Positions 1 through 64,000 of a stretch of 64,000 bases of DNA are shown here, piece after piece. The notes under the pieces were generated by a model that was not told the origin of the DNA, did not search any database, and worked only from the letters and a program-made list of their open reading frames with translations. The position numbers and the translations under genes are program-made. The stretch comes from Catellatospora vulcania (lineage in GTDB: Bacteria; Actinomycetota; Actinomycetes; Mycobacteriales; Micromonosporaceae). Every line of letters starts with the position of its first letter. Position 1 is the first letter of the stretch. The DNA is taken from positions 434,001-498,000 of the forward strand of contig NZ_WARX01000001.1 of NCBI RefSeq assembly GCF_009720385.1, written 5' to 3'.

Positions 1-1178
1 CGGCCCACCCGCTGCAGCCCGGCGGCCACGCTGGGCGGCGCGCCGACCTGCACGACCAGGTCGACCGCGCCCATGTCGATGCCGAGTTCGAGGCTGGAGG
101 TGGCCACCACGGCGGGCAGCCGCCCGGACTTCAGCTCCTCCTCGATCTGCTTGCGCTCCTCCTTGGAGACCGAGCCGTGGTGCGCGCGGGCGATCTGGGC
201 GGTGGCGCCGTACGCCGCGCCGGACTGGGCCATGATCTGCGCGGGCGGCGGCACGGCCGTGACCAGGTGCTCGGCGGCCAGTTCGTTGAGCCGGGCGCAG
301 AGGCGCTCGGCTCCGCGGCGGGAGTTGGTGAAGACGATGGTGCTGCGGTGCCGGCCGATCAGCTCGTACACCCGCTCCTCGACCGCCGGCCAGATCGAGG
401 CCCGGCGCGGGCCCTCGTCGTCGGGTCTGCCCTCGTCGAGCGCGGTCATGTCCTCGACCGGCACCTCGACGCTGACCTCGATGGTCTTGGCGGACTTCGG
501 CTGCACCACGCGCACCGGCGCGGCCCCGCCGAGGAACTGCGCCGCCGCCTCGACCGGCTCGACCGTCGCCGACAGGCCGATCCGCTGCGCGGGTTTGGCC
601 AGCAGCGCGTCGAGGCGCTCCAGGGACAGCGCCAGGTGCGCGCCGCGCTTGGTGCCGGTGACCGCGTGCACCTCGTCGACGATCACCGTCTCGACGCCCC
701 GCAGCGACTCCCGCGCCTGCGAGGTGAGCAGCAGGAACAACGACTCCGGTGTGGTGATCAGGATGTCCGGCGGGCGTCGGTTGAAGGTGCGGCGTTCGTC
801 CGCGGGGGTGTCGCCCGTACGCATGCCGACCGTGATGTCCGGTTCTTTCAGGCCGAGCCGGGCTGCCGCGTGCCTGATGCCGGTGAGCGGGGTGCGCAGG
901 TTGCGCTCGACGTCCACGGCCAGGGCCTTGAGCGGGCTGACGTAGAGCACCCGGCAGCGCCGCGTGGGGTCCTCGGGCAGCGGCTCGTGGGCGAGGCGGT
1001 CCAGCGCCCAGAGGAACGCGGCCAGGGTCTTGCCCGAGCCGGTCGGGGCCACCACCAGGGCGTGGTCGCCGGCGCTGACGGCCTTCCAGGCACCCGCCTG
1101 GGCCGGGGTGGGCGCGGCGAAAGCCGCGTCGAACCAGGCCTGCGTGGCAGGGCCGAACGGGGCGGCGGGCGTGTTCAT
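1..1178 (-). CDS. lhr: ATP-dependent helicase Lhr, N-terminal part (runs off window)
   Basis: Large superfamily-2 DNA/RNA helicase implicated in DNA repair; only about 392 N-terminal residues of a protein normally near 1500 are inside the window. The start is the ATG at 1178, just past the divergent promoter region. Visible are motif I APTGSGKT (residues 44-51), motif Ia SPLKALAVD, a DEVH Walker B box (D168) rather than DEAD, and the SAT motif GLSATVEP shortly after. The DEVH box with the SPLKALA and SAT context is typical of Lhr rather than RecQ or RecG. It is transcribed away from the next gene. Identification is firm; the C-terminal Lhr-specific domains cannot be seen. Confidence 0.88.
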   Translation of the reverse strand, partial: MNTPAAPFGPATQAWFDAAFAAPTPAQAGAWKAVSAGDHALVVAPTGSGKTLAAFLWALDRLAHEPLPEDPTRRCRVLYVSPLKALAVDVERNLRTPLTGIRHAAARLGLKEPDITVGMRTGDTPADERRTFNRRPPDILITTPESLFLLLTSQARESLRGVETVIVDEVHAVTGTKRGAHLALSLERLDALLAKPAQRIGLSATVEPVEAAAQFLGGAAPVRVVQPKSAKTIEVSVEVPVEDMTALDEGRPDDEGPRRASIWPAVEERVYELIGRHRSTIVFTNSRRGAERLCARLNELAAEHLVTAVPPPAQIMAQSGAAYGATAQIARAHHGSVSKEERKQIEEELKSGRLPAVVATSSLELGIDMGAVDLVVQVGAPPSVAAGLQRVG

Positions 1179-1395
1179 CACCGCCCATCCTGCCCCCAGC
1201 CACCGACAATCGCCTGGCACATGTTTCGGGTCTCGTACGGGTGATGCCGCAGGTGAGGCGTTAACCACACTCCCCGCAGGGGTAGGCCCAGTGGATGAGA
1301 CGGTTTGGTTGGGAGTCTTGCCCGGATGCGCCCGAATCACGTACCGTCTTGCTCACGATGAGTAGTCCATCGAACACGGTGTGCGGAGGGTAGGC

Positions 1396-1776
1396 ATGAC
1401 CGAACGACAGACCACACCGGCAGTCGACAGGAAGAACAGCCGCCACGAATCGGACGTCCTGCTGCGCCAGCTCGACGGGCACCTCGCCCGGCTGCAGGCA
1501 GGCCAGTCCCAGACGCAGCACTCCGGCCACGAACTGGCCCTGGCCGAGCGCATCGCGGCGCACCTGCGCCAGCTGATCCGCGACACGGTGCGAGCCAGCG
1601 CCGTCGACCGGGCCCGGGTGCGCGCCGCCGTGCACTACTTCGTGGTGCGCAACCGCGACGCCCGGCACCCGCACACGCACGCGCGCCCCGCGCACGTGGA
1701 CGTGTGGGTGGTCAACGACATCATCCGCGACCTCGGCCGCCACGACCTGCTGATCCCGGAGCCGGCCGTAGCCTGA
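1396..1776 (+). CDS. Hypothetical protein, 126 aa
   Basis: I do not recognise this protein. It starts MTERQTTPAVDRK and is hydrophilic, with a helical central part (residues 20-65) rich in Arg, Gln and His. It ends in a His-rich stretch (RHPHTHARPAHVDVW) and a more hydrophobic tail. There is no signal peptide, membrane segment or known catalytic motif. The ATG at 1396 is chosen because GCGGAGGG lies 5-6 nt upstream; an in-frame GTG at 1381 lacks such a site. A strong hairpin with a T-run follows at 1859-1923. It is divergent from lhr. Third-position GC bias supports coding. Confidence 0.6.
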   Translation: MTERQTTPAVDRKNSRHESDVLLRQLDGHLARLQAGQSQTQHSGHELALAERIAAHLRQLIRDTVRASAVDRARVRAAVHYFVVRNRDARHPHTHARPAHVDVWVVNDIIRDLGRHDLLIPEPAVA

Positions 1777-1858
1777 GCCCCGCCCCGAACCGCCGACGTG
1801 CGACCGGCTCCCTGAAGCCGACCGCCGTTTTTTATGGACGTCGGCCCCGACTTGGCAT

Positions 1859-1923
1859 AGACGTTGGCCTATCTGGATGAGTTCGATCGCCGAATTGTCA
1901 TCCAGATAGGCCAACGTCTTTTT
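1859..1923. terminator. Perfect 22-bp inverted repeat with T-run (agacgttggccta family, copy 1)
   Basis: Arms 1859-1880 and 1898-1919 are perfectly complementary around a 17-nt loop starting GTTCGATC; a run of five T follows on the plus strand. It sits between convergent gene ends (1776 plus, 1955 minus), so it probably terminates transcription. A related element lies at 5339-5403, sharing the first 14 arm bases and the GTTCGATC-NN-CGAAT loop core. Confidence 0.8.
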
Positions 1924-1954
1924 GTGGTACGCGGCGCCGCGCTCCCCGGGTGCG

Positions 1955-2623
1955 TCAGGTCAGGGATGAGGTGGCGAGTTTGACGCCGAAGCCGACGAAG
2001 AGGGCGCCGATGGCGCTGGTGCCGGCCGCGGCCAGCCTGCGCCGGGTGCGGAACGCGGCGGCCAGCCGGTTCCCGCTGAAGATCAGTGCGCTGAGGTAGA
2101 GGGCGCTGCAGATCTGCACGATGATCGCCAGCAGCAGGAACGACACCGCCGGGTAGGCGTACCCGGGGTCGACGAACTGGATGAAGAACGAGACGAAGAA
2201 CAGGATCGCCTTCGGGTTCATCAGGCTGATCGTGAACGCCCGCCGGAACGGGTTCTCGGCCTTGGGCGCAGGCTCGGGCGGGCTCGCCGCGACCTGGGCC
2301 ATGACGCGGCCGGCGGACCGGTCCCGCCAGCCGCGGATCGCGCCGACCAGCATCTTGACGCCGACGAAGCCCAGGTAGGCGGCACCGGCGTATTTGACGA
2401 CCATGAACAGCGCGGGGACGGCCCGCAGCAGGGATGCCATGCCCGCCGCGGAAACCAGCATGAGCACGCCGTCGCCGCAGAAGACGCCCATCGCCCCGCG
2501 GTAGCCCTGCCGTACTCCGCGGCGGGCCGCGACGGCGAGCACGTACAACGAGTTCGGGCCGGGCAGCAGCACGATGGCGATCGTGCCGAGCACGAAGGTG
2601 TACAGGTCCGTAACGCCGAGCAT
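1955..2623 (-). CDS. LysE-family amino acid exporter, LeuE-like
   Basis: Inner-membrane exporter of the LysE/RhtB superfamily, 222 aa, the usual length. The N-terminal signature IVLLPGPNSLYVL, followed by ARRGVRQGYRGAMGVFCGD and later SLMNPKAILFFVSFFIQF, closely resembles Escherichia coli LeuE, so efflux of leucine or related amino acids is the best guess. About six hydrophobic segments are present, with a Pro/Glu-rich cytoplasmic linker near residues 105-125. ATG 2623 is preceded by AGGAGAGG. It lies 69 bp downstream of the FMN/GNAT gene on the same strand and likely shares its transcript. The substrate is inferred only. Confidence 0.85.
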   Translation of the reverse strand: MLGVTDLYTFVLGTIAIVLLPGPNSLYVLAVAARRGVRQGYRGAMGVFCGDGVLMLVSAAGMASLLRAVPALFMVVKYAGAAYLGFVGVKMLVGAIRGWRDRSAGRVMAQVAASPPEPAPKAENPFRRAFTISLMNPKAILFFVSFFIQFVDPGYAYPAVSFLLLAIIVQICSALYLSALIFSGNRLAAAFRTRRRLAAAGTSAIGALFVGFGVKLATSSLT

Positions 2624-2692
2624 GCCTTACATCCTCTCCTGAGTGACCTGGTGGCGGCCTCGGCCGATAGGACACCCCGGAGGTGCCCTACG

Positions 2693-3937
2693 TCACCGGC
2701 CCGTCGACGGCGGCCTTGCTGCGGTCAGGCGGGTGCGGGCGGTGGGCCATTCGGCGGCGAGCATGGAGAAGGTGACGGTGTCGCGCCACTGGCCGTCGTG
2801 GTGCATGCGGTGGTGGCGCAGGACGCCCTCGCGGACCGCGCCGAGGCGGGCGATGGCGGCCTGGGAGCGCTGGTTGTTGTGGTGGGTGTGCCACTCGACG
2901 CGTTCTGCCCCGAGGACGTCGAAGGCGCGTTCGAGCAGGAGCAGCTTGGACTCGGTGTTGACGCCGGTGCGCCAGGCCTTGCGGCCCAGGAAGGTGTGGC
3001 CGATGCCGAGCTGCCGGCGTACCGGGTCGATGGCGTAGTACGAGGTGGTGCCGAGGATCTCGCCGGTGGCGGTGGACCGCTGCACCCACGGGACCCGCTC
3101 GCCGCGCGCCTGCGCGGCCAGCGCGTCGGAGACGACGGCGGCCATCTCCTCGCTGCTGCGCGGGGCGGGGTTGAAAAGCCAGCGCCACACCTCTTCGTCG
3201 TTTCCGGCGGCGGCGTACAGGCCGTCGACGTGGGACATGTCGAGCGGCTCCAGGGTCACCACGGAGCCGCGCAGCATCACGGGCTCGTGCCACGGGCCGC
3301 GATCGGCGCGCAGGTAGGCGGGGGCGGGCACGGTGACGCCGGGGGCGGGTTCGGCGGGACCGGCGGTGACCTTGAGCGGGAGCACGCCCGCCCAGTACGG
3401 CAGGGCCAGGTCCTCCTCGTCGTCGCCGGCGGTGCCGGTGCGGGCGCGCACCGAGACCTCGTCCAGCGGTAGTGCCAGCAGCGCCGTCTGGGCCAGCTCC
3501 TTGGCCGACGGGGGGCGCGTCCGGGCGGCGTGGCCCTCGCCGATCTTCTCGGCCAGCGCGGTGAAGACGCGCAGCTTCTCCTGCTCGTCGGTGACCAGCG
3601 TGGCGGTGCCGTGCGCGATGACCGAGCGGTAGTTGGCGCTGTGGTGGAACTGCGAGCGGGCCAGCACCAGGCCGTCCAGGTGGGTGACGCAGGCGGCCAC
3701 GCGCAGGCCGCGACGCGCCTCCAGGCCCATCCGGCCGCCGCTGGAGCCGTGCAGGTAGAGCGTGTCGTCGACGCGTATGTGCAGGGTGGGCAGCGCCCGC
3801 GGCTCGCCGTCGAGCACGAAGGACAGGGTGCAGTGCCAGGCTTCGTCGAGGATCGCGTGCGCGGCGTCGCGCTCGTAGGACATGCGCTCGCGCATCCGCA
3901 GTGCGGTGGTGCGCGAAGTCTGCGGGTAGGTGGTCAC
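2693..3937 (-). CDS. FMN-binding split-barrel / GNAT acetyltransferase fusion
   Basis: Two domains in one 414-aa chain. Residues ~10-150 are a pyridoxamine-5-phosphate-oxidase-like FMN-binding split barrel (LSFVLDGEPRALPTLHIRVD, then HHSANYRSVIAHGTATLV). After a linker, residues ~215-400 form a GNAT fold (VMLRGSVVTLEPLDMSHVDGL, LLLLERAFDVLGAERVEWHT, NQRSQAAIARLGAVREGVL) of the RimJ/RimL type. Both domains occur separately elsewhere; the fusion suggests flavin-dependent chemistry coupled to acyl transfer on a small molecule. The start is GTG 3937 with AAGGAGG five bases upstream. It is divergent from the MocR regulator, sharing a 46-bp intergenic region with a palindrome, which suggests MocR control. 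Substrates are unknown. Confidence 0.8.
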   Translation of the reverse strand: MTTYPQTSRTTALRMRERMSYERDAAHAILDEAWHCTLSFVLDGEPRALPTLHIRVDDTLYLHGSSGGRMGLEARRGLRVAACVTHLDGLVLARSQFHHSANYRSVIAHGTATLVTDEQEKLRVFTALAEKIGEGHAARTRPPSAKELAQTALLALPLDEVSVRARTGTAGDDEEDLALPYWAGVLPLKVTAGPAEPAPGVTVPAPAYLRADRGPWHEPVMLRGSVVTLEPLDMSHVDGLYAAAGNDEEVWRWLFNPAPRSSEEMAAVVSDALAAQARGERVPWVQRSTATGEILGTTSYYAIDPVRRQLGIGHTFLGRKAWRTGVNTESKLLLLERAFDVLGAERVEWHTHHNNQRSQAAIARLGAVREGVLRHHRMHHDGQWRDTVTFSMLAAEWPTARTRLTAARPPSTGR

Positions 3938-3947
3938 GCCCGCCTCC

Positions 3948-3976
3948 TTGACTCGAATAATGTACTAGTACATACT
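3948..3976 (+). promoter_or_regulatory. MocR promoter with palindromic operator
   Basis: TTGACT (3948-3953) and CATACT (3971-3976) are spaced 17 bp. This places the start point at about 3983-3984, on the GTG start codon, so the MocR message is probably leaderless. A perfect 12-bp palindrome, TGTACTAGTACA (3961-3972), lies in the spacer and touches the -10. It is well placed to repress both divergent genes. Confidence 0.6.
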
Positions 3977-3983
3977 TGGCTTT

Positions 3984-5315
3984 GTGACAGTACGATATCC
4001 GATCACCGGGGGCACGGCAACGGCTATCGCGTCCTGCGTGGAGGAGGGCGTGCGCCGGGGCGTGCTCGTGCCCGGGGACGCGCTGCCCAGCGTGCGGGCC
4101 CTGGCCGAGGAGCTGTCCGTCAGCCCCGCCACCGTCGCGGCCGCGTACCAGCGGCTGCGTGACCGGGGCATCGTGGTGACCGCAGGCCGACACGGCACCC
4201 GGGTGCGCCCGGTGACCCCGATCGCGACCGGCCGGGCTGTCCGCCCCCTGCCGCTGCCCGCGGGCGTGCGCGACCTGTCCGACGGCGAGCCGGACCCGGC
4301 CCTGCTGCCGGACCTGGCCCCGGTGCTGCGGCACGTCGCCGACGCGTTCGCCGCAGGCGAGACCCCGCTGCGGTATGCCGACGCCGGGCCGCTGCCGGAA
4401 CTGATCGACCATGCCCGCACCCGGCTGCCCGAGCTGCCGGACGGGGCGGAGTACACCCTGGTCAGTGGGGCCTTGGACGGCATCGATCGGCTGCTCGGCG
4501 CCCGGCTGCGGCCCGGTGACCGGGTGGCGGTCGAGGATCCGGGCTGGGGCGCGCTGCTGCACCTGATCGCCGCGCTGGGCCTGGTGCCGGTCTCGATGCC
4601 AGTCGACGACGAGGGGCCGCTGCCCGACGGGGTGCGGGCAGCCGTCGCCGCGGGCGCGCGGGCCGCGGTGATCACGACCCGGGCGCAGAACCCGACCGGG
4701 GCCGCGGTGAGCGCGGCACGGGCCCGGGAGCTGCGGCCGTTGCTGCGCGATGTGTTCGTGATCGAGGACGACCATGCCGGAGAGCTGGCGGCGGTGCCGT
4801 CGCACCCGGTCGCCGGCGGGGCGCACTGGGCGTTCGTCCGCAGCGCCAGCAAGCCGTACGGCCCCGACCTGCGCTGCGCGGTGATCGCCGGGGACGCCGA
4901 GACGGTGTCGCGGGTGGCGGGGCGGGCGCGGCTCGGCCCGGGGTGGGTGTCCGGGCTGCTCCAGCGCACGCTGCTGGGGCTGTGGCAGGACCCGGCGGCG
5001 CAGCGGACCGTGGCGCGGGCCGGGCGGGTGTACGACGAACGCCGCTCCGCGCTGGTCGAGGCGCTGCGCCGGCGGGGTGTCGCTGCGAGCGGGCGCACCG
5101 GGATCAACGTGTGGGTGCCGGTGCCGGACGAGACCGGGGCGGTGACCGCGCTGCGCGACGCCGGGTGGGCGGTGGTGCCGGGGCACGTGTACCGCACCGT
5201 GACCGGGCCGGGGATCCGGATCACCGTCGCGACGCTGCGCCCCGACGAGGTCGAGCCGCTGGCCGAGGCCGTGGCCGCCGCGGTGCTCCCGTCCCCGGCC
5301 GCGGTGCTGCGCTGA
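3984..5315 (+). CDS. MocR-family regulator (GntR HTH plus aminotransferase-like domain)
   Basis: 443-aa transcription factor. Residues ~10-75 are a GntR winged helix (GVLVPGDALPSVRALAEELSVSPATVAAAYQRLRDRG); residues ~100-440 form a fold-type-I aminotransferase-like effector domain. The PLP lysine lies in FVRSASKPYGPDLR, the Asp of IEDDHAGEL matches the PLP-ring-binding aspartate, and TRAQNPTG is the usual asparagine loop. MocR regulators bind PLP or an amino-acid adduct rather than transaminate. Divergence from an FMN-split-barrel/GNAT gene and a LysE exporter suggests it controls vitamin B6-related or amino-acid detoxification and export. GTG 3984 lies at the predicted transcription start. 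An inverted repeat follows at 5339. Confidence 0.85.
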   Translation: MTVRYPITGGTATAIASCVEEGVRRGVLVPGDALPSVRALAEELSVSPATVAAAYQRLRDRGIVVTAGRHGTRVRPVTPIATGRAVRPLPLPAGVRDLSDGEPDPALLPDLAPVLRHVADAFAAGETPLRYADAGPLPELIDHARTRLPELPDGAEYTLVSGALDGIDRLLGARLRPGDRVAVEDPGWGALLHLIAALGLVPVSMPVDDEGPLPDGVRAAVAAGARAAVITTRAQNPTGAAVSAARARELRPLLRDVFVIEDDHAGELAAVPSHPVAGGAHWAFVRSASKPYGPDLRCAVIAGDAETVSRVAGRARLGPGWVSGLLQRTLLGLWQDPAAQRTVARAGRVYDERRSALVEALRRRGVAASGRTGINVWVPVPDETGAVTALRDAGWAVVPGHVYRTVTGPGIRITVATLRPDEVEPLAEAVAAAVLPSPAAVLR

Positions 5316-5338
5316 GCGCGGCGCGGCTCGGCTTTGCG

Positions 5339-5403
5339 ATAGACGTTGGCCTATTGCATCGAGTTCGATCTACGAATAATCGATCTAATAGGCCAACGTC
5401 TAT
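5339..5403. terminator. Inverted repeat (agacgttggccta family, copy 2)
   Basis: Perfect 16-bp arms at 5339-5354 and 5388-5403, extendable by further pairs (ATCGA 5358-5362 with TCGAT 5380-5384). The loop core GTTCGATC-TA-CGAAT matches copy 1 at 1859-1919. It lies between convergent gene ends (MocR, 5315; zinc-ribbon gene, 5462) and is probably a bidirectional terminator. With copy 1 it brackets the LysE/FMN-GNAT/MocR module. Confidence 0.75.
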
Positions 5404-5461
5404 GTAAGGCGGGGGTGGGGCGGGGCGAGCGGGCCGGGTGGCGGCCCGCTCGCGGGGTTGG

Positions 5462-5779
5462 TCAGCCGAAGAGGTCCTCGAAGAAGGACTCCTGCTTCTT
5501 GTGCTTCTTGTGGTGGCCGTGGTCGTCGTGGCGGTGCTGGTCGTGGCGGGGGTACGACGGGTCGGAGTAGCCGTACTGCTGCTGCGGGGGCGGCGGGGCG
5601 GCGTGCTGCTGGCTGCCGTGCTGCTGGTTGCCGTGCCAGGCGTTCTCGGCGGCGGTCAGCCGCTCCAGCTCACCGCGGTCGAGGAAGATGCCGCGGCACT
5701 CGGTGCACTGGTCGACGGTGACGCCGTTGCGCTCGTACTGCCGCATCTGTCCATGGCATTTCGGGCATGTCATCTGCAT
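5462..5779 (-). CDS. Zinc-ribbon protein (zf-TFIIB type) with His-rich tail
   Basis: 105-aa protein. Residues 1-40 carry two CxxC knuckles (CPKCHGQ and CTECRGIFLDRGELERL), the TFIIB-like zinc ribbon found in small actinobacterial proteins of unknown role. Residues ~48-95 are low-complexity Gln/Pro/Tyr/His (PPPPQQQYGYSDPSY, then a run rich in His and Lys), and the end is acidic-aromatic (ESFFEDLFG). ATG 5779 is chosen because it begins immediately before the zinc ribbon; a second ATG lies at 5773. It is divergent from the GNAT gene at 5864. Function unknown; the tail could bind metal. Confidence 0.75.
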   Translation of the reverse strand: MQMTCPKCHGQMRQYERNGVTVDQCTECRGIFLDRGELERLTAAENAWHGNQQHGSQQHAAPPPPQQQYGYSDPSYPRHDQHRHDDHGHHKKHKKQESFFEDLFG

Positions 5780-5851
5780 GCGGCCGAGCCTACCCACTCG
5801 CGTCCATAGTCGATCATGGCTAATCCGCGGGACGGGAGGCGGAGCGGGCCG

Positions 5852-5857
5852 TACGGT
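5852..5857 (+). promoter_or_regulatory. -10 element for leaderless GNAT transcript
   Basis: TACGGT lies exactly six bases before ATG 5864, the spacing expected if transcription starts at the start codon. No Shine-Dalgarno sequence precedes that ATG. It supports 5864 over an upstream in-frame ATG at 5816. Confidence 0.5.
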
Positions 5858-5863
5858 GACGGC

Positions 5864-6370
5864 ATGACGACGTTGCACGGCGAGCGGGTCACGCTGCGGC
5901 CGGCCGGTCCCGCGGACGTGGACGACCTCGCCGCGATCCGGGCCACGCCCGAGGTCCGCGTCCGGTGGCAGGGCGACGACCTCGCCGCGGAGATCAAGGA
6001 CGACCTGGCCGATCCCGATCTCGAACTGCTGACCATCGAGCACGAGGGCCGGACCGTCGGCGCCATCCAGTGGCACGAGGAGACCGACGCCATGTACCGC
6101 CATGCGGGCATGGACCTGTACCTCGACCCGGCGGTGCACGGCCGTGGCCTGGGCTCGGACGCGGTGCGCACGCTGTCCCGGCACCTGATCCACGAGCTGG
6201 GGCACCACCGGCTCGTCATCGACCCCGCCGCGGACAACACCGCGGCCATCGCCTGCTACGCCAAGGTCGGCTTCCAGCCGGTGGGCGTGATGCGCCGCTA
6301 CGAACTCGGCCCCGACGGCTCCTGGCACGACGGCCTCCTGATGGACCTCCTCCCCGAGGATCTCCGCTGA
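5864..6370 (+). CDS. GNAT N-acetyltransferase, aminoglycoside 6'-acetyltransferase-like
   Basis: 168-aa GNAT acetyltransferase. It begins MTTLHGERVTLRPAGPADV, carries the acetyl-CoA P-loop VHGRGLGSDAVRTL, and then LVIDPAADNTAAIACYAKVGFQPVGVM, the standard C-terminal half. The ETDAMYRHAGMDLYLDP segment before the P-loop resembles AAC(6')-type enzymes, so an aminoglycoside or similar amine is a possible acceptor; this is inference. Start at 5864 fits the family length and the TACGGT element 12 nt upstream. It is divergent from the zinc-ribbon gene and followed by an AAACAGCGATC hairpin. Confidence 0.75.
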   Translation: MTTLHGERVTLRPAGPADVDDLAAIRATPEVRVRWQGDDLAAEIKDDLADPDLELLTIEHEGRTVGAIQWHEETDAMYRHAGMDLYLDPAVHGRGLGSDAVRTLSRHLIHELGHHRLVIDPAADNTAAIACYAKVGFQPVGVMRRYELGPDGSWHDGLLMDLLPEDLR

Positions 6371-6392
6371 GGGTGCGGCGCGGCGGCCCGCT

Positions 6393-6455
6393 GATCGGCG
6401 TTTCCGGTCGGAAGACCGGGTCTGACCGCAGGCTCTGACCCGAAACAGCGATCTT
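6393..6455. repeat. AAACAGCGATC-family palindrome, copy 1
   Basis: Imperfect inverted repeat: GATCGGCGTTTCCGG on the left, CCCGAAACAGCGATC on the right, with the central GGGTCTGACCGC motif shared by the whole family. It lies 23 bp past the GNAT stop and 109 bp before the MFS start, so it may act as a terminator between two same-strand genes. It is the most diverged copy. Confidence 0.65.
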
Positions 6456-6563
6456 GCGGTGGGCCGGCCCGGTGGGGAAGCGGTGGGCCGGGGCGGCGGG
6501 GACGGGGCAGATCGGGCAAGGTAGGGGAAGCGCCCACACCCCTTACCCCCGGGAGCCCTCCTC

Positions 6564-7892
6564 ATGACGTCTGCCGTCGCCGTGCGCAGTGCGGTCCAGG
6601 CCAGGACCATCCGCCTGCTCATGGTCGTCGAGGTCGTCAGCGGCCTGGGGGTGGCCATGGGCATCTCGGTCGGCGCGCTGCTCACCCGGGCTATGGCGGG
6701 CACCGCCCTGTCCGGGGCGGCGCAGAGTGCGGCGGTCGTCGGCGGCGGCGTGCTGGCCGTGCCCGCCGCCGCCCTGATGAGCCGGTACGGCAGGCGGCCC
6801 GGCCTGGCCCTGTGCTATCTCACCGGCGCGGTGGGTGGGGTGGCGGTGCTGGCCTCGGCGTCGCTGGACTCCATCCCGCTGCTGTTCGTCGGCTTCTTCC
6901 TGTTCGGTGCGGGCAGCACGGCGAAGCTGCAGTCCCGCTACGCCGCCACCGACCTGGCCGAGCCGCAGCGCCGCGGCCGCCAGCTCTCGCTGGTGGTGTG
7001 GTCCACCACGCTCGGCGCGGTGATCGGCCCGAACCTGGCCGCCCCGCTGGGCGGCTCGCTGTCGCGCTTCGGCATCCCGGAACTGGCCGGTCCGTTCGCC
7101 TTCGCATCCGCGTCGTTCCTGCTCAGCGCCCTCCTGCTAACTGTGTTCCTGCGTCCCGACCCGCTGCTCACGGCACAGGCGGCGGCTGGTGTGCCCGGTC
7201 CGGGCGAGCCGACCTCGGCGACCGGCGGGGCCGGGGCGGCGGACCATGCGGCCGGGGACGGGCCGCCGGGGCAGGCCGAGCGGCACACCCTGGGCTCGGC
7301 GGCGCGGGCGGTGCTGGCCTCGCCCGCGGCCCGGCTGGGCATGGCCGCGATGGCGCTGGGCCACCTGGTCATGGTGGCGGTGATGGCGATGACGCCGGTG
7401 CACATCGGCGAGACGCACAGCGCACCGGACACGCTGCGCATCGTCGGTTTCGTGCTGAGCGTGCACGTGGCCGGGATGTACGGCCTGGCGCCGGTGGTGG
7501 GCTGGCTCACCGACCGGGCGGGTCGGGTGCCGGTGATCCTGGGCGGGGTGGCGCTGCTCATCGCCGCGTGCGCGGTCGCCGCCACCGCGGGCCACGACAC
7601 GGCGCTGCTCACCACCGCGCTGCTGATGCTGGGGCTGGGCTGGTCCGGCACCATGGTCGCCGGCTCGACGCTGTTCACCGAGTCGCTGCCCGCCCCGGCC
7701 AAGCCGCGCGCGCAGGGCCTGTCGGACCTGGTCACCGGGTTGTCCGGAGCGAGCGCCGGGGTGCTGTCGGGGATCGTCGTCGAGCTGTCCGGGTACGCGG
7801 TGCTGGCGCTGCTCGCCGGGCTGGCCACGATCCCGCTGATCGCGCTGGCGCTGCGGCCGGCCACGCTCGCCGCGGTGAAGGTGGCAGACTAG
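6564..7892 (+). CDS. MFS transporter
   Basis: 442-aa major facilitator protein with about 12 hydrophobic segments and a longer Gly/Ala-rich cytoplasmic linker (residues ~205-240) between halves. The loop-2 motif appears as SRYGRRPGLAL. The second half contains GWLTDRAGRVPVILGG, the matching repeat. Substrate is not evident; drug or metabolite efflux is the usual role of this subgroup. ATG 6564 follows a GGGAG-rich stretch. It is immediately upstream of the DUF3046 gene (4-bp gap) and may share its transcript. Confidence 0.8.
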   Translation: MTSAVAVRSAVQARTIRLLMVVEVVSGLGVAMGISVGALLTRAMAGTALSGAAQSAAVVGGGVLAVPAAALMSRYGRRPGLALCYLTGAVGGVAVLASASLDSIPLLFVGFFLFGAGSTAKLQSRYAATDLAEPQRRGRQLSLVVWSTTLGAVIGPNLAAPLGGSLSRFGIPELAGPFAFASASFLLSALLLTVFLRPDPLLTAQAAAGVPGPGEPTSATGGAGAADHAAGDGPPGQAERHTLGSAARAVLASPAARLGMAAMALGHLVMVAVMAMTPVHIGETHSAPDTLRIVGFVLSVHVAGMYGLAPVVGWLTDRAGRVPVILGGVALLIAACAVAATAGHDTALLTTALLMLGLGWSGTMVAGSTLFTESLPAPAKPRAQGLSDLVTGLSGASAGVLSGIVVELSGYAVLALLAGLATIPLIALALRPATLAAVKVAD

Positions 7893-7896
7893 CCCG

Positions 7897-8097
7897 ATGC
7901 GACGGACCGACTTCTACGAGCGGCTGACCGAGGTGTTCGGTCCCGCCTACGCCGCCAGCGTCGCCGCCGACCAGGTGCTCCCGCAGCTGGGCGGGCGGAC
8001 GATCGACACCGCCCTGGCCGACGGGGAGGAAGTGCACGTGATCTGGCGCGCCGTGTGCGAGCAGTACTCCGAACGGGTGCCTGGCCGCCTGCGCTGA
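7897..8097 (+). CDS. DUF3046 protein
   Basis: 66-aa protein of the actinobacterial DUF3046 family. Hallmarks visible are RRTDFYERLTEVFGPAYAAS, a GGRTIDTALADG middle and a VWRAVCE-like IWRAVCEQY near the end. Members are regularly encoded directly upstream of recA, as here; the function is unknown, and the placement suggests a link to recombination or repair. It starts with ATG four bases after the MFS stop and lies 168 bp before the first possible recA start. Confidence 0.85.
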   Translation: MRRTDFYERLTEVFGPAYAASVAADQVLPQLGGRTIDTALADGEEVHVIWRAVCEQYSERVPGRLR

Positions 8098-8152
8098 TCG
8101 ACCGGCGCGGGTTTCCGTGTGCGAGCACACCTACGGCGTGGCAGGATGGCGC

Positions 8153-8168
8153 TCGTACACGTGTTCGG
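8153..8168 (+). promoter_or_regulatory. LexA (SOS) box upstream of recA
   Basis: TCGTACACGTGTTCGG matches the actinobacterial LexA consensus TCGAAC-N4-GTTCGA at 14 of 16 counted positions and is almost the same as the recA SOS box of mycobacteria, including the GGCTA that follows. LexA is encoded at 35474-36214. Confidence 0.8.
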
Positions 8169-8236
8169 CTATCGTCCACAACCAGTGCTTTGTGCATGCC
8201 GCGGTTGTCCACAGGCCCGGCGTGCCCGTATCGCCT

Positions 8237-8259
8237 TTGTCGGACCCAGCGCCTAGCGT
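8237..8259 (+). promoter_or_regulatory. LexA-independent DNA-damage promoter (RecA-NDp type)
   Basis: TTGTCGGACC, seven bases, then TAGCGT. This is the architecture of the mycobacterial recA P1 promoter (TTGTCRGTG-N8-TANNNT), which in mycobacteria is activated by PafBC without RecA. The predicted start point falls on GTG 8266. Direct sequence match; the activator is inferred. Confidence 0.7.
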
Positions 8260-8325
8260 GTCGGCGTGACGAAGAAGGCTGCGAAGTCGGCGACTGACAG
8301 TGCCCTAAAAGAGGTGGCGACGAAG

Positions 8326-9375
8326 ATGGCGGCTAATCCCGATAAGAGCAAGGCCCTCGACCTGGCGCTCGCCCAGATCGACAAGCAGTTCGGCAAGGGC
8401 TCGGTGATGCGCCTCGGCGAGCGGCCGCAGGTCCAGATGGCGATCATCCCCACCGGCTCCATCGCGCTGGACGTGGCGCTGGGCATCGGCGGCCTGCCGC
8501 GCGGGCGCATCGTCGAGATCTACGGCCCGGAGTCCAGCGGCAAGACCTCGCTGGCCCTGCACGCGATCGCGAACGTGCAGCGCAACGGCGGCATCGCGGC
8601 GATCATCGACGCCGAGCACGCCCTGGACCCGGAGTACGCGAAGAACCTCGGCGTGGACACCGACGCCCTGCTGGTCTCCCAGCCCGACACCGGTGAGCAG
8701 GCGCTGGAGATCGCGGACATGCTGGTGCGCTCCGGCGCGCTGGACCTCATCGTGATCGACTCGGTGGCGGCGCTGGTGCCCCGCGCCGAGATCGAGGGTG
8801 AGATGGGCGACAGCCACGTCGGTCTGCAGGCCCGCCTGATGAGCCAGGCGCTGCGCAAGATGACCGGTGGCCTGCACAGCTCCAACACCACCGCGATCTT
8901 CATCAACCAGCTCCGCGAGAAGATCGGCGTCATGTTCGGCAGCCCGGAGACCACCACCGGTGGCAAGGCGCTGAAGTTCTACGCCTCGGTGCGCCTGGAC
9001 ATCCGCCGCATCGAGAGCCTGAAGGACGGCACCGAGGTCGTGGGTAACCGCACCCGCGTCAAGGTGGTCAAGAACAAGGTCGCCTCGCCGTTCAAGCAGG
9101 CCGAGTTCGACATCATGTACGGCAAGGGCATCTCGCGTGAGGGTTCGCTGATCGACGTCGGCGTCGAGCAGAACATCATCCGCAAGGCCGGCGCCTGGTA
9201 CACGTACGAGGGCGACCAGCTGGGCCAGGGCAAGGAGAAGGCGCGCGAGTTCCTCAAGGAGAACCCGGACGTCGCCGCCGAGATCGAGAAGAAGATCCTG
9301 GAGAAGCTGGGCGTCGGCCAGTCGAGCGTGTCGGACGCCGCGGGCGGCCCGGCGCTGCCGCCGGTCGACTTCTGA
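8326..9375 (+). CDS. recA: Recombinase RecA
   Basis: 349-aa strand-exchange ATPase and LexA co-protease. Features: [18 protein letters not shown]-terminus, Walker A GPESSGKT, Walker [16 protein letters not shown]-binding loop L1 [12 protein letters not shown] and loop L2 [22 protein letters not shown], and an acidic C-terminal tail. No intein. ATG 8326 has GAGGTG nine bases upstream and gives the family length. An in-frame GTG at 8266 sits at the predicted start of the damage-inducible promoter and would add 20 residues ([20 protein letters not shown]), so a leaderless longer form is possible. recX follows after 28 bp. Regulation by both LexA and a PafBC-type promoter is indicated. Confidence 0.97.
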
Positions 9376-9403
9376 TCGACGCCTGAGCAGCTGACCGACC
9401 GTC

Positions 9404-10099
9404 ATGGTGGGACGACGCCGAGGTGCGCGCACCGGCCGGGGATGGGACGCGAAACCGTCCGCCCCGGCCAGGTCCGCGCGCCCCGGCGACGACGGCACCG
9501 GCTCGCCGGAAGGCGAGGGTCCCGGCGAGGACGCCTCGCCACGGGCGGAGCGGGCCGCGCGCCGGCAGGCGCAACGAGATCCACACGAGCTGGCGCGGGA
9601 GATCTGCCTGCGCCAGCTTTCCGTGCGTCCGCGCACCCGGGCGGAGCTGGCCGCGGCGATGCGGGCCAAGGACGTGGCCGACGAGGTCGCCGAGGCGGTG
9701 CTCGACCGCTACGACGAGGTCGGCATGATCGACGATGCCGCGTTCGCGCGGGCCTGGGTGTCCAGCCGCCACCACGGCAAGGGCCTGGCGTCCCGGGCGC
9801 TGGGCCAGGAGCTGCGCCGACGGGGTGTCGACCAGGAGGTCGTCACCGAGGCCCTCGCCGAGCTGGACGACGAGACCCAGGCGCAGACGGCGTACGAGCT
9901 GGCGGTGCGCAAGCTGCGCACGACGCGCGGCGAGCCGGACGCGGTGTTCCGGCGGGTGGTGGGCGCGCTCGCGCGTAAGGGCTACCCGGGCGGAGTGGCG
10001 GTGCGTGCCGTGAAGGACGCCCTGGCCGCGCGCAGTGCCGAGGACGCGGAGCTGGCGGAGCTGCTCGACCCCGATCTGTTCGACACGCCGGAGCAGTGA
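9404..10099 (+). CDS. recX: Regulatory protein RecX
   Basis: 231-aa RecX, which caps and modulates RecA filaments. The first ~60 residues are an Arg/Gly/Pro-rich, probably disordered extension. The three helical repeats follow: AREICLRQLSVRPRTRAELAAAM, the DEVGMIDDAAFARAWVSSRHHGKGLASRALGQELRRRGV core, and a C-terminal repeat ending VGALARKGYPGGVAVRAVKDAL. It lies 28 bp after recA, the standard arrangement, and is probably cotranscribed and SOS-induced with it. No clear Shine-Dalgarno sequence precedes ATG 9404. Confidence 0.93.
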   Translation: MVGRRRGARTGRGWDAKPSAPARSARPGDDGTGSPEGEGPGEDASPRAERAARRQAQRDPHELAREICLRQLSVRPRTRAELAAAMRAKDVADEVAEAVLDRYDEVGMIDDAAFARAWVSSRHHGKGLASRALGQELRRRGVDQEVVTEALAELDDETQAQTAYELAVRKLRTTRGEPDAVFRRVVGALARKGYPGGVAVRAVKDALAARSAEDAELAELLDPDLFDTPEQ

Positions 10100-10240
10100 T
10101 TTTCTCAGCCTTCGGTCGGGTTCGCGACATGCCGGGCATGGCGTCGGTTCGCCGGTCAGGTCACGGTTCGGCATCGACCGCCCGCCTGACAACCGGACAC
10201 AATGGGCGATGCGTCCGTCTTGGTGTCCGATCATGAGTTC

Positions 10241-10270
10241 TTGACCGGACCGCCATCGGCAACCTAGCCT
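10241..10270 (+). promoter_or_regulatory. Candidate sigma-70 promoter for rny
   Basis: TTGACC (10241-10246) and TAGCCT (10265-10270) with an 18-bp spacer, inside the 475-bp stretch between recX and the rny leader. Besides this promoter and a slightly AT-richer tract near 10300-10350, I see no gene or clear structure in that stretch. Confidence 0.4.
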
Positions 10271-10574
10271 CGCAGGAGAGGTATCACCGACCAGTTCGTG
10301 TTAAACCACACAACATAGAACGTGTAACAGTACGACAACAGTTTTTCCTGGTGAGGACACGTGCAGCCGCCGTACCCCTGCGGCTGCCTACATGTAGTCG
10401 CAGCTCAGGGCCGTTGAAGCGGTTCGCGGGCTTCGGCGCGTCGGTCGCACCCGCCAAACGGCAGGTGTCGCCGGGCCGTGCCGTGCGCGTCGTGTGGCGG
10501 GTCCGCACACCTGGTCGGGTTGCCTCCGCGCCGTCACCACCGTGTCGGCGGTTCGGAACGTCAGGAGGCGGGCC

Positions 10575-10604
10575 ATGACCGAGTACGACGGGCGAGTGGC
10601 ATGA
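10575..10604 (+). CDS. Nine-codon leader ORF overlapping rny start
   Basis: ATG at 10575 follows a strong AGGAGG by five bases and encodes MTEYDGRVA. Its TGA stop overlaps the rny ATG as ATGA (10601-10604). rny's own start has only a weak Shine-Dalgarno sequence, so this looks like a translational-coupling leader. Too short to judge from codon bias. Confidence 0.45.
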   Translation: MTEYDGRVA

Positions 10605-12457
10605 CCACGATGGAAGGGCTGCTGCTGGCGGCGATCGTCCTCCTCGCGCTGATGGTGGCGGGGATGCTGGCGATCGGCGTGCGCCTGGTGCGCCGGCTGG
10701 CTGCCCCCACCGCCCCGACCGGTCAGCCGCTGAGCGTGATCGTGGACGACCCGGAGGCGGTGGCCGAGCGCGAGCGCCAGCGCCAGACTCTGGTCGAGCT
10801 GCAGAACTCCGTCTCCGACGCGCAGACCGCGCTGGAGGCCGAGCGCCGGTCCGTAGCCGCCGCCCGCGCCGAGGCCACCGCCGTACGCGCCGAGAACGCC
10901 GCCGCCAAGGCCGAGGTCACCACGTCGCGCGCCGAGGCGCAGCGGGTGCTGGACGCGGCCCACGCCGAGGCCGACACCGTGCTCCAGCGGGCGCACCGGC
11001 AGGCCGAGGAGGACGCCGAGCAGGTCCGGTCGACCGCCCGGCGCACCGGCGAGCGTGAGATCGCGATGCTCACCTCCACCGCCAAGGACCAGGCCGCGGA
11101 GGCCGAGCGCCGGCTGCAGCGCCTCGACGAGCGGGAACGGATGCACGCGGCCGAGGCCGAGCGCCTGGCCGAGCGCGAGCGCCAGAACGTGGAGGAGGCC
11201 GAGCGCCTCGCCGAGCGCGACCGCCGCATCGCCGCCGCCGAAGCCGAGCTGGCCAAGTGGGAGCTGAGCCTGCAGGGTAAGGAGCAGGAGCTGGCCCAGG
11301 CGCAGGAGCAGCGGCGCAAGGAGCTGGAGCGGGTCGCCGGGCTGACCGCCGATGCCGCCAAGGGCGAGCTGGTGGAGACCATCGAGAACCAGGCCAAGCG
11401 CGAGGCCGCGCTGCTGGTGCGCGACATCGAGGCCGACGCCCGGTCCACCGGCGAGTCCCGGGCCCGCCACATCGTGGTCGACGCGATCCAGCGGGTGGCC
11501 AGCGAGCAGACCGCCGAGAGCGTGGTCAGCGTGCTGCACCTGCCCAGCGACGAGATGAAGGGCCGGATCATCGGCCGCGAGGGCCGCAACATCCGGGCCT
11601 TCGAGACGGTCACCGGCGTCAACCTGATCATCGACGACACCCCCGAGGCGGTGCTGCTGTCCTGCTTCGACCCGGTGCGCCGGGAGGTCGGCCGGCTCAC
11701 CCTGGAGAAGCTGGTCCTCGACGGGCGGATCCATCCGCACCGCATCGAGGAGGTGTACGACGTCGCCAGGTTCGAGGTCGAGCGGATGTGCCAGCGCGCT
11801 GCGGAGGACGCACTGGTCGAGGTCGGCATCACCGACATCCACCCGGAGCTGGTGACCCTGCTGGGGCGGCTGCGCTACCGGACGTCGTACGGGCAGAACG
11901 TGCTCAAGCACCTGGTGGAGACCGCGCACATCGCCGGGATCATGGCCTCGGAGCTGAAGCTCGACCCCGAGCTGATCAAGCGGTCGGCGTTCCTGCACGA
12001 CATCGGCAAGGCGCTCACCCACGAGGTGGAGGGCTCGCACGCGCTGATCGGCGCGGACGTGGCCCGGCGCTTCGGGGAGAGCGACGAGGTCGTCCACGCG
12101 ATCGAGGCGCACCACAACGAGGTGCAGCCGCAGACCATCGAGGCCGTGCTGACCCAGGCGTCGGACGCCTGCTCGGGCGGGCGGCCGGGGGCACGGCGGG
12201 AGTCGCTGGAGGCGTACGTCAAGCGGCTGGAGCGCATCGAGGAGATCGCCGGGGCCAAGAGCGGCGTGGACAAGGTGTTCGCGATGCAGGCCGGCCGGGA
12301 GATCCGGGTCATGGTCCGCCCCGAGGAGGTCGACGAGATCGGCGCCGCCGTCCTCGCCCGCGACGTCGCCAAGCAGATCGAAGAGGAACTGACCTACCCC
12401 GGCCAGATCCGTATCACCGTCGTCCGCGAATCCCGTACCACGGAGATCGCCCGCTGA
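10601..12457 (+). CDS. rny: Ribonuclease Y
   Basis: 618-aa membrane-anchored endoribonuclease initiating mRNA decay. One N-terminal membrane helix (LLLAAIVLLALMVAGMLAI), a long charged coiled coil (residues ~50-270, rich in Ala/Glu/Arg heptads), a KH RNA-binding domain (MKGRIIGREGRNIRAFE), an HD phosphohydrolase domain (SAFLHDIGKALTHE, with IEAHHNE) and the conserved C-terminal domain. This is the standard domain order, though the coiled coil is longer than in Bacillus. ATG 10601 follows a nine-codon leader ORF overlapped by ATGA. A perfect 20-bp palindrome at 12479-12543 follows. The next operon is convergent. Confidence 0.93.
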   Translation: MTTMEGLLLAAIVLLALMVAGMLAIGVRLVRRLAAPTAPTGQPLSVIVDDPEAVAERERQRQTLVELQNSVSDAQTALEAERRSVAAARAEATAVRAENAAAKAEVTTSRAEAQRVLDAAHAEADTVLQRAHRQAEEDAEQVRSTARRTGEREIAMLTSTAKDQAAEAERRLQRLDERERMHAAEAERLAERERQNVEEAERLAERDRRIAAAEAELAKWELSLQGKEQELAQAQEQRRKELERVAGLTADAAKGELVETIENQAKREAALLVRDIEADARSTGESRARHIVVDAIQRVASEQTAESVVSVLHLPSDEMKGRIIGREGRNIRAFETVTGVNLIIDDTPEAVLLSCFDPVRREVGRLTLEKLVLDGRIHPHRIEEVYDVARFEVERMCQRAAEDALVEVGITDIHPELVTLLGRLRYRTSYGQNVLKHLVETAHIAGIMASELKLDPELIKRSAFLHDIGKALTHEVEGSHALIGADVARRFGESDEVVHAIEAHHNEVQPQTIEAVLTQASDACSGGRPGARRESLEAYVKRLERIEEIAGAKSGVDKVFAMQAGREIRVMVRPEEVDEIGAAVLARDVAKQIEEELTYPGQIRITVVRESRTTEIAR

Positions 12458-12478
12458 CCGGTGGTCACGGTGGAAACG

Positions 12479-12543
12479 AAGATCGCTGTTTCGTGTCAGA
12501 ACCTCGGGTCAGACCCCAGGTTGTGACACGAAACAGCGATCTT
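12479..12543. repeat. AAACAGCGATC-family palindrome, copy 2
   Basis: Perfect 20-bp arms (12479-12498 and 12524-12543) with the family centre GGGTCAGACCCC. It lies 22 bp past rny and 44 bp before the convergent gluD stop, so it is probably a bidirectional terminator. Confidence 0.8.
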
Positions 12544-12586
12544 GACAGATAGGCGCGGGGCGGGTGGAGCGGCGCGGGGGAGCCGG

Positions 12587-13498
12587 TCAGGCTCCGCTGC
12601 CGCCGCCTCCGCCGCCGAGGCCGGTGGCCGCCGTCGCGGCCGTGGCCGCCTTGGTGGCGGGGTTGGTGACGCCGAGGCGGTTGGCGCGGCGCTCCAGCAG
12701 GTGGGCGACCAGGGTCAGCAGACCGTTGATCACGATGTAGATCAGCGCGAGCACCATGAAGGTCGGCACCGCGTTGGTGAACACGGCATAGCCCTTGCTG
12801 CCCTCGAGCATCAGCTCGGGGTAGGACACGATGTAGCCGAGCGCGGTGTCCTTGAGCACGACGACGAGCTGGCTGACGATCACCGGCAGCATGCTGCGGG
12901 CCGCCTGCGGGATCAGGATGACGCGCATGACCTGGCCCTTGGTCAGGCCGAGGCTGTACGCCGCCTCCGACTGCCCCTTGGGCACGGCCCGGATGCCGGC
13001 CCGGAACGCCTCGGCCAGCACCGACCCGTTGTAGAGGGTCAGGCCGATGACGACCGACCAGAACGGCGGGATCAGCGTGCCGAAGACCCAGAACCCGCCG
13101 AACGACAGGAAGAAGATCATCAGCAGCACGGGCACGGCGCGGAAGAACTCCACCACCACGCCCGCGGGCACCCGGATCCACCAGTGCTCCGACAGTCGCG
13201 CGACGCTGAACACCAGGCCGAAGGCCAGCGCCAGCAGCATCGCGGTGGCGGCGGCCTGCAGTGTGGCGAGCAGGCCGGGCCAGGCGTAGTCGGTCCAGAA
13301 GTTGGCGGTCTGGCCGTTGACGGTGACCGTCTCGAAGAACGGCTGCCACTTCTGCCAGGTCCACTGCTGGGTGCTGTCGAACGCGCGGTAGATCCCGTAC
13401 AGCCCGGCGACCAGCAGCACGGCGAACACGACGCTGAGCACCCGGTTGCGCGCCCGGGCGCGCGGGCCCGGGTGGTCGTAGAGCACGCTCGCGCTCAT
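12587..13498 (-). CDS. gluD: Glutamate ABC transporter permease GluD
   Basis: 303-aa permease of a polar amino acid ABC importer. It has about five membrane helices and the EAA loop EAFRAGIRAVPKGQSEAAYSLGLTKGQ that contacts the ATPase. A periplasmic insert (TQQWTWQKWQPFFETV) follows the first helix, as in Corynebacterium GluD, and the C-terminus is Gly/Ala-rich. ATG 13498 is preceded by AGGAGG; the adjacent upstream GTG at 13501 is too close to it. It is last in the gluABCD operon, 40 bp after gluC. Confidence 0.88.
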   Translation of the reverse strand: MSASVLYDHPGPRARARNRVLSVVFAVLLVAGLYGIYRAFDSTQQWTWQKWQPFFETVTVNGQTANFWTDYAWPGLLATLQAAATAMLLALAFGLVFSVARLSEHWWIRVPAGVVVEFFRAVPVLLMIFFLSFGGFWVFGTLIPPFWSVVIGLTLYNGSVLAEAFRAGIRAVPKGQSEAAYSLGLTKGQVMRVILIPQAARSMLPVIVSQLVVVLKDTALGYIVSYPELMLEGSKGYAVFTNAVPTFMVLALIYIVINGLLTLVAHLLERRANRLGVTNPATKAATAATAATGLGGGGGGSGA

Positions 13499-13538
13499 CA
13501 CGCCTCCTGGAGAACGTAGTGGCGGGACGGGGTGCGGC

Positions 13539-14213
13539 TCATCGGCGCACCACCAGGCGGTTGGCCAGGGCGCTGAAGGCGTAGCCGACCGGCACCAGCA
13601 GGGCCACGAAGGTCAGCGCGAACACCGCGAAGATCGCGATGGTCTGGTCGCCGTTGCTCTCGATGAGCGCCTTCATCGCGCTGGACGCCTCGGCGACGCC
13701 GATGACCCCGGCGATGGTGGCGTTCTTGGTGAGCGCGATCAGGATGCTGCCCAGCGGTGCGACCACCGAGCGCATGGCCTGCGGCAGGATGATCAGGCGC
13801 AGGTTCTGGCTGAACGACAGGCCCAGCGCGCGTGCGGCTTCGGCCTGGCCGACCGGCACGGTGTTGATGCCGGAGCGGATCGCCTCGCAGACGAACGCGG
13901 CCGTGTACGCCGACAGGCCGGTCACCGCCAGCCAGTAGTTGTTGATGTGGATGTCCTCGGAGAACTCCACGCCGACCGCGCTGTAGAGGCCGAAGAAGCA
14001 GAACAGGATGACCAGCGTCAGCGGGGTGTTGCGGAACAGGTGCACCCAGCCCGCGCCCAGCGCGCGCAGCACCGGCACCGGCGACACCCGGCAGGCCGCC
14101 AGCAGCATGCCGAGCACGAGCGCCAGCAGCGCGGACGCGCCGGTCAGCTTCAGGATCGTCAAGAAGCCGTCAAGGTACGCCTGCCGGTTCGCCGGATCGA
14201 GGAAGACGTCCAT
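13539..14213 (-). CDS. gluC: Glutamate ABC transporter permease GluC
   Basis: 224-aa permease partner of GluD. It has five hydrophobic segments and the EAA loop CEAIRSGINTVPVGQAEAARALGLSFSQ. The motif HLFRNTPLTLVILFCFFGLY is typical of HisM/GlnP-type permeases. It sits between gluB and gluD. A GTGT-tetraloop hairpin at 14248-14277 lies between it and gluB and could lower its expression relative to the binding protein. Confidence 0.88.
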   Translation of the reverse strand: MDVFLDPANRQAYLDGFLTILKLTGASALLALVLGMLLAACRVSPVPVLRALGAGWVHLFRNTPLTLVILFCFFGLYSAVGVEFSEDIHINNYWLAVTGLSAYTAAFVCEAIRSGINTVPVGQAEAARALGLSFSQNLRLIILPQAMRSVVAPLGSILIALTKNATIAGVIGVAEASSAMKALIESNGDQTIAIFAVFALTFVALLVPVGYAFSALANRLVVRR

Positions 14214-14247
14214 CCCGCTCCTCCAGAAAGATCGGACTTCATGAAAC

Positions 14248-14277
14248 GGGTGGGACGGGCGTGTGCCCGTCCCACCC
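14248..14277 (-). terminator. Hairpin between gluB and gluC
   Basis: Perfect 13-bp GC-rich stem (14248-14260 with 14265-14277) closed by a GTGT loop, inside the gluABCD operon just after gluB. No T-run follows on the minus strand, so it may be a partial terminator or an mRNA-stabilising end rather than a full stop. Confidence 0.6.
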
Positions 14278-14286
14278 GGGGGTAGC

Positions 14287-15147
14287 TCAGGCGGGGCAGT
14301 TGGTCAGCTTGGAGACGTCCAGGGTCGGCGCCGGGGTGCCGCTCTTGCCGAGCGTGGCGTCCCAGGCCGCCTTGTACGAGCCGTCGGTGACCGACGCCTT
14401 CAGGATCTCGTTGATCTTGGTGCAGCCGGCCTTGTCCTCGAGCTTGAGGCCGATGCCGTAGGGCTCGCTGGAGAAGGGCTTGCCGACCAGCTTGAACTTG
14501 CCCGCGTACTGCGACTGCGCCGCGTAGCCCGCGAGGATGATGTCATCGGTGGTCACCGCGTCGACGGTGCCGGTGTTCAGCGCCTCGATGCACTTGGAGT
14601 AGGCGTCGAACTCCTGCAGCTGCGCCTTCGGGTACTTCTCCTTGATCCGCTTGGCCGGCGTCGAGCCCGTCACCGAGCAGACCTTCTTGCCGTCCAGGCC
14701 CTCGGGGCCGGTGATCGTGGAGGCGGTCGGGACCAGCAGGTCCTGGCCGGCGGTGAAGTACGGGCCCGCGAAGTTGACCTTCTTCTTGCGGTCGTCGTTG
14801 ATGGTGTACGTCGCCACGACGATGTCCACCTGGCCCGTCTGGATGAAGGGCTCGCGGTTGGCCGACACGGTGGTCACGTAGGTGTTCTTGGCGGCGTCGC
14901 CACCGAGACCCTTCGCGATGATCTTCGCGATCTCGATGTCGAAGCCCTCGTAGGCGCTGCCGGCCTGCAGGCCGAGGCCCGGCTGGTCGGCCTTGACACC
15001 GAACTTGAGCTGGCCCGCCTTCGCCTTCGCGACCAGCGGGCTCTCGCCCGACGGGGTGCTCGGCGTGTCGCTGTCGCTGCCGCAGGCGGCGGCCCCGAAC
15101 GCGAGCACGGCGACGGCCGCGATGGCGGCAAGACGCTTGATGCGCAT
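14287..15147 (-). CDS. gluB: Glutamate ABC transporter substrate-binding lipoprotein GluB
   Basis: 286-aa solute-binding protein. The signal peptide MRIKRLAAIAAVAVLAFGAAAC ends at a lipidated Cys (C22), anchoring it outside the membrane. The mature part has the family signature YEGFDIEIAKIIAKGL and the second lobe SSEPYGIGLKLED. A Cys pair typical of actinobacterial GluB (VCSVTG and SKCIEAL) may form a disulfide. It is second in the operon after gluA (83 bp), and a hairpin separates it from gluC. Confidence 0.9.
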   Translation of the reverse strand: MRIKRLAAIAAVAVLAFGAAACGSDSDTPSTPSGESPLVAKAKAGQLKFGVKADQPGLGLQAGSAYEGFDIEIAKIIAKGLGGDAAKNTYVTTVSANREPFIQTGQVDIVVATYTINDDRKKKVNFAGPYFTAGQDLLVPTASTITGPEGLDGKKVCSVTGSTPAKRIKEKYPKAQLQEFDAYSKCIEALNTGTVDAVTTDDIILAGYAAQSQYAGKFKLVGKPFSSEPYGIGLKLEDKAGCTKINEILKASVTDGSYKAAWDATLGKSGTPAPTLDVSKLTNCPA

Positions 15148-15230
15148 TGGTGTCCCTCCCTATGAGCCCGCGCGCCGCGTGCGCGACGTCAGGCGTTCCA
15201 TGCCGCCGCCTGGTGAGGCGGCGGAGTCTG

Positions 15231-15974
15231 TCAGTGCTGCAGGATCTTCGACAGGAAGTCGCGCGCCCGCTCGCTCTTCGGGTTGCCGAAGAACTCGGCC
15301 GGCGGGGCCAGCTCGACGAGCTGCCCGTCGGCCATGAAGGCGACGCGGTCGGCGGCGGCGCGGGCGAAGCCCATCTCGTGGGTCACCACGATCATGGTCA
15401 TGCCCTCCTTGGCCAGCGAGGTCATGACCTCCAGCACCTCGCCGACCATCTCCGGGTCCAGCGCGCTGGTGGGCTCGTCGAACAGCATCGCCTTGGGCTG
15501 CATCGCCAGCGCGCGGGCGATCGCGGCCCGCTGCTGCTGGCCGCCGGACAGCTGCACCGGCAGCTTGTCGGCCTGGCTGGCGATGCCCACCCGGTCCAGC
15601 AGCGCCAGGGCGCGCTCGCGGGCGGCGGCCTTGCTCTCGCCGCGGACCTTGACCGGGCCGAGCATCACGTTGTCGAGGATGCTCATGTGGGCGAAGAGGT
15701 TGAACGACTGGAAGACCATGCCGACCTCGCTGCGCAGCTTCGCCAGGGCGCGGCCCTCGGCGGGCAGGTCCTTGCCGTCGAAGCGGATGGAGCCCGAGTT
15801 GATCGTCTCCAGCCGGTTGACGGCGCGGCACAGCGTCGACTTGCCGGAGCCCGACGGGCCGATCACCACCACGACCTCGCCGCGGTCGACGGTCAGGCTC
15901 ACGTCGCGCAGCACGTGCAGGTCTCCGAACCACTTGTTCACCGCGTCCAGCACAATGAGCGGTTCGTGGGACAT
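15231..15974 (-). CDS. gluA: Glutamate ABC transporter ATPase GluA
   Basis: 247-aa ATPase energising GluCD. Walker [11 protein letters not shown]-loop [14 protein letters not shown] signature LSGGQQQR, Walker [13 protein letters not shown] and the switch HEMGFAR are all intact. ATG 15974 has AAGGAC upstream and begins [17 protein letters not shown], matching family N-termini. Upstream in-frame ATGs (16001, 16058) would add a basic extension not usual here. It is first in the operon and divergent from miaB. In Corynebacterium gluABCD also adjoins recX, so the placement is ancestral. Confidence 0.92.
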
Positions 15975-16120
15975 GCCACCGTCCTTTCGGCGTACGTACA
16001 TCGTCGTCCCACCGAACTTAGTGCGGCCGAAGCGACGGCAGCGGCGCTGGATGGTCACGACCGGGTAACTTCCCCGGATTCCGTGCCCGTGCCCGCGACC
16101 GGATACCCTGGTCGGTTGAG

Positions 16121-17650
16121 ATGACTAGCCAGCCTGAAACCCAGAGCGCACCCGCCCGCACCTACGAGGTGCGCACGTACGGGTGCCAGATGAACGTGCA
16201 CGACTCCGAGCGCATCTCGGGGCTGCTCGACGGTGCCGGATACGTCCGGCTCGACCCGGCCGCCGAGCCCGGTCGCACCCCGGACATCGTCGTTTTCAAC
16301 ACCTGCGCGGTGCGCGAGAACGCCGACAACCGCCTCTACGGCAACCTCGGCCACCTGCGCCCGGTCAAGGACAAGCACCCGGGGATGCAGATCGCCGTCG
16401 GCGGCTGCCTGGCGCAGAAGGACCAGGGCGAGATCGTCAAGAAGGCGCCCTGGGTCGACGTGGTGTTCGGCACCCACAACATCGGCTCGCTGCCGGTGCT
16501 GCTGGAGCGGGCCCGCCACAACGAGCAGGCCCAGGTCGAGCTGCTGGAGTCACTGGAGGTGTTCCCGTCGACGCTGCCGACCCGGCGCGAGTCGACGTAC
16601 TCCGGCTGGGTGTCGATCTCGGTCGGCTGCAACAACACCTGCACCTTCTGCATCGTGCCCGCCCTGCGCGGCAAGGAGAAGGACCGCCGCCCCGGCGACG
16701 TGCTCGCCGAGGTCGAGGCGCTGGTCGCCGAGGGCGTGCTCGAAGTGACCCTGCTCGGCCAGAACGTGAACACGTACGGCGTCGAGTTCGGCGACCGGCT
16801 GGCGTTCGGCAAGCTGCTGCGGGCCACCGGGCAGCTGCGGGACAAGGGGCTGGAGCGGGTGCGTTTCACCAGCCCGCACCCGGCGGCGTTCACCGACGAC
16901 GTGATCGAGGCGATGGCCGAGACGGACAACGTCTGCCACTCGCTGCACATGCCGCTGCAGTCGGGGTCGGATGCGGTGCTCAAGGCGATGAAGCGCTCGT
17001 ACCGGTCCGACCGGTATCTGTCGATCATCGACAAGGTGCGTGCGGCCATGCCGGACGCGGCGATCACCACCGACATCATCGTCGGGTTCCCTGGGGAGAC
17101 CGAGGCGGACTTCGAGGAAACGCTGCGGGTGGTGCGGGAGTCGCGCTTTGCCAGCGCGTTCACGTTCCAGTACTCGATCCGGCCCGGCACGCCCGCGGCG
17201 ACGATGGACGGCCAGGTGCCCAAGGCGGTGGTGCAGGAGCGCTACGAGCGGCTCGTGGCCACCCTGGAGGAGATCACCTGGGCGGAGAACAAGCGGCTGG
17301 TCGGGCGCGAGGTCGAGGTGCTGGTCGCCGTCGGCGAGGGCCGCAAGGACCAGGCCACGGGCCGGATGTCCGGGCGGGCCCGGGATGGCCGGCTGGTGCA
17401 CTTCGCGGTGGCGCCGGAGCAGGTCGCGCTGGTGCGTCCGGGCGACATCGTGCACACCGTGGTCGACTACGCGGCCCCGCACCACCTGAACTGCGACGGG
17501 GCGCTGGTGTCGCACCGGCGTACCCGGGCCGGGGACGCGTACGAGGCGGGGCGGGTGGCGCGTACCGCCGGGGTGATGCTCGGCCTGCCCACCATCGGCA
17601 AGCCCCCCGTCCAGCCGACCCCGACCGACTCCGCCTGCGCCACCTGCTGA
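16121..17650 (+). CDS. miaB: tRNA-2-methylthio-N6-dimethylallyladenosine synthase MiaB
   Basis: 509-aa radical-SAM methylthiotransferase that adds the 2-methylthio group to i6A37 of tRNA. The N-terminal UPF0004 domain has the three auxiliary-cluster cysteines ([32 protein letters not shown]). The radical SAM motif is [13 protein letters not shown] (CxxxCxxC), and a C-terminal TRAM domain follows (residues ~390-460). The C-terminus is extended and ends in a Cys-rich tail (DSACATC). It acts after MiaA, encoded 11 kb downstream; in mycobacteria the two are closer, and here the ebo-type operon lies between them. Confidence 0.95.
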
Positions 17651-17790
17651 CCCCGGCGCGCCCCGCGTCGGCCTGCACCGCTTCACACACCGGTCGGCAC
17701 TGGTCGGTCTTGCGGCCGGTGCGCGCACCGCGGCGACACTTGGTCCGTCGCGCAGTAGTCGCGAGGTCTGCCGCGCGGTCTGCCGCGCGG

Positions 17791-17871
17791 TGCGGGCGAA
17801 GATCGCTGTTTGCGGTCGAAACCTGCGGTCTGACCGCAGTTCTTGACCCGAAACGGCGATCTTCGCCCGCA
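17791..17871. repeat. AAACAGCGATC-family palindrome, copy 3
   Basis: 21-bp arms (17791-17811 and 17851-17871) with one G-U mismatch and the centre GGTCTGACCGC. It lies 140 bp past miaB. The 423 bp between miaB and the next gene also hold a 12-bp tandem repeat (GGTCTGCCGCGC, ~17766-17789), the B-family hairpin at 17894-17954 and the ebo operon promoter region; no further gene is seen. Confidence 0.8.
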
Positions 17872-17893
17872 CCCGGAGCGCCGGAGCCGGAGC

Positions 17894-17954
17894 GAACGTT
17901 AAGAAGGGCACCTTCTACATCGCAAAGCGATGGGAAGGTGCCCTTCCTTCGTTC
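17894..17954. terminator. AAGGGCACCTT-family hairpin, copy 1
   Basis: Outer stem GAAGGGCACCTTC (17903-17915) with its complement at 17934-17946, flanked by partly matching GAACG/CGTTC. An inner stem ATCGC-AAA-GCGAT lies at 17919-17931. It follows the A-family palindrome by 22 bp. The T-rich 3' side (CCTTCCTTC) suits a terminator after miaB. Confidence 0.75.
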
Positions 17955-18073
17955 GAAACGCGGGGGTGAGCTGCGACGATGATTCGCGAAACGCCGGTAG
18001 GTCCGAATCTGGGTAGTCTCGGCTAAATCGAGTAATCTGTCTTGGTTTCTCCTCCATCTCCCCGGGAGACCGC

Positions 18074-19207
18074 ATGCGAACAGGTGTTTGGCTGGTCGGT
18101 GGGCGGGGGTCGGTCGCCGTCACCAGCATGGTCGGAGCCGTCGCGCTGCGCGCGGGGCTCGCCGAGCCCACCGGCTGCGTCACGGAACTGCCGCAACTGC
18201 GGCACCCCCAACTGCCCCAGCTCGCCGACCTGGTGTTCGGCGGGCACGACGTGATCGCCACCCCGATCCTCAAGAAGGCCGAGGCGCTCGCCGACGCGGG
18301 TGTGCTGCCCGGCCGCCTGGTCACGGCCCTGCAGCCGGAGCTCGCCGCGCTCGACGCCGAGGTGCGTCCCGCACCGCGCGGGGCGACCCAGGCCGAGACC
18401 GCGGCGCTGGTCGCCGCCGACATCGACGAGTTCCGCCGCCGCCACGAGCTGGGGCGGGTGGTGGTCGTCAACGTGTCGTCGACCGAGCCCGCCGCCGAGC
18501 CGCACGAGGCGCACGCAGCCCTCGACGTGCTGCGCGAGGCCTTGCGCGGGCCGGTGCCGGTGCTGCCGCCCAGCTCGCTGTACGCGTACGCGGCGTTCAC
18601 CGCCGGGTGCTCGTATGTCGACTTCACGCCTTCGACCGGGGCGCGGCTGCCGGCGCTGTCGCAGCTGGCGTACGAGCGCGGCGTGCCGTACGGCGGGCAC
18701 GACGGCAAGACGGGGGAGACCCTGGTCAAGTCGGTGCTCGCGCCCATGTTCGCGATGCGCGGCCTGGATGTGCGCAGCTGGTCCGGCGCGAACCTGCTCG
18801 GCGGCGGGGACGGGGCCAACCTGGCCCAGCCCGCGCCGAACGCGGCCAAGGCAGCCAGCAAGCAGCGGGTGCTCGCCGAGACGCTGGGCCACCAGCCGCA
18901 GGGCGACACCCGCATCGAGTACGTCGAGGACCTGGGCGAGTTCAAGACCGCCTGGGATCTGATCACGTTCCGCGGGTTCCTGGGCACCGCGATGCGGATG
19001 GAGTTCAGCTGGCACGGCTGCGACTCGGCGCTGGCCGCCCCGCTCGTGCTGGACCTGGTCCGGCTCACCGCCGCCGCGCACCGCGCCGGGCGTTGCGGAC
19101 CGCTGCCGGAGCTGGCGTTCTTCTTCAAGGACCCGCTCGGCGACGTCGAGCACGGGCTGTCCGCCCAGTTCGACGCCCTGGTCCGGATGGTCGAGGGCCT
19201 GGCGTGA
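18074..19207 (+). CDS. Inositol-3-phosphate synthase-family protein, first gene of ebo-type operon
   Basis: 377-aa homologue of myo-inositol-1-phosphate synthase, the NAD-dependent cyclase of glucose 6-phosphate. The N-terminal Rossmann loop reads GVWLVGGRGSVAVT. The catalytic-core signatures GGHDGKTGETLVKSVLAP, GANLLGGGDGANL, ASKQRVL and LAFFFKDPLG are all recognisable, so activity on a sugar phosphate is likely. ATG 18074 follows GGGAG by six bases. Its TGA stop overlaps an in-frame GTG of the next reading frame (GTGA). It stands where classical ebo clusters carry EboD, a dehydroquinate-synthase-like cyclase, suggesting that it supplies the cyclitol for the pathway. From memory Streptomyces coelicolor has the same set near SCO3238-SCO3243. 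Confidence 0.82.
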   Translation: MRTGVWLVGGRGSVAVTSMVGAVALRAGLAEPTGCVTELPQLRHPQLPQLADLVFGGHDVIATPILKKAEALADAGVLPGRLVTALQPELAALDAEVRPAPRGATQAETAALVAADIDEFRRRHELGRVVVVNVSSTEPAAEPHEAHAALDVLREALRGPVPVLPPSSLYAYAAFTAGCSYVDFTPSTGARLPALSQLAYERGVPYGGHDGKTGETLVKSVLAPMFAMRGLDVRSWSGANLLGGGDGANLAQPAPNAAKAASKQRVLAETLGHQPQGDTRIEYVEDLGEFKTAWDLITFRGFLGTAMRMEFSWHGCDSALAAPLVLDLVRLTAAAHRAGRCGPLPELAFFFKDPLGDVEHGLSAQFDALVRMVEGLA

Positions 19208-19309
19208 CCGCGCTGACCGAGGCGCAGCGCGCCGCGGCGCTGCCCGCCGCCCGCGCCCTGCGCGCCGCCCAGGGCCGGCGCATGACCGCTCGCCGCCCGC
19301 GAGAAGTGA

Positions 19310-19355
19310 ATCTTGTGCGGTTGAGGTCGTCAGAGCGACACGAACTGCACAAGAT
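19310..19355. repeat. ATCTTGTGC inverted repeat in the 5' region of eboC
   Basis: Arms ATCTTGTGCGGTT (19310-19322) and AACTGCACAAGAT (19343-19355), one G-U mismatch. They lie in the 257 bp between the inositol-phosphate-synthase stop and the ATG of the UbiA protein. That stretch is open in the UbiA frame from GTG 19204. Its first ~27 codons are uniformly G/C-ending, and the repeat itself breaks this bias, as expected for an inserted element. Confidence 0.65.
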
Positions 19356-19464
19356 CCATGGTCGGGGGGTGCCGGGCGGGCGCGGAGCGAGCGCCGAGGG
19401 AGCCGTCGCCGCGGCTCCGGCGCGCGGCTCGGGCAGCCGCTGGGCGGGCAGCCGCTGGGCGGGC

Positions 19465-20319
19465 ATGGTGCGCGACCTGGCTGAGCTGGTGCGGGCACCC
19501 GCGGCGCTGTCGGTGCCGGGGGACGTGATCGCCGGGGCGGCGGCCGCGGGAACGCTGAACCGGCGCACGCCGGGGCTGGCGGCGGCGTCGGTGTGCCTGT
19601 ACTGGGCGGGCATGGCCGCCAACGACTGGGCCGATCGGGACCTCGACGCGGTCGAGCGGCCGGAGCGGCCGATCCCCAGCGGACGGGTGTCGCCCCGGGC
19701 CGCGCTCGGCCTGGCCGCCGGGCTGACGGCTGCCGGGGTGGGCCTGGCCGCGTGGGCGGGCGGCCGCCGCGGGCTGGCCACCGCGGTGCCGCTGGCCGCC
19801 ACCGTGTGGGCGTATGACGTGAAGGCCAAGAACACCGCGGCGGGACCGGCCGTCATGGCCGCCTGCCGGGGGCTGGACGTGCTGCTCGGCGCGTCGACCG
19901 GGCGGGCCGCGAAGGCGCTGCCCGCGGCGCTGACGGTGGCCGCGCACACGTACACCGTCACCGCGCTGTCGCGGCGCGAGGTGTCCGGCACGGACGCGAG
20001 CCTGCCGGTGGCGACGCTGGCCGGGACGGTGGCCGTCGCCGCGACCGCGGCCGGGGCGAGCCGGCAGAAGGGCTGGCGGGCCGTGCTGCCCGTGGCGCTG
20101 GCCGGCTGGTATCTCACCCACTACGGCCGGGCGCAGGCGCGCGCGGCGGCCCAGCCGGACGCGGCCCGGGTCCGCGCCGCCGTCGGCTCGGGCATCACCG
20201 GCCTGCCCACGTTGCAGGGCACCCTGGCCGCCCGGACCGGGGCAGGTGTCACCGGGCTGGCGCTGGCCGCTCTCGCGCCGCTGGCCCGGCGCCTGGTCCG
20301 GAGGATCTCGGCCACATGA
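19465..20319 (+). CDS. eboC: UbiA-family prenyltransferase EboC-like (SCO3242 family)
   Basis: 284-aa integral membrane prenyltransferase with 7-9 hydrophobic segments. The first Asp-rich motif NDWADRDLD binds prenyl diphosphate through Mg2+, and RPIPSGRVS follows as in the UbiA family. The second motif is the EboC-type YDVKAKN. It presumably prenylates a small cyclic or sugar-derived acceptor at the membrane. ATG 19465 begins MVRDLAELVRAPAALSVPGD, the family start. The frame is open back to GTG 19204, which overlaps the previous stop, so an 87-residue longer form is possible; it would contain the inverted repeat and a duplicated GSRWA. Its stop overlaps the next ATG (ATGA). Confidence 0.8.
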   Translation: MVRDLAELVRAPAALSVPGDVIAGAAAAGTLNRRTPGLAAASVCLYWAGMAANDWADRDLDAVERPERPIPSGRVSPRAALGLAAGLTAAGVGLAAWAGGRRGLATAVPLAATVWAYDVKAKNTAAGPAVMAACRGLDVLLGASTGRAAKALPAALTVAAHTYTVTALSRREVSGTDASLPVATLAGTVAVAATAAGASRQKGWRAVLPVALAGWYLTHYGRAQARAAAQPDAARVRAAVGSGITGLPTLQGTLAARTGAGVTGLALAALAPLARRLVRRISAT

Positions 20320-21821
20320 ACCTGCGCTTCGGGTACGGCACCAACGGCTTCGCCAACCACCGCCTCGGCGACGCGCTGGCGGTGCTCGCCGACCTCGGCT
20401 ACGACGGCGTCGCGCTGACCCTCGACCACCACCACCTCGACCCGTACGCCCCCGGCCTGGCCCGCCGGGTCTCCGGCCTGGCCACCCGGCTGATGGAGCT
20501 GGGCCTGTCCGTGGTGATCGAGACGGGCGCGCGCTACCTGCTCGACCCGCGCCGCAAACACGCGCCGACGCTGCTGCACGACGAGCGTGAGGTGCGGCTG
20601 GACTTCCTGCTGCGCGCCGTGTCCATCGCGTCCGACCTGGGTGCGGAGGCGATGTCGTGCTGGTCGGGGGTGCGCCCGCCGTCGGTCGATCCGCAGCTGG
20701 CCTGGGACCGGCTGGTCGACGGCTGTGCGCGGCTCACCGAGGCGGCGTCCAAGGCCGCGGTGCCGGTCGGTTTCGAGCCGGAGCCGGGCATGTTCGTGCA
20801 GGACCTGGCGGGGTGGCGGACGCTGCACCGGGCGCTGGGCATGCCGCGCGCGTTCGGGCTGACCCTCGATCTCGGGCACTGCCGGTGCCTGGAGCCCGAG
20901 CCGGTCGCCGACTGCGTCGTGGCGGCCGCGCCGTGGCTGGTCAACGTGCAGATCGAGGACATGCGCCGGGGCGTGCACGAGCACCTGGAGTTCGGCGAGG
21001 GCGAGATCGAGTTCCCGCCGGTGCTGCGGGCGCTGGCCGACATCGGATACCGCGGCCTGGTCGGGGTGGAACTGCCCCGGCACTCGCACGCCGCCCCGGA
21101 CGTGGCAGGGCGCTCGCTGACGTTCCTGCGCGCCGCCGCCGGGCAGTCCGGTGGCGCGGCCGACCGTGCCCCCACGCTGGGGCAGCGTGCCCCGGGGCAG
21201 CGCCGCCCGGCCGGGGCGGTGCCCGCGCCGGAGGTGCTGCGGGCAGCCCTGGCCGCCGTGGACGACGGCGGCTGGCTGGACGAGGCGCTGCGCCGGGTGG
21301 CCGCCGACCCGTCCGTGATCAGCCGGCTGTTCCCGGCCGCGGCCCGCCGATGCGGACGGGGCGAGGTCCTGCCCGGCTGGACCGCCGACGAGGCAGCCCG
21401 CGCGGTGCTGCTGGCCACGCTGCCCGCCGAACGGGCGGTGGCGCAGGCCCGCGCGCTCTACCGGCACGGCGACGCCGCGGAGAAGCGGGCCGTGCTGCGC
21501 GCGCTGCCGCTGCTGCCGGTCGGCGCGAGCGCGGTCGAGCTGCTGCATGACGCGATCCGCACCAACGACACCCGGCTGGTCGCCGCGGCGCTGGGCCCGT
21601 ACGCGGCACATCTGGACGCCGCCGCCTGGCGCCAGGCCGTCGTCAAGTGCGTGTTCATGGGCATCGCGCTGACCTGCGTGGACGACCTGGACCACCGGGC
21701 CGACAGCGAACTCGCCGCGATGCTGGCCGGGGTCGCCGACGAGCGCCACGCCGCCGGGCGCGAGCTGCCCGCCGACGCCGCGGCGCTGCTGGCCCGGCTC
21801 AAAGCCGAGAAGGGGATCTGA
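20316..21821 (+). CDS. eboA: TIM-barrel sugar-phosphate isomerase-like / EboA fusion
   Basis: 501-aa two-domain protein. Residues 1-~275 are a xylose-isomerase-like TIM barrel (FGYGTNGFANHRLGDALAVL) with metal-ligand candidates in VGFEPEPGMFV, LTLDLGHC, EDMRRGVHEHLEFGEGEIEF and VGVELPRHSH. Residues ~305-500 are an EboA domain (RALPLLPVGASAVELLHDAIRTND, AVVKCVFMGIALTCVDDLDHRAD, ERHAAGRELPADAA), which is a stand-alone protein in cyanobacterial clusters. A Gly/Arg/Pro linker joins them. It overlaps eboC by ATGA and eboB by one base. The fusion suggests that EboA works directly with a sugar-isomerase step. Confidence 0.82.
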   Translation: MNLRFGYGTNGFANHRLGDALAVLADLGYDGVALTLDHHHLDPYAPGLARRVSGLATRLMELGLSVVIETGARYLLDPRRKHAPTLLHDEREVRLDFLLRAVSIASDLGAEAMSCWSGVRPPSVDPQLAWDRLVDGCARLTEAASKAAVPVGFEPEPGMFVQDLAGWRTLHRALGMPRAFGLTLDLGHCRCLEPEPVADCVVAAAPWLVNVQIEDMRRGVHEHLEFGEGEIEFPPVLRALADIGYRGLVGVELPRHSHAAPDVAGRSLTFLRAAAGQSGGAADRAPTLGQRAPGQRRPAGAVPAPEVLRAALAAVDDGGWLDEALRRVAADPSVISRLFPAAARRCGRGEVLPGWTADEAARAVLLATLPAERAVAQARALYRHGDAAEKRAVLRALPLLPVGASAVELLHDAIRTNDTRLVAAALGPYAAHLDAAAWRQAVVKCVFMGIALTCVDDLDHRADSELAAMLAGVADERHAAGRELPADAAALLARLKAEKGI

Positions 21822-22669
21822 TGCGCATCTTCGACCCGCACGTGCACATGACCTCACGCACCACCGACGACTACGAGGCGATGGCCGCCGCCGGGGTGCG
21901 TGCCGTGGTGGAGCCCGCGTTCTGGCTGGGCCAGCCGCGTACCAGCCCGGGTTCCTTCGCCGACTACTTCGACGCGCTGATCGGCTGGGAGCCGTTCCGG
22001 GCCGGGCAGTTCGGCATCCGGCACTTCGCCACGATCGCGCTGAACCCGAAGGAGGCCAACGACCCGCGCTGCCGCGAGGTGCTCGAACTGGTCCCGCGCT
22101 ACCTGGACAAGGACGCAGTGGTCGCGGTCGGGGAGATCGGGTACGACTCGATGACGCCGCAGGAGGACCACGCGTTCGCGGTACAGCTGGGGCTGGCGGT
22201 GGAGTTCGATCTGCCGGCGCTGGTGCACACGCCGCACCGGGACAAGGTACGCGGCACGCAGCGCAGCCTGGACGTGGTCAAGGAGTCCGGCATAGACCCG
22301 GCCCGGGTGGTCATCGACCATCTCAACGAGGTGACCGTCGAGCTGGTCCGCGACAGCGGGTGCTGGCTGGGCTTCTCGATCTATCCGGACACCAAGATGT
22401 CGCCGCCGCGCATGGTGGAGCTGCTGCGCCGCCACGGCACCGAGCGCATGCTGGTCAACTCGGCGGCCGACTGGGGCCGCTCCGACCCGCTGCTCACCCG
22501 GCGCACCGGCGAGGCGATGCTCGCGGCCGGGTTCAGCGACGACGACGTGGACCGGGTGCTGTGGCGCAACCCGGTCGAGTTCTACGGCCAGTCCGGGCGG
22601 CTCGACCTGTCCGACGCGGACGCGCCCGCCGACTTCGCCGGGAACTCGATCAAGCGGGGTGGCGCCTGA
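21821..22669 (+). CDS. eboB: TatD-family metal-dependent hydrolase EboB-like
   Basis: 282-aa amidohydrolase-fold protein. The N-terminal metal motif is FDPHVHMTSRT (HxH). Later come GEIGYDSMTPQEDHAF (Glu ligand), LVHTPHRDK, VIDHLNEVT and VNSAADWGRSDPL (Asp ligand), the order seen in TatD-related hydrolases of ebo clusters. It probably hydrolyses a phosphoester or amide intermediate of the pathway. ATG 21821 overlaps the eboA stop by one base (TGATG), as does its own stop with eboE, giving tight translational coupling. Confidence 0.85.
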   Translation: MRIFDPHVHMTSRTTDDYEAMAAAGVRAVVEPAFWLGQPRTSPGSFADYFDALIGWEPFRAGQFGIRHFATIALNPKEANDPRCREVLELVPRYLDKDAVVAVGEIGYDSMTPQEDHAFAVQLGLAVEFDLPALVHTPHRDKVRGTQRSLDVVKESGIDPARVVIDHLNEVTVELVRDSGCWLGFSIYPDTKMSPPRMVELLRRHGTERMLVNSAADWGRSDPLLTRRTGEAMLAAGFSDDDVDRVLWRNPVEFYGQSGRLDLSDADAPADFAGNSIKRGGA

Positions 22670-23886
22670 TGCGGCTGTTCCATCCCGACGGGCAGACCGT
22701 GCACCTGAGCTACTGCACCAACGTGCACCCGGCCGAGGACCTCGACGGCATCGTGGCGCAGCTCGACACGTACGGCACCGCGATCCGCCGGGAACTGGAC
22801 GCGGATGTGCTGGGGCTGGGCCTGTGGCTGGCCGCGCCCGCGGCGTCCGCGCTGGCCGCCGAGCCGCACCTGCGCCGCACGCTGCGGCGGGAGCTGGACT
22901 CGCGCGGGCTGGAGGTGGTCACCCTCAACGGGTTCCCGTACCAGTCGTTCCAGGCCGAGGTCGTCAAGCACGCGGTGTACCACCCGGACTGGACCACCCC
23001 GGAGCGGCTGCGCTACACCCTGGACCTGGCCGTGGTGCTGGCCGACCTGCTGCCCGACGACGCGGTGCGCGGCTCCATCTCGACGCTGCCGCTGGCCTGG
23101 CGCGAACCCTGGGACACCGAGCGCGCCGGCACGGCCGGGCGGGTGCTGGACGAGCTGGCCGACGGCCTGGCCGCCATCGCCGGGCGCACCGGCCGCACCG
23201 TGCAGGTCGGCTTCGAACCCGAGCCCGGCTGCGTGGTGGAGACCACCGAGCAGGCCGCCCGGCTGTGGGCCGGCATGGACGGCGACTGGCTCGGCGTATG
23301 CCTCGACCTCGCGCACCTGGCCTGCGCGTGGGAGGAGCCCGCCGAGGCGCTGTCCCGGCTCGCGCGGGCCGGGCTGCCGGTGATGAAGGTGCAGGTGTCC
23401 GCCGCGCTGACCGCCGACGACCCGGTCGCGGCCCAGGCCGTGCTGCGCGGCTACGACGAGCCGCGTTTCCTGCACCAGACCCGGGGCTCGCGCGGCGAGG
23501 CCGCCGACGACCTCGGCGAAGCCCTGGACCGGCTGCTGCCGCGCCCGCGCCGCACCCCGCAGCCGTGGCGGGTGCACTACCACGTGCCGCTGCACGCCGA
23601 ACCGGCCGCGCCGCTCGGCAGCACCCTGCCCGAGCTGCGGGTCGCGCTCAAGGAGCTGTTCGGCGGGCCGACCGCGGGCTGCGACCACGTGGACGTGGAG
23701 ACGTACACCTGGAACGTGCTGCCCCCGGCACAGCGGCCGGTCACCCCCGCGCAGCTGGCCGCGGGGATCGCGGCGGAGCTGGCGTTCGCCCGCGACGAGC
23801 TGATCGCGCTCGGGCTGACCCCGGGCGGCCCGACCGCGCCGCTGGAGATGATGGAACTGCAGGAGGTCCGCCCGTGGACACCGTGA
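22669..23886 (+). CDS. eboE: Metabolite traffic protein EboE
   Basis: 405-aa xylose-isomerase-like TIM-barrel protein of the EboE family. Diagnostic segments are LSYCTNVHPAEDLDGIVAQL at the N-terminus, TLNGFPYQSFQAEVVK, VGFEPEPGCVVETTEQ, CLDLAHLACAWEEP and a C-terminal WRVHYHVPLH with DVETYTWNVLP. Metal-binding residues of the isomerase fold appear conserved (E of FEPEPG, D/H of LDLAH). In Nostoc punctiforme the ebo cluster is needed to move scytonemin precursors to the periplasm; the enzymatic role of EboE is unknown. Starts with TGATG; the next gene begins 13 nt before its stop. Confidence 0.87.
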   Translation: MRLFHPDGQTVHLSYCTNVHPAEDLDGIVAQLDTYGTAIRRELDADVLGLGLWLAAPAASALAAEPHLRRTLRRELDSRGLEVVTLNGFPYQSFQAEVVKHAVYHPDWTTPERLRYTLDLAVVLADLLPDDAVRGSISTLPLAWREPWDTERAGTAGRVLDELADGLAAIAGRTGRTVQVGFEPEPGCVVETTEQAARLWAGMDGDWLGVCLDLAHLACAWEEPAEALSRLARAGLPVMKVQVSAALTADDPVAAQAVLRGYDEPRFLHQTRGSRGEAADDLGEALDRLLPRPRRTPQPWRVHYHVPLHAEPAAPLGSTLPELRVALKELFGGPTAGCDHVDVETYTWNVLPPAQRPVTPAQLAAGIAAELAFARDELIALGLTPGGPTAPLEMMELQEVRPWTP

Positions 23887-25274
23887 CCCCGCTGGTCGTG
23901 CTCGACGTCGTCGGGCTGACCTCCCGCCTGCTGGAGCACATGCCCCGGCTGCGGGCGCTCGCCGACACCGGCTTCGCCGCCCCGCTCGGCACCGTGCTGC
24001 CCGCGGTCACCTGCTCGGCGCAGTCGACCCTGCTCACCGGCGTCATGCCGGCCCAGCACGGCATCGTCGGCAACGGCTGGTACTTCCGCGACCTCGGCGA
24101 GGTGCTGCTGTGGCGGCAGCACCACGCGCTGGTCGGCGGCGAGAAGGTCTGGCAGGCGGCGCGCAAGGCCCGCCCCGGCTACACGGTGGCCAACGTCTGC
24201 TGGTGGTACGCCATGGGCGCCGACGTCGACTGGACCGTCACGCCGCGGCCCGTGTACCGGGCGGACGGGCGCAAGGAGCCCGACTGCTACACCGACCCGC
24301 CGCAGCTGCACGACGCGCTCACCGCCGAGCTGGGCACGTTCCCGCTGTTCCAGTTCTGGGGGCCGGGGGCCGGCATCGCCTCGACCCGCTGGATCGCCGC
24401 CGCGGCCCGGCACATCATGGCCGCCCACTCACCCGACCTGACCCTGGTCTACCTGCCGCACCTCGACTACGACCTGCAGCGCTTCGGCCCGTACGGTCCC
24501 GAGGCCGCCGCGGCCGCGCGCGAACTCGACGAGGTGCTCGGTCCGCTGCTCGACGCCGCGCAAGCACGCGGGGCGACCGTGGTGGCGCTGTCGGAGTACG
24601 GCATCACGCCGGTGCGCCGGCCCGTGGACATCAACCGGGCGCTGCGGGCCGAGGGCCTGCTGCGCGTGCACACCCAGGCCGGCATGGAATACCTCGATCC
24701 GTGGACCTCGCGGGCCTTCGCCGTCGCCGACCACCAGGTCGCGCACGTCTACGTGGCCGATCCCGCCGACCGGGCCGTGGCCGCCAAGATCTGCGCGAAC
24801 CTCCCAGGCGTGGCCCAGGTGCTCGACGAGGCGGGCAAGGCCGCCTACGGCCTCGACCACCCCCGCTCCGGCGAGCTGGTCCTGGTCGCCGAACCGGACG
24901 CCTGGTTCACCTACTACTACTGGCTCGACGACACCAAGGCCCCTGACTTCGCCCGCCTAGTCGAGATCCACCGCAAGCCCGGCTACGACCCCGCCGAGCT
25001 GTTCTTCGACCCGGCCGCCCCCGCCGCCGCCAAACGCCGCGCCGCCACCGCCCTGCTCCGCAAGAAGGCGGGCATGCGCTACCTGATGAACGTCGTCGGC
25101 CTCGACGCGGGCGCCCGAGCCGTCCGCGGCTCCCACGGCCGCCTGCCCACCGACGCCGCCGACGGCCCCCTACTCATCTGCTCCGACCCGTCCCAGCAGC
25201 GTGACGCCTTCGCCGCCACCGACGTGAAACCCCTCCTCCTCCGCCTCGCCGGCCTCACCCCACCCACCTCCTAA
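23874..25274 (+). CDS. Alkaline-phosphatase-superfamily nucleotide pyrophosphatase/phosphodiesterase, EboF-like
   Basis: 466-aa metallophosphoesterase of the type I phosphodiesterase/nucleotide pyrophosphatase family. The start LVVLDVVGLT gives the first metal Asp, and TVLPAVTCSAQSTLLTG carries the Thr nucleophile. LVYLPHLDYDLQRFGP supplies further Asp/His ligands, VVALSEYGITPV the Glu/Tyr variant of the SDHG loop, and FAVADHQVAHVYV the last ligands. GTG 23874 has AGGAGG seven bases upstream, inside eboE. It closes the six-gene operon and probably removes a phosphate or nucleotide group late in the pathway. No signal peptide is visible. A palindrome-rich region follows. Confidence 0.83.
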   Translation: MDTVTPLVVLDVVGLTSRLLEHMPRLRALADTGFAAPLGTVLPAVTCSAQSTLLTGVMPAQHGIVGNGWYFRDLGEVLLWRQHHALVGGEKVWQAARKARPGYTVANVCWWYAMGADVDWTVTPRPVYRADGRKEPDCYTDPPQLHDALTAELGTFPLFQFWGPGAGIASTRWIAAAARHIMAAHSPDLTLVYLPHLDYDLQRFGPYGPEAAAAARELDEVLGPLLDAAQARGATVVALSEYGITPVRRPVDINRALRAEGLLRVHTQAGMEYLDPWTSRAFAVADHQVAHVYVADPADRAVAAKICANLPGVAQVLDEAGKAAYGLDHPRSGELVLVAEPDAWFTYYYWLDDTKAPDFARLVEIHRKPGYDPAELFFDPAAPAAAKRRAATALLRKKAGMRYLMNVVGLDAGARAVRGSHGRLPTDAADGPLLICSDPSQQRDAFAATDVKPLLLRLAGLTPPTS

Positions 25275-25298
25275 CCCCACGCCGCCGTCCCACCCGTG

Positions 25299-25363
25299 CC
25301 GCAACTCTTGAAGAGTCGCGGCTACGGGGTGGCCGTGAAGCCGCGACTCTTTAAGAGTTGCGG
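25299..25363. terminator. CCGCAACTCTT inverted repeat after the ebo operon
   Basis: 24-bp arms (25299-25322 and 25340-25363) with one mismatch. Each arm is itself nearly palindromic (AACTCTTGAAGAGTCG). It lies 25 bp past the EboF-like stop and is likely the operon terminator. A single-arm version lies at 30611-30633. Confidence 0.75.
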
Positions 25364-25385
25364 CAGGTGGGGGCGGGGTGAGAAC

Positions 25386-25523
25386 CTCGCCGGCCCGGTG
25401 CGGCGGTCGCACTCGGGCCGGCGAGACCTGGCGCCCATCTCCGGCGATCGCCGGTGGGATCGATGCAGGACGCCAGGTGCCATGTTCCCGGCGCGTCCAT
25501 TGTCCTAAACAGATGGACGCGCC
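25386..25523. other. Cluster of three further stem-loops between convergent genes
   Basis: Three perfect stems follow one another: CTCGCCGGCCCG (25386-25397 with 25414-25425), ACCTGGCG (25426-25433 with 25471-25478, enclosing the palindrome CCGGCGATCGCCGG at 25441-25454) and GGCGCGTCCAT (25490-25500 with 25513-25523). No ORF with coding bias is seen. A structured transcript or a terminator array is possible. Confidence 0.5.
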
Positions 25524-25545
25524 GGTACTCGGGTGGGCGGCAAGG

Positions 25546-27243
25546 TCAGGCGCAGGCCGCACCGTTGAGGCGTACGTTGCTCGGGGCCGGCGAGGACGGC
25601 CCGGTCGCGGTGAAGCCGATCGTCGCCGTGGCGCCCGCGGCCAGCGACGTGCTCCAGCTCGGCGCGGCCGCCGTGAACGTGGTGCCGCTCTGGGTGACCG
25701 TCGCGTTCCAGCCGTTGGTCAGCGCGACCCCGCTCGGCACGGTCCAGGTCACCGTCCACGGGTTGACGGCGCTGGTCCCGGTGTTGGTCACCCGCACCTC
25801 GGCCTGGTATCCGCCCTGCCACGAATTCGTGATCACGACGACCTTCGTGCAGGCCCCGGTGCCGGGGCTCGGCGGCGTCGAGGGTGACGCCGACGGCGAG
25901 ACCGACGGCGACGGCGGCCGTGAGGGGGAGACCGACGGCGACGGCGACGGCGGCCGGGACGGCGAGACCGACGGCGACGGCCCCGGGGTGGTCGGGTTCG
26001 GGTTGCCCGACGGCGGGTTCAGGTACGGCTGGAGGATGTTGTACTTCGTCTGGTTGATCGAGTACCAGTCGTCCAGCGCGATGCCGCCGGTGTCACCGGA
26101 GTTCGGGTTCCACGACCAGTACGTGAACGACAGCCCGTTCTCGCCGATGTAGGCCATCAGCTTGGTCAGCCACTGGGTGTCCAGCGGGTTGGCCAGCGTG
26201 CTGCCGAACTCGCCGACCAGGATCGGGGCGACGTTCTGCTTGGCCAGCTTGCCCCAGAAGAAGTCCCAGACCGCGGGCATGTTGTTCGGGAAGTTCGGGT
26301 CGTTGAACCACTTCTGCCGGTCGTACACGGAGATGCCGTACTCGTGCGGGGAGTAGACGAGCCGGTTGGCGACGTTCAGGCGGACAGGTTTGTCGATCGC
26401 GGCGGACAGGTTGCCGCCCCACCAGTCGCAGGCCATCGGGTCGTCGGGGATGTTGTCCCACTCGTTGGCGACGCCGCCGGACAGGCAGCTCACGCCCTCG
26501 ACGAAGATCAGCCAGTTGGGGTTGGCGGCGAGCACCGCGTTGCCGATGCGCTCGGCGGCCAGCCGCCAGTCGCGGGCCTGCACGTCGCAGCCCCAGCAGG
26601 CGCCGGTGGAGTTGGGCTCGGTGCCCTCGGCGTGCGGCTCGTTGAACAGGTCGGCGCCGATCACCGTCGGGTTGCCGGCGTACCGCTGGGCGAGCATCAC
26701 CCAGTCGGCGGTCATGCTGGCCTCGGAGACCGACGCGGTGTACCAGAGCGGGGTCTGCCCGGCCGCGGTCGGCCGGTGCCGGTCCAGGATCACCCGCATG
26801 CCCTTGGTGCCCGCGTAGGCGACCACCTTGTCGAGGATCTGCAGCGGCGAGTTGCCGACCAGGTCGGGGTTGGTGAAGTCGTTGATGCCGGTGGCGACCG
26901 CCCCGGCCTTGAGCGCGTCGCCGGAGTACGGCACGCGCAGGGTGTTGAAGCCCAGCGCGGCCATCCGGTCGAGCTGGCCCTTCCAGGTGGCGGGGGCGTT
27001 GGCCCACAGGCCGTGGAAGGTCTTGTTGTCGGTCTCCATGCCGAACCAGTTGATGCCGGTCAGGCGCACCGTGCGGCCGGTGCTGTCGACGATGTTGCGG
27101 CCGCTCGTGCGCAGGTATCCCGTGCCGGTGTCGGCACTGGCGGGTCCGGCCGAGAAGGTGATCGCCACGAGGGCGGTGGCTGCGGCGGCGAGCGCGGCGG
27201 CCAGGGCCGCGGTGAACGCGGTCGTGCGAGTCTTCCAACGCAT
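25546..27243 (-). CDS. Secreted GH5 endoglucanase with CBM2
   Basis: 565-aa extracellular cellulase. Signal peptide residues 1-~37 (RWKTRTTAFTAALAAALAAA to GPASA). The GH5 catalytic domain (~40-375) has VILDRHRPTAAGQTPLWYT, the acid/base Glu in ADLFNEPHAEG and the nucleophile Glu in PILVGEFGSTLA, with the aromatic SFTYWSWNPNSGDTGG near its end. A Pro/Ser-rich linker (~405-455, repeats of SPSVSPSRPP) leads to a C-terminal family 2 cellulose-binding module (~460-565), whose Trp residues include NSWQGGYQAEV and NPWTVTW, closed by ACTKV...GAACA cysteines. ATG 27243 gives a proper signal peptide. A terminator precedes it; I see no clear CebR box. Confidence 0.93.
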   Translation of the reverse strand: MRWKTRTTAFTAALAAALAAAATALVAITFSAGPASADTGTGYLRTSGRNIVDSTGRTVRLTGINWFGMETDNKTFHGLWANAPATWKGQLDRMAALGFNTLRVPYSGDALKAGAVATGINDFTNPDLVGNSPLQILDKVVAYAGTKGMRVILDRHRPTAAGQTPLWYTASVSEASMTADWVMLAQRYAGNPTVIGADLFNEPHAEGTEPNSTGACWGCDVQARDWRLAAERIGNAVLAANPNWLIFVEGVSCLSGGVANEWDNIPDDPMACDWWGGNLSAAIDKPVRLNVANRLVYSPHEYGISVYDRQKWFNDPNFPNNMPAVWDFFWGKLAKQNVAPILVGEFGSTLANPLDTQWLTKLMAYIGENGLSFTYWSWNPNSGDTGGIALDDWYSINQTKYNILQPYLNPPSGNPNPTTPGPSPSVSPSRPPSPSPSVSPSRPPSPSVSPSASPSTPPSPGTGACTKVVVITNSWQGGYQAEVRVTNTGTSAVNPWTVTWTVPSGVALTNGWNATVTQSGTTFTAAAPSWSTSLAAGATATIGFTATGPSSPAPSNVRLNGAACA

Positions 27244-27338
27244 TTCGGATTGCTCCATCCACAACGGACGTGCTTGATCGGGAAATGCGTGCCTGCCCTG
27301 GCTCCGGGTACATCGTGCACCGCCGATGGCGTACACAG

Positions 27339-27372
27339 CAAGGGGGCGGCCGCTCGCGCGACCGCCCCCTTG
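27339..27372 (-). terminator. Terminator hairpin after the DUF349 gene
   Basis: Perfect 11-bp stem CAAGGGGGCGG (27339-27349) with 27362-27372, just beyond the DUF349 stop at 27386 on the minus strand and upstream of the cellulase. It separates the two transcripts. Confidence 0.65.
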
Positions 27373-27385
27373 GTTCAGCTTCAGA

Positions 27386-28594
27386 TCAGCTCGACTTCTC
27401 CGCCAGCGCCAGGAAGTTCCTCTTGCCGGCCAGGGCCTGCTCGGCCTCCTTGATGCGCTTGGTGTCGCCGGCGGCCTGCGCCCGCTCCAGCCGCGCCTCG
27501 GCCTCGGCCACCTGCTCGCGCATCTGCTTGAGCAGCGGGTTCGCCGAAGGCTCGGTGCGCCGCCAGGCGGCGTCCATCGCGTCGCGCACCTTGTCCTCGA
27601 TCGCGCGCAGGCGGCGGTCCAGCCCGGCCACGTTCTCGCGGGGGACCCGGCCGGTGTCGTGCCACTGGCCCTGGATCTCGCGCAGCGCGTTCTGCGCGGC
27701 CTTCGGGTCGGCGTCCACGTCGATGGCCTCGGCCTGCGCCAGCAGCTCCTGACGGCGGGTCAGGGCCGCCTTCTGCTCGTTGTCACGAGCCGAGAAGACC
27801 TCGCTGCGGCGCGTGAAGAACGCGTCCTGCGCGGCACGGAACCGGTCCCACAGCTTCTGCTCGGCCTCCTTGGAGGCGCGCGGTGCGGCCTTCCAGTCGG
27901 CCATGAGCTCCTTGAGCCGGGCCGCGGTGGCCGCCCAGTCGGTGGAGTCGGCCAGCGTCTCGGCCTCGGCGACGAGGTCGTCCTTGGCGGTCTGGGCCTG
28001 CTTGCGGGCGGCGTCGAGGGTGGCGAAGTGGCCGCCACGGCGGCGGGTGAAGCTGTCCCGGGCGACCGAGAAGCGCTTCCACAGGTCACCGTCGGTCTTC
28101 TTGTCGACCCCGCGAATGGTCTTCCACTCGTCGAGGATCTCCTTGAACCGGTCGCCGGTCGCCTTCCAGCTGGTGGACTCGGCGGCGAGCTTCTCGGCCT
28201 CGTCGACCAGGGCGGTCTTGCGGGCGACAGCCTCGACCCGGGCGGCGTCACGAGCGGCCTTGGCCTCGCCCGCCTTCTCCTCGGCCAGGGTGGTCAGCCG
28301 GTCCAGCCGCGCGGCCAGGCCGTCGATGTCGCCGACGACGTGCGCCTCGTCCAGGCCGGCGCGCAGCCGCTTGACCGTGGTCAGGGTCTGCGAGGCGTCA
28401 GCGGCCCCGGACTTGAGACGGGTCTCGATGAGGTCGACCTCGGTGACGAGATCCTCGTACCGGCGGACGAAGTGCGCCAGCCCCTCTTCCGGGGTGCCGG
28501 CCTGCCATGATCCGACGGCGCGCTCGCCCGCGGCCGACTTCACCCAGACCGTGCCGTCCGCGTCCACCCGGCCATACGATGCCCAGTCGCTCAT
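27386..28594 (-). CDS. DUF349 domain protein
   Basis: 402-aa highly charged helical protein of the DUF349 family. Repeats of about 75 residues are visible with the recurring pattern W-K-A-x-G-R-F-K-E-I-L-D-E-W...D-x-x-L-W-x-R-F (SWKATGDRFKEILDEWKTI, DLWKRFSVARDSF; DWAATAARLKELMADWKAA, KLWDRFRAAQDAF; GQWHDTGRVPREN). Each forms a helical bundle. The C-terminal 70 residues are a coiled coil. No catalytic motif. The mycobacterial counterpart also lies between miaB and miaA, supporting orthology; the role is not established. It is divergent from miaA. Confidence 0.88.
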   Translation of the reverse strand: MSDWASYGRVDADGTVWVKSAAGERAVGSWQAGTPEEGLAHFVRRYEDLVTEVDLIETRLKSGAADASQTLTTVKRLRAGLDEAHVVGDIDGLAARLDRLTTLAEEKAGEAKAARDAARVEAVARKTALVDEAEKLAAESTSWKATGDRFKEILDEWKTIRGVDKKTDGDLWKRFSVARDSFTRRRGGHFATLDAARKQAQTAKDDLVAEAETLADSTDWAATAARLKELMADWKAAPRASKEAEQKLWDRFRAAQDAFFTRRSEVFSARDNEQKAALTRRQELLAQAEAIDVDADPKAAQNALREIQGQWHDTGRVPRENVAGLDRRLRAIEDKVRDAMDAAWRRTEPSANPLLKQMREQVAEAEARLERAQAAGDTKRIKEAEQALAGKRNFLALAEKSS

Positions 28595-28816
28595 GATGTG
28601 CCCATCCTCGTTCTTCCCGACCGAACCTCGCCATCACGTGCGAGGTCGCCGCCACAGCGCAGTTGACCCGTTCCACCGGGGAGAGTAGTTCGTCTCTCCT
28701 TCAGCATTGTCACAGGTCCGGCTGGACGCGCGGCGCGCGCCCAGGACAAGGTGACCTTACGGGGTCCGCGCCGACACCGCACCTGCTCCGCCCCGCTGAG
28801 CAGAGCACGATCCGAT

Positions 28817-28822
28817 TACGGT
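28817..28822 (+). promoter_or_regulatory. -10 element for leaderless miaA transcript
   Basis: TACGGT followed by exactly six bases and then GTG 28829; no Shine-Dalgarno sequence. Transcription probably begins on the start codon. Confidence 0.45.
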
Positions 28823-28828
28823 TGTCCC

Positions 28829-29758
28829 GTGCGGGTGAACGAGACAGGTGCGAAAACGGACGCAACGGTGATCGCGGTAGTCGGTCCCACCGCCGCGGGA
28901 AAGTCGGCGCTGTCCCTCGCGCTAGCCCACACCCTAGGCGGTGAGGTCGTCAATTGCGACTCCATGCAGTTCTACCGCGGCATGGACATCGGCACCGCCA
29001 AGCTCACCGTCGCCGAGCGCGAGGGCGTGCCGCACCACCTGCTCGACATCTGGCCGGTCACCGAGCCCAGCAGCGTCGCGGAGTACCAGCGGCTGGCCCG
29101 CGCGGCGATCGACGACATCCAGGCCCGCGGCCGGGTGGCGCTGCTGGTCGGCGGGTCCGGCCTGTACCAGAGGGCGGTGCTGGAGGACTTCTCCTTCCCG
29201 GGTACGGACCCCGACGTGCGCGCCCGCCTGGAGGCCGAGCTGGCCGAGGTGGGCCCCGGCCCGCTGCACGAGCGGCTGCGCGCGGCCGACCCGGTCGCCG
29301 CGGACAAGATCCTGCCGAGCAACGGGCGGCGCATCGTGCGCGCGCTGGAGGTGATCGAGCTGACCGGGCAGCCGTTCACCGCGTCGCTGCCCGATCCGGT
29401 ACCGGTGTACCCGGTGCTCCAGCTCGCCGTGGACCGCGCCGACCTCGACGTCCGGGTCGAGCAGCGGGTGGACAAGATGTGGGCCGACGGGCTGGTCGAC
29501 GAGGTGCGCCGGCTGCTGCCCGAAGGGCTCGCGGGCAGCCTGACCGCGTCGCGGGCGCTCGGCTACCAGCAGGTCCTGGCGTACCTTGACGGTAGGTGCA
29601 CCGAGCAGCAGGCCCACGACGACACCGTCACCGGGACGCGCCGCTTCGTCCGGCGCCAGCGCTCGTGGCTGCGCCGCGACCCCTCGGTACGCTGGCTCGA
29701 CGGCGCCGCCCCCGACCTGGTGGAGCAGGCGCTGCGGATGGTGAGGGAGACGCCGTGA
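28829..29758 (+). CDS. miaA: tRNA dimethylallyltransferase MiaA
   Basis: 309-aa enzyme transferring dimethylallyl to A37 of tRNA; its product is the substrate of MiaB. P-loop VVGPTAAGKSALS, then GGEVVNCDSMQFYRGMDIGTAK with the catalytic DSMQ, HHLLDIW, LLVGGSGLYQRAV, and the C-terminal TASRALGYQQVLAYLDG and RRFVRRQRSWLRRD tRNA-binding elements. GTG 28829 is chosen for its TACGGT spacing; a second GTG at 28835 is possible. Its TGA overlaps the dapF GTG (GTGA), so the pair is translationally coupled, as in other actinobacteria. Confidence 0.94.
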   Translation: MRVNETGAKTDATVIAVVGPTAAGKSALSLALAHTLGGEVVNCDSMQFYRGMDIGTAKLTVAEREGVPHHLLDIWPVTEPSSVAEYQRLARAAIDDIQARGRVALLVGGSGLYQRAVLEDFSFPGTDPDVRARLEAELAEVGPGPLHERLRAADPVAADKILPSNGRRIVRALEVIELTGQPFTASLPDPVPVYPVLQLAVDRADLDVRVEQRVDKMWADGLVDEVRRLLPEGLAGSLTASRALGYQQVLAYLDGRCTEQQAHDDTVTGTRRFVRRQRSWLRRDPSVRWLDGAAPDLVEQALRMVRETP

Positions 29759-30555
29759 AGTTCACCAAGGGGCACGGCACCGGCAACGACTTCGTGATCA
29801 TCGAGGATCTCGAAGGGACCGTCGAGCTGACGCCCGCCCTGGTCGCCGCCCTGTGCGACCGGCGCTTTGGCATCGGCGGCGACGGCGTGCTGCGGGTGCA
29901 GCCCTCGTCGGACCCCGGGGCTGTCTACTTCATGGACTACTGGAACTCCGACGGCTCGCTGTCGGAGATGTGCGGCAACGGCGTCCGCGTCTTCGCGCGC
30001 TACCTGCACACCACCGGCCTGGCCGGCGAGGAGATCCCGCTGTCGACGCGCGGCGGCCTGCGCACCGCGTACGTCGAGGGCGACCTGGTCCGGGTCGACA
30101 TGGCCCCGCCCGCGCTGCTCGGGGAGTCCACCGCCGTGATCGACGGGGTGAGCTATCCCGGGCTGGCGATCTCCATGGGCAACCCGCACCTGGTCTGCGA
30201 CGTGCCCGCCGAGGTGGCCGCGGCCGTCGACCTGTCCCGTGCCCCGGACACCGACCCGGCCCTGTTCCCGGCCGGGGTCAACGTCGAGTTCTCGGTCAAG
30301 CTGGGCGAGGACCACCGGCGCATGCGGGTGTACGAGCGAGGCTCCGGCGAGACCATGTCCTGCGGCACCGGCGCGACCGCCGTCGGCGTGGCCGCCCTGC
30401 ACACCTCCGGCCGCGACACCGGCACGATCACCGTCGACGTCCCCGGCGGCCGCCTCGAGGTCACCCGCGACGAGCGCACCTCCTGGCTGGCCGGCCCCGC
30501 CGTCCTCACGTACACCGGCGAACTGGACCCCACGGCCCTCGTCCGCCGCCCCTGA
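29755..30555 (+). CDS. dapF: Diaminopimelate epimerase DapF
   Basis: 266-aa PLP-independent epimerase converting LL- to meso-diaminopimelate for peptidoglycan and lysine. Two catalytic cysteines lie in SLSEMCGNGVRVFARYL and GETMSCGTGATAVGVAAL. The N-terminus FTKGHGTGNDFVI and the FSVKLG/RVYERGSGETMSCG context are typical. GTG 29755 overlaps the miaA stop (GTGA). A short CCGCGACTCTT palindrome follows at 30611, and the next gene is convergent. Confidence 0.95.
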   Translation: MKFTKGHGTGNDFVIIEDLEGTVELTPALVAALCDRRFGIGGDGVLRVQPSSDPGAVYFMDYWNSDGSLSEMCGNGVRVFARYLHTTGLAGEEIPLSTRGGLRTAYVEGDLVRVDMAPPALLGESTAVIDGVSYPGLAISMGNPHLVCDVPAEVAAAVDLSRAPDTDPALFPAGVNVEFSVKLGEDHRRMRVYERGSGETMSCGTGATAVGVAALHTSGRDTGTITVDVPGGRLEVTRDERTSWLAGPAVLTYTGELDPTALVRRP

Positions 30556-30610
30556 CGCCCGCCCGGCCCTGAGGCCCGGCGTCCCGCCGCGCCGGTCCGC
30601 GCTTCCACCT

Positions 30611-30633
30611 GCCGCGACTCTTTAAGAGTTGCC
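30611..30633. terminator. GCGACTCTTTAAGAGTTGC hairpin after dapF
   Basis: A 19-bp near-palindrome centred on TTTAAA with one G-U pair, matching one arm of the longer repeat at 25299-25363. It sits between the convergent dapF and malic enzyme genes. Confidence 0.55.
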
Positions 30634-30669
30634 GATCGGGGCCGGCCCGAGGCCCGGCTCGGGCGGTGG

Positions 30670-32112
30670 TCAGGACTCCGGGATGGGGGTGGGGTCGGAG
30701 TCGAGGAGGGAGGCGGTGGTGGACTGCTGGGCTACGGCGCGGATGGCGGCGGCTACGGCGGGGGCCACGCGGGGGTCGAAGACGCTGGGGACGATGACGC
30801 TCGGGTTGAGCTTCTCCTCGCCGACCACGTCGGCGATGGCCATCGCGGCGGCCAGGGCCATCTCCTCGGTGAACTCGCGGGCCTGGGCGTCGAGCATGCC
30901 GCGGAACACGCCCGGGAAGGCCAGCACGTTGTTGATCTGGTTGGGCTGGTCGGAGCGGCCGGTGGCGACCACGGCCGCGTGCTTGCGGGCCTCCCGGGGG
31001 TCGACCTCCGGGTCGGGGTTGGCCAGCGCGAACACGATCGCGTTCGGGGCCATCCGGGCGATGTCGTCGCCGGTCAGCAGGTTTGGGGCGCTGACGCCGA
31101 TGAAGACGTCCGCGCCGACGATCGCGCCGGGCAGGTCGCCGGAGTAGCTGTCTTTGTTCGTGTGCTCGACCAGCCACTGCCAGTTCGGGCCGAGGTTGGC
31201 CATGTCGCGGTGCAGAGCCCCGCGGCGGTCGTACGCGATGACGTCGCCGACGCCCTGCTTCAGCAGCAGCTTCATGATCGCGGTCCCGGCCGCGCCCGCG
31301 CCGGAGACGACGACCTTGACGTCGGCGAGCTTCTTGCCGACCACCCGCAGCGCGTTTGTCAGCGCGGCCAGCACGCAGATCGCGGTGCCGTGCTGGTCGT
31401 CGTGGAAGACCGGGATGTCGAGCATCTCGCGCAGCCGGGCCTCGATCTCGAAGCAGCGCGGGGCGGCGATGTCCTCCAGGTTGATGCCGCCGTACACCGG
31501 GGCGATCGCCTTGACGATCTTGATGATCTCCTCGGTGTCCTGGGTGTCCAGGCACACCGGCCACGCGTCGACCCCGCCGAAGCGCTTGAACAGGGCCGCC
31601 TTGCCCTCCATCACCGGCAGCGCGGCGGCCGGGCCGATGTTGCCCAGGCCGAGCACGGCCGACCCGTCGGTGACGACCGCGACGGTGTTGCGCTTGATGG
31701 TCAGGCGGCGGGCGTCCTCGGGGTTGTCGGCGATGGCCTGGCAGACCCGGGCCACCCCCGGGGTGTACGCCCGGGACAGCTCGTCACGCGTCTTCAGGTT
31801 GACCTTGGAGGTGACCTCGATCTTGCCGCCCAGGTGCAGCAGGAAGGTGCGGTCGGAGACCTTGCGGACCTCCACGCCCTCCATCGCCTCCAAGGTCTTG
31901 ACGACCTGGTCGGCGTGGGCGCTGTCGGCGGTGTCGCAGGTGACGTCGGCGACCACGCGCAGGTGGTCGGAGTCGACCACGTCGACCGCGGTGACGATGG
32001 CGCCCGCTTCGCCGACGGCCATGGTGAGCCGGCCGATCGCCGAGGAGTCGGCGATCACCGCCACGCGTACGGTGATGGAGTATCCGGCGCTGGGCAGGCG
32101 GGTAGTGGGCAC
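30670..32112 (-). CDS. NAD-dependent malic enzyme with N-terminal ACT domain
   Basis: 480-aa oxidative decarboxylase of malate to pyruvate. Residues ~10-85 form an ACT-like regulatory domain (ITVRVAVIADSSAIGRLTMAVG). The malic domain has LSRAYTPGVARVCQAI, TDGSAVLGLGNIGPAAALPVMEGKA (Tyr and Lys region) and VFHDDQHGTAICVLAAL (metal Asp pair). The NAD-binding domain has VVVSGAGAAGTAIMKLLL and FALANPDPE. GTG 32112 follows AAAGGCG; an ATG at 32145 (MKPTDSTKGDIV) is an alternative. It is divergent from hflX and convergent with dapF. Confidence 0.9.
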   Translation of the reverse strand: MPTTRLPSAGYSITVRVAVIADSSAIGRLTMAVGEAGAIVTAVDVVDSDHLRVVADVTCDTADSAHADQVVKTLEAMEGVEVRKVSDRTFLLHLGGKIEVTSKVNLKTRDELSRAYTPGVARVCQAIADNPEDARRLTIKRNTVAVVTDGSAVLGLGNIGPAAALPVMEGKAALFKRFGGVDAWPVCLDTQDTEEIIKIVKAIAPVYGGINLEDIAAPRCFEIEARLREMLDIPVFHDDQHGTAICVLAALTNALRVVGKKLADVKVVVSGAGAAGTAIMKLLLKQGVGDVIAYDRRGALHRDMANLGPNWQWLVEHTNKDSYSGDLPGAIVGADVFIGVSAPNLLTGDDIARMAPNAIVFALANPDPEVDPREARKHAAVVATGRSDQPNQINNVLAFPGVFRGMLDAQAREFTEEMALAAAMAIADVVGEEKLNPSVIVPSVFDPRVAPAVAAAIRAVAQQSTTASLLDSDPTPIPES

Positions 32113-32298
32113 GATGTCGCCTTTCGTGGAGTCAGTCGGTTTCATTTTCCCACTCCGTGGGCGGAGTGCCCGCACCGCCTGCTGAACCCCTCGGTAACAC
32201 CTGACGATGTCCGCCGCGTCGGGCGCGTAACAGAGGTGCGCTCCGGGTACTTCCGTGCCAACCTTGAAGCCGACAGATCGAGAGACGAAGGAGCAGAT

Positions 32299-33735
32299 TT
32301 GCCTACTTTCCCCGACATCCTGGTGGCCGAAGAGACCACCGGTGACCTTGAACTCTCGGAGCGGCATTCGCTGCGCCGGGTGGCCGGGCTCTCCACCGAG
32401 CTCGCCGACGTCACCGAGGTCGAATACCGGCAGCTGCGGCTGGAACGGGTGGTGCTGGTGGGCGTCTGGACCTCCGGCACCGTCGTGGATGCGGAGAACT
32501 CCCTCGCGGAGCTCGCCGCACTCGCGGAGACCGCCGGCTCGCAGGTGCTCGAAGGCCTGATCCAGCGGCGCAGCCAGCCTGACGCCGCGACATTCATCGG
32601 CCGCGGCAAGGTGGACGAGCTCAAGGCGGCGGTGGAGTCGACCGGCGCGGACACCGTGATCTGCGACGGCGAGCTGTCCCCGAGCCAGCTGCGCAACCTG
32701 GAGCAGAAGATCAAGGTCAAGGTGGTCGACCGGACCGCGCTGATCTTGGACATCTTCGCCCAGCACGCCAAGAGCAAGGAGGGCAAGGCCCAGGTCGAGC
32801 TGGCGCAGCTGCAGTACCTGGTGCCGCGCCTGCGAGGCTGGGGCGAGGCCCTGTCGCGGCAGACCGGTGGTTCCGGTCGCGGCGGCGGCGCCGGTGGCGG
32901 CGTGGGTCTGCGTGGTCCCGGTGAGACGAAGCTGGAGACCGACCGCAGGCGTATCCGCACCCGGATCGCCAAGCTCAAGCGGGAGATCACCGCGATGAGC
33001 GTCATCCGCGACACCAAGCGGGCGGGTCGCCTGCGCAACACGGTGCCGTCGGTGGCCATCGCCGGGTACACCAACGCGGGCAAGTCCAGCCTGCTCAACC
33101 GGCTCACCGGAGCCGGGGTGCTGGTCGAGGACGCGCTGTTCGCGACCCTGGACACGGCGACCCGCCGCACCGAGGCGCGCGACGGCCGGGTGTACACCCT
33201 GTCGGACACGGTCGGTTTCGTGCGGCACCTGCCGCACCAGCTGGTCGAGGCGTTCCGCTCCACGCTGGAGGAGGTCGGCTACGCCGATCTGGTGGTGCAC
33301 GTGGTCGACGGGGCTCACCCGGACCCCGAGGAGCAGGTGCGGGCGGTGCGCGAGGTGCTGGCCGAGGTCGGCGCGGACCGGCTGCCCGAGCTGCTGGTGG
33401 TCAACAAGGCCGACGCCGCCCCGCAGGAGACGCTGCTGCGGCTCAAGCGGGAGTGGCCCGACGCGGTGTTCGTGTCGGCCCGGTCCGGGCAGGGCATCGA
33501 GGAGTTGCGCGACATCATCGAGTCGCGGCTGCCGGTGCCGGCGGTGGAGATCGTCGCCTGCGTCCCGTACGAACGGGGCGATCTGGTGGCGAAGGTCCAC
33601 CGCAGGGGTGAGGTGCTGGCGTCGGGACACACCGCCGCCGGAACCCAGCTCCGGGCCCGGGTGGATCGGGAGCTGGCCGCTGAGCTGGGCGTTTACTCAA
33701 TTACTGATAGTGACTGGGTTACCGACGCATCGTGA
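32299..33735 (+). CDS. hflX: Ribosome-associated GTPase HflX
   Basis: 478-aa GTPase that splits stalled or heat-damaged ribosomes. The N-terminal HflX domain includes AATFIGRGKVDEL and ICDGELSPSQLRNLE. A Gly-rich linker follows (SGRGGGAGGGVGLRGPGETKLE), then the G domain: G1 GYTNAGKSSL, G2 LFATLDTATR, G3 DTVGFVRHLP, G4 NKAD, G5 SARSG. The best start is TTG 32299, five bases after GAAGGAG; it gives the family length, while the upstream GTG 32236 lacks such a site. It is adjacent to dapF/miaA in many actinobacteria, here with malic enzyme between. Confidence 0.93.
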   Translation: MPTFPDILVAEETTGDLELSERHSLRRVAGLSTELADVTEVEYRQLRLERVVLVGVWTSGTVVDAENSLAELAALAETAGSQVLEGLIQRRSQPDAATFIGRGKVDELKAAVESTGADTVICDGELSPSQLRNLEQKIKVKVVDRTALILDIFAQHAKSKEGKAQVELAQLQYLVPRLRGWGEALSRQTGGSGRGGGAGGGVGLRGPGETKLETDRRRIRTRIAKLKREITAMSVIRDTKRAGRLRNTVPSVAIAGYTNAGKSSLLNRLTGAGVLVEDALFATLDTATRRTEARDGRVYTLSDTVGFVRHLPHQLVEAFRSTLEEVGYADLVVHVVDGAHPDPEEQVRAVREVLAEVGADRLPELLVVNKADAAPQETLLRLKREWPDAVFVSARSGQGIEELRDIIESRLPVPAVEIVACVPYERGDLVAKVHRRGEVLASGHTAAGTQLRARVDRELAAELGVYSITDSDWVTDAS

Positions 33736-33786
33736 CGTATTAATCGCGTTACACGGGACAGTGCCGAGTCGTGGCAAACTGTCCGG

Positions 33787-35415
33787 ATGCGGTTAACGGG
33801 ATTCCTGGTGAAGGCAGGTGCGGCCACTTTCGCGGCCGCGCTCGGAGTCGGGCTGCTCAGCGCCCCCGTGGGGGCCGAGCCAAGCCCGGCTCCGAGCGGT
33901 GCGGCGGCGGAGGAGAAGGCCGTGCCGGGCAAGAAGGTCTGCACCATCACGGGCCCGTCGACGAACACCCCCGGCCTGACGGAGCTGTCCGGCCTGGTCG
34001 CGGTGGGGAATTCCTACTACGCGATCAACGACAGCAACGACGTCAAGTCGAACATGAAGCTGTTCAAGCTCAATGCGGCTTGCAAGGTCACGAACTCGTA
34101 CAAGTACAACAATGATCCGATCGATCCCGAGGACGTCGCGGTCGGTCCGAACAACGAGATCTGGATCGCCGACACCGGCGACTCCAAGATCAACAACGAG
34201 AACTTCACCGTCACCCACGAGCGCCCCCGCGTCGCGTTGTGGAAGTTCGCCGGCGGCAAGATGACCGGCCCGTACCGGCTGTCCTACCCGACCAAGAAGT
34301 ACGACGCCGAAGCCCTCATCATCGACTCCGAGGGCAAGCCGATCATCGTCACCAAGGACTGGGACTTCACCGCGGCCGAGGGCAAGACCTACCTGTTCGG
34401 GCCGACTGGTGACCTGGTCGCGGGTGGTGAGCCGACGCCGATGAAGGAGCTGGGCACGCTCACGCTGCCGCGGACGCAGACCGCCAACCCGATGGGCGGC
34501 CTGGGCCGCCGCCAGGTGACCGGTGCGGCCAAGAACGCCGACGGCACCAAGATCGCGCTCCGCACCTACGCCGACGCGTTCGAGTGGGACATCAAGGGCA
34601 ACGACATCGTCGGCGCGTTGACCAAGGTCAAGCCGCGGGTGACCCACCTGCCCGAGGAGCCGTTCGGCGAGGCCATCACGTACGGCGACGACGGCAGGTT
34701 CATCACCGTCTCGGAGACCGAGCAGACCCGCACGGCGACCGCGCCCCCGCAGAAGGCCTCGCTGCTGAGCTACACCCCGTCCGTCGAGGAGTTCCACGAG
34801 CAGGCCCCGGAGAAAGGCCCCGAGGGCGGCGGCAAGGCCTGGTACCTCAGCCTCTTCAACGACATCGGCCAGCTGTACATGGCGCTCGCCGGGGTCGGCG
34901 TGTTCGGCGTGCTGCTGGTGGTGCTCGGCGTGGTCGGCGTGATCAAGGGCCGCAAGCGCAAGGCCCGCAAGGGCGAGGCGGACGACGACTTCGAGCCCGC
35001 GGACAACTCGGCCACCACGATGCTCGCGCCCGTCGGCGGCGGCTACCAGTCCGGCTACTACGCCGAGCAGGGGCAGCCCGGCGGCTACGACCCGGGCTAC
35101 GGCCAGCAGTACGGCGGCCAGGGCTACGGCCAGCCCGGCGGCTACGACCCGAACTACGGCGGCCAGCAGGTTTACGCGGGCAACGGCTACGAGGGCGGCC
35201 AGCAGGGCTACGACCCGGGCTACGGCCAGCAGGGCCAGCCCGGCTACGGCCAGCAGCCCGGTTACGGCCAGCCGGGCTACGGCCAGCAGTACGGCGGCCC
35301 CCAGCAGTACCAGGGCCAGCAGTACGGCGGCGACGGCGTCTACCAGCCCGAGCCCGCCTACTACCAGCCCGACGGCGGCTACCCGAACCAGCCGGGCTAC
35401 GAGCAGTACCGCTGA
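33787..35415 (+). CDS. Membrane-anchored beta-propeller-like protein with Tyr/Gly/Gln-rich tail
   Basis: 542-aa protein of unknown function. Signal peptide residues 1-~30 ([19 protein letters not shown]). Residues ~55-340 resemble a beta-propeller (repeated [58 protein letters not shown]). A single transmembrane helix at ~362-385 ([20 protein letters not shown]) is followed by a basic stop-transfer and a ~140-residue cytoplasmic tail almost wholly of GYGQ, GGYDP and QQYGG repeats. The propeller is therefore outside and the prion-like tail inside. ATG 33787 lies 51 bp after hflX. A strong terminator follows. Sensing or scaffolding is only a guess. Confidence 0.75.
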
Positions 35416-35425
35416 GCGTGAAACA

Positions 35426-35460
35426 AAGCGGCCCGCCCCCTCACCGGGGGCGGGCCGCTT
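35426..35460. terminator. Bidirectional terminator
   Basis: Perfect 15-bp stem AAGCGGCCCGCCCCC (35426-35440) with 35446-35460 and a 5-nt loop, A-rich before and ending in TT. It lies between the convergent propeller gene and lexA stops. Confidence 0.8.
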
Positions 35461-35473
35461 CACGTTGCACGGT

Positions 35474-36214
35474 TCAGACGCGGCGCATCACGAAGACGAC
35501 CTTGCCGAGGATGACCGCGGCGTCGCCGGGGATCGGGTCGTACGCCGGGTTGCGCGGCATCAGCTGCACGTGGCCGTCGCGCAGCCGGTAGACCTTGACC
35601 GTCGCCTCGCCGTCGATCATCGCGGCGACGATGTCGCCGTTCTCGGCGTTGGGCTGCTGGCGCACCACGACCCAGTCGCCGTCGCAGATGGCGGCCTCGA
35701 TCATCGAGTCGCCCTTGACCTGGAGCGAGAAGAGCGTGCCCTGGCCGACCAGTTCGCGCGGCAGCGGCAGCACCTCCTCGATCGACTCCTCGGCCAGGAT
35801 CGGCCCGCCGGCGGCGATGCGGCCCAGCAGCGGCACGTACGCCGGCGTGGGCCGGGCCAGCAGGGCGGCGGCCTCCTCGTCGGCGTCGACCGGGGTGCGC
35901 ACGTCCACCGCGCGGGGGCGCGACGGGTCGCGGCGCAGGAAGCCCTTCCGCTCCAGCTCCTTGAGCTGGTAGGCGACCGACGACGGGGAGACCAGGCCGA
36001 CGGCTTCGCCGATCTCGCGCACGGTCGGCGGGTAGCCGTGCTGCTCCACCCATTCGCGGATGACCGCGAGGATGCGCTTCTGGCGGCTGCTCAGGTCGGT
36101 CGACTGGAGGTCGGCGGGGGAGGCGCTGGTCGCGGAGACCGCGCGCACAGGCCCCGCGCCGGCAGGCGCCGCGGGCGGCCGGCCGGGCCGGGACGCTCGC
36201 TCAGTGGGGGACAT
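35474..36214 (-). CDS. lexA: SOS repressor LexA
   Basis: 246-aa repressor and self-cleaving protease of the SOS response. After a Pro/Ala-rich N-terminus comes the winged helix ([43 protein letters not shown]). The cleavage site Ala-Gly is in [13 protein letters not shown]. The catalytic Ser is in [16 protein letters not shown] and the Lys in [13 protein letters not shown] 36214 has GGAGGT five bases upstream; an upstream in-frame ATG at 36265 is not needed. A LexA box lies 73 bp upstream, so autoregulation is expected. It also controls recA in this window. Confidence 0.95.
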
Positions 36215-36261
36215 GTCGGACCTCCGGTGGATAGTGACAGTGGCGGCGACTCTCACCGGAC

Positions 36262-36290
36262 ACACTAATGCGACATGATGTCAGTTTCAA
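36262..36290 (-). promoter_or_regulatory. lexA promoter
   Basis: On the minus strand TTGAAA (36290-36285) and TAGTGT (36267-36262) are 17 bp apart. The -35 overlaps the SOS box, explaining repression by LexA. The predicted leader is about 40 nt with GGAGGT before ATG 36214. Confidence 0.55.
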
Positions 36291-36302
36291 ACATCTGTAC
36301 GA
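36287..36302 (-). promoter_or_regulatory. LexA (SOS) box of lexA
   Basis: Minus-strand TCGTACAGATGTTTGA matches TCGAAC-N4-GTTCGA at 14 positions and resembles the mycobacterial lexA box. It overlaps the -35 region. The 349-bp lexA-nrdR interval holds this site, the lexA promoter and the NrdR-box candidates; no ORF with coding bias is seen. Confidence 0.78.
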
Positions 36303-36423
36303 CTCTGTCGACGGTGTCACGCATGTTTCACGAGTGGGTGACGGTACGTGTTGTTGTCCGCGACACGCCACTCGCAAGGGCGTTTCAACTTGCCTACACG
36401 TCGGTTGAGGCATAGGTTCAACC

Positions 36424-36468
36424 CCAACATATTGTGGTGGCACCGAGCCGACCACCCATAGATTGGGG
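36424..36468 (+). promoter_or_regulatory. Paired NrdR-box candidates upstream of nrdR-nrdJ
   Basis: CCAACATATTGTGG (36424-36437) and CACCCATAGATTGGGG (36453-36468) are AT-centred near-palindromes about 31 bp apart, three helical turns. This is the usual geometry of NrdR sites before ribonucleotide reductase genes. The match to the NrdR consensus is from memory. Confidence 0.5.
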
Positions 36469-36614
36469 TAAGAGCCCGATCTGGGGGTATGGCCGTACCC
36501 CCGCATCCGCACCCACCCCCGGGCGCCCGCGACGTGGCGGACGCCGGCGGTGCCGTGCCCGGAATGCGGGACGGGACGCCGCCCGAGTGACGACGACGTG
36601 GGAGGTGAACAGCG

Positions 36615-37145
36615 ATGCGATGCCCGTACTGCAGGCACCCGGACTCCCGCGTGGTGGACTCCCGGGAAGCCGACGACGGCCAGCTCATCCGCCGCCGCCG
36701 GCACTGCCCCGAATGTGGCAAGCGCTTCACCACGGTCGAGGAGTCGGTGCTGGCCGTGGTCAAGCGCAGCGGGGTGACCGAGCCGTTCAGCCGCCTGAAG
36801 ATCATGGGCGGCGTGCGCAAGGCCTGCCAGGGCCGGCCGGTCGACGAGGACGCCATCGCGCTGCTGGCGCAGCGGGTGGAGGAGGCGGTCCGCGCGCGGG
36901 GGGCGGCGGAGGTGCCCAGCGGCGAGGTCGGGCTGGCCATCCTCGGGCCGCTGCGCGACCTGGACGAGGTCGCCTACCTGCGCTTCGCCAGCGTGTATCA
37001 GGACTTCCAGTCCGCCGAGGACTTCATCCGGGAGATCGAGGCGCTGCGCGCCGCGGTTAAAACCCGGGCGGTTGGGCAAGAGCCAGCCGAGCCGGCCGCC
37101 GACGAGGCCGACAGCGGCTTGCCCGCCGGTCACGTCGCCGGCTGA
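36615..37145 (+). CDS. nrdR: Transcriptional repressor NrdR
   Basis: 176-aa zinc-ribbon/ATP-cone repressor of ribonucleotide reductase genes that senses ATP/dATP. Zinc ribbon [18 protein letters not shown] with [15 protein letters not shown] (CxxC...CxxC), then the ATP-cone ([43 protein letters not shown]). The C-terminal ~30 residues are an Ala/Glu-rich extension. ATG 36615 follows GGAGGTG. It is upstream of nrdJ by 60 bp and probably cotranscribed; candidate NrdR boxes upstream suggest autoregulation. Confidence 0.95.
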
Positions 37146-37205
37146 GTCCCGGCATCAGAACGTGCAGTTGATTGTTGATAAGTGAGAAACCTGAGGGGGC
37201 TGCAG

Positions 37206-40019
37206 ATGGGGGAGAACGCCACGGCGAGCGCGAAGCGCACGCGGGCGAACGCCGGAGGTCTGAAGATCGAGCGGGTGTGGACGACCGAGGGCGTCCACCC
37301 GTACGACGAGATCACCTGGGAGCGCCGGGACGTCGTCATGACGAACTGGCGCGACGGCTCGATCAATTTCGAGCAGCGCGGGGTGGAGTTCCCCGACTTC
37401 TGGAGCGTCAACGCGACCAACATCGTGACGACGAAGTACTTCCGCGGCGCGGTGGACACCCCCGAGCGGGAGTGGAGCCTCAAGCAGCTGGTGGACCGGG
37501 TCGCCAAGACCTACCGGGCCGCCGGTGAGAAGCACGGCTACTTCGCCACCCCCGCCGACGCGGAGCTGTTCGAGCACGAGCTGGTCTGGATGCTGGTGCA
37601 CCAGGTGTTCAGCTTCAACTCGCCGGTCTGGTTCAACGTGGGCACCGCCAGCCCGCAGCAGGTCAGCGCCTGCTTCATCCTGTCCGTGGACGACTCGGTC
37701 GACTCCATCATGGACTGGTACAAGGAAGAGGGCCTGATCTTCAAGGGCGGCTCCGGTTCCGGGGTCAACCTCTCCCGCATCCGTGCCAGCAAGGAGCTGC
37801 TGTCCTCGGGCGGCACCGCCTCCGGCCCGGTCAGCTTCATGCGCGGCGCCGACGCCTCCGCCGGCACCATCAAGTCCGGCGGCGCGACCCGCCGCGCGGC
37901 CAAGATGGTCATCCTCGACGTGGACCACCCGGACATCGAGGAGTTCATCGCGACCAAGGCGCGCGAGGAGGACAAGATCCGCGCGCTGCGCGACGCCGGT
38001 TTCGACATGGACCTGGGCGGCCGCGACATCGTCAGCGTGCAGTACCAGAACGCCAACAACTCGGTGCGCGTCTCCGACGAGTTCATGTCCGCGGTCGAGG
38101 AGGGCAAGCCCTTCGACCTGCTGGGCCGCCTCGACGGCCGGGTCATCGACACCGTCGACGCCAAGGGCCTGTTCCGCAAGCTGGCCGAGGCCGCCTGGGC
38201 CTGCGCCGACCCGGGCATCCAGTACGACGACACCATCAACGACTGGCACACCTGCTCGGAGACCGGCCGCATCACGGCCAGCAACCCGTGCTCGGAGTAC
38301 CTGCACCTGGACGACACGTCCTGCAACCTGGCGTCGCTGAACCTGCTCAAGTTCCTCGGCACGGACGGCTCGTTCGACGTGGCGCGGTTCTCGAAGTCGG
38401 TCGAGTTCGTGATCACCGCGATGGACATTTCCATCTGCTTCGCGGACTTCCCGACCCAGAAGATCACCGAGAACACCCGGGCCTACCGGCAGCTCGGCAT
38501 CGGCTACGCCAACCTGGGCGCGCTGCTCATGGCGTCGGGCCTGCCGTACGACTCCGAGGGCGGCCGCCAGCTGTCCGCCGCGATCACCGCGCTGATGACC
38601 GGTGTCGCCTACCGCCGCTCGGCCGAGCTGGCCGGCGTCGTCGGCGCGTACGACGGCTACGCCCGCAACGTGACCCCGCACCAGCGGGTCATGCGCAAGC
38701 ACGCCGCCGCCGCGGAAGCCCTCAAGCCGCAGGGTCCGGTCGCGACCCTGGTGGCCAAGGAGGCGCAGAAGCAGTGGAAGGCCGGCAACGCCCTCGGTGA
38801 GAAGCAGGGCTGGCGCAACTCCCAGGCCAGCGTGCTCGCTCCCACCGGCACCATCGGCTTCATGATGGACTGCGACACCACCGGCGTGGAGCCGGACCTG
38901 GCGCTGGTCAAGTTCAAGAAGCTGGTCGGCGGCGGCTCGATGCAGATCGTCAACCAGACCGTGCCGCGCGCCCTGCGCAACCTGGGCTACCAGGAGGAGC
39001 AGGTCGAGGCGATCACCGAGTTCATCGCCGAGCACGGCCACGTCGTCGACGCCCCCGGCCTCAAGCCGGAGCACTACGCGGTCTTCGACTGCGCGATGGG
39101 CGAGCGCTCGATCGCGCCCATGGGCCACGTGCTGATGATGGCCGCGGTGCAGCCGTTCATCTCCGGTGCGATCAGCAAGACCGTCAACATGCCGGAGTCG
39201 GCGACGGTCGAAGAGGTCGAGCAGATGTACTTCGACGGCTGGCGCCTGGGCCTCAAGGCCCTGGCCATCTACCGGGACAACTGCAAGGTCGGCCAGCCGC
39301 TGTCGGTCTCCAAGAAGGACAAGGAGCCCGCCGCGGCCGTCGCCCCGGTGGCCGCCCCCGTGGTGGAGAAGGTCATCGAGTACCGCCCGGTGCGCAAGCG
39401 CCTGCCGAAGAAGCGCCCGTCGCAGACGGTCTCCTTCACCGTCGGCGAGGCCGAGGGCTACCTGACCGCGTCGTCGTACCCCGACGACGGCCTCGGTGAG
39501 GTCTTCCTGAAGCTGGGCAAGCAGGGCTCGACCCTGGCCGGTGTCATGGACGCGTTCTCGATCGCCGTCTCCGTCGCGCTGCAGTACGGCGTGCCGCTGC
39601 AGACGTACGTCGAGAAGTTCATGAACATGAAGTTCGAGCCCGCCGGCATGACCGACGACCCGGACATCCGCCTGTCGAACTCGGTGATGGACTACATCTT
39701 CCGCCGCCTCGCGCTGGACTTCCTGCCCTACGAGCAGCGGGCCGAGCTGGGCGTCTTCACCGCCGCCGAGCGCGCAGCCCGGCTGCGGGCCGAGGAGGAG
39801 GGCGTGGAGTGGGTGCCGCAGGCAGCCACCACCAGCGCCGCCCCGTCGGCGGTCGTCCCGGCCGCGCCGGTGCGGGTCGGCTCCTCGACCGAGGTGCTGG
39901 AGTCCATCACGGGCAAGGCGTCCGACGCGCCGCTGTGCTACACGTGCGGCACCAAGATGCGTCCCGCGGGCAGCTGCTACGTCTGCGAGGGCTGCGGCTC
40001 CACCAGCGGCTGCAGCTGA
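37206..40019 (+). CDS. nrdJ: Vitamin B12-dependent (class II) ribonucleotide reductase
   Basis: 937-aa adenosylcobalamin-dependent reductase making deoxyribonucleotides with or without oxygen. Features: FSFNSPVWFNVG and QVSACFILSVDDS (first active-site Cys), GGSGSGVNLSRIRA, NPCSEYLHLDDTSCNLASLNL (catalytic Cys region and second redox Cys), and LAPTGTIGFMMDCDTTGVEP. The C-terminal tail CYTCGTKMRPAGSCYVCEGCG is a zinc-finger/redox Cys motif. ATG 37206 has GAGGGGG six bases upstream; a GTG at 37182 lacks one. No intein. No cobalamin riboswitch is recognisable in the 60 bp before it. A terminator follows at 40059. Confidence 0.95.
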   Translation: MGENATASAKRTRANAGGLKIERVWTTEGVHPYDEITWERRDVVMTNWRDGSINFEQRGVEFPDFWSVNATNIVTTKYFRGAVDTPEREWSLKQLVDRVAKTYRAAGEKHGYFATPADAELFEHELVWMLVHQVFSFNSPVWFNVGTASPQQVSACFILSVDDSVDSIMDWYKEEGLIFKGGSGSGVNLSRIRASKELLSSGGTASGPVSFMRGADASAGTIKSGGATRRAAKMVILDVDHPDIEEFIATKAREEDKIRALRDAGFDMDLGGRDIVSVQYQNANNSVRVSDEFMSAVEEGKPFDLLGRLDGRVIDTVDAKGLFRKLAEAAWACADPGIQYDDTINDWHTCSETGRITASNPCSEYLHLDDTSCNLASLNLLKFLGTDGSFDVARFSKSVEFVITAMDISICFADFPTQKITENTRAYRQLGIGYANLGALLMASGLPYDSEGGRQLSAAITALMTGVAYRRSAELAGVVGAYDGYARNVTPHQRVMRKHAAAAEALKPQGPVATLVAKEAQKQWKAGNALGEKQGWRNSQASVLAPTGTIGFMMDCDTTGVEPDLALVKFKKLVGGGSMQIVNQTVPRALRNLGYQEEQVEAITEFIAEHGHVVDAPGLKPEHYAVFDCAMGERSIAPMGHVLMMAAVQPFISGAISKTVNMPESATVEEVEQMYFDGWRLGLKALAIYRDNCKVGQPLSVSKKDKEPAAAVAPVAAPVVEKVIEYRPVRKRLPKKRPSQTVSFTVGEAEGYLTASSYPDDGLGEVFLKLGKQGSTLAGVMDAFSIAVSVALQYGVPLQTYVEKFMNMKFEPAGMTDDPDIRLSNSVMDYIFRRLALDFLPYEQRAELGVFTAAERAARLRAEEEGVEWVPQAATTSAAPSAVVPAAPVRVGSSTEVLESITGKASDAPLCYTCGTKMRPAGSCYVCEGCGSTSGCS

Positions 40020-40058
40020 GCATCGCCGCCGGGGTGCGCCCCCGGTGACGTGACGAGA

Positions 40059-40091
40059 GAACGGGATCGGGCCCTGCGCCCGGTCCCGTTC
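40059..40091 (+). terminator. Terminator after nrdJ
   Basis: Stem GAACGGGA (40059-40066) with TCCCGTTC (40084-40091), extended inward by GGGC/GCCC, 40 bp past the nrdJ stop. Confidence 0.65.
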
Positions 40092-40127
40092 CCCGTTGGC
40101 GGGGTCGCGGCGTCGGTCCACCGGTCA

Positions 40128-40133
40128 TAGGGT
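40128..40133 (+). promoter_or_regulatory. -10 element for leaderless serine hydrolase transcript
   Basis: TAGGGT lies exactly six bases before ATG 40140, with no Shine-Dalgarno sequence, so the transcript probably starts at the ATG. Confidence 0.5.
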
Positions 40134-40139
40134 CGGTGG

Positions 40140-41063
40140 ATGCCGACCATCCCCCAGATTCCCGGCGCGGTGCTGATCGTGCAGGGTGACGCCGTGGTTG
40201 CGGACGTGACCAGCCCCGGCGTCACCGCGCGCACCCGGTTCCAGATCGCGTCGGTGAGCAAGCAGTTCACCGCCGCGGCCGTGCTGCTGCAGTCCCAGCG
40301 CGGGCTGCTGGGCCTGGACGACCCCGTCGGCCGGTGGATCGACGGCTGCCCTTCGTCGTGGCAGGACATCACGCTGCACCACCTGATGGCGCACTCGTCG
40401 GGGCTGGGGCACTGGGACGAGTACCCGATGATCGACCTGTGCCGGCGGGTGGAGCCGGACGATCTGCTGAAGACGTTCCACGAGGTGCCGCCGCTGTTCG
40501 CGCCCGGTGCCGGCTGGCACTACAGCAGCCCGGCATACGTGCTGCTCGCGCACGTCGTGGAGCGGGTCGCCGACCTGCCTTACCGGGAGGTGCTGGAGCG
40601 TGAGATCTTCGCGCCGCTGGGGCTCGCGGACACCTTCGCCGGGGAGCCGGGCGATCGGGCGAACCTCGCCGTCGGGCTCGGCGAGGACGGTCTGCCGGTG
40701 CCGTCGTACGAGCTGGACGTGGTGGCGATGGGGGCCGGGGACCTGTGGTCCACCACCGGCGACCTGGTCCGCTGGATCGACGGGCTGCGGGCCGGGCGGC
40801 TCCTGGACGAGCACCACCTCGGCCTGATGCTCTCAGTACAGGCCTCGACCGGCGGCGGCCCGGACGCGAGCGGGTACGGCTACGGCTGGTTCATCGGCGC
40901 CGTCAACGGCCGGTCATGGTTTCAGCATTCGGGCGGCAACGCCGGCTTCCGCACCTTCGACGCCTGCCTACCCGCCTCGAACCACCGCATCGTGGTCCTC
41001 AGCAACACCGAAGCGACCACCGGCGCCGTCCTGAACACCCTGCTGACCGCCACCCTCGCCTGA
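40140..41063 (+). CDS. Serine hydrolase, beta-lactamase/D-alanyl-D-alanine carboxypeptidase fold
   Basis: 307-aa class C beta-lactamase-like hydrolase. The nucleophile SxxK is SVSKQFTAAAVLL, the second element is the YSSPAYVLL tyrosine (YxS instead of the classical YxN) and the third is WFQHSGGNAGF (HxGG). It lacks a signal peptide, so it is cytoplasmic, unlike true beta-lactamases; an esterase or peptidase is more likely. ATG 40140 is preceded by TAGGGT at leaderless spacing. It converges on the metallo-hydrolase gene with a 27-bp gap. Confidence 0.82.
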   Translation: MPTIPQIPGAVLIVQGDAVVADVTSPGVTARTRFQIASVSKQFTAAAVLLQSQRGLLGLDDPVGRWIDGCPSSWQDITLHHLMAHSSGLGHWDEYPMIDLCRRVEPDDLLKTFHEVPPLFAPGAGWHYSSPAYVLLAHVVERVADLPYREVLEREIFAPLGLADTFAGEPGDRANLAVGLGEDGLPVPSYELDVVAMGAGDLWSTTGDLVRWIDGLRAGRLLDEHHLGLMLSVQASTGGGPDASGYGYGWFIGAVNGRSWFQHSGGNAGFRTFDACLPASNHRIVVLSNTEATTGAVLNTLLTATLA

Positions 41064-41090
41064 CCCACACCCCGGCGGTGGTTGGCCGGG

Positions 41091-41789
41091 TCAGGCCAGC
41101 CAGGTCGCGGCATCGTGGGCGAAGTGGACTCGCTGCGGGTCGAGGTCGGCCAGGCGGTCCAGCCAGGGGTGGTACGGCGGGAGCGGGTCGGCGGCCCCGT
41201 CAGCGGCGGCGCGGCGGGCGAGCTGTGCGCAGCTGAAGTCGGTGGCCAGGTCGTAGGCCTGCCCGGCCAGCACGGTCGTGACGCCGTCCGGCCCGCGTAC
41301 CACCAGGCTTTGATGCCCGGCGGTGTGGCCGGGGGTGGGGACGATCAGCACGCCGGGGCTGATCTCGGCCTCGCCGTCGAGTTCCCGGTAGTCGACGCCG
41401 GGGAAGTCGACCAGGTGGTCGAAGGTGTAGTTCCCGGCCCGCGCGGTCGCCAGCTCGGTCCGCTGGGTGAAGACGGGGCGGCCGGGCAGCAGCGGGTTGC
41501 CGCCGCAGTGGTCGAAGTGCAGGTGGCAGTTGACGACCAGGGCGATGTCGTCGAGGCGTACGCCCGCGTCGGCCAGCGCCTGCGGGAGCGGGCGGCGGTG
41601 CGGCCGGTAGTGGGCCTCGGTCTCGTCGTCGCCACGGCCCATGCCGGTGTCGAACAGGATCAGCCCGTCCGCGCTGTCCACCAGGTACGCCAGGGCCGCC
41701 TCGACCCTCGGATGTGGACCGCCCGCCTCCTCGGCGGGCCGGATGAAGTAGCCGAGATCGAGTCTGCGCACCGCGTTGTCGCCCGCCAT
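41091..41789 (-). CDS. MBL-fold metallo-hydrolase, N-acyl homoserine lactonase-like
   Basis: 232-aa metallo-beta-lactamase-fold enzyme. The zinc motif is VNCHLHFDHCGGNPLLPGR (HxHxDH), followed by TPGHTAGHQSLVV (His) and VHFAHDAATW (last ligands), with LILFDTGMGRGDD earlier. The HLHFDHxGGN motif with an early DTG and a long insertion is the pattern of AiiA/AttM-type lactonases, so lactone hydrolysis or quorum quenching is plausible but not proven. ATG 41789 begins MAGDNAVRRLDLGYF. It is followed on its 5' side by a TPR gene in the same direction. Confidence 0.78.
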   Translation of the reverse strand: MAGDNAVRRLDLGYFIRPAEEAGGPHPRVEAALAYLVDSADGLILFDTGMGRGDDETEAHYRPHRRPLPQALADAGVRLDDIALVVNCHLHFDHCGGNPLLPGRPVFTQRTELATARAGNYTFDHLVDFPGVDYRELDGEAEISPGVLIVPTPGHTAGHQSLVVRGPDGVTTVLAGQAYDLATDFSCAQLARRAAADGAADPLPPYHPWLDRLADLDPQRVHFAHDAATWLA

Positions 41790-41906
41790 CACGCCATCCT
41801 GGCACTGATCCAACCTGCCGGCTGCGCAGAGCCACGCAGTCGCACCGGAGCGCGGACAGGGCAACGGCGTCCGCGCTCCGGTGCGCGCCTGCGGTCGGCC
41901 CTGGCC

Positions 41907-42215
41907 TCAGATCCCCATCGCGTCGGCGATGCGCAGGTGCGGGCGGGCCTCGTCGTGGCGGCTCTGCCGCTGCAGGCAGCGGCCCAGCATGAGGTGGGCG
42001 TAGTGCTCGGCGGGGTCGTGGTCGAGCACCTTGCGCAGCTCGTCCTCGGCCTTGTGCAGCTGGGCCGAGTGGTAGTAGGCGCGCGCCAGCAGCAGCCGGG
42101 GCGCCACGTCGTCCGGGGCTTCGTCCACCACCGGTCCCAGGATCTGGGCGGCGGTGATGTAGTCGCCGTAGTCGAAGAACAGCCTTCCGCGCTCGTACTC
42201 CTCCAGGATTCCCAC
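41907..42215 (-). CDS. Small tetratricopeptide-repeat protein
   Basis: 102 aa made almost entirely of about 2.5 TPR-like helical hairpins: LFFDYGDYITAAQILGPVVDEAPDD, LLLARAYYHSAQLHKAEDELRKVLDHDP and HYAHLMLGRCLQRQSRHDEARPHLRIA. It has no signal or membrane segment, so it is probably a cytoplasmic adaptor. The start is GTG 42215. Upstream 192 bp to the divergent EamA gene show no other gene. Partner unknown. Confidence 0.75.
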   Translation of the reverse strand: MGILEEYERGRLFFDYGDYITAAQILGPVVDEAPDDVAPRLLLARAYYHSAQLHKAEDELRKVLDHDPAEHYAHLMLGRCLQRQSRHDEARPHLRIADAMGI

Positions 42216-42407
42216 GCATCGGACAACTCGCTGGATGGGCTGCGCATTCCCTGGCTAGCATCGCGGCCATGGCTCACTCGATCATCTCCCCGCCGGTCGC
42301 CTGAGGCGGACGGCGTCGCACCACTGACGTGACGGCACAGCCGCGCGTCCGGTGGCCCGTCCGCGTACGCGGAATCGTCGGCCATCGAGCAGTGGAGACA
42401 GGAAGAG

Positions 42408-43334
42408 ATGGAGTCCATTTCCGGGCTCGCGCCGTCGCGCGCGGGCCGGACCGCGTCGTACGGGCGCGGCATGTTCTACGTGGCGGTCGCGGCGACCGCC
42501 TGGGGCACCGGCGGCGCGGTCGCCGCGGTCCTCTACCGCACCAGCGGCCTCGGGCCGGTCGCGGTGTCCTTCTGGCGGCTGGTGCTCGGCATCGCCGTGC
42601 TGGTCGGCCTGCACCTGGCCATGGGTGAGCGGTTCGGGGCGCGGCGGCGGGACGCGCTGGTGCTCGGCGTCGGGCTGGCCGTCTACCAGACGGCTTACTA
42701 CGGCTCGATCGCGTACGCCGGGCTGGCCGTCGGAACCGTGGTCACGCTCGGGGCCTGCCCCGTGGTGATCGCGCTCGCGGCGCGCTGGGTGCTCGGCGAG
42801 GGGCTGCCCGCGGGCCGGGCCGCCGCGGTGGCGGTGGGGCTGGCCGGGCTGGTGCTGCTGGTGGGAGGTGGCGGGCCCGAGGGGGCCGCGCCGGTGCTGG
42901 GGGTGCTGTTCGGGCTGCTCTCGGCCGCCGGGTACGCCGTGGTGACGATCTACTCGCGGCGGGTCGGTGGTGATCTGTCGGGGGCGACGGTCGGGTCGTT
43001 CGCGGTGGCGGCGGGCTGCCTGCTGCCGATCGCGGCGGTCGAGGGCTTGCTGCCGTCGGTTGCCGGCACGGGTGCGCTGTCGGCGGGCGGGCTCGCAGGG
43101 ACGGCGAGCTGGCTGCTGTACCTCGGGGCAGTGCCCACTGCGCTGGCGTACCGGCTGTTCTTCGCGGGGGTGGCCATGGTTCCGGCCACGGTCACAGCGG
43201 TGGTGACGCTGGTGGAGCCGGTAGCGGGGGTGCTGATCGCGGTCGGGCTGCTGGGCGAGCGGATCACGCCGGCGGCAGCGGTAGGGGCCGCGTTGATGCT
43301 GGCGGCGGTCGCCGGCCTGGCCCGCACCGGCTAG
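42408..43334 (+). CDS. EamA/DMT-family transporter
   Basis: 308-aa drug/metabolite transporter with ten hydrophobic segments in two EamA repeats. The first begins FYVAVAATAWGTGGAVAAVL and the second LGVLFGLLSAAGYAVVTIYSR; each ends in the typical EP-containing helix (TVVTLGACPVVIALAARWVLGE and AVVTLVEPVAGVLIAVGLLGE). The substrate is unknown. ATG 42408 is preceded by AGGAAGAG; the ATG at 42471 would remove a 21-residue hydrophilic leader. It is followed by a pair of intergenic repeats and converges on an aldo/keto reductase. Confidence 0.85.
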   Translation: MESISGLAPSRAGRTASYGRGMFYVAVAATAWGTGGAVAAVLYRTSGLGPVAVSFWRLVLGIAVLVGLHLAMGERFGARRRDALVLGVGLAVYQTAYYGSIAYAGLAVGTVVTLGACPVVIALAARWVLGEGLPAGRAAAVAVGLAGLVLLVGGGGPEGAAPVLGVLFGLLSAAGYAVVTIYSRRVGGDLSGATVGSFAVAAGCLLPIAAVEGLLPSVAGTGALSAGGLAGTASWLLYLGAVPTALAYRLFFAGVAMVPATVTAVVTLVEPVAGVLIAVGLLGERITPAAAVGAALMLAAVAGLARTG

Positions 43335-43395
43335 CCCCCGGCCGTCCGTCCCCGGTCGGGCTTGCGCCCCGGCCGTCCTGGCTCTGGTCGGCTGG

Positions 43396-43464
43396 TCATG
43401 ATCGCTGTTTCGTGACAGAAAGTGGGGTCGGACCTCAGATCATGACCTGAAACAGCGATCATGA
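43396..43464. repeat. AAACAGCGATC-family palindrome, copy 4
   Basis: Perfect 16-bp arms TCATGATCGCTGTTTC (43396-43411) with 43449-43464 and centre GGGTCGGACCTC. It lies 62 bp after the EamA gene, with the B-family hairpin 35 bp further on. Confidence 0.78.
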
Positions 43465-43499
43465 CGCCGCTGGCCCGCGGCCACGACCGAACCAGGGTT

Positions 43500-43547
43500 A
43501 GGAAGGGCACCTTATACAACGCGGAGCGTTAAGAAGGTGCCCTTCCT
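43500..43547. terminator. AAGGGCACCTT-family hairpin, copy 2
   Basis: Perfect 14-bp outer stem AGGAAGGGCACCTT (43500-43513) with 43534-43547 and inner stem AACGC-GGA-GCGTT (43518-43530). It lies between the convergent EamA and aldo/keto reductase genes. Confidence 0.78.
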
Positions 43548-43587
43548 TCGGCCTAGGGGCGGGTTCGGGCGGGGCGGGGTGAGGCGG

Positions 43588-44589
43588 TTACTGGTCGACG
43601 GTGGCCATGCCGGATTCGGCGTAGCGCTCGCCCGCGACGGCGCCGGGTGGGACGGCCGCCGTGAGGCGTCCGAGCTGGTCGGCGGTGAGCGCCAGGTCGG
43701 CGGCGGCGGTGTTCTCCTCCAGGTAGGAGACACGTTTGGTGCCGGGGATCGGCAGTACGTCGTCGCCTTGGGCGAGCAGCCAGGCCAGCGCGGCTTGCGC
43801 CGGTGTCGCGCCGAGTTCGTCGGCGACCTCGCGGACGGCCTGCACCAGCGCCATGTTGTGGGCGAAGTTCTCCTCTGCGAAGCGCGGCACGGTGCGCCGG
43901 AAGTCGTCGTCGGCCAGGTCCGCCGGGGACGTGATCTTGCCGGTGAGCCAGCCGCGGCCGACGGGGGAGTACGCCACCAGCCCCACTCCGAGTTCACGGC
44001 AGGTCGCCAGCATCTCGTCCTCGACGAACCGGGTGAACAGCGAGTACTCCATCTGCACCGCGGTGATCGGAAACACGGCGTGCGCGGCCCGCAGCGTCGC
44101 GGGGCTGACCTCGGACAGCCCGATGAAGCGCACCTTGCCCTGCTTGACGAAGTCGGCCATGGCCGCGACGGTGTCCTCGATCGGCACGTCGGGGCTGCGC
44201 CGGTGCATGTAGTACAGGTCGATGCGGTCGGTGCGCAGGCGGCGCAGCGAGTCCTCCAGCGCTTCGCGGGCCCACTGCGGGGACGAGTCGACCCAGCGCC
44301 GGACCAGGTTGCCCTGCGCGTCGACCTCGCCGCGGTTGGCGAACTTGGTGGCCAGCACGTACTCGTCGCGCCGGTCGCCGATGACCCGGCCGATCAGTTC
44401 CTCGTTGTGGCCGAAGCCGTACATGTCGGCGGTGTCGAAGTGGGTCACCCCGATGTCGAGGGCGCGCCGCAGCGTCGCGGCCGACCCTTCGTCGTCGCGC
44501 TGCCCGTAGGCGAAGCTCATCCCCATGCAGCCGAGGCCGATGGCGCTGACCTCGGGTCCGTTGCTGCCGATGCGTCGCATAGCGGTCAT
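43588..44589 (-). CDS. Aldo/keto reductase
   Basis: 333-aa NADPH-dependent aldo/keto reductase, AKR13/YakC-like. The catalytic tetrad is visible: Asp and Tyr in [13 protein letters not shown], Lys in [10 protein letters not shown], His in [11 protein letters not shown]. The NADPH-binding end has IPIPGT-like [19 protein letters not shown]. The N-terminus is [28 protein letters not shown] 44589 has GGAG upstream. Monomeric cytoplasmic enzyme; the carbonyl substrate is unknown. It is divergent from the GYPAQP-repeat membrane protein. Confidence 0.9.
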
Positions 44590-44728
44590 GGCTCCATCTT
44601 CTCCCCGGACGGGCGAGCGCGCCCACGCGGCGGCGGATGCCGTCGTGGCGTCCGGAGCCTGACACCGACGGGTCCGGATGACGGGGTGCGCCGTTACGAT
44701 GCGCTGACCCCGAGTGCCAGGAGCCCCC

Positions 44729-45535
44729 ATGTCTTATCCGCCCCCGTCCCCGGACCAGCAGCCCGGCTACCCGCAGCAGCCCGGTTATCCCGCTCAGCCC
44801 GGCTACCCCGCCCAGCCGGGTTACCCGGCACAGCCTCAGCCCGGATATCCGGCCCAGGCCGGTTACCCGGCGCAGCCGGGATATCCCGGGCAGCCCGTGC
44901 CGCCGGCCCCTAAGAAGTCGCGGGCGGGCCTGTGGATCGGCATCGCGCTCGGCGTGCTCCTGCTCTGCTGCGGTGGCAGCCTCGGCGCGTGGTGGCTGCT
45001 CAAGGACACCGCCGACCAGATCGAGCAGGGTGTGGAGGGCGTGCTCGCCTCGGCCAGCGCGCAGGCCGCCGCGAAGAAGATCACCGTGGTGGCGCCCGCG
45101 TCCCTCGCCGGCCGCGCGAAGTCGACCGATCCGCAGCTCGAAGCGCTGACCGACACGATGAAGGGCAGCTTCGAGACCATGCTGCCGTCGTCGACGGCCG
45201 CGGTGGCGGCGTTCTACGGCGACCAGGCCAAGCAGGACCTGGTGATGATCTTCGCGGCGGCGGCGCGCATCACCGACCCCGGCAGGGAGATCGACGCCGC
45301 GTTCACCGGCATGGGCACGTCGGGCGTCAAGGCCACCGGGATCGTCCCGGTCGACGCGGGCCCGCTGGGCGGCGAGGCCAAGTGCGGCAGCGCCAAGACC
45401 GAGTCGGTGCCGCTGGTGGTCTGCGCCTGGGCCGACAACGGCAGCCTGGGCATGGTGGTCTGGTACTTCAAGACCGTCGACGAGGTCAAGGCCGAGTTCA
45501 TCCAGGTCCGCGGCCAGATCGAGCAGGTGGGCTGA
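44729..45535 (+). CDS. Membrane protein with N-terminal GYPAQP repeats
   Basis: 268 aa. Residues 1-~62 are a low-complexity cytoplasmic region of about eight GYPxQP units. A basic KKSRAG precedes a single membrane helix (~68-92, [21 protein letters not shown]). The rest (~95-268) is an extracytoplasmic domain with a Cys pair (KCGSAKTE and LVVCAWAD) likely forming a disulfide, resembling small secreted domains of unknown function found in actinobacteria. ATG 44729 follows AGGAG by five bases. It is not obviously in an operon. Role unknown. Confidence 0.72.
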
Positions 45536-45574
45536 CCATCGGCGTTTGACGGGGGCGGGCGGGTCCCGTCCCCG

Positions 45575-45952
45575 TCAAACGTTCTGCCACAGCCCGACCG
45601 TGTTGCCCTCGCTGTCGGCGATGTACGCGGTGAAGCCCATCGTGCCCACGGCCCGGCGTTCCTGGAGCACCCGGCCGCCGCACGAGACGATCTTCGCCAG
45701 CGCGGTGTCGACGTCCTCGACCTCGACCGTGATGACCGGGCCGGTCACCGGCGCTTCGCGCCGGGTCATGCCGCCGTTGACGGCCCCCGGTTCGGCGGGG
45801 TTGCCGCGATCGTCGGTGGCGACGGTGCGCACCCAGACGTAGTCGATCTCCGGCATGGCGTCGAGCTGCCAGCCGAAGGCATCGGTGTAGAAGGCGCGGG
45901 CCCGTTCGAGGTCGTCCGCCGGAAGCTCGAAATGCACCACTTTTCCCGTCAT
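45575..45952 (-). CDS. VOC/glyoxalase-superfamily protein
   Basis: 125-aa protein with a paired beta-alpha-beta-beta-beta VOC fold: VVHFELPADDLERARAFYTDAFGW at the start (first metal His) and TVEVEDVDTALAKIVSCGGRVLQE, FTAYIADSEGNTVGLWQ at the end. Some members are dioxygenases, others resistance or glyoxalase-like proteins; no substrate can be read. It converges with the preceding membrane gene, 39 bp apart. Confidence 0.82.
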   Translation of the reverse strand: MTGKVVHFELPADDLERARAFYTDAFGWQLDAMPEIDYVWVRTVATDDRGNPAEPGAVNGGMTRREAPVTGPVITVEVEDVDTALAKIVSCGGRVLQERRAVGTMGFTAYIADSEGNTVGLWQNV

Positions 45953-46013
45953 GGCACCAGGCTAGGCACCGCACCCGAACGTGAGCGGACTTTCGGCGTA
46001 CCCCGGCAGCGGC

Positions 46014-46019
46014 TAGTTT
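46014..46019 (+). promoter_or_regulatory. -10 element for leaderless lipoprotein transcript
   Basis: TAGTTT lies exactly six bases before GTG 46026 with no Shine-Dalgarno sequence. The predicted start point coincides with the codon. Confidence 0.5.
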
Positions 46020-46025
46020 GGTCCG

Positions 46026-46571
46026 GTGCGGACGACGGTGATGGCGCTGATGGCGAGCGGAACGCTGCTGGCCGGCTGCTCCGGCGCCGGGGCGTCGGCG
46101 CACGAGCCGCCGGCGGACGCGACGCCGCGGGTGGTGTCGCCCAGCCCGCCGACGCCGACCGGCGCGTGCCTGCTGCTGGACTTCACTCGCATCGAGCAGC
46201 GGCTGCACGTGCCGATGGCGGTCGCCGGCGCGGCCAACCACCAGAAGACCAGCACGTGCGTGGCCCGGCCGACCGAGGCGGCGCTGCCGGAGCTGAGCGT
46301 CTCGGTGACGCCGACCAAGGCCGACGTCGCCGTGTTCAAGGACGCGATGCTGCCCGACGGCGCGAAGGCCGTGTCGGCCCTGGGCAAGGTCGCCTACTCG
46401 CAGGTCAAACCCGCCGCCAAGGGCCGTGGCCCGTACGCGGAGGTCGGCTGGCTGGCCGGCAACGCCCGACTGCTGGTGCTCAAGGTCACCCTGCCCGAGG
46501 GCGGCGACGCCGCGGCGCTGCTGCCCGACGTCGTCGAGCTGGCCAGGGACATCGACCGCGCCGGAGTCTGA
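46026..46571 (+). CDS. Putative lipoprotein of unknown function
   Basis: 181-aa lipoprotein: MRTTVMALMASGTLLAGC is a signal peptide with lipobox LAGC (Cys18), followed by a disordered Pro/Ala/Ser stretch to ~45. The globular domain (46-181) has two cysteines (TGACLLLD and STCVARP), probably a disulfide, and ends in amphipathic helices. I recognise no family with confidence. GTG 46026 is supported by the leaderless spacing of TAGTTT. It is divergent from the VOC gene and convergent with the DtxR gene. Confidence 0.7.
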   Translation: MRTTVMALMASGTLLAGCSGAGASAHEPPADATPRVVSPSPPTPTGACLLLDFTRIEQRLHVPMAVAGAANHQKTSTCVARPTEAALPELSVSVTPTKADVAVFKDAMLPDGAKAVSALGKVAYSQVKPAAKGRGPYAEVGWLAGNARLLVLKVTLPEGGDAAALLPDVVELARDIDRAGV

Positions 46572-46668
46572 ACCACTCGCCGGAGTCTGCACCACTCCCG
46601 AACGAGCGAAGCCCCGCCCGGTCGCCGCGGCAGCGGTTCGGGCAGGGCTTCGGGTCGAGCCGGGTGGT

Positions 46669-47355
46669 TCAGCGGCCGGAGACGAACACCCGCGAGGCGA
46701 CCTCGCGGGGCAGGCGGACGGGCTCGCCGCCGTGGTCGATGGAGACGCCATCGCGCTCCTGGGCGACGGTGACCGTCGCGCCCGGGTCGACGCCGGCGGC
46801 GTGCAGCTGGCGCAGCACCTCGGAGTCGGTCTGCACGCTCTCGCAGATCCGGCGGACCACGACCTGGCCGGTGAGCCCGGGGAAGGCGAGGTTGCGCTCG
46901 GGGGCGTCGCCACCGTCGGTGTCACGGGGCTTGATGTCCAGCGCGTCCAGGCCGGGGATGGGGTTGCCGTACGGCGACCGGGTCGGCCGGTTGAGCAGGT
47001 CGTACACCCGCTTCTCCACGGCGTCGCTCATCACGTGCTCCCAGCGGCAGGCCTCCTCGTGGGCCTCCTCGTAGGGCATGCCGATGACATTGACCAGGAG
47101 CAGCTCGGCGAGGCGGTGCTTGCGCATGACGGCGACGGCGTGCGCCCGGCCCGCCTCGGACAGCTGCAGGTGGCGGTCGGTCTCCACGACGGTCAGCAGG
47201 CCGTCGCGCTCCATGCGGGCCACGGTCTGGCTGACCGTCGGGCCGCTCTGGTGCAGGCGCTCGGCGATGCGGGCGCGCAGCGGGGGCACGCCCTCCTCCT
47301 CGAGTTCGAGGATGGTGCGCAGATACATCTCGGTGGTGTCAATGAGGTCGGACAT
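46669..47355 (-). CDS. ideR: Iron-dependent repressor IdeR/DtxR
   Basis: 228-aa metal-dependent regulator. The N-terminal winged helix is LIDTTEMYLRTILELEEEGVPP with RIAERLHQSGPTVSQTVARMERDGLL. The dimerisation/metal domain has Cys/Glu/His ligands in EEACRWEHVMSDAVEKRV, with RHLQLSEAGRAHA and MRKHRLAELLL before it and NPTRSPYGNPIPG-like NRPTRSPYGNPIPGL after it. A C-terminal SH3-like domain follows. With Fe2+ it represses siderophore genes and activates storage genes. In mycobacteria ideR adjoins sigB; here sigB is 7.4 kb away. I did not find a clear full iron box in the window. Confidence 0.92.
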   Translation of the reverse strand: MSDLIDTTEMYLRTILELEEEGVPPLRARIAERLHQSGPTVSQTVARMERDGLLTVVETDRHLQLSEAGRAHAVAVMRKHRLAELLLVNVIGMPYEEAHEEACRWEHVMSDAVEKRVYDLLNRPTRSPYGNPIPGLDALDIKPRDTDGGDAPERNLAFPGLTGQVVVRRICESVQTDSEVLRQLHAAGVDPGATVTVAQERDGVSIDHGGEPVRLPREVASRVFVSGR

Positions 47356-47454
47356 GAACGGGTCCTCTCCAAGTCGCTGGCTGCGATTCTATTGCGTGTC
47401 ACCGCAGCGACACCCGTCGGTGTAGGTCGGTTGATCAACCTGTGGCCGCACCGC

Positions 47455-47886
47455 TCATGGCAGTTCGGGCAGGCCCGCGTCGTTCAGCGGCCAGAACGGG
47501 TTGTATGCCACCTCCCAGGCATGTCCGTCTGGATCGGCGAAGTAGCCCGAATAGCCGCCCCACTCCACCTTCTGGGCGGGTTTCAGCAGTGTCGCACCGG
47601 CCGCCACCGCCGTTGCGAGCGCCTCGTCCACCTCCGGCTCGGCACCGAGACACACCGCACACGTGACGTTGCGGAACCCCGCCGGCTCGTGCGCCGGCTG
47701 CAGCGCGTCCGCGGCCAGCTCCGCGCTCGGGTAGAGGGCCAGCAGCGCGCCGGCGGTGTGGAAGAAGCTGATGTCGGGCTGCGAGCGCGCCGACAGCCGC
47801 CAGCCCAGCGCCTGGTAGAAGGCGGTGGAACGGGGCAGGTCGGTGACGCCGAGGGTGACCAGGCTGAGGCGGCCGGGAAAAGTCAT
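47455..47886 (-). CDS. VOC-family protein
   Basis: 143-aa vicinal-oxygen-chelate fold protein: LSLVTLGVTDLPRSTAFYQALGW begins repeat one, and CAVCLGAEPEVDEALATAVAAGATLL with GGYSGYFADPDGHAWEVAYNPFW is repeat two, the GYFADPDGHxWEVA motif being typical of glyoxalase/bleomycin-resistance-like proteins. The substrate is unknown. ATG 47886 gives a family-length protein. Its start is 71 bp from the divergent sulfurtransferase gene. Confidence 0.85.
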   Translation of the reverse strand: MTFPGRLSLVTLGVTDLPRSTAFYQALGWRLSARSQPDISFFHTAGALLALYPSAELAADALQPAHEPAGFRNVTCAVCLGAEPEVDEALATAVAAGATLLKPAQKVEWGGYSGYFADPDGHAWEVAYNPFWPLNDAGLPELP

Positions 47887-47957
47887 GGCGGGAAGTCTCG
47901 CAGCCGGGTGGGACAGTGCGCTACGACACAGAACGCCCATGGTGTTGACTGGCGAAT

Positions 47958-48773
47958 GTGCGTAATCCACTGATCACCGTGGCGGAGCTGGCCGACCGGC
48001 TCCGTTCGGAGCAGCCCACGACCGTGCTCGACGTGCGGTGGCGGCTGTCCGGCCCGCCCGGCCGCGACGACTACTACGCAGGCCACCTGCCCGGAGCGGT
48101 CTTCGTCGACCTGGACCGCGACCTGTGCGGCCCGCCCGGTCCCGGGGGCCGCCACCCGCTGCCGCACCCGGAGGCGCTGGAGGGCGCGCTGCGCGCCGCG
48201 GGCGTACGCGAGGGGCGGCCCGTCGTGGTCTACGACGCCGGAGACGGCATGGCCGCGGCCCGCGCCTGGTGGACGCTGCGCTGGGCCGGGCACGCCGACG
48301 TACGCGTGCTCGACGGCGGGTTCGCCGCCTGGACCGCCGCCGGCGGCGAGGTGACCGACAAGCCGGTCGACGTGGTCCGGGGCGACGTCACCGTGGTGCC
48401 GGGCGGCATGCCGGTGCTCGACGCGGCCGGGGCTGCCGCGCTCGCCGCCGACGGGGTGCTGCTGGACGCGCGGGTGGCCCCGCGGTTCCGGGGCGAGACC
48501 GAGCCGATCGACGCGGTCGCCGGGCACATCCCGGGCGCCCGCAACCTGCCCTACGGCGAGCTGGTCGACGCCGACGGCACGCTGCGCGCCGACCTGCCCG
48601 CCGTCTTCGCCGACCTCGGTGACGCACCGGTCGGGGCGTACTGCGGCTCCGGGGTGACCGCGGCACACACCGTGCTGGCCCTGCACGCCGCGGGCCGCAC
48701 CGACGCCGCCCTGTACGTCGGCTCCTGGAGCCACTGGATCACGGACCCGTCCCGGCCGGTCGGCCGCGGATGA
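47958..48773 (+). CDS. Rhodanese-type sulfurtransferase
   Basis: 271-aa two-domain rhodanese (thiosulfate or 3-mercaptopyruvate sulfurtransferase). The inactive N-terminal domain reads LDVRWRLSGPPGRDDY...AGHLPGAVFVDLD with VVVYDAGDGMAAARAWW. The catalytic C-terminal domain has LLDARVAPRFRGETEPID and the active loop AYCGSGVTAAHT (catalytic Cys), then the end of a standard SseA-like protein. The start is GTG 47958. 73 bp separate it from the deacetylase gene downstream; it may be cotranscribed. Confidence 0.9.
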   Translation: MRNPLITVAELADRLRSEQPTTVLDVRWRLSGPPGRDDYYAGHLPGAVFVDLDRDLCGPPGPGGRHPLPHPEALEGALRAAGVREGRPVVVYDAGDGMAAARAWWTLRWAGHADVRVLDGGFAAWTAAGGEVTDKPVDVVRGDVTVVPGGMPVLDAAGAAALAADGVLLDARVAPRFRGETEPIDAVAGHIPGARNLPYGELVDADGTLRADLPAVFADLGDAPVGAYCGSGVTAAHTVLALHAAGRTDAALYVGSWSHWITDPSRPVGRG

Positions 48774-48846
48774 CGGGCCGAGCCGAGACGGCGCGGGTGG
48801 CCCGGATCGCGTCGACCGCTCGCGAGGCAGGCCGCGGAGGGCAGGC

Positions 48847-50022
48847 ATGACGGCGACGGTGGTGTGGAGTGACGCGCTGCTCGCCTACGACCTGGGCGAC
48901 CATCCGCTGAACCCGGTGCGGGTCGAGCTGACCATGGCGCTCGCCCGCGAGCTGGGCGTGCTCGACCGGCCCGGAGTGGAGCTGGTCGCGCCGGAGCCGG
49001 CCACCGAGGCCGAGCTGCTGCGCGTGCACCGCCGGGACTATCTGGACGCGGTCCGGGCCGCGCCGGACGACCCGTTCTTCCGCGGGTACGGCCTCAACAC
49101 CCCGGACAACCCCGTCTTCGACCACATGCACGAGTCGTCGGCGCTGGTCTGCGGCGCGACGCTGGCCGCGGCGCGGGCCGTGTGGTCGGGCCGGGCCACC
49201 CGCGCGGTGAACGTGTCCGGCGGCCTGCACCACGCGATGCCGGCCCGGGCGGCCGGGTTCTGCGTGTACGACGACCCGGCCGTCGCCATCGCCGACCTGC
49301 TGGCCCAGGGCGCGGAGCGGATCGCGTACATCGACATCGACGTGCACCACGGCGACGGCGTGCAGGAGATCTTCTACGACGACCCGCGGGTGCTCACGGT
49401 GAGCCTGCACGAGGGCCCGCTGACGCTGTTCCCCGGCACCGGATACGTCGAGGAGACCGGCGGGCCGCACGCCGAGGGCGCCGCGGTGAACGTGCCGCTG
49501 CCGCCCGGCACCGGGGACAGGGGCTGGCTGCGTGCCTTCCACGCGGTGGTGCCGTCGGTGGTGCGGGCGTTCCGGCCGCAGCTGATCGTGTTGCAGGCCG
49601 GAGCGGACACGCACCGGCTGGACCCGCTGGCCAACCTCCGGCTGACCGTCGACGGGCAGCGGGCGGCCCAGCTCGCCGTGCGCGCGCTCGCCGACGAGGT
49701 GTGCGAGGGCCGGCTGGTGGCCACCGGCGGCGGCGGGTACGCCCTGGTCGAGGTGGTGCCGCGGACCTGGACCCACCTGCTGGCGATGATCACCGGTGAG
49801 CCGCTGGACCCGGCCACCCCACTGCCGGAGTCGTGGCGGGAACTCGCCGCCGCACGGGTGCCGGGGCGGATGGTCCCGACCAGCCTCACCGACGGCGGGG
49901 ACACCGACTACCAGCCGTGGCAGCCCGAAGCGGACGGCGACCAGCTCGACCGCGCGATCATGGCGGCGCGCCGGGCGGTCTTCCCGCTGCACGGGCTCGA
50001 CCCGCACGACCCGCGGGACTGA
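48847..50022 (+). CDS. acuC: Histone-deacetylase-family lysine deacetylase, AcuC-like
   Basis: 391-aa zinc-dependent deacylase. Class I HDAC hallmarks: HPLNPVRVELT at the N-terminus, SGGLHHAMPARAAGFCVYDDPAVAI (catalytic His pair), YIDIDVHHGDGVQEIFYDD (zinc Asp/His), VLQAGADTHRLDPL and ATGGGGY (catalytic Tyr). In Bacillus, AcuC reverses lysine acetylation of acetyl-CoA synthetase. The next gene, only 3 bp away, encodes a GNAT protein acetyltransferase with acyl-CoA-synthetase-like domains, so the two probably form a reversible acetylation module. ATG 48847 follows GGAGGG. Confidence 0.9.
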   Translation: MTATVVWSDALLAYDLGDHPLNPVRVELTMALARELGVLDRPGVELVAPEPATEAELLRVHRRDYLDAVRAAPDDPFFRGYGLNTPDNPVFDHMHESSALVCGATLAAARAVWSGRATRAVNVSGGLHHAMPARAAGFCVYDDPAVAIADLLAQGAERIAYIDIDVHHGDGVQEIFYDDPRVLTVSLHEGPLTLFPGTGYVEETGGPHAEGAAVNVPLPPGTGDRGWLRAFHAVVPSVVRAFRPQLIVLQAGADTHRLDPLANLRLTVDGQRAAQLAVRALADEVCEGRLVATGGGGYALVEVVPRTWTHLLAMITGEPLDPATPLPESWRELAAARVPGRMVPTSLTDGGDTDYQPWQPEADGDQLDRAIMAARRAVFPLHGLDPHDPRD

Positions 50023-50025
50023 GCC

Positions 50026-52581
50026 GTGTCCGGCGCGGATGTGCTGCTGTCCGACGGCACCACGGTCCACCTGCGGCAGATCACGCCGCAGGACGCCGAC
50101 GCGGTGGTGGCGATGCACTCGCGCTTCTCCGAGCGCACCCGCTACCTGCGCTACTTCTCGCCGTACCCCCGGATTCCGGCCCGGGACCTGCACCGGTTCG
50201 TCAACGTCGACCACCGCGACCGGGAGGCGTTCGTGGTCGCCGCAGGCGAGCGGCTGGTCGCGGTGGGCCGCTACGAGCGGCTCGGCGAGCAGTCGGTCGA
50301 GGCCGAGGTCGCGTTCGTGGTCGAGGACGCCTACCAGGGCCGCGGCGTCGGCTCGGTGCTGCTGGAGCATCTGGCCGCCGCGGCCGCCGAGGCGGGGGTC
50401 ACCCGGTTCGTCGCCGAGGTGCTCCCCGAGAACGGCGCGATGCTGCGGGTCTTCACCGACGCCGGGTACGAGGTGAACCGGCGCTACGCCGACGGTGTGG
50501 TGATGCTGACCTTCCCGGTCGCGCCGACCGAGCGCTCCCGCGCCGTGCAGGCCGACCGCGAGCAGCGCACCGAGGCCCGTTCGGTGGCCCGCCTGCTGCG
50601 CCCGCGTGCCGTGGCCGTCTACGGCGCGAGCGCGTCCGGCCACGGCGTCGGCGCGGCCGTGCTGGCCCACCTGCGTGCCTCGGGCTTCACCGGGCCGGTG
50701 CACCACGTGCACCCGGACGGACCGCTGCGCTCGCTGGCCGACCTGGCGCCGGCGCCCGCGCCCGCGCCCGCGCCCGCTGCGCCGCATCCCGGCGAGCCGG
50801 GATCGGGCCTGCCGCATCGTGGCGAGGAGGAGGCCGGAGCCGCGATCGATCTCGCGGTCGTGGCGACGCCGCCCGCGGCGCTGCCGGACGTGCTGGCCGA
50901 CGCGGCCGCGGCGGGGGTGCACGGGCTGCTCGTGCTGACCGAGATGGACCCGGCGCAGCGGCGCGAGCTGCTGCGGGCCGCCCGGGTCGCCGGCATGCGG
51001 GTGATCGGTCCGGGCAGCCTCGGCATCGCCGACCACGCGGTGGGCCTCAACGCCACGCTCGTGCCGCGGCTGCCCGGCCCCGGCCGGGTGAGCCTGTTCT
51101 GCCACTCCGGCACGCTGGGCCTGCTCCTGCTGGCCGAGGCCGAACGCCGCGGGCTGGGCATGAGCGGCTTCGTCAGCGCCGGCCGCCGGGCCGACGTGTC
51201 CGGCAACGACCTGCTCCAGTTCTGGGCCGACGACCCGCACACCGACGTCGTCGCGATGTACCTGGAGTCCTTCGGCAACCCGCGCAAGTTCGCCCGCATC
51301 GTGCGTACCGCCGGGCGGCACAAGCCGATCGTGATGCTGGCCGGGCACACCGGCCACGGCGGCTCCGCCCTGGACGACGCCGCGATGCAGGCGCTGCGGG
51401 CCCACTCCGGCGTGATCGAGGTGGGCACCGTCGGCGAGCTGTTCGACGTGGCGACGCTGCTGGCGGCCCAGCCCCTGCCGGCCGGCGACCGGATCGGCGT
51501 GGTCAGCAACGCGTTCGCGCTGTCGGCGCTGGCCTCGGCGGAGATCCGGGCGGCGGGGCTGCGCGTCGGCCGGGCTGGTGCGGTCGGTCCGGCGGCCAAG
51601 CCGGACGAGTTCGCCGCCGCGGTGTACGACGCGCTGCACAGCGACGACACCGACGCGGTGATCGTGGTGGTCGCGCCGCCGCTGCCCACCGGACCGCTCG
51701 CCGCCGACCAGAGCGCGGAGACGGCGCTGCTGGGCCCGTACGCCGACGCGCTGGCCGAGGCCGTGCGGGACGCGGACAAGCCGGTGCTGGCCAGCTTCCT
51801 CGCCGGGCGGGGACCGGCGCAGGTGCCGTCCTACCGTTCGATCGAGGAGGCGGTGCGCGCGCTCGCGCAGGTGACCCGGCGCGCCGCCTGGCTGCGCGCG
51901 CCCGCCGGTGCGCTGCCGCCCACGCCGCCCGGGGCCGACCCCAACGCGTCCGACCTGGACACACTGCTCACCTCGTACGGCATCGGCGTCGTGCCGAGCA
52001 CCCGCGCGGCCGGGCCGGAGCAGGTCGCCGCCGCGGCGGTCGGCTACGGCGGCGCGGTGGCGCTGAAGGTGGCCGACCGGCCCAACCGCATCGACCTGGG
52101 CGCGGTACGCCTCAACGTGGGCGGCCCGGACGAGGCCCGCCGGGCCTACGCCGACCTGGAGCAGCTGTTCGGCGCGGGGGTCGAGGTGCTGGTGCAGCCG
52201 ATGGTCGCGCCCGGGGTGGCCTGCGTGGTCGAGGTCGTCGACGATCCGGCGTTCGGACCGGTGGTCGGGTTCGGGCTGGCCGGGCCGGTCACCGAACTGG
52301 TCGGCGACCGCGCCTGGCGGGCCGCCCCGCTCACCGACACCGACGCCGCCGCCCTGGTGCGCGCCCCGAAGGCGGCCCCGCTGCTGGCCGCCGCCGACGC
52401 CGCGGCGCTGGCCGCGCTGCTGGTCCGCATCGGCCAGCTGGCCGCCGACACCGCCCGCCTGCGCCACCTCGTCCTCAACCCGATCCTGGTGCACACCACC
52501 GGTGTCAGCGTCCTGCACGCCCTCGCCGACCTCACCGACCCCACCCCCCGCCCCGACACCGGCCCCCGCCAGCTCCGCTGA
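50026..52581 (+). CDS. Pat-type bifunctional GNAT / NDP-forming acyl-CoA synthetase-like protein
   Basis: 851-aa protein. Residues ~8-165 are a GNAT domain (VEAEVAFVVEDAYQGRGVGSVLLEHL P-loop). Residues ~185-700 match the CoA-binding and ligase domains of NDP-forming acyl-CoA synthetases (RAVAVYGASAS; GPGSLGIADHAVGLNATL; LFCHSGTLGLLLL; FVSAGRRADVSGNDLLQFW). Residues ~690-840 are an ATP-grasp domain. A Pro/Ala tract (~243-252) interrupts the CoA-binding domain. Such proteins are lysine acetyltransferases of acetyl-CoA synthetase and other enzymes; the synthetase part is usually a regulatory remnant. The phospho-His loop is shortened here (AGHTGHGGSALDD), so its activity is uncertain. GTG 50026 follows acuC by 3 bp. 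Confidence 0.86.
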   Translation: MSGADVLLSDGTTVHLRQITPQDADAVVAMHSRFSERTRYLRYFSPYPRIPARDLHRFVNVDHRDREAFVVAAGERLVAVGRYERLGEQSVEAEVAFVVEDAYQGRGVGSVLLEHLAAAAAEAGVTRFVAEVLPENGAMLRVFTDAGYEVNRRYADGVVMLTFPVAPTERSRAVQADREQRTEARSVARLLRPRAVAVYGASASGHGVGAAVLAHLRASGFTGPVHHVHPDGPLRSLADLAPAPAPAPAPAAPHPGEPGSGLPHRGEEEAGAAIDLAVVATPPAALPDVLADAAAAGVHGLLVLTEMDPAQRRELLRAARVAGMRVIGPGSLGIADHAVGLNATLVPRLPGPGRVSLFCHSGTLGLLLLAEAERRGLGMSGFVSAGRRADVSGNDLLQFWADDPHTDVVAMYLESFGNPRKFARIVRTAGRHKPIVMLAGHTGHGGSALDDAAMQALRAHSGVIEVGTVGELFDVATLLAAQPLPAGDRIGVVSNAFALSALASAEIRAAGLRVGRAGAVGPAAKPDEFAAAVYDALHSDDTDAVIVVVAPPLPTGPLAADQSAETALLGPYADALAEAVRDADKPVLASFLAGRGPAQVPSYRSIEEAVRALAQVTRRAAWLRAPAGALPPTPPGADPNASDLDTLLTSYGIGVVPSTRAAGPEQVAAAAVGYGGAVALKVADRPNRIDLGAVRLNVGGPDEARRAYADLEQLFGAGVEVLVQPMVAPGVACVVEVVDDPAFGPVVGFGLAGPVTELVGDRAWRAAPLTDTDAAALVRAPKAAPLLAAADAAALAALLVRIGQLAADTARLRHLVLNPILVHTTGVSVLHALADLTDPTPRPDTGPRQLR

Positions 52582-52592
52582 CCCGGACGAAG

Positions 52593-52636
52593 GAAGGGCG
52601 CCTTCTTGTCGCTCCGCGTGCAAGAAGGCGCCCTTC
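52593..52636. terminator. AAGGGCACCTT-family hairpin, copy 3 (G/C variant)
   Basis: Perfect 16-bp stem GAAGGGCGCCTTCTTG (52593-52608) with 52621-52636. A G-C pair replaces the A-T pair of other copies, a compensatory change. It lies between convergent gene ends. No other structure is noted before 52735. Confidence 0.75.
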
Positions 52637-52734
52637 ACCACATTTGCTGAGTGCTGAGCAGGACCGGGCCGCCGCTGCGGCTCGCGAACGGAGGCGCGGA
52701 CCGGCGCTCCCCGTGCAGCGCCGGCCCGCCCGGA

Positions 52735-54135
52735 TCATGGCGTCGGCCCGACCGGGTCCGGCGTCCCCGCGGTGGGGACCGGTGTCTGGCAGGTCGGCGG
52801 GTTGAGCCGGTCGCACCCCGGCGGGAGCAGGTCGGTGAACGTCGTCGTGGCCAGCAGGGCGCCTGCGGCGTCGTACGCCCGCACGGTCAACGTGGTCTGC
52901 GGCGGCGCCGGCCGCCAGCCGACCCCGTCGACCAGGGGGATGTCGACGACCTGCCCGCCCTGGACGGACTCGGCCCGCACCGCCCCCGGCGGCGCGATGA
53001 CCTGCAGCCGGGTGTTGTCCTGCGCCGTGTAGCTCGGCAGCCGCATCACGATCAGCGCCCGCGCCGGGTCGCCGGCGAACCCGGAGCCCGTCAGGTGGTC
53101 ACGCCACATGCCGTCACCGTCGACGACCCCGGTGAAGTAGGGGCCGCCGCCGTCCGCCGTGACCACCTGCACGGTGACGGCCCGCACCAGCCCGCCGGCC
53201 GCTCCGGGCGCCGGCACCTCGTCACTCCACAGCACCCGCAGCACGGCGCCCGTGTCCCGGAGCTGGGTCAGGCTCGTGAGGGAGCTGGCCACCTGCCCGG
53301 CAACCTCGGGCATGGGGGTGCCGCGGCCGCCGTACGGGGCAGGGTCGACCGCCACCGGCCCGGCCTTCACCGGGTACGTCTGGACCTCGCGCAACACCTT
53401 GTCACCGAGCCGGACCCGGAACCGCTGGATCCTGGTGACGTTCGCGACGGCCAGGTAGCCGTCCGGCACCGCGATCGCGGTCCAGGTCCGGGTGACGCCG
53501 GTGGACGACCACTGCGCCTGCCCCTCCTCGTAGACCGCCCCGACCGGGCCGAGCAGGAGGAAACCGACCTCGTCGTCCGGCCCGGGGCCGATGGCGAAGG
53601 TGGCTTCTTCGGCCGCCTCCAGCGCGCCGGACCCGGCCTGGGCCAGGTGCGCGGGAGGCTCGTCCTGGTGCCCGAAGAACATGGCCTTGAGCGGCCAGCC
53701 GTCCAGGCCCGCGGTGAGCACGTAGCGCCGGGAGCCGATGTCACCGGCGAACAGCACCTTGACGCGGTCCGGGTCGGTCGGCATGTACGGACCGTTGGCC
53801 GGATCGCCGCGCTCCGCGCCGACCTCGTCCGCCGTGCGCCGCCGCATCGCCTCCAGGAACGCCTCGTCGCCGGCCAGGCTGCCGCGGGTGGGCGAGTTCA
53901 GCAGCGGCAGCAGCTCGGCCGGTGGCGGTGTGGCCAGCTGGTGCGGGCCGGCCGGCGACCTGGTCAGCAGCCAGGCCGCTGGCGCGACGACCAGGAGCAC
54001 GGAGACCACCGCCAAGGTCGACACCAGATTCCGCCGGCGTCGCCGGTGCAGGACCACCACCCGGGTGTACGGGTAGGGTCGCGGCGTGATGTCGTCGGCG
54101 TGCCGGTCCAGGACGGCGCGGAGTTCGTCGATCAT
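52735..54135 (-). CDS. Membrane-anchored protein paired with the SigE-family sigma factor
   Basis: 466 aa, not recognised by family. Residues 1-35 are cytoplasmic and Arg-rich (VVVLHRRRRRN), followed by one transmembrane helix (~36-58, LVSTLAVVSVLLVVAPAAWLL) and a large extracytoplasmic domain of ~400 residues without recognisable catalytic motifs. Two cysteines near the end (PPGCDRLNPPTCQTP) may pair. It begins one base after the ECF sigma gene stop (TGA-C-ATG), so the two are translationally coupled. A role as anti-sigma or sensor partner is inferred; the HxxxCxxC zinc motif of classical anti-sigma factors is absent. Confidence 0.7.
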   Translation of the reverse strand: MIDELRAVLDRHADDITPRPYPYTRVVVLHRRRRRNLVSTLAVVSVLLVVAPAAWLLTRSPAGPHQLATPPPAELLPLLNSPTRGSLAGDEAFLEAMRRRTADEVGAERGDPANGPYMPTDPDRVKVLFAGDIGSRRYVLTAGLDGWPLKAMFFGHQDEPPAHLAQAGSGALEAAEEATFAIGPGPDDEVGFLLLGPVGAVYEEGQAQWSSTGVTRTWTAIAVPDGYLAVANVTRIQRFRVRLGDKVLREVQTYPVKAGPVAVDPAPYGGRGTPMPEVAGQVASSLTSLTQLRDTGAVLRVLWSDEVPAPGAAGGLVRAVTVQVVTADGGGPYFTGVVDGDGMWRDHLTGSGFAGDPARALIVMRLPSYTAQDNTRLQVIAPPGAVRAESVQGGQVVDIPLVDGVGWRPAPPQTTLTVRAYDAAGALLATTTFTDLLPPGCDRLNPPTCQTPVPTAGTPDPVGPTP

Positions 54136-54136
54136 G

Positions 54137-54625
54137 TCAGTTCTCCCCGTTCGCAGCAGCCATCGAGGGGGCGGGCACCAGCTCGCGCAGCCGGTCCAGG
54201 CCGCGGGAGGCGTGGCTCTTCACCGTGCCCACGCTGACGCCCAGGATCTGCGCGGTCTCCTGCTCGGAGCGGTCCTCCCAGTAGCGCAGCACCAGCACGG
54301 CCCGCATCCGCACCGGCAGCCGCCGCAGCGCGGTCCACAGCTCGTCGCGATCCTCGATCGCGGGATCGTGCCGGGGCCGGTCCGGCAGCACCGCGGTGAC
54401 GATCTCCCGGATCGGCCGCCGCCAGACGTTGGCGAGCTGGTTCACCATGACCCGGCGCAGGTACGCCTCCGGGTGGTCCATCCGCCGCCACTTCGGCAGC
54501 GCCGCGGCGAGCGCACTCTGCAGCAGGTCCTCCGCCCGGTCGCGGGAACCGCAGAGCAGGTACGCCGTGCGTAGCAGCGCGCTGTAACGCTGCTCCACGA
54601 ACGCCTGGAAGTCGTCGTCGGGCAT
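54137..54625 (-). CDS. ECF RNA polymerase sigma factor, SigE family
   Basis: 162-aa extracytoplasmic-function sigma factor of the actinobacterial SigE-like (SACE_1649) group. Sigma region 2 is DFQAFVEQRYSALLRTAYLLCGSRDRAEDLLQSALAAALPKW with YLRRVMVNQLANVWRR. Region 4 is LRRLPVRMRAVLVLRYWEDRSEQETAQILGVSVGTVKSHASRGLDRLRE. ATG 54625 gives the standard start MPDDDFQAFV; an upstream in-frame start at 54664 is unlikely. The downstream membrane gene is coupled by one base. The target promoter is not visible. Confidence 0.88.
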   Translation of the reverse strand: MPDDDFQAFVEQRYSALLRTAYLLCGSRDRAEDLLQSALAAALPKWRRMDHPEAYLRRVMVNQLANVWRRPIREIVTAVLPDRPRHDPAIEDRDELWTALRRLPVRMRAVLVLRYWEDRSEQETAQILGVSVGTVKSHASRGLDRLRELVPAPSMAAANGEN

Positions 54626-54749
54626 CGGGCCGGTCCCCCCTCGTGTGTCCACCCCACCGAACACGCGACCGTCCGAAAAGGTTGAGCCGGACGCGACACA
54701 GCCCCGGCCGACCGGCCGGGGCTATGCGTTGAACCGTTGAAAGACCAGG

Positions 54750-55730
<981 letters not shown>

Positions 55731-55843
55731 CGCTGTCCTCCCCGTGTCGCCTTGTGTACTGGACAGCTTGGTGTATGGCGCGTGAGACGGCGGTGAGACG
55801 ATTTCGTGAATCTGCCACGATGGGCGGGACAGGGGAGGGACGT

Positions 55844-56629
55844 GTGGTCGTGAAGCGCCTGATGCGCATGTTCGGGGTCGGCGGACCGTCGGTGCGTACG
55901 GAGTTGAAGGTGTCGCGGGCCCAGCCCGGCGGCAAACTCAGCGGCACGGTCGAGGTCACCGGCGGGGATCACCAGGTGTCCATCGGATACATCGCGTTGG
56001 CGCTGGTCACCGACGTCGGTGTGCAGGGCGGGCTGCTCGGTGACCAGTCCACCGGAGAGATCAGCCGGCAGAAGGTCGTGGAGAGCTTCACGCTCGCCGC
56101 GCGCGAGCGTCGGATATTCGACATCACCTGCGACGTGCCGCTGGAGACCCCGCTGACCCGGGCCTTCGGGCAGCCGATAGCCGGGATGAACGTCGGCCTG
56201 CGCACCGAGTTGGAGGTCGCCCGCGCGGTCGACCGCACCGACCTGGACCCGGTCGAGATCGAGCCGATGCCCGCGCAGCAGCACATCCTCGATGCGCTGA
56301 GCAAGCTCGGCTTCCAGTTCGTGAAGGCGCACATGGAGAAGGGCCGCCTGCGCGGCCTGCCGCAGACGCTGCCGTTCTACCAGGAGATCGAGTTCCTGCC
56401 CGGCACGGCGTACGCCGCCCAGCTGCGCAACCTCGAGGTCACCTTCGTCGCCACCGACCGCAAGCTCCACGTAGTGATGGAACTGGACAGAAAGGTCGGC
56501 CCCCTCGCCGACCGCGACATCTTCGGCCGCTTCACGGTCGACCCCGCCACCATCGCCGACACCGACTGGCGCGGCCTCCTCAAAGACTGGCTCACCCAGT
56601 CCACCGCCCGCAAAGGCCCCCTGTTCTGA
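55844..56629 (+). CDS. Spo0M-family sporulation control protein
   Basis: 261-aa arrestin-fold SpoOM protein. The N-terminus [21 protein letters not shown] aligns with the typical MVFKRLLGSLGVGGPSVDT. Beta-sandwich segments [21 protein letters not shown] and [14 protein letters not shown] follow, and the C-terminal helix-rich part includes [15 protein letters not shown] 55844 aligns best with family starts and has GGGGAGGG just before it; GTG 55850 is possible. In Bacillus Spo0M modulates sporulation; in actinobacteria a role in development or cell division is supposed. A TGATCATGAA hairpin follows. Confidence 0.88.
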
Positions 56630-56641
56630 CGTCCGCATGCG

Positions 56642-56700
56642 TTGATCATGAACTTATGGCACGGCTCGACGGCGTGTCGCTGCCATAAGCTCATGATCAA
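56642..56700. terminator. TTGATCATGAACTTATGGCA palindrome, copy 1
   Basis: 20-bp arms at 56642-56661 and 56681-56700 with one G-U mismatch, between the convergent spo0M-like and dtd genes. A second, shorter copy lies upstream of dtd at 57189-57243. Confidence 0.75.
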
Positions 56701-56730
56701 CCAGCTCGCCTGGCCTGGCCTGCGCGGTGG

Positions 56731-57153
<423 letters not shown>

Positions 57154-57188
57154 CGGCGCACCTCTTCCCTGGCGTCTTCCGTCGCGTC

Positions 57189-57243
57189 GATCATGAAGTT
57201 AGGCCGACGACACACCGTCGAACCTTGCCATAAGTTCATGATC
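57189..57243. terminator. TTGATCATGAA palindrome, copy 2
   Basis: Arms GATCATGAAGTTA (57189-57201) and TAAGTTCATGATC (57231-57243), one mismatch, with an inner CGACG/CGTCG. The right half matches the right half of copy 1 (CCATAAG-TCATGATCAA). It lies directly past the stop of the methyltransferase gene (57242), overlapping by two bases. Confidence 0.68.
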
Positions 57244-58711
57244 AACGGACGGTGGGCAGCAGGAGGCCGCGTTCGACGAGGTGGTCCAGGACGGGGAGGA
57301 GGGCGGCGGAGAGGGCTTCGACGGGGGCTTCGTGGGCGGCGGCCAGGAGGGAGATCTGGTCGTGGAGGGGGAGGTCGCCGTTGGAGCCGCTGACCAGGGC
57401 GAGGATCAGGGGGTCGATCTCCTCTACCCAGCGCAGGCCGTCGGGCATGGCCAGGAGCTGGCGGTCGACGATCCAGCCGTCGTCGCCCATGGTGGCCTCC
57501 TGACGTAGTTGTAGGCCGTCGGCGCGGCGGTAGCGGGCAGACAGGAGCTGGTCGCGGTCGCGGGCGTCGAGCCAGTCGCGGCGGGTGAACCACTCCGTCA
57601 CGCGGTCGCCGAGCGGCGGCTGCACCTGCTGGCGCAGATCCTCGCAGACCACCGACGGGTCGGCCTTGCCGCTGTTGCGGGCGGTGACCAGGCCGAAGCC
57701 GATCGCCTCGACGCCGTGCTCGGCGAACCAGTCCAGCCACTGCGCGGCCCGCTGCGCGTCGTGCTTCTCGCTCGCGTCGGCCAGCCACAGGCGTACGTAG
57801 TCCAGCGGGTCGCTGACCTCGCGCTGGATCGCCCACAGGTCCATGCCGGTGCCGGCGAACCAGCCCGCGACACGGTCCTCCCAGTCCTCGCCCTTCACGT
57901 GCACCCAGTTGGCCAGGAACTGCAGCGTGCCGCCCTCGGTGAGCAGGGTCGGCGCGGCCCCGGCGAGTTCGGCGCAGACACCGTCGCCGGCCCGGCCGGA
58001 GTCGCGGTACACGTGGGTGGCCAGGCCGGGCCCGACCACGAACGGCGGGTTGCTGACCACCAGGTCGAACCGGCGGTCCGCGACCGGCGCCAGCATGTCG
58101 CCCTGCAGCAGCTCCCAGCTCATGCCGTTGAGCGCGGCCGTCGTCGCGGCGAAGCGCAGCGCGCGCGGGGACAGGTCGGTGCCGGTCACGGCGCGCGCGT
58201 GGGTGCTCAGGTGCAGCGCCTGCACGCCGCAGCCGGTGCCCAGGTCGAGCGCCGTGCCGACGGGCGTGCGCACCGTCGCGCCGGCCAGCGTGGTGGACGC
58301 GCCGCCGACCCCGAGCACGTGGTCGGCGGGCAGCTGGCGGCCCGGCTGGGCGGGCAGGTCGGACAGCACCCACCAGTCGCCGTACGGCTCCAGGTCGACG
58401 CCCGCCGCGAGCCCGCCGTCACCCAGCACGACGAGCCCGGCCGCGCGTGCCGTGGCGACCGGCAACGGGGCCAGCGCGGCGGCCACGGCCGCGTCCGGCT
58501 CGGTCTGGCCGCAGATGAAAAGCCTGATCAGGGTATCCAGCGGGTCACCCGTACCGGTGATCCGCAGCGCGGCGCGGTAGTCGCTGCGACCCGCGTCGGC
58601 CGCCGCCTGCGGCCCCAGCCGGTCGGCGATGCCTGAGGCGGTGAACCCGGCGCGGGTCAGCGCGGTTCGCAGATGATCGATGTCAGCGGTCTCCAGCAGC
58701 GTCTGCACCAT
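57242..58711 (-). CDS. Class I SAM-dependent methyltransferase (PrmC/RsmC-like)
   Basis: 489-aa protein. Residues ~5-130 are an N-terminal domain found fused to these methyltransferases in actinobacteria. The Rossmann core (~145-300) has GTALDLGTGCGVQALHLS (motif I), VTGTDLSPRALRFA (motif II) and FDLVVSNPPFVVGP, the NPPF motif of enzymes that methylate planar nitrogen in bases or glutamine. The C-terminal ~170 residues are additional. It resembles RsmC/PrmC-type enzymes, so an rRNA or release-factor target is plausible but unproven. ATG 58711 is chosen; the upstream start 58738 would add nine residues. Confidence 0.82.
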   Translation of the reverse strand: MVQTLLETADIDHLRTALTRAGFTASGIADRLGPQAAADAGRSDYRAALRITGTGDPLDTLIRLFICGQTEPDAAVAAALAPLPVATARAAGLVVLGDGGLAAGVDLEPYGDWWVLSDLPAQPGRQLPADHVLGVGGASTTLAGATVRTPVGTALDLGTGCGVQALHLSTHARAVTGTDLSPRALRFAATTAALNGMSWELLQGDMLAPVADRRFDLVVSNPPFVVGPGLATHVYRDSGRAGDGVCAELAGAAPTLLTEGGTLQFLANWVHVKGEDWEDRVAGWFAGTGMDLWAIQREVSDPLDYVRLWLADASEKHDAQRAAQWLDWFAEHGVEAIGFGLVTARNSGKADPSVVCEDLRQQVQPPLGDRVTEWFTRRDWLDARDRDQLLSARYRRADGLQLRQEATMGDDGWIVDRQLLAMPDGLRWVEEIDPLILALVSGSNGDLPLHDQISLLAAAHEAPVEALSAALLPVLDHLVERGLLLPTVR

Positions 58712-58757
58712 GACATCGTGCACCAACGCGCGGCGCACGGTGCAGGGACGTGTGCAC

Positions 58758-58763
58758 TAACCT
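58758..58763 (+). promoter_or_regulatory. -10 element for VanZ-family gene
   Basis: TAACCT lies seven bases before ATG 58771, consistent with a leaderless transcript; it supports 58771 over an upstream ATG at 58750. Confidence 0.42.
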
Positions 58764-58770
58764 GCTGCCC

Positions 58771-59322
58771 ATGGCACAGGTCTGGGACCACTGGCACACC
58801 GTACTGCTCACGACGGCGGCGCTGGTGCCCGTGACCCTGCTGATCGTCGCCGGTCTGGTCCGGCACCGGTCGCGGGCGGGCGTGCCGCGCGGCCGCGCGT
58901 GGCGGTGGTCGCTGGCCGAGGGCGCCATGGTGCTCGGGACGCTGCCCTGGGTGTGGATGACGATGACCCCCCAGCAGGTGCCCCCGGACACGACCTTGCT
59001 GTACCTGGTGCCCTTCAGCGATCTGGGGTCCCAGTTCACCCAGCCGCTGCCGTGGGTGATCGCACAGGTGGGCGGCAATCTGCTGGTGTTCTTCGCGCTC
59101 GGGGCCGGAGGGCCGGTGCGCTTCGCGGCCCTCGCCTCGCCCGTGCGGCTGTTGCTGCTCGGGGCCGCGGGCTCGCTGGTGATCGAGGTGACCCAGCTGC
59201 TGTTCGTCACCAACCGGGTGTGCAGCGTTGACGACGTGCTGGTCAACGCGGTCGGCTGCGTGCTCGGCGGCCTGGTCACCCGTCCGTGGTGGTCGCGGGT
59301 CCGGGTCCCCGTCCCCGCCTGA
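58771..59322 (+). CDS. VanZ-family membrane protein
   Basis: 183-aa integral membrane protein with four to five helices. The VanZ signature is present: TTLLYLVPFSDLGSQFTQPLPW, NLLVFFALGAG, and IEVTQLLFVTNRVCSVDDVLVNAVGCVLG (usual S-x-D-x-x-D-x-x-x-N-x-x-G). VanZ homologues can raise low-level resistance to lipoglycopeptides, but most members have unknown roles. No van cluster is nearby. ATG 58771 is favoured by the TAACCT element upstream. Confidence 0.83.
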   Translation: MAQVWDHWHTVLLTTAALVPVTLLIVAGLVRHRSRAGVPRGRAWRWSLAEGAMVLGTLPWVWMTMTPQQVPPDTTLLYLVPFSDLGSQFTQPLPWVIAQVGGNLLVFFALGAGGPVRFAALASPVRLLLLGAAGSLVIEVTQLLFVTNRVCSVDDVLVNAVGCVLGGLVTRPWWSRVRVPVPA

Positions 59323-59391
59323 CTCCGATGTGACGGCTGACCGTCCGACGCCGTCACCAGCGGATACCGGCACTCGAACGGTTGGATGCCC

Positions 59392-59407
59392 GTCGACGAT
59401 CGTCGAC
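59392..59407. other. 16-bp perfect palindrome in a gene-free stretch
   Basis: GTCGACGATCGTCGAC lies in the 351 bp between the VanZ-family stop and GTG 59674. That stretch has mixed codon bias and no ORF I can support; a direct repeat of ACCGGTAT also occurs near 59420-59440. A regulatory role is possible but unsupported. Confidence 0.4.
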
Positions 59408-59673
59408 ACTGAGCCAGGACCGGTATCGACCGGTATGTGGTTCACCCAGGCGTGTCGGGCGGTCGAGATCTTTGGCGACGGGTTCCGCCTACGGCGCCGG
59501 CCCTGGCTGGTCAGCCGGAGTAGATGCCGTTATCGGGCTTGATCAGACTCGATTCGGCGCGATGAAGATCCACCGTTACGCCGTTGACCTTGAGGGTGCT
59601 GCGATGGAGCATTCGTAGCCTGGTCGCGATCATGATCAGGGGCGCTGACCAGTCCATTGACGGAGGAGACGTT

Positions 59674-60216
59674 GTGACGGCACACCCACTCGGCCAGGAG
59701 ACAGCGTTGTGGGAGGGCGAGACCCAGAACCTGGCGTCCGCGGCGACCCAGGGCAAGGTGATCACGGCCCGGTACCGGTTGACCAACCGCAGCCTGTATG
59801 TCTCGAAGGGTGTGCTCCGGACCGACGAGCAGCAGATTCCGCTCGCTCACGTGCAGGACGTGGATGTGCGGCAGAACCTCATCCAGAAGGCACGGAGCGT
59901 GGGAGACGTGATCGTGCGCGTGACGCGGCCCGATGGCTTCGTCGACGTGCTCGTCATGGAGTCGGTCGCCGATCCGCGCCGGGTCCGGGACCTGGTGAAC
60001 AGGTCGGCCACTGATGCCCGTGTCGCCGAGCGGCAGCTCATGAACCACCAGAGCATCACCTACTCCGGCCCCGGACCGGTGACCCCGACGCCGGCCGCAC
60101 CCGCACCCGACGACCTGTTCGCCCAACTGGAAAAGCTGGGCAAGCTGCGTGATGCAGGCATCGTGACACCACAGGAATTCGACACCAAGAAAGCCGAACT
60201 CCTCGCGCGGCTCTGA
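59674..60216 (+). CDS. PH-domain protein with C-terminal SHOCT motif
   Basis: 180-aa cytoplasmic protein. Residues ~15-115 form a bacterial PH-like domain (WEGETQNLASAATQGKVITARYRLTNRSLYV, then IPLAHVQDVDVRQNLIQKARSVGDVIV). A Pro-rich linker leads to a C-terminal SHOCT motif (LFAQLEKLGKLRDAGIVTPQEFDTKKAELL). The combination is common in actinobacteria and probably mediates oligomerisation; the function is unknown. GTG 59674 has GGAGGA six bases upstream; the upstream in-frame sequence lacks coding bias. A TGCACTTTCGGGG palindrome follows. Confidence 0.82.
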   Translation: MTAHPLGQETALWEGETQNLASAATQGKVITARYRLTNRSLYVSKGVLRTDEQQIPLAHVQDVDVRQNLIQKARSVGDVIVRVTRPDGFVDVLVMESVADPRRVRDLVNRSATDARVAERQLMNHQSITYSGPGPVTPTPAAPAPDDLFAQLEKLGKLRDAGIVTPQEFDTKKAELLARL

Positions 60217-60228
60217 CCGGTGCGCCGG

Positions 60229-60290
60229 TGCACTTTCGGGGAAAGTGCGTGAAACAGGTCGCTCGTGACTCCAGTTTCCCCGAAAGTGCA
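60229..60290. terminator. TGCACTTTCGGGGAAA palindrome
   Basis: Perfect 16-bp arms (60229-60244 and 60275-60290), 12 bp past the SHOCT gene stop. Only one copy of this family occurs in the window. It is the likely terminator. Confidence 0.72.
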
Positions 60291-60381
60291 GCCACGGCGG
60301 GCAGTGCGACAGCGCGGGGCGGCGCGACGGGGAGTGCCGTGGTGCGGGGTTGGCGGGGCGGGTTTCTGGCAGGCTGTAGGC

Positions 60382-60963
60382 ATGACGAAGCTGTGGCTCG
60401 CGCAGGAGCCAGACGCCGACGAGATGCTGCGGCACGACCCGCTCGCCCTGATCACCGCCATGCTGCTCGACCAGCAGATCCCGCTGGAGAAGGCGTTCGT
60501 GGGGCCGTACCGGCTGGCCGGCCGGATGGGGGTGCAGCGGCTCGACGCGGCGCAGATCGCCGACCACGACCCGGCCGCGTTCGCGGAGCTGTTCGCGACC
60601 CCGCTCGCCATCCACCGTTTCCCCGGCTCGATGGCCGAGCGCACGCAGAAGCTCGCCCGCGCCATCGTCGACGAGTACGACGGCGACGCCGCGACGATCT
60701 GGACCGGGGCCAAGGACGGCAAGGACCTGTTCAAGCGCCTGTCCGCGCTGCCGGGCTTCGGCAAGATGAAGGCGCAGATCTTCATCGCGCTGCTGGGCAA
60801 GCAGTTCGACGTGCAACCCGAGGGGTGGCGCGAGGTCGCCGGGGTCTACGGCGAGGAGGGCTCACTGCGCTCGGTGGCCGACATCCGCGACGCCGCCTCC
60901 TTGGCCAAGGTCCGCGAGTTCAAGAAGCAGATGAAGGCCGAGGCGAAGGCCGCCAAGGAATGA
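60382..60963 (+). CDS. HhH-GPD-type base-excision DNA repair protein
   Basis: 193-aa protein of the actinobacterial HhH-GPD-type DNA glycosylase-like family. DPLALITAMLLDQQIPLEKAFVGPY is the N-terminal signature. The helix-hairpin-helix region is LSALPGFGKMKAQIFIALLGKQF, and the C-terminus is Lys/Glu-rich. A catalytic Lys/Asp pair of true glycosylases is not obvious, so lesion recognition rather than cleavage is possible. ATG 60382 is 12 nt after CAGGCT, a weak leaderless-type element. It is followed by a joined pair of A- and B-family palindromes. Confidence 0.82.
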   Translation: MTKLWLAQEPDADEMLRHDPLALITAMLLDQQIPLEKAFVGPYRLAGRMGVQRLDAAQIADHDPAAFAELFATPLAIHRFPGSMAERTQKLARAIVDEYDGDAATIWTGAKDGKDLFKRLSALPGFGKMKAQIFIALLGKQFDVQPEGWREVAGVYGEEGSLRSVADIRDAASLAKVREFKKQMKAEAKAAKE

Positions 60964-60975
60964 CGCTCCCCGGCA

Positions 60976-61038
60976 AGATCGCTGTTTCGGGTCGAATCCT
61001 GTGGTCAGACCTCACTTTCCGACCTGAAACAGCGATCT
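60976..61038. repeat. AAACAGCGATC-family palindrome, copy 5
   Basis: 19-bp arms AGATCGCTGTTTCGGGTCG (60976-60994) with 61020-61038, one G-U mismatch, and centre GGTCAGACCTC. It starts 12 bp after the HhH-GPD stop, and the B-family hairpin follows at 61066. Confidence 0.78.
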
Positions 61039-61065
61039 CCGCCCCGCGCCGCCACCGCAACCGTT

Positions 61066-61113
61066 AGGAAGGGCACCTTCTACAACGCATAGCGTTAAGA
61101 AGGTGCCCTTCCT
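61066..61113. terminator. AAGGGCACCTT-family hairpin, copy 4
   Basis: Perfect 16-bp outer stem AGGAAGGGCACCTTCT (61066-61081) with 61098-61113 and inner stem AACGC-ATA-GCGTT (61084-61096). It is the third instance of an A-family element followed by a B-family element. Confidence 0.78.
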
Positions 61114-61179
61114 TCGCGCGAAGCGCGGAGCGCGAGCGCGAGCGCGGTGAGGCGCGACCGGCAACGGCGATCGACGCTC

Positions 61180-62769
61180 TCACACGCCGTCGAGCACCTG
61201 CTCGGGCTCGGCGGCGACAGCGTCGGTGGGCGGCACGGCCGTAGCGCGGCGGGCGCGCATGCCCAGGGCGGCCAGGGCGCCGAGCAGGCAGATCGCGGCG
61301 GCGCCGAGGAAGATCTCGCGGTACTCGGCGCGCAGGGCGCCGTCCAGGGCGGTCTGGTACGCGGCGAGCGCGCGGCGGAACTCGTCCTCGGTCATGCCGA
61401 ACGGCAGCGGCGTGGGCAGGTCCTTGGTGAACTCCTGGAACCGGTGCAGGCCCCAGGCGGTCAGCGCGGCGACGCCTAGCAGCATGCCCATCATCCGGGT
61501 GACCACCACCGCGGCCGAGGCCACGCCGTGCTGGACGGCCGGCACGATGCGCAGCACGAGTGCCGACAGCGGCGCGATGACCAGGCCGAGGCCGAGCCCG
61601 GCGAGCACCAGGTCGGTGTCGAGCCGGGGCAGGCTGACCGGGCCGAGCGAGTAGCGGGCGGCGAGCAGGTCGGCGGGCCAGCCGGCGATCAGCAGGTATG
61701 CCCCCGCGGAACCGGCGAGGCCGACGACGGTGAGCACGCGTTCGCTGAGACGACGCAGCAGCAGGCCGCCGAGCACCGCGCCGACCGGCAGCGCGACCAG
61801 GAACCGGGTGAGCAGCAGGGTGCTGTCCAGGGTGTCCAGCCGGAGCAGGGTGTGCCCGACCAGTTCCACGTTCACCAGGGTGACCATGAGCGCGGCGCCC
61901 GCGCAGGCGCTGGCGGCCAGGGTGGCCAGCAGCGGTCCCATGGCGACGCCGGCCGGGTCGAGCAGGCGGGTGCGGGCGCGCCACTCCCAAGCGATGAACG
62001 CGACCAGGGCGGCACCGGCCGCGCCGAGCACGGCGGGTCCCCAGCTCGGTAGCACCGCGTGCGCGGGGTCGGGGTTGTACAGGCCGACCACGCACAGGCC
62101 GAGCACGAGGGCGAGCAGCAGCCCGCCGACGACGTCGACGCGGCGCGGGGGAGCGTCCGGGTCGGGGCGGTGCGGGGGCACCAGCAGCCAGACCGCGACG
62201 CCGATGAGCACGGCCAGCGGTATGTTGATCCAGAAGATGCCGCGCCAGCCGATCCAGAGCGCCACGGCCGCGCCGAACAGCGGGCCGAGCACAGCCCCGA
62301 GTTCCTGGGCCGCGCCGACCCAGCCGAGGGCGGCGGGCCGGGTGGCGGGCGGGAACAGGTCGGCGATCAGCGCCATGGTCACCGGCAGCAGCGCGCCGCC
62401 GGCCATGCCCTGCAGCGCCCGTCCCGCGACCAGCGGGACCAGGTCGGTGGCGGTGGCGGTGACGACGGAGCCGACGGCGAAGGCGGCCAGGCAGGAGAGG
62501 ATGAGGACGCGGCGGCCGTACCGGTCGGACAGGCTGCCCAGCAGTGGCATCGCCGCCACGTAGCCGAGCAGGTAGCCGGTGACCAGCGGGGTGGCCCGCT
62601 CGAGGTGGTTGATCGGGATGCCGAGGTCGTTGACGATGTCGATCAGGACCGAGACCAGCACGTACGCGTCGAGCGCGCCGAGCAGCACGGCCAGTCCGCC
62701 CATGCCGACGGCGAGGCGGTGCTTGCCCAGGACCGCCCCGCCGCCCGTGGCGTCGTGATCAGGGTGCAC
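61180..62769 (-). CDS. MFS transporter, P55/Rv1410c-like
   Basis: 529-aa major facilitator with about 14 hydrophobic segments: [20 protein letters not shown] in helix 1, [14 protein letters not shown] in loop 2-3 (MFS motif A) and [19 protein letters not shown] in helix 4-5. The length, the long periplasmic parts ([40 protein letters not shown]) and the operon partner, an LprG-like lipoprotein directly upstream, match the mycobacterial LprG-P55 system that moves triacylglycerides or other lipids across the membrane. GTG 62769 overlaps the lipoprotein gene by 11 bp and has a GGTGA site six bases upstream. Function is by analogy. Confidence 0.85.
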
Positions 62770-63457
62770 TGATCGTCACCGGCTCGTTGTACTTGGTGAA
62801 GGTCACGGTGACCGTGCCGGCCGGGTCGCTGCCCTTGGCCGGGATGTTGAACTCGCCCTTGACGAGCTGCTTGCTGGCGGCGTCGAGCCAGACGTGCCCG
62901 GTGACGCCGGTGCCGATGCCGGGGATCAGCGCGGCCAGCGCGACCGGGTCGGGTTCGACCTGGATCTTGTAGGTGTCCTTGCCGTCGACCGTCTCCTTGG
63001 CCTGCGTGGTCGCCGTCTTCACGCTGCTGAGCAGCTTCGCGACGCCGCGGTTCGGGTCGAGGATGGCGGAGGGGTCGTACACGGTGGCGGCGGCGGCCAG
63101 CGGCAGCTTCTGGTAGCCGCCGGTGGCGGCCTTGAGCCAGAGGTCGCTGCCGACGATGACGAACTGGGCCTCGATCGCGGTGCCGAACTGCTCGATCGTG
63201 GCGGTGCCCTGGGCGGAGCCCGCCTGGGTGAGGTCGCCCTCGGCGCGCTTGAGGGTCAAACCACTGATCTTGCCGTTGACGTCGATGACGAAGTGCGCGG
63301 ACTTGACCTCGGCCATCGCCTTGGCTCCGTCGACCAGCAGGGTCTGCGCGGCGGGCAGTTCGGTGGGCGGGGTGGGTGCGTCCGCCTTGGAGGTGCACCC
63401 GGTGAGGGTGAGGGCTAGTGCGGCGAGCGCGGCGAGCGCGTACGAGGTGCGGGACAT
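62759..63457 (-). CDS. lprG: LppX/LprAFG-family lipoprotein (LprG-like)
   Basis: 232-aa lipoprotein. Signal peptide with lipobox LTGC (Cys21, in [15 protein letters not shown]). The mature part has the LppX/LprAFG fold signatures [48 protein letters not shown] and [20 protein letters not shown]. In mycobacteria this fold holds acyl chains in a hydrophobic cavity and hands lipid to the adjoining MFS transporter. It lies upstream of the P55-like gene and overlaps it by 11 bp; both are read leftward. ATG 63457 begins [15 protein letters not shown]. Confidence 0.88.
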
Positions 63458-63660
63458 ACGCGCATGTTAGTGCGGCCCGCCACGCCGGGCCCGACACGCC
63501 GCTGACGAGGGCGCTGACCTGCGGTTTCGTATACCAGTTTCGCGAATTGCGGCGCAGGCGTCCGGACCGGAATCCGCTGTCCGGTCCATAGCAGACCGGA
63601 CGAACCTTCTGAAATCCGGAGCAAGTGATCAGCCGATCGGTAGCATCACGGAGGGTGAGC

Positions 63661-63685
63661 TAACGATTTCATTTGGTAATCGTTA
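63661..63685. promoter_or_regulatory. Palindromic operator candidate upstream of the aminotransferase gene
   Basis: TAACGATT (63661-63668) and AATCGTTA (63678-63685) are perfect arms around nine bases (TCATTTGGT), AT-rich in a GC-rich background. It lies 94 bp before ATG 63779. The remaining bases of this 321-bp interval show no gene. It is not a good DtxR/IdeR box by eye; a Fur/Zur-like or other metal regulator is possible. Confidence 0.45.
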
Positions 63686-63778
63686 TGGCGTCGTCCTCCC
63701 CCTTCCAGGCGGAGTGCGACGGCCGCTCGTCCAGGTCGGTGCCTCCCGGCGCCACCTTGTCCTGCCTGAGGAGAACCA

Positions 63779-64000
63779 ATGACGATGCTCAGCGAGCCTG
63801 ACGCATTGACCGGGCCGTCCGTCCACTGCGACCTGCCCGGACCCCGCTCGGCCGAACTGCTGGAGCGCCAGCAGCGCCGCGAGTCGAACGCACGTACCTA
63901 TCCCCGCAACCTCCCCATCGCCATCGCCGAGGGTTCCGGCAGCTTCGTGCGCGATGTCGACGGCAATGTGTTCATCGACTTCCTGACCGGCGCTGGCGTG
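63779..64000 (+). CDS. Class III aminotransferase, 2,4-diaminobutyrate-2-oxoglutarate type (truncated by window)
   Basis: First 74 residues of a fold-type-I PLP enzyme that continues beyond the window. ATG 63779 follows GAGGAG by five bases. The segment [18 protein letters not shown] followed by [30 protein letters not shown] is the usual N-terminus of diaminobutyrate-2-oxoglutarate aminotransferases, which feed siderophore or ectoine pathways. The PLP lysine is outside the window, so the assignment is at family level. A palindromic operator candidate lies upstream. Confidence 0.7.

Follow-up and report, generated by a model that had tools for sequence, protein, structure and literature searches.

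Our analysis of a 64,000-nucleotide stretch of the Catellatospora vulcania genome (hereafter, the window) leads us to propose, with moderate confidence, that positions 18074-25274 hold an actinobacterial ebo operon of an INO1 type, in which a diverged inositol-3-phosphate synthase (INO1), together with an extra TIM barrel, has taken over from EboD, probably in a single event, and which would make a prenyl-cyclitol lipid. The exchange of EboD for INO1 is general and exclusive in the sampled genomes.

All six open reading frames of the operon are uninterrupted and lie on the plus strand, and family matches support the six-gene set named in the original prediction. The leading gene (18074..19207) encodes the ebo-type paralogue of inositol-3-phosphate synthase that stands in for EboD (PF07994, 169 bits; PF01658, 105 bits). 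It is followed by an EboC-like UbiA prenyltransferase (19201..20319) that matches NF045897, "SCO3242 family prenyltransferase", with 387 bits (cut-off 260), and misses the cut-off of the EboC equivalog NF035940 (146 bits; cut-off 250). The third gene (20316..21821) encodes a xylose-isomerase-like TIM barrel (PF01261) with a C-terminally fused EboA domain (NF035938, 149.5 bits; cut-off 50). The remaining genes encode EboB, a TatD-like metal hydrolase whose best profile match is AF_1765, 3guw (21821..22669), the EboE TIM barrel (22669..23886; NF035939, 413 bits, cut-off 250), and an EboF-like phosphodiesterase/phosphatase of the NPP superfamily (23883..25274; PF01663, 227 bits). The junction letters (GTGA for INO1/EboC, ATGA for EboC/TIM-EboA, TGATG for both EboA/EboB and EboB/EboE, and GTGA for EboE/EboF) agree with the overlapping genes predicted earlier; the INO1/EboC overlap, however, is uncertain. 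The NF045897 match starts at residue 92 of the 372-aa EboC frame; thus, the conserved part begins at about 19474, approximately 270 bp past the INO1 stop, and the real EboC start may not overlap INO1. The predicted TIM barrel-EboA fusion is likewise real at the window, but it is not the general form: among 85 loci with both parts located, the two share a single open frame in 14 and do not in 71. The fusion is therefore a minority form, and the usual operon has seven genes, in the order INO1-C-(TIM)A-B-E-F.

The original prediction, that INO1 leads an operon devoid of EboD, holds at the window and across the sampled genomes. We sampled 394 genomes of the class of C. vulcania; with ebo-type INO1 defined by a threshold of 45% identity, which was chosen after the list was seen, EboE was found in 90 genomes, EboE with INO1 in 84, EboE without INO1 in 6, INO1 without EboE in one, and neither in 303. 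Co-occurrence by chance is rejected by these numbers (84 of 394 genomes versus 6 and 1 with a single gene). INO1 lies within 4.6 kb of EboE at 83 of the 95 EboE places in this sample. EboD over the family cut-off was detected in none of 79 genomes (C. vulcania and 78 more of the 84 with both genes); the same search yielded EboD with 564 bits in G381, an EboD-type genome of the same phylum. The tabulation proposed earlier is completed by EboE loci of other phyla: of 80 such loci, 77 have EboD and none INO1. Counting against the proposal, five INO1-side operons have no INO1 locally (L033, L041, L212, L230 and L317), and EboE is missing next to three genes of the ebo-type INO1 set (L310, L311 and L318).

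In C. vulcania itself, EboD was found neither at the locus nor in the window, and the genome-wide profile searches gave none over the cut-off, which rejects an EboD hidden elsewhere. The matches of the dehydroquinate-synthase (DHQ-synthase) type are AroB (C9), an AroB-like gene (C19) and a glycerol-1-phosphate-dehydrogenase-like gene (C3), the last of them under the PF01761 cut-off. The C19 gene was rejected as EboD, being AroB-like (TIGR01357, 269 bits) and reaching 133 bits with NF004852, versus 571 for EboD of an Azospirillum plasmid.

Nor is the INO1 of the window the housekeeping enzyme, since the mycothiol INO1 of C. vulcania is located at C3 (TIGR03450, 650 bits; cut-off 638). Neither of the two refuting conditions set out in the original prediction thus applies. 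Both proteins belong to a common superfamily, but the window INO1 scores 33.9 bits against the same cut-off of 638, and the phylogeny called for by the original prediction separates them: ebo-type INO1 forms one set (93 of 101 rows; support 96/88), apart from mycothiol INO1. The best solved relative of the window INO1 is that of Archaeoglobus fulgidus (1u1i), for which we know of no prenyltransferase link. The two enzymes have their catalytic residues in common; N255, K274, K278, K306 and K367 (A. fulgidus numbering), the catalytic Lys/Asn set of INO1, are individually conserved in 92 of the 93 ebo-type rows, and mutant chains are among the solved structures matched. This conservation, and a true INO1 as the best solved relative, argue against a product other than inositol phosphate, arising from another substrate or with another ring size, that would then be the EboC acceptor. 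Such a product is improbable in our view; it would be consistent with the distant match of the window INO1 to the five-membered-cyclitol-phosphate synthase 6k96 (5.6e-13) and with position 259, near the active site, which is Gly in the 92 readable ebo-type rows, versus Asp in A. fulgidus INO1 and Asn in five other INO1s.

EboB and EboF are homologous between the two operon types, and one tree joins them. In tblastn searches with window and Azospirillum queries, identities were 40-60% for EboB and 48-59% for EboF at other-phyla loci with these genes in the stretch. In the EboB+EboF tree of 51 loci, all 23 sampled INO1-side loci fall in a single group (support 100/100); thus, one switch suffices, and EboD was probably replaced by the diverged inositol-3-phosphate synthase once. 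The direction of this switch, from EboD to INO1, is the one we infer.

INO1 is an enzyme of known chemistry, and its substitution for EboD therefore points independently to a polyhydroxylated six-membered ring at the start of the pathway. INO1 would cyclise glucose 6-phosphate to inositol phosphate; the TIM barrel may then act on the ring as an isomerase, epimerase or dehydratase; EboC, a UbiA protein of the membrane that is closest to digeranylgeranylglyceryl-phosphate (DGGGP) synthase, would place a prenyl chain onto the phosphorylated polyol; EboF would remove the phosphate; and EboB and EboE may trim or rearrange the product. The end product would be a membrane prenyl-cyclitol lipid that helps to move or oxidise metabolites outside the cell, the part ascribed to the EboD version in the case of scytonemin. 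Both ebo types would then make a prenylated cyclitol lipid, the INO1 type from glucose 6-phosphate. To our knowledge, no product has been assigned to any ebo operon, and this counts against the prenyl-cyclitol reading.

The nature of the EboC acceptor is central to this proposal. The NDxxDxxxD and YDxxxK motifs are present in the EboC-like UbiA proteins (12 aligned sequences). In profile searches with EboC, DGGGP synthase ranks first among relatives of solved structure, and 4-hydroxybenzoate transferase is weaker; the closest of these relatives use either a polyol phosphate lipid (DGGGP synthase) or a chlorophyllide as substrate. They speak against an aromatic acceptor, formed if TIM barrels dehydrate the cyclase product to an aromatic ring and leading to a prenylated phenol or quinol. 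We consider this route unlikely, although Bacteroidota homologues of EboC farnesylate quinolines in vitro, the 14 acceptors described in the accessible part of the report all being aromatic, and EboC homologues accept 8-hydroxyquinoline-2-carboxylate (PMC9235831). The TIM barrels could also fit such dehydration: that of the operon has its matches among sugar epimerases, with weaker ones to IolE and IolI, and at some loci a TIM barrel encoded nearby has a weak IolE match (48 bits versus 290). The extra TIM barrel itself occurs in 83 of 87 INO1-type operons (four are without it) and at none of the 84 EboD-set loci.

The prenylated-cyclitol reading is strengthened by adjoining polyprenyl-diphosphate synthases, which indicate what the second half of the product may be. 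Such a gene adjoins 20 of 87 INO1-type operons on the same strand (17 after EboF and 3 before INO1; 16 of the 20 belong to one family) and is not found so in 67; the same query gave none adjoining in the 84 loci of the EboD set. The C. vulcania genome has a second ebo operon copy, and a polyprenyl-diphosphate synthase adjoins that one. Beside the window copy, we detected neither a prenyl-diphosphate synthase nor ScyE, nor any of the scored sugar-module genes. The neighbours scanned there are RNase Y, an amino-acid-type ABC importer, MiaB, a cellulase, a DUF349 protein and MiaA; given these, location inside a biosynthetic gene cluster was rejected. Flank genes were called with a simple GC-based caller that wrongly merged some ORFs; therefore, neighbour counts were taken from tblastn places.

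At least one scored module gene (GSDH, ThuA, 3KDH, GFO, TIMx, TIMy or SBP) is present in the fetched stretch of 52 of 87 INO1-type operons, and L310 and L318 hold INO1 within a keto-sugar module without EboE. These observations would suit an INO1 that serves sugar or inositol metabolism and is linked to ebo only via this larger module. That explanation is, however, very doubtful: INO1 also comes first in the 35 INO1-type operons, among them that of the window, that have none of the scored module genes, and EboD-type operons with adjacent ThuA or GSDH have no INO1. The keto-sugar module consists of an ABC importer, a Gfo/Idh/MocA dehydrogenase, TIM barrels, ThuA and 3-keto-disaccharide hydrolase.

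Secreted-type oxidoreductases (ScyD/ScyE, GSDH) recur near INO1-type operons, and suggest what the ebo product may be for. ScyD/ScyE genes lie beside ebo at L055, L208, L225, L064 and G651; the GSDH expectation comes from a hand-entered table of 55 loci. None is at the window copy, the strong ScyE match of C. vulcania being at C12. A broader and decidedly tentative possibility is that ebo operons across phyla make a prenylated cyclitol, or a derived polyphenol, that works in the membrane as a redox or carrier lipid and serves secreted beta-propeller-type oxidoreductases, with EboD and INO1, unrelated cyclases, starting two chemical versions. The partners would be ScyD/ScyE in cyanobacteria and some actinobacteria, and GSDH-type dehydrogenases in actinobacteria and some Flavobacteria.

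Ebo operons occur in many phyla, and the INO1 variant is a testable clue to the compound made; it also moves the product question into genetically tractable Streptomyces. The predicted Streptomyces counterpart, SCO3238-SCO3243, is borne out in part. SCO3242 is the namesake of the window prenyltransferase family in NCBIfam; in the part of PMC3610822 available, SCO3242 ("putative transferase") and SCO3243 ("myo-inositol phosphate synthase") are counted with the CDA antibiotic cluster of Streptomyces coelicolor, unlike the window operon. Our literature search found neither SCO3238-SCO3241 nor a functional study of SCO3242/SCO3243. Published work connects ebo operons with the export of scytonemin precursors and with the repelling of nematodes. 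A further known system also pairs a sugar-phosphate cyclase with a UbiA enzyme, its cyclase being DHQ-synthase-like and its UbiA of another family. With the eustigmatophyte and bacterial ebo operon (PMC5133447) and the scytonemin-linked Nostoc punctiforme cluster (PMC6282210), the window shares the EboA domain, EboB, an EboC-like UbiA, EboE and EboF. It differs from known ebo operons in that EboD is missing, INO1 comes first, a TIM barrel is added and EboC belongs to a separate NCBIfam family; the adjoining prenyl-diphosphate synthases and the secreted-type oxidoreductases recurring nearby are new here.

The window region 18074-25274 holds six open frames read in one direction, and family matches agree with all names given in the original prediction: an inositol-3-phosphate synthase homologue (INO1), a UbiA prenyltransferase, a TIM barrel-EboA fusion, EboB, EboE and EboF. 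An ebo-type operon led by INO1 instead of EboD, the dehydroquinate (DHQ)-synthase-like cyclase usual in known ebo operons, is confirmed there. The prenyltransferase belongs to the NCBIfam "SCO3242 family" (387 bits, cut-off 260), a family name which shows that it had already been recognised by NCBI curators; against the EboC family it scores 146 bits, under the cut-off of 250. Its conserved part starts approximately 270 bp past INO1, and the intervening sequence (19208-19470) is open and outside the family profile match; a likewise long gap, about 420 bp, separates the two genes in locus L252. The predicted fusion of the TIM barrel with EboA holds for the window operon but not as the usual form, the two parts sharing one open frame in only 14 of the 85 loci where both were located. 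The nearest named ebo relatives of the operon are Streptomyces and Nonomuraea records which, along with the mycothiol INO1 of the genome, point to an actinobacterial host.

We examined 394 genomes of the class, in which EboE exceeded the cut-off in 90 genomes (95 places) and ebo-type INO1, i.e., at least 45% identity, a threshold set after the list was seen, was found in 85. Both genes were present in 84 genomes, EboE alone in six, INO1 alone in one and neither in 303 (Fisher p ~2e-77, a statistic that ignores the kinship of genomes). When all matches with E 1e-20 or better were accepted regardless of identity, INO1 was found in 89 genomes, 85 of them also with EboE. INO1 lies 1.5-4.6 kb from EboE at 83 of the 95 places. 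Of the remaining 12, three have INO1 on a different contig, close to its end; second or split copies account for three (genomes G128, G659 and G549) and genomes lacking any INO1 match at E 1e-20 for five; the last, in G419, shows the order C-A-B-E-F with no INO1. A search for EboD covering 79 of the 84 genomes with both genes gave no match that reached the cut-off of NF004852, a marker based on two scored EboDs (564 and 571 bits); the positive comparison, an EboD-type genome of the same phylum (G381), scored 564 bits. These counts bear out the predicted presence of INO1 in place of EboD.

Among 108 loci taken from the phylum of the window and from plasmids, 86 have INO1, one has EboD and 21 have neither, EboE being the sole ebo gene in the stretch in 17 of these 21. 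An EboE profile scan of named genomes confirmed at least 581 relatives, of which the best 80 were kept, by title none actinobacterial. Among these best 80 of at least 581, which were chosen by likeness to EboD-type EboE and give no frequency estimate, EboD is in the stretch of 77 loci, neither cyclase in three (L073, L091 and L116) and INO1 in none. In the sampled genomes, the replacement of EboD by INO1 is a clean, lineage-wide displacement.

Several loci are of separate interest. L041 and L212 (family f4, probably Streptomyces) have C-A-B-E-F without INO1, and each genome also carries another operon that does include INO1; L041 carries a CrtI/CrtO-like FAD oxidoreductase in the INO1 position and an inositol-monophosphatase/HisN-family gene farther upstream. 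EboE without other ebo genes adjoins ribose-type ABC transporter genes in L221, L237, L245, L246 and L258, the last also with Gfo/Idh/MocA and TIM barrel genes alongside. The neighbourhoods of two Streptomyces plasmid loci, L058 and L060, look alike by annotation; one contains a complete INO1-type operon and the other a lone eboE beside polyketide genes.

The 23 INO1-side loci in the EboB+EboF tree (51 loci) fall together on one side of a branch supported at 100/100; two of them (L041 and L230) are without local INO1. The tree is unrooted, and a single exchange between EboD and INO1, in either direction, would suffice. The presence of EboD in nearly all sampled loci of other phyla suggests that EboD is the older cyclase. 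The proposed phylogeny against housekeeping Ino1 came out in favour of a distinct enzyme: 93 of 101 rows form one ebo-type set (support 96/88), separate from mycothiol INO1, from the INO1 of solved structure 7nwr and from five other INO1s of the same phylum. Deeper placements are unsafe given the very long branches of mycothiol INO1 and A. fulgidus. The five catalytic positions are each conserved in 92 of the 93 rows: K306 and K367 each differ in a single row, and the remaining three positions each have one gapped row.

The window copy is flanked by miaB on one side and by a cellulase, a DUF349 gene and miaA on the other, and miaB also adjoins the ebo operon in four loci of the genus. The same genome has mycothiol INO1 as well as a second complete INO1-type operon (contig C16, 4639-12548; 55-82% protein identity to the window copy), with a polyprenyl-diphosphate synthase directly 3' of EboF; in the INO1 tree the two copies are placed with different relatives. 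The family sample contains 11 genomes of this genus, the window genome among them, and every one has at least two EboE places over the cut-off, the second of G867 being a partial match. A glycerol-1-phosphate-dehydrogenase-like gene is located on contig C3 of this genome (673672-673908; NF002022, 196 bits on a partial frame, cut-off 413). An inverted repeat with 35-nt arms (25289-25373) lies immediately 3' of the window operon, and a dispersed palindromic element around AAGATCGC..TTT occurs in the window at 6439-6455, 12479-12543, 17799-17863, 43398-43462 and 60975-61039 (nine pattern matches versus 0.41 expected, eight of them forming four inverted pairs).

A same-strand polyprenyl-diphosphate synthase adjoins 20 of the 87 INO1-type operons, 3' of EboF in 17 (16 of family f1, one of f93) and 5' of INO1 in three (all f8), so that the two predicted halves of the product are encoded side by side there; the EboD set (84 loci) gave no match to this query. 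An extra TIM barrel is present in 83 of the 87 (absent from L201, L203, L216 and L220) and in none of the 84 at E 1e-5. At least one scored sugar-module gene accompanies 52 of the 87 operons, the kinds, named from representatives, being levoglucosan-dehydrogenase-like Gfo/Idh/MocA, TIM barrels, ThuA, 3-keto-disaccharide hydrolase, the binding protein of a ribose-type ABC importer and GSDH-type dehydrogenases; the other 35, the window copy included, have none. Of 55 loci, 21 have GSDH in the stretch, versus 0.94 expected from its genome-wide count (536 genes in 80 genomes), an excess that is overstated because related species are not independent. In the EboD set, GSDH is found in four loci and ThuA in five, and a ThuA-GSDH pair adjoins ebo in three EboD-bearing Flavobacteria (L102, L109 and L131).

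The enzyme roles of EboC, EboF, the TIM barrel, EboB and INO1 are putative, being read from family likeness. In profile comparisons, EboC is nearest to digeranylgeranylglyceryl-phosphate synthase, followed by chlorophyll synthase, 4-hydroxybenzoate octaprenyltransferase and decaprenyl-phosphate phosphoribosyltransferase, while EboF comes closest to nucleotide pyrophosphatase/phosphodiesterases and to phosphonoacetate hydrolase. The TIM barrel matches sugar epimerases best and IolE and IolI more distantly, and the best match of EboB is AF_1765. INO1 keeps the phosphate, unlike DHQ-synthase-type cyclases, and would thereby supply a substrate for EboF; however, EboF is also part of EboD-type operons. 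A prenylated cyclitol is, on balance, the best and a fairly probable reading of the product of the INO1-type operon.

The ScyD/ScyE family (NF033206, 243-290 bits, cut-off 80) is encoded directly 5' of INO1 in L055, L208 and L225, likewise in L064 by annotation and tblastn, and in G651, where ScyE ends at 32587 and INO1 starts at 33048 on one contig. The family exceeds the cut-off in 37 of 80 genomes searched, and among the matches listed the operon is adjoined in just two genomes, G599 (source of L208) and G651; this is a minority arrangement. The window genome has a strong ScyE-family gene (C12, 234734-235774; 330 bits), apart from both ebo operons. The N-termini of ScyE and GSDH resemble export signals by eye, and both folds are presumably beta-propellers.

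The exchange of EboD for INO1 was found without description in the literature searched, most subscription journals lying outside it, and the available text of PMC5133447, PMC6282210 and PMC9235831 lacks the word "inositol". Literature searches for the NCBIfam family names and for SCO3238-SCO3243, the similar Streptomyces gene set named in the original prediction, gave no paper. PMC5133447 proposes an isoprenoid-cyclitol product for ebo and mentions, among data not shown, TIM-EboA hybrids of actinobacteria; PMC9235831 describes EboC homologues that farnesylate quinolines. In cyanobacteria, according to PMC6282210 and PMC12188702, ScyE has its site of action outside the cytoplasmic membrane, and delivery of its substrate to that site is ascribed to ebo.
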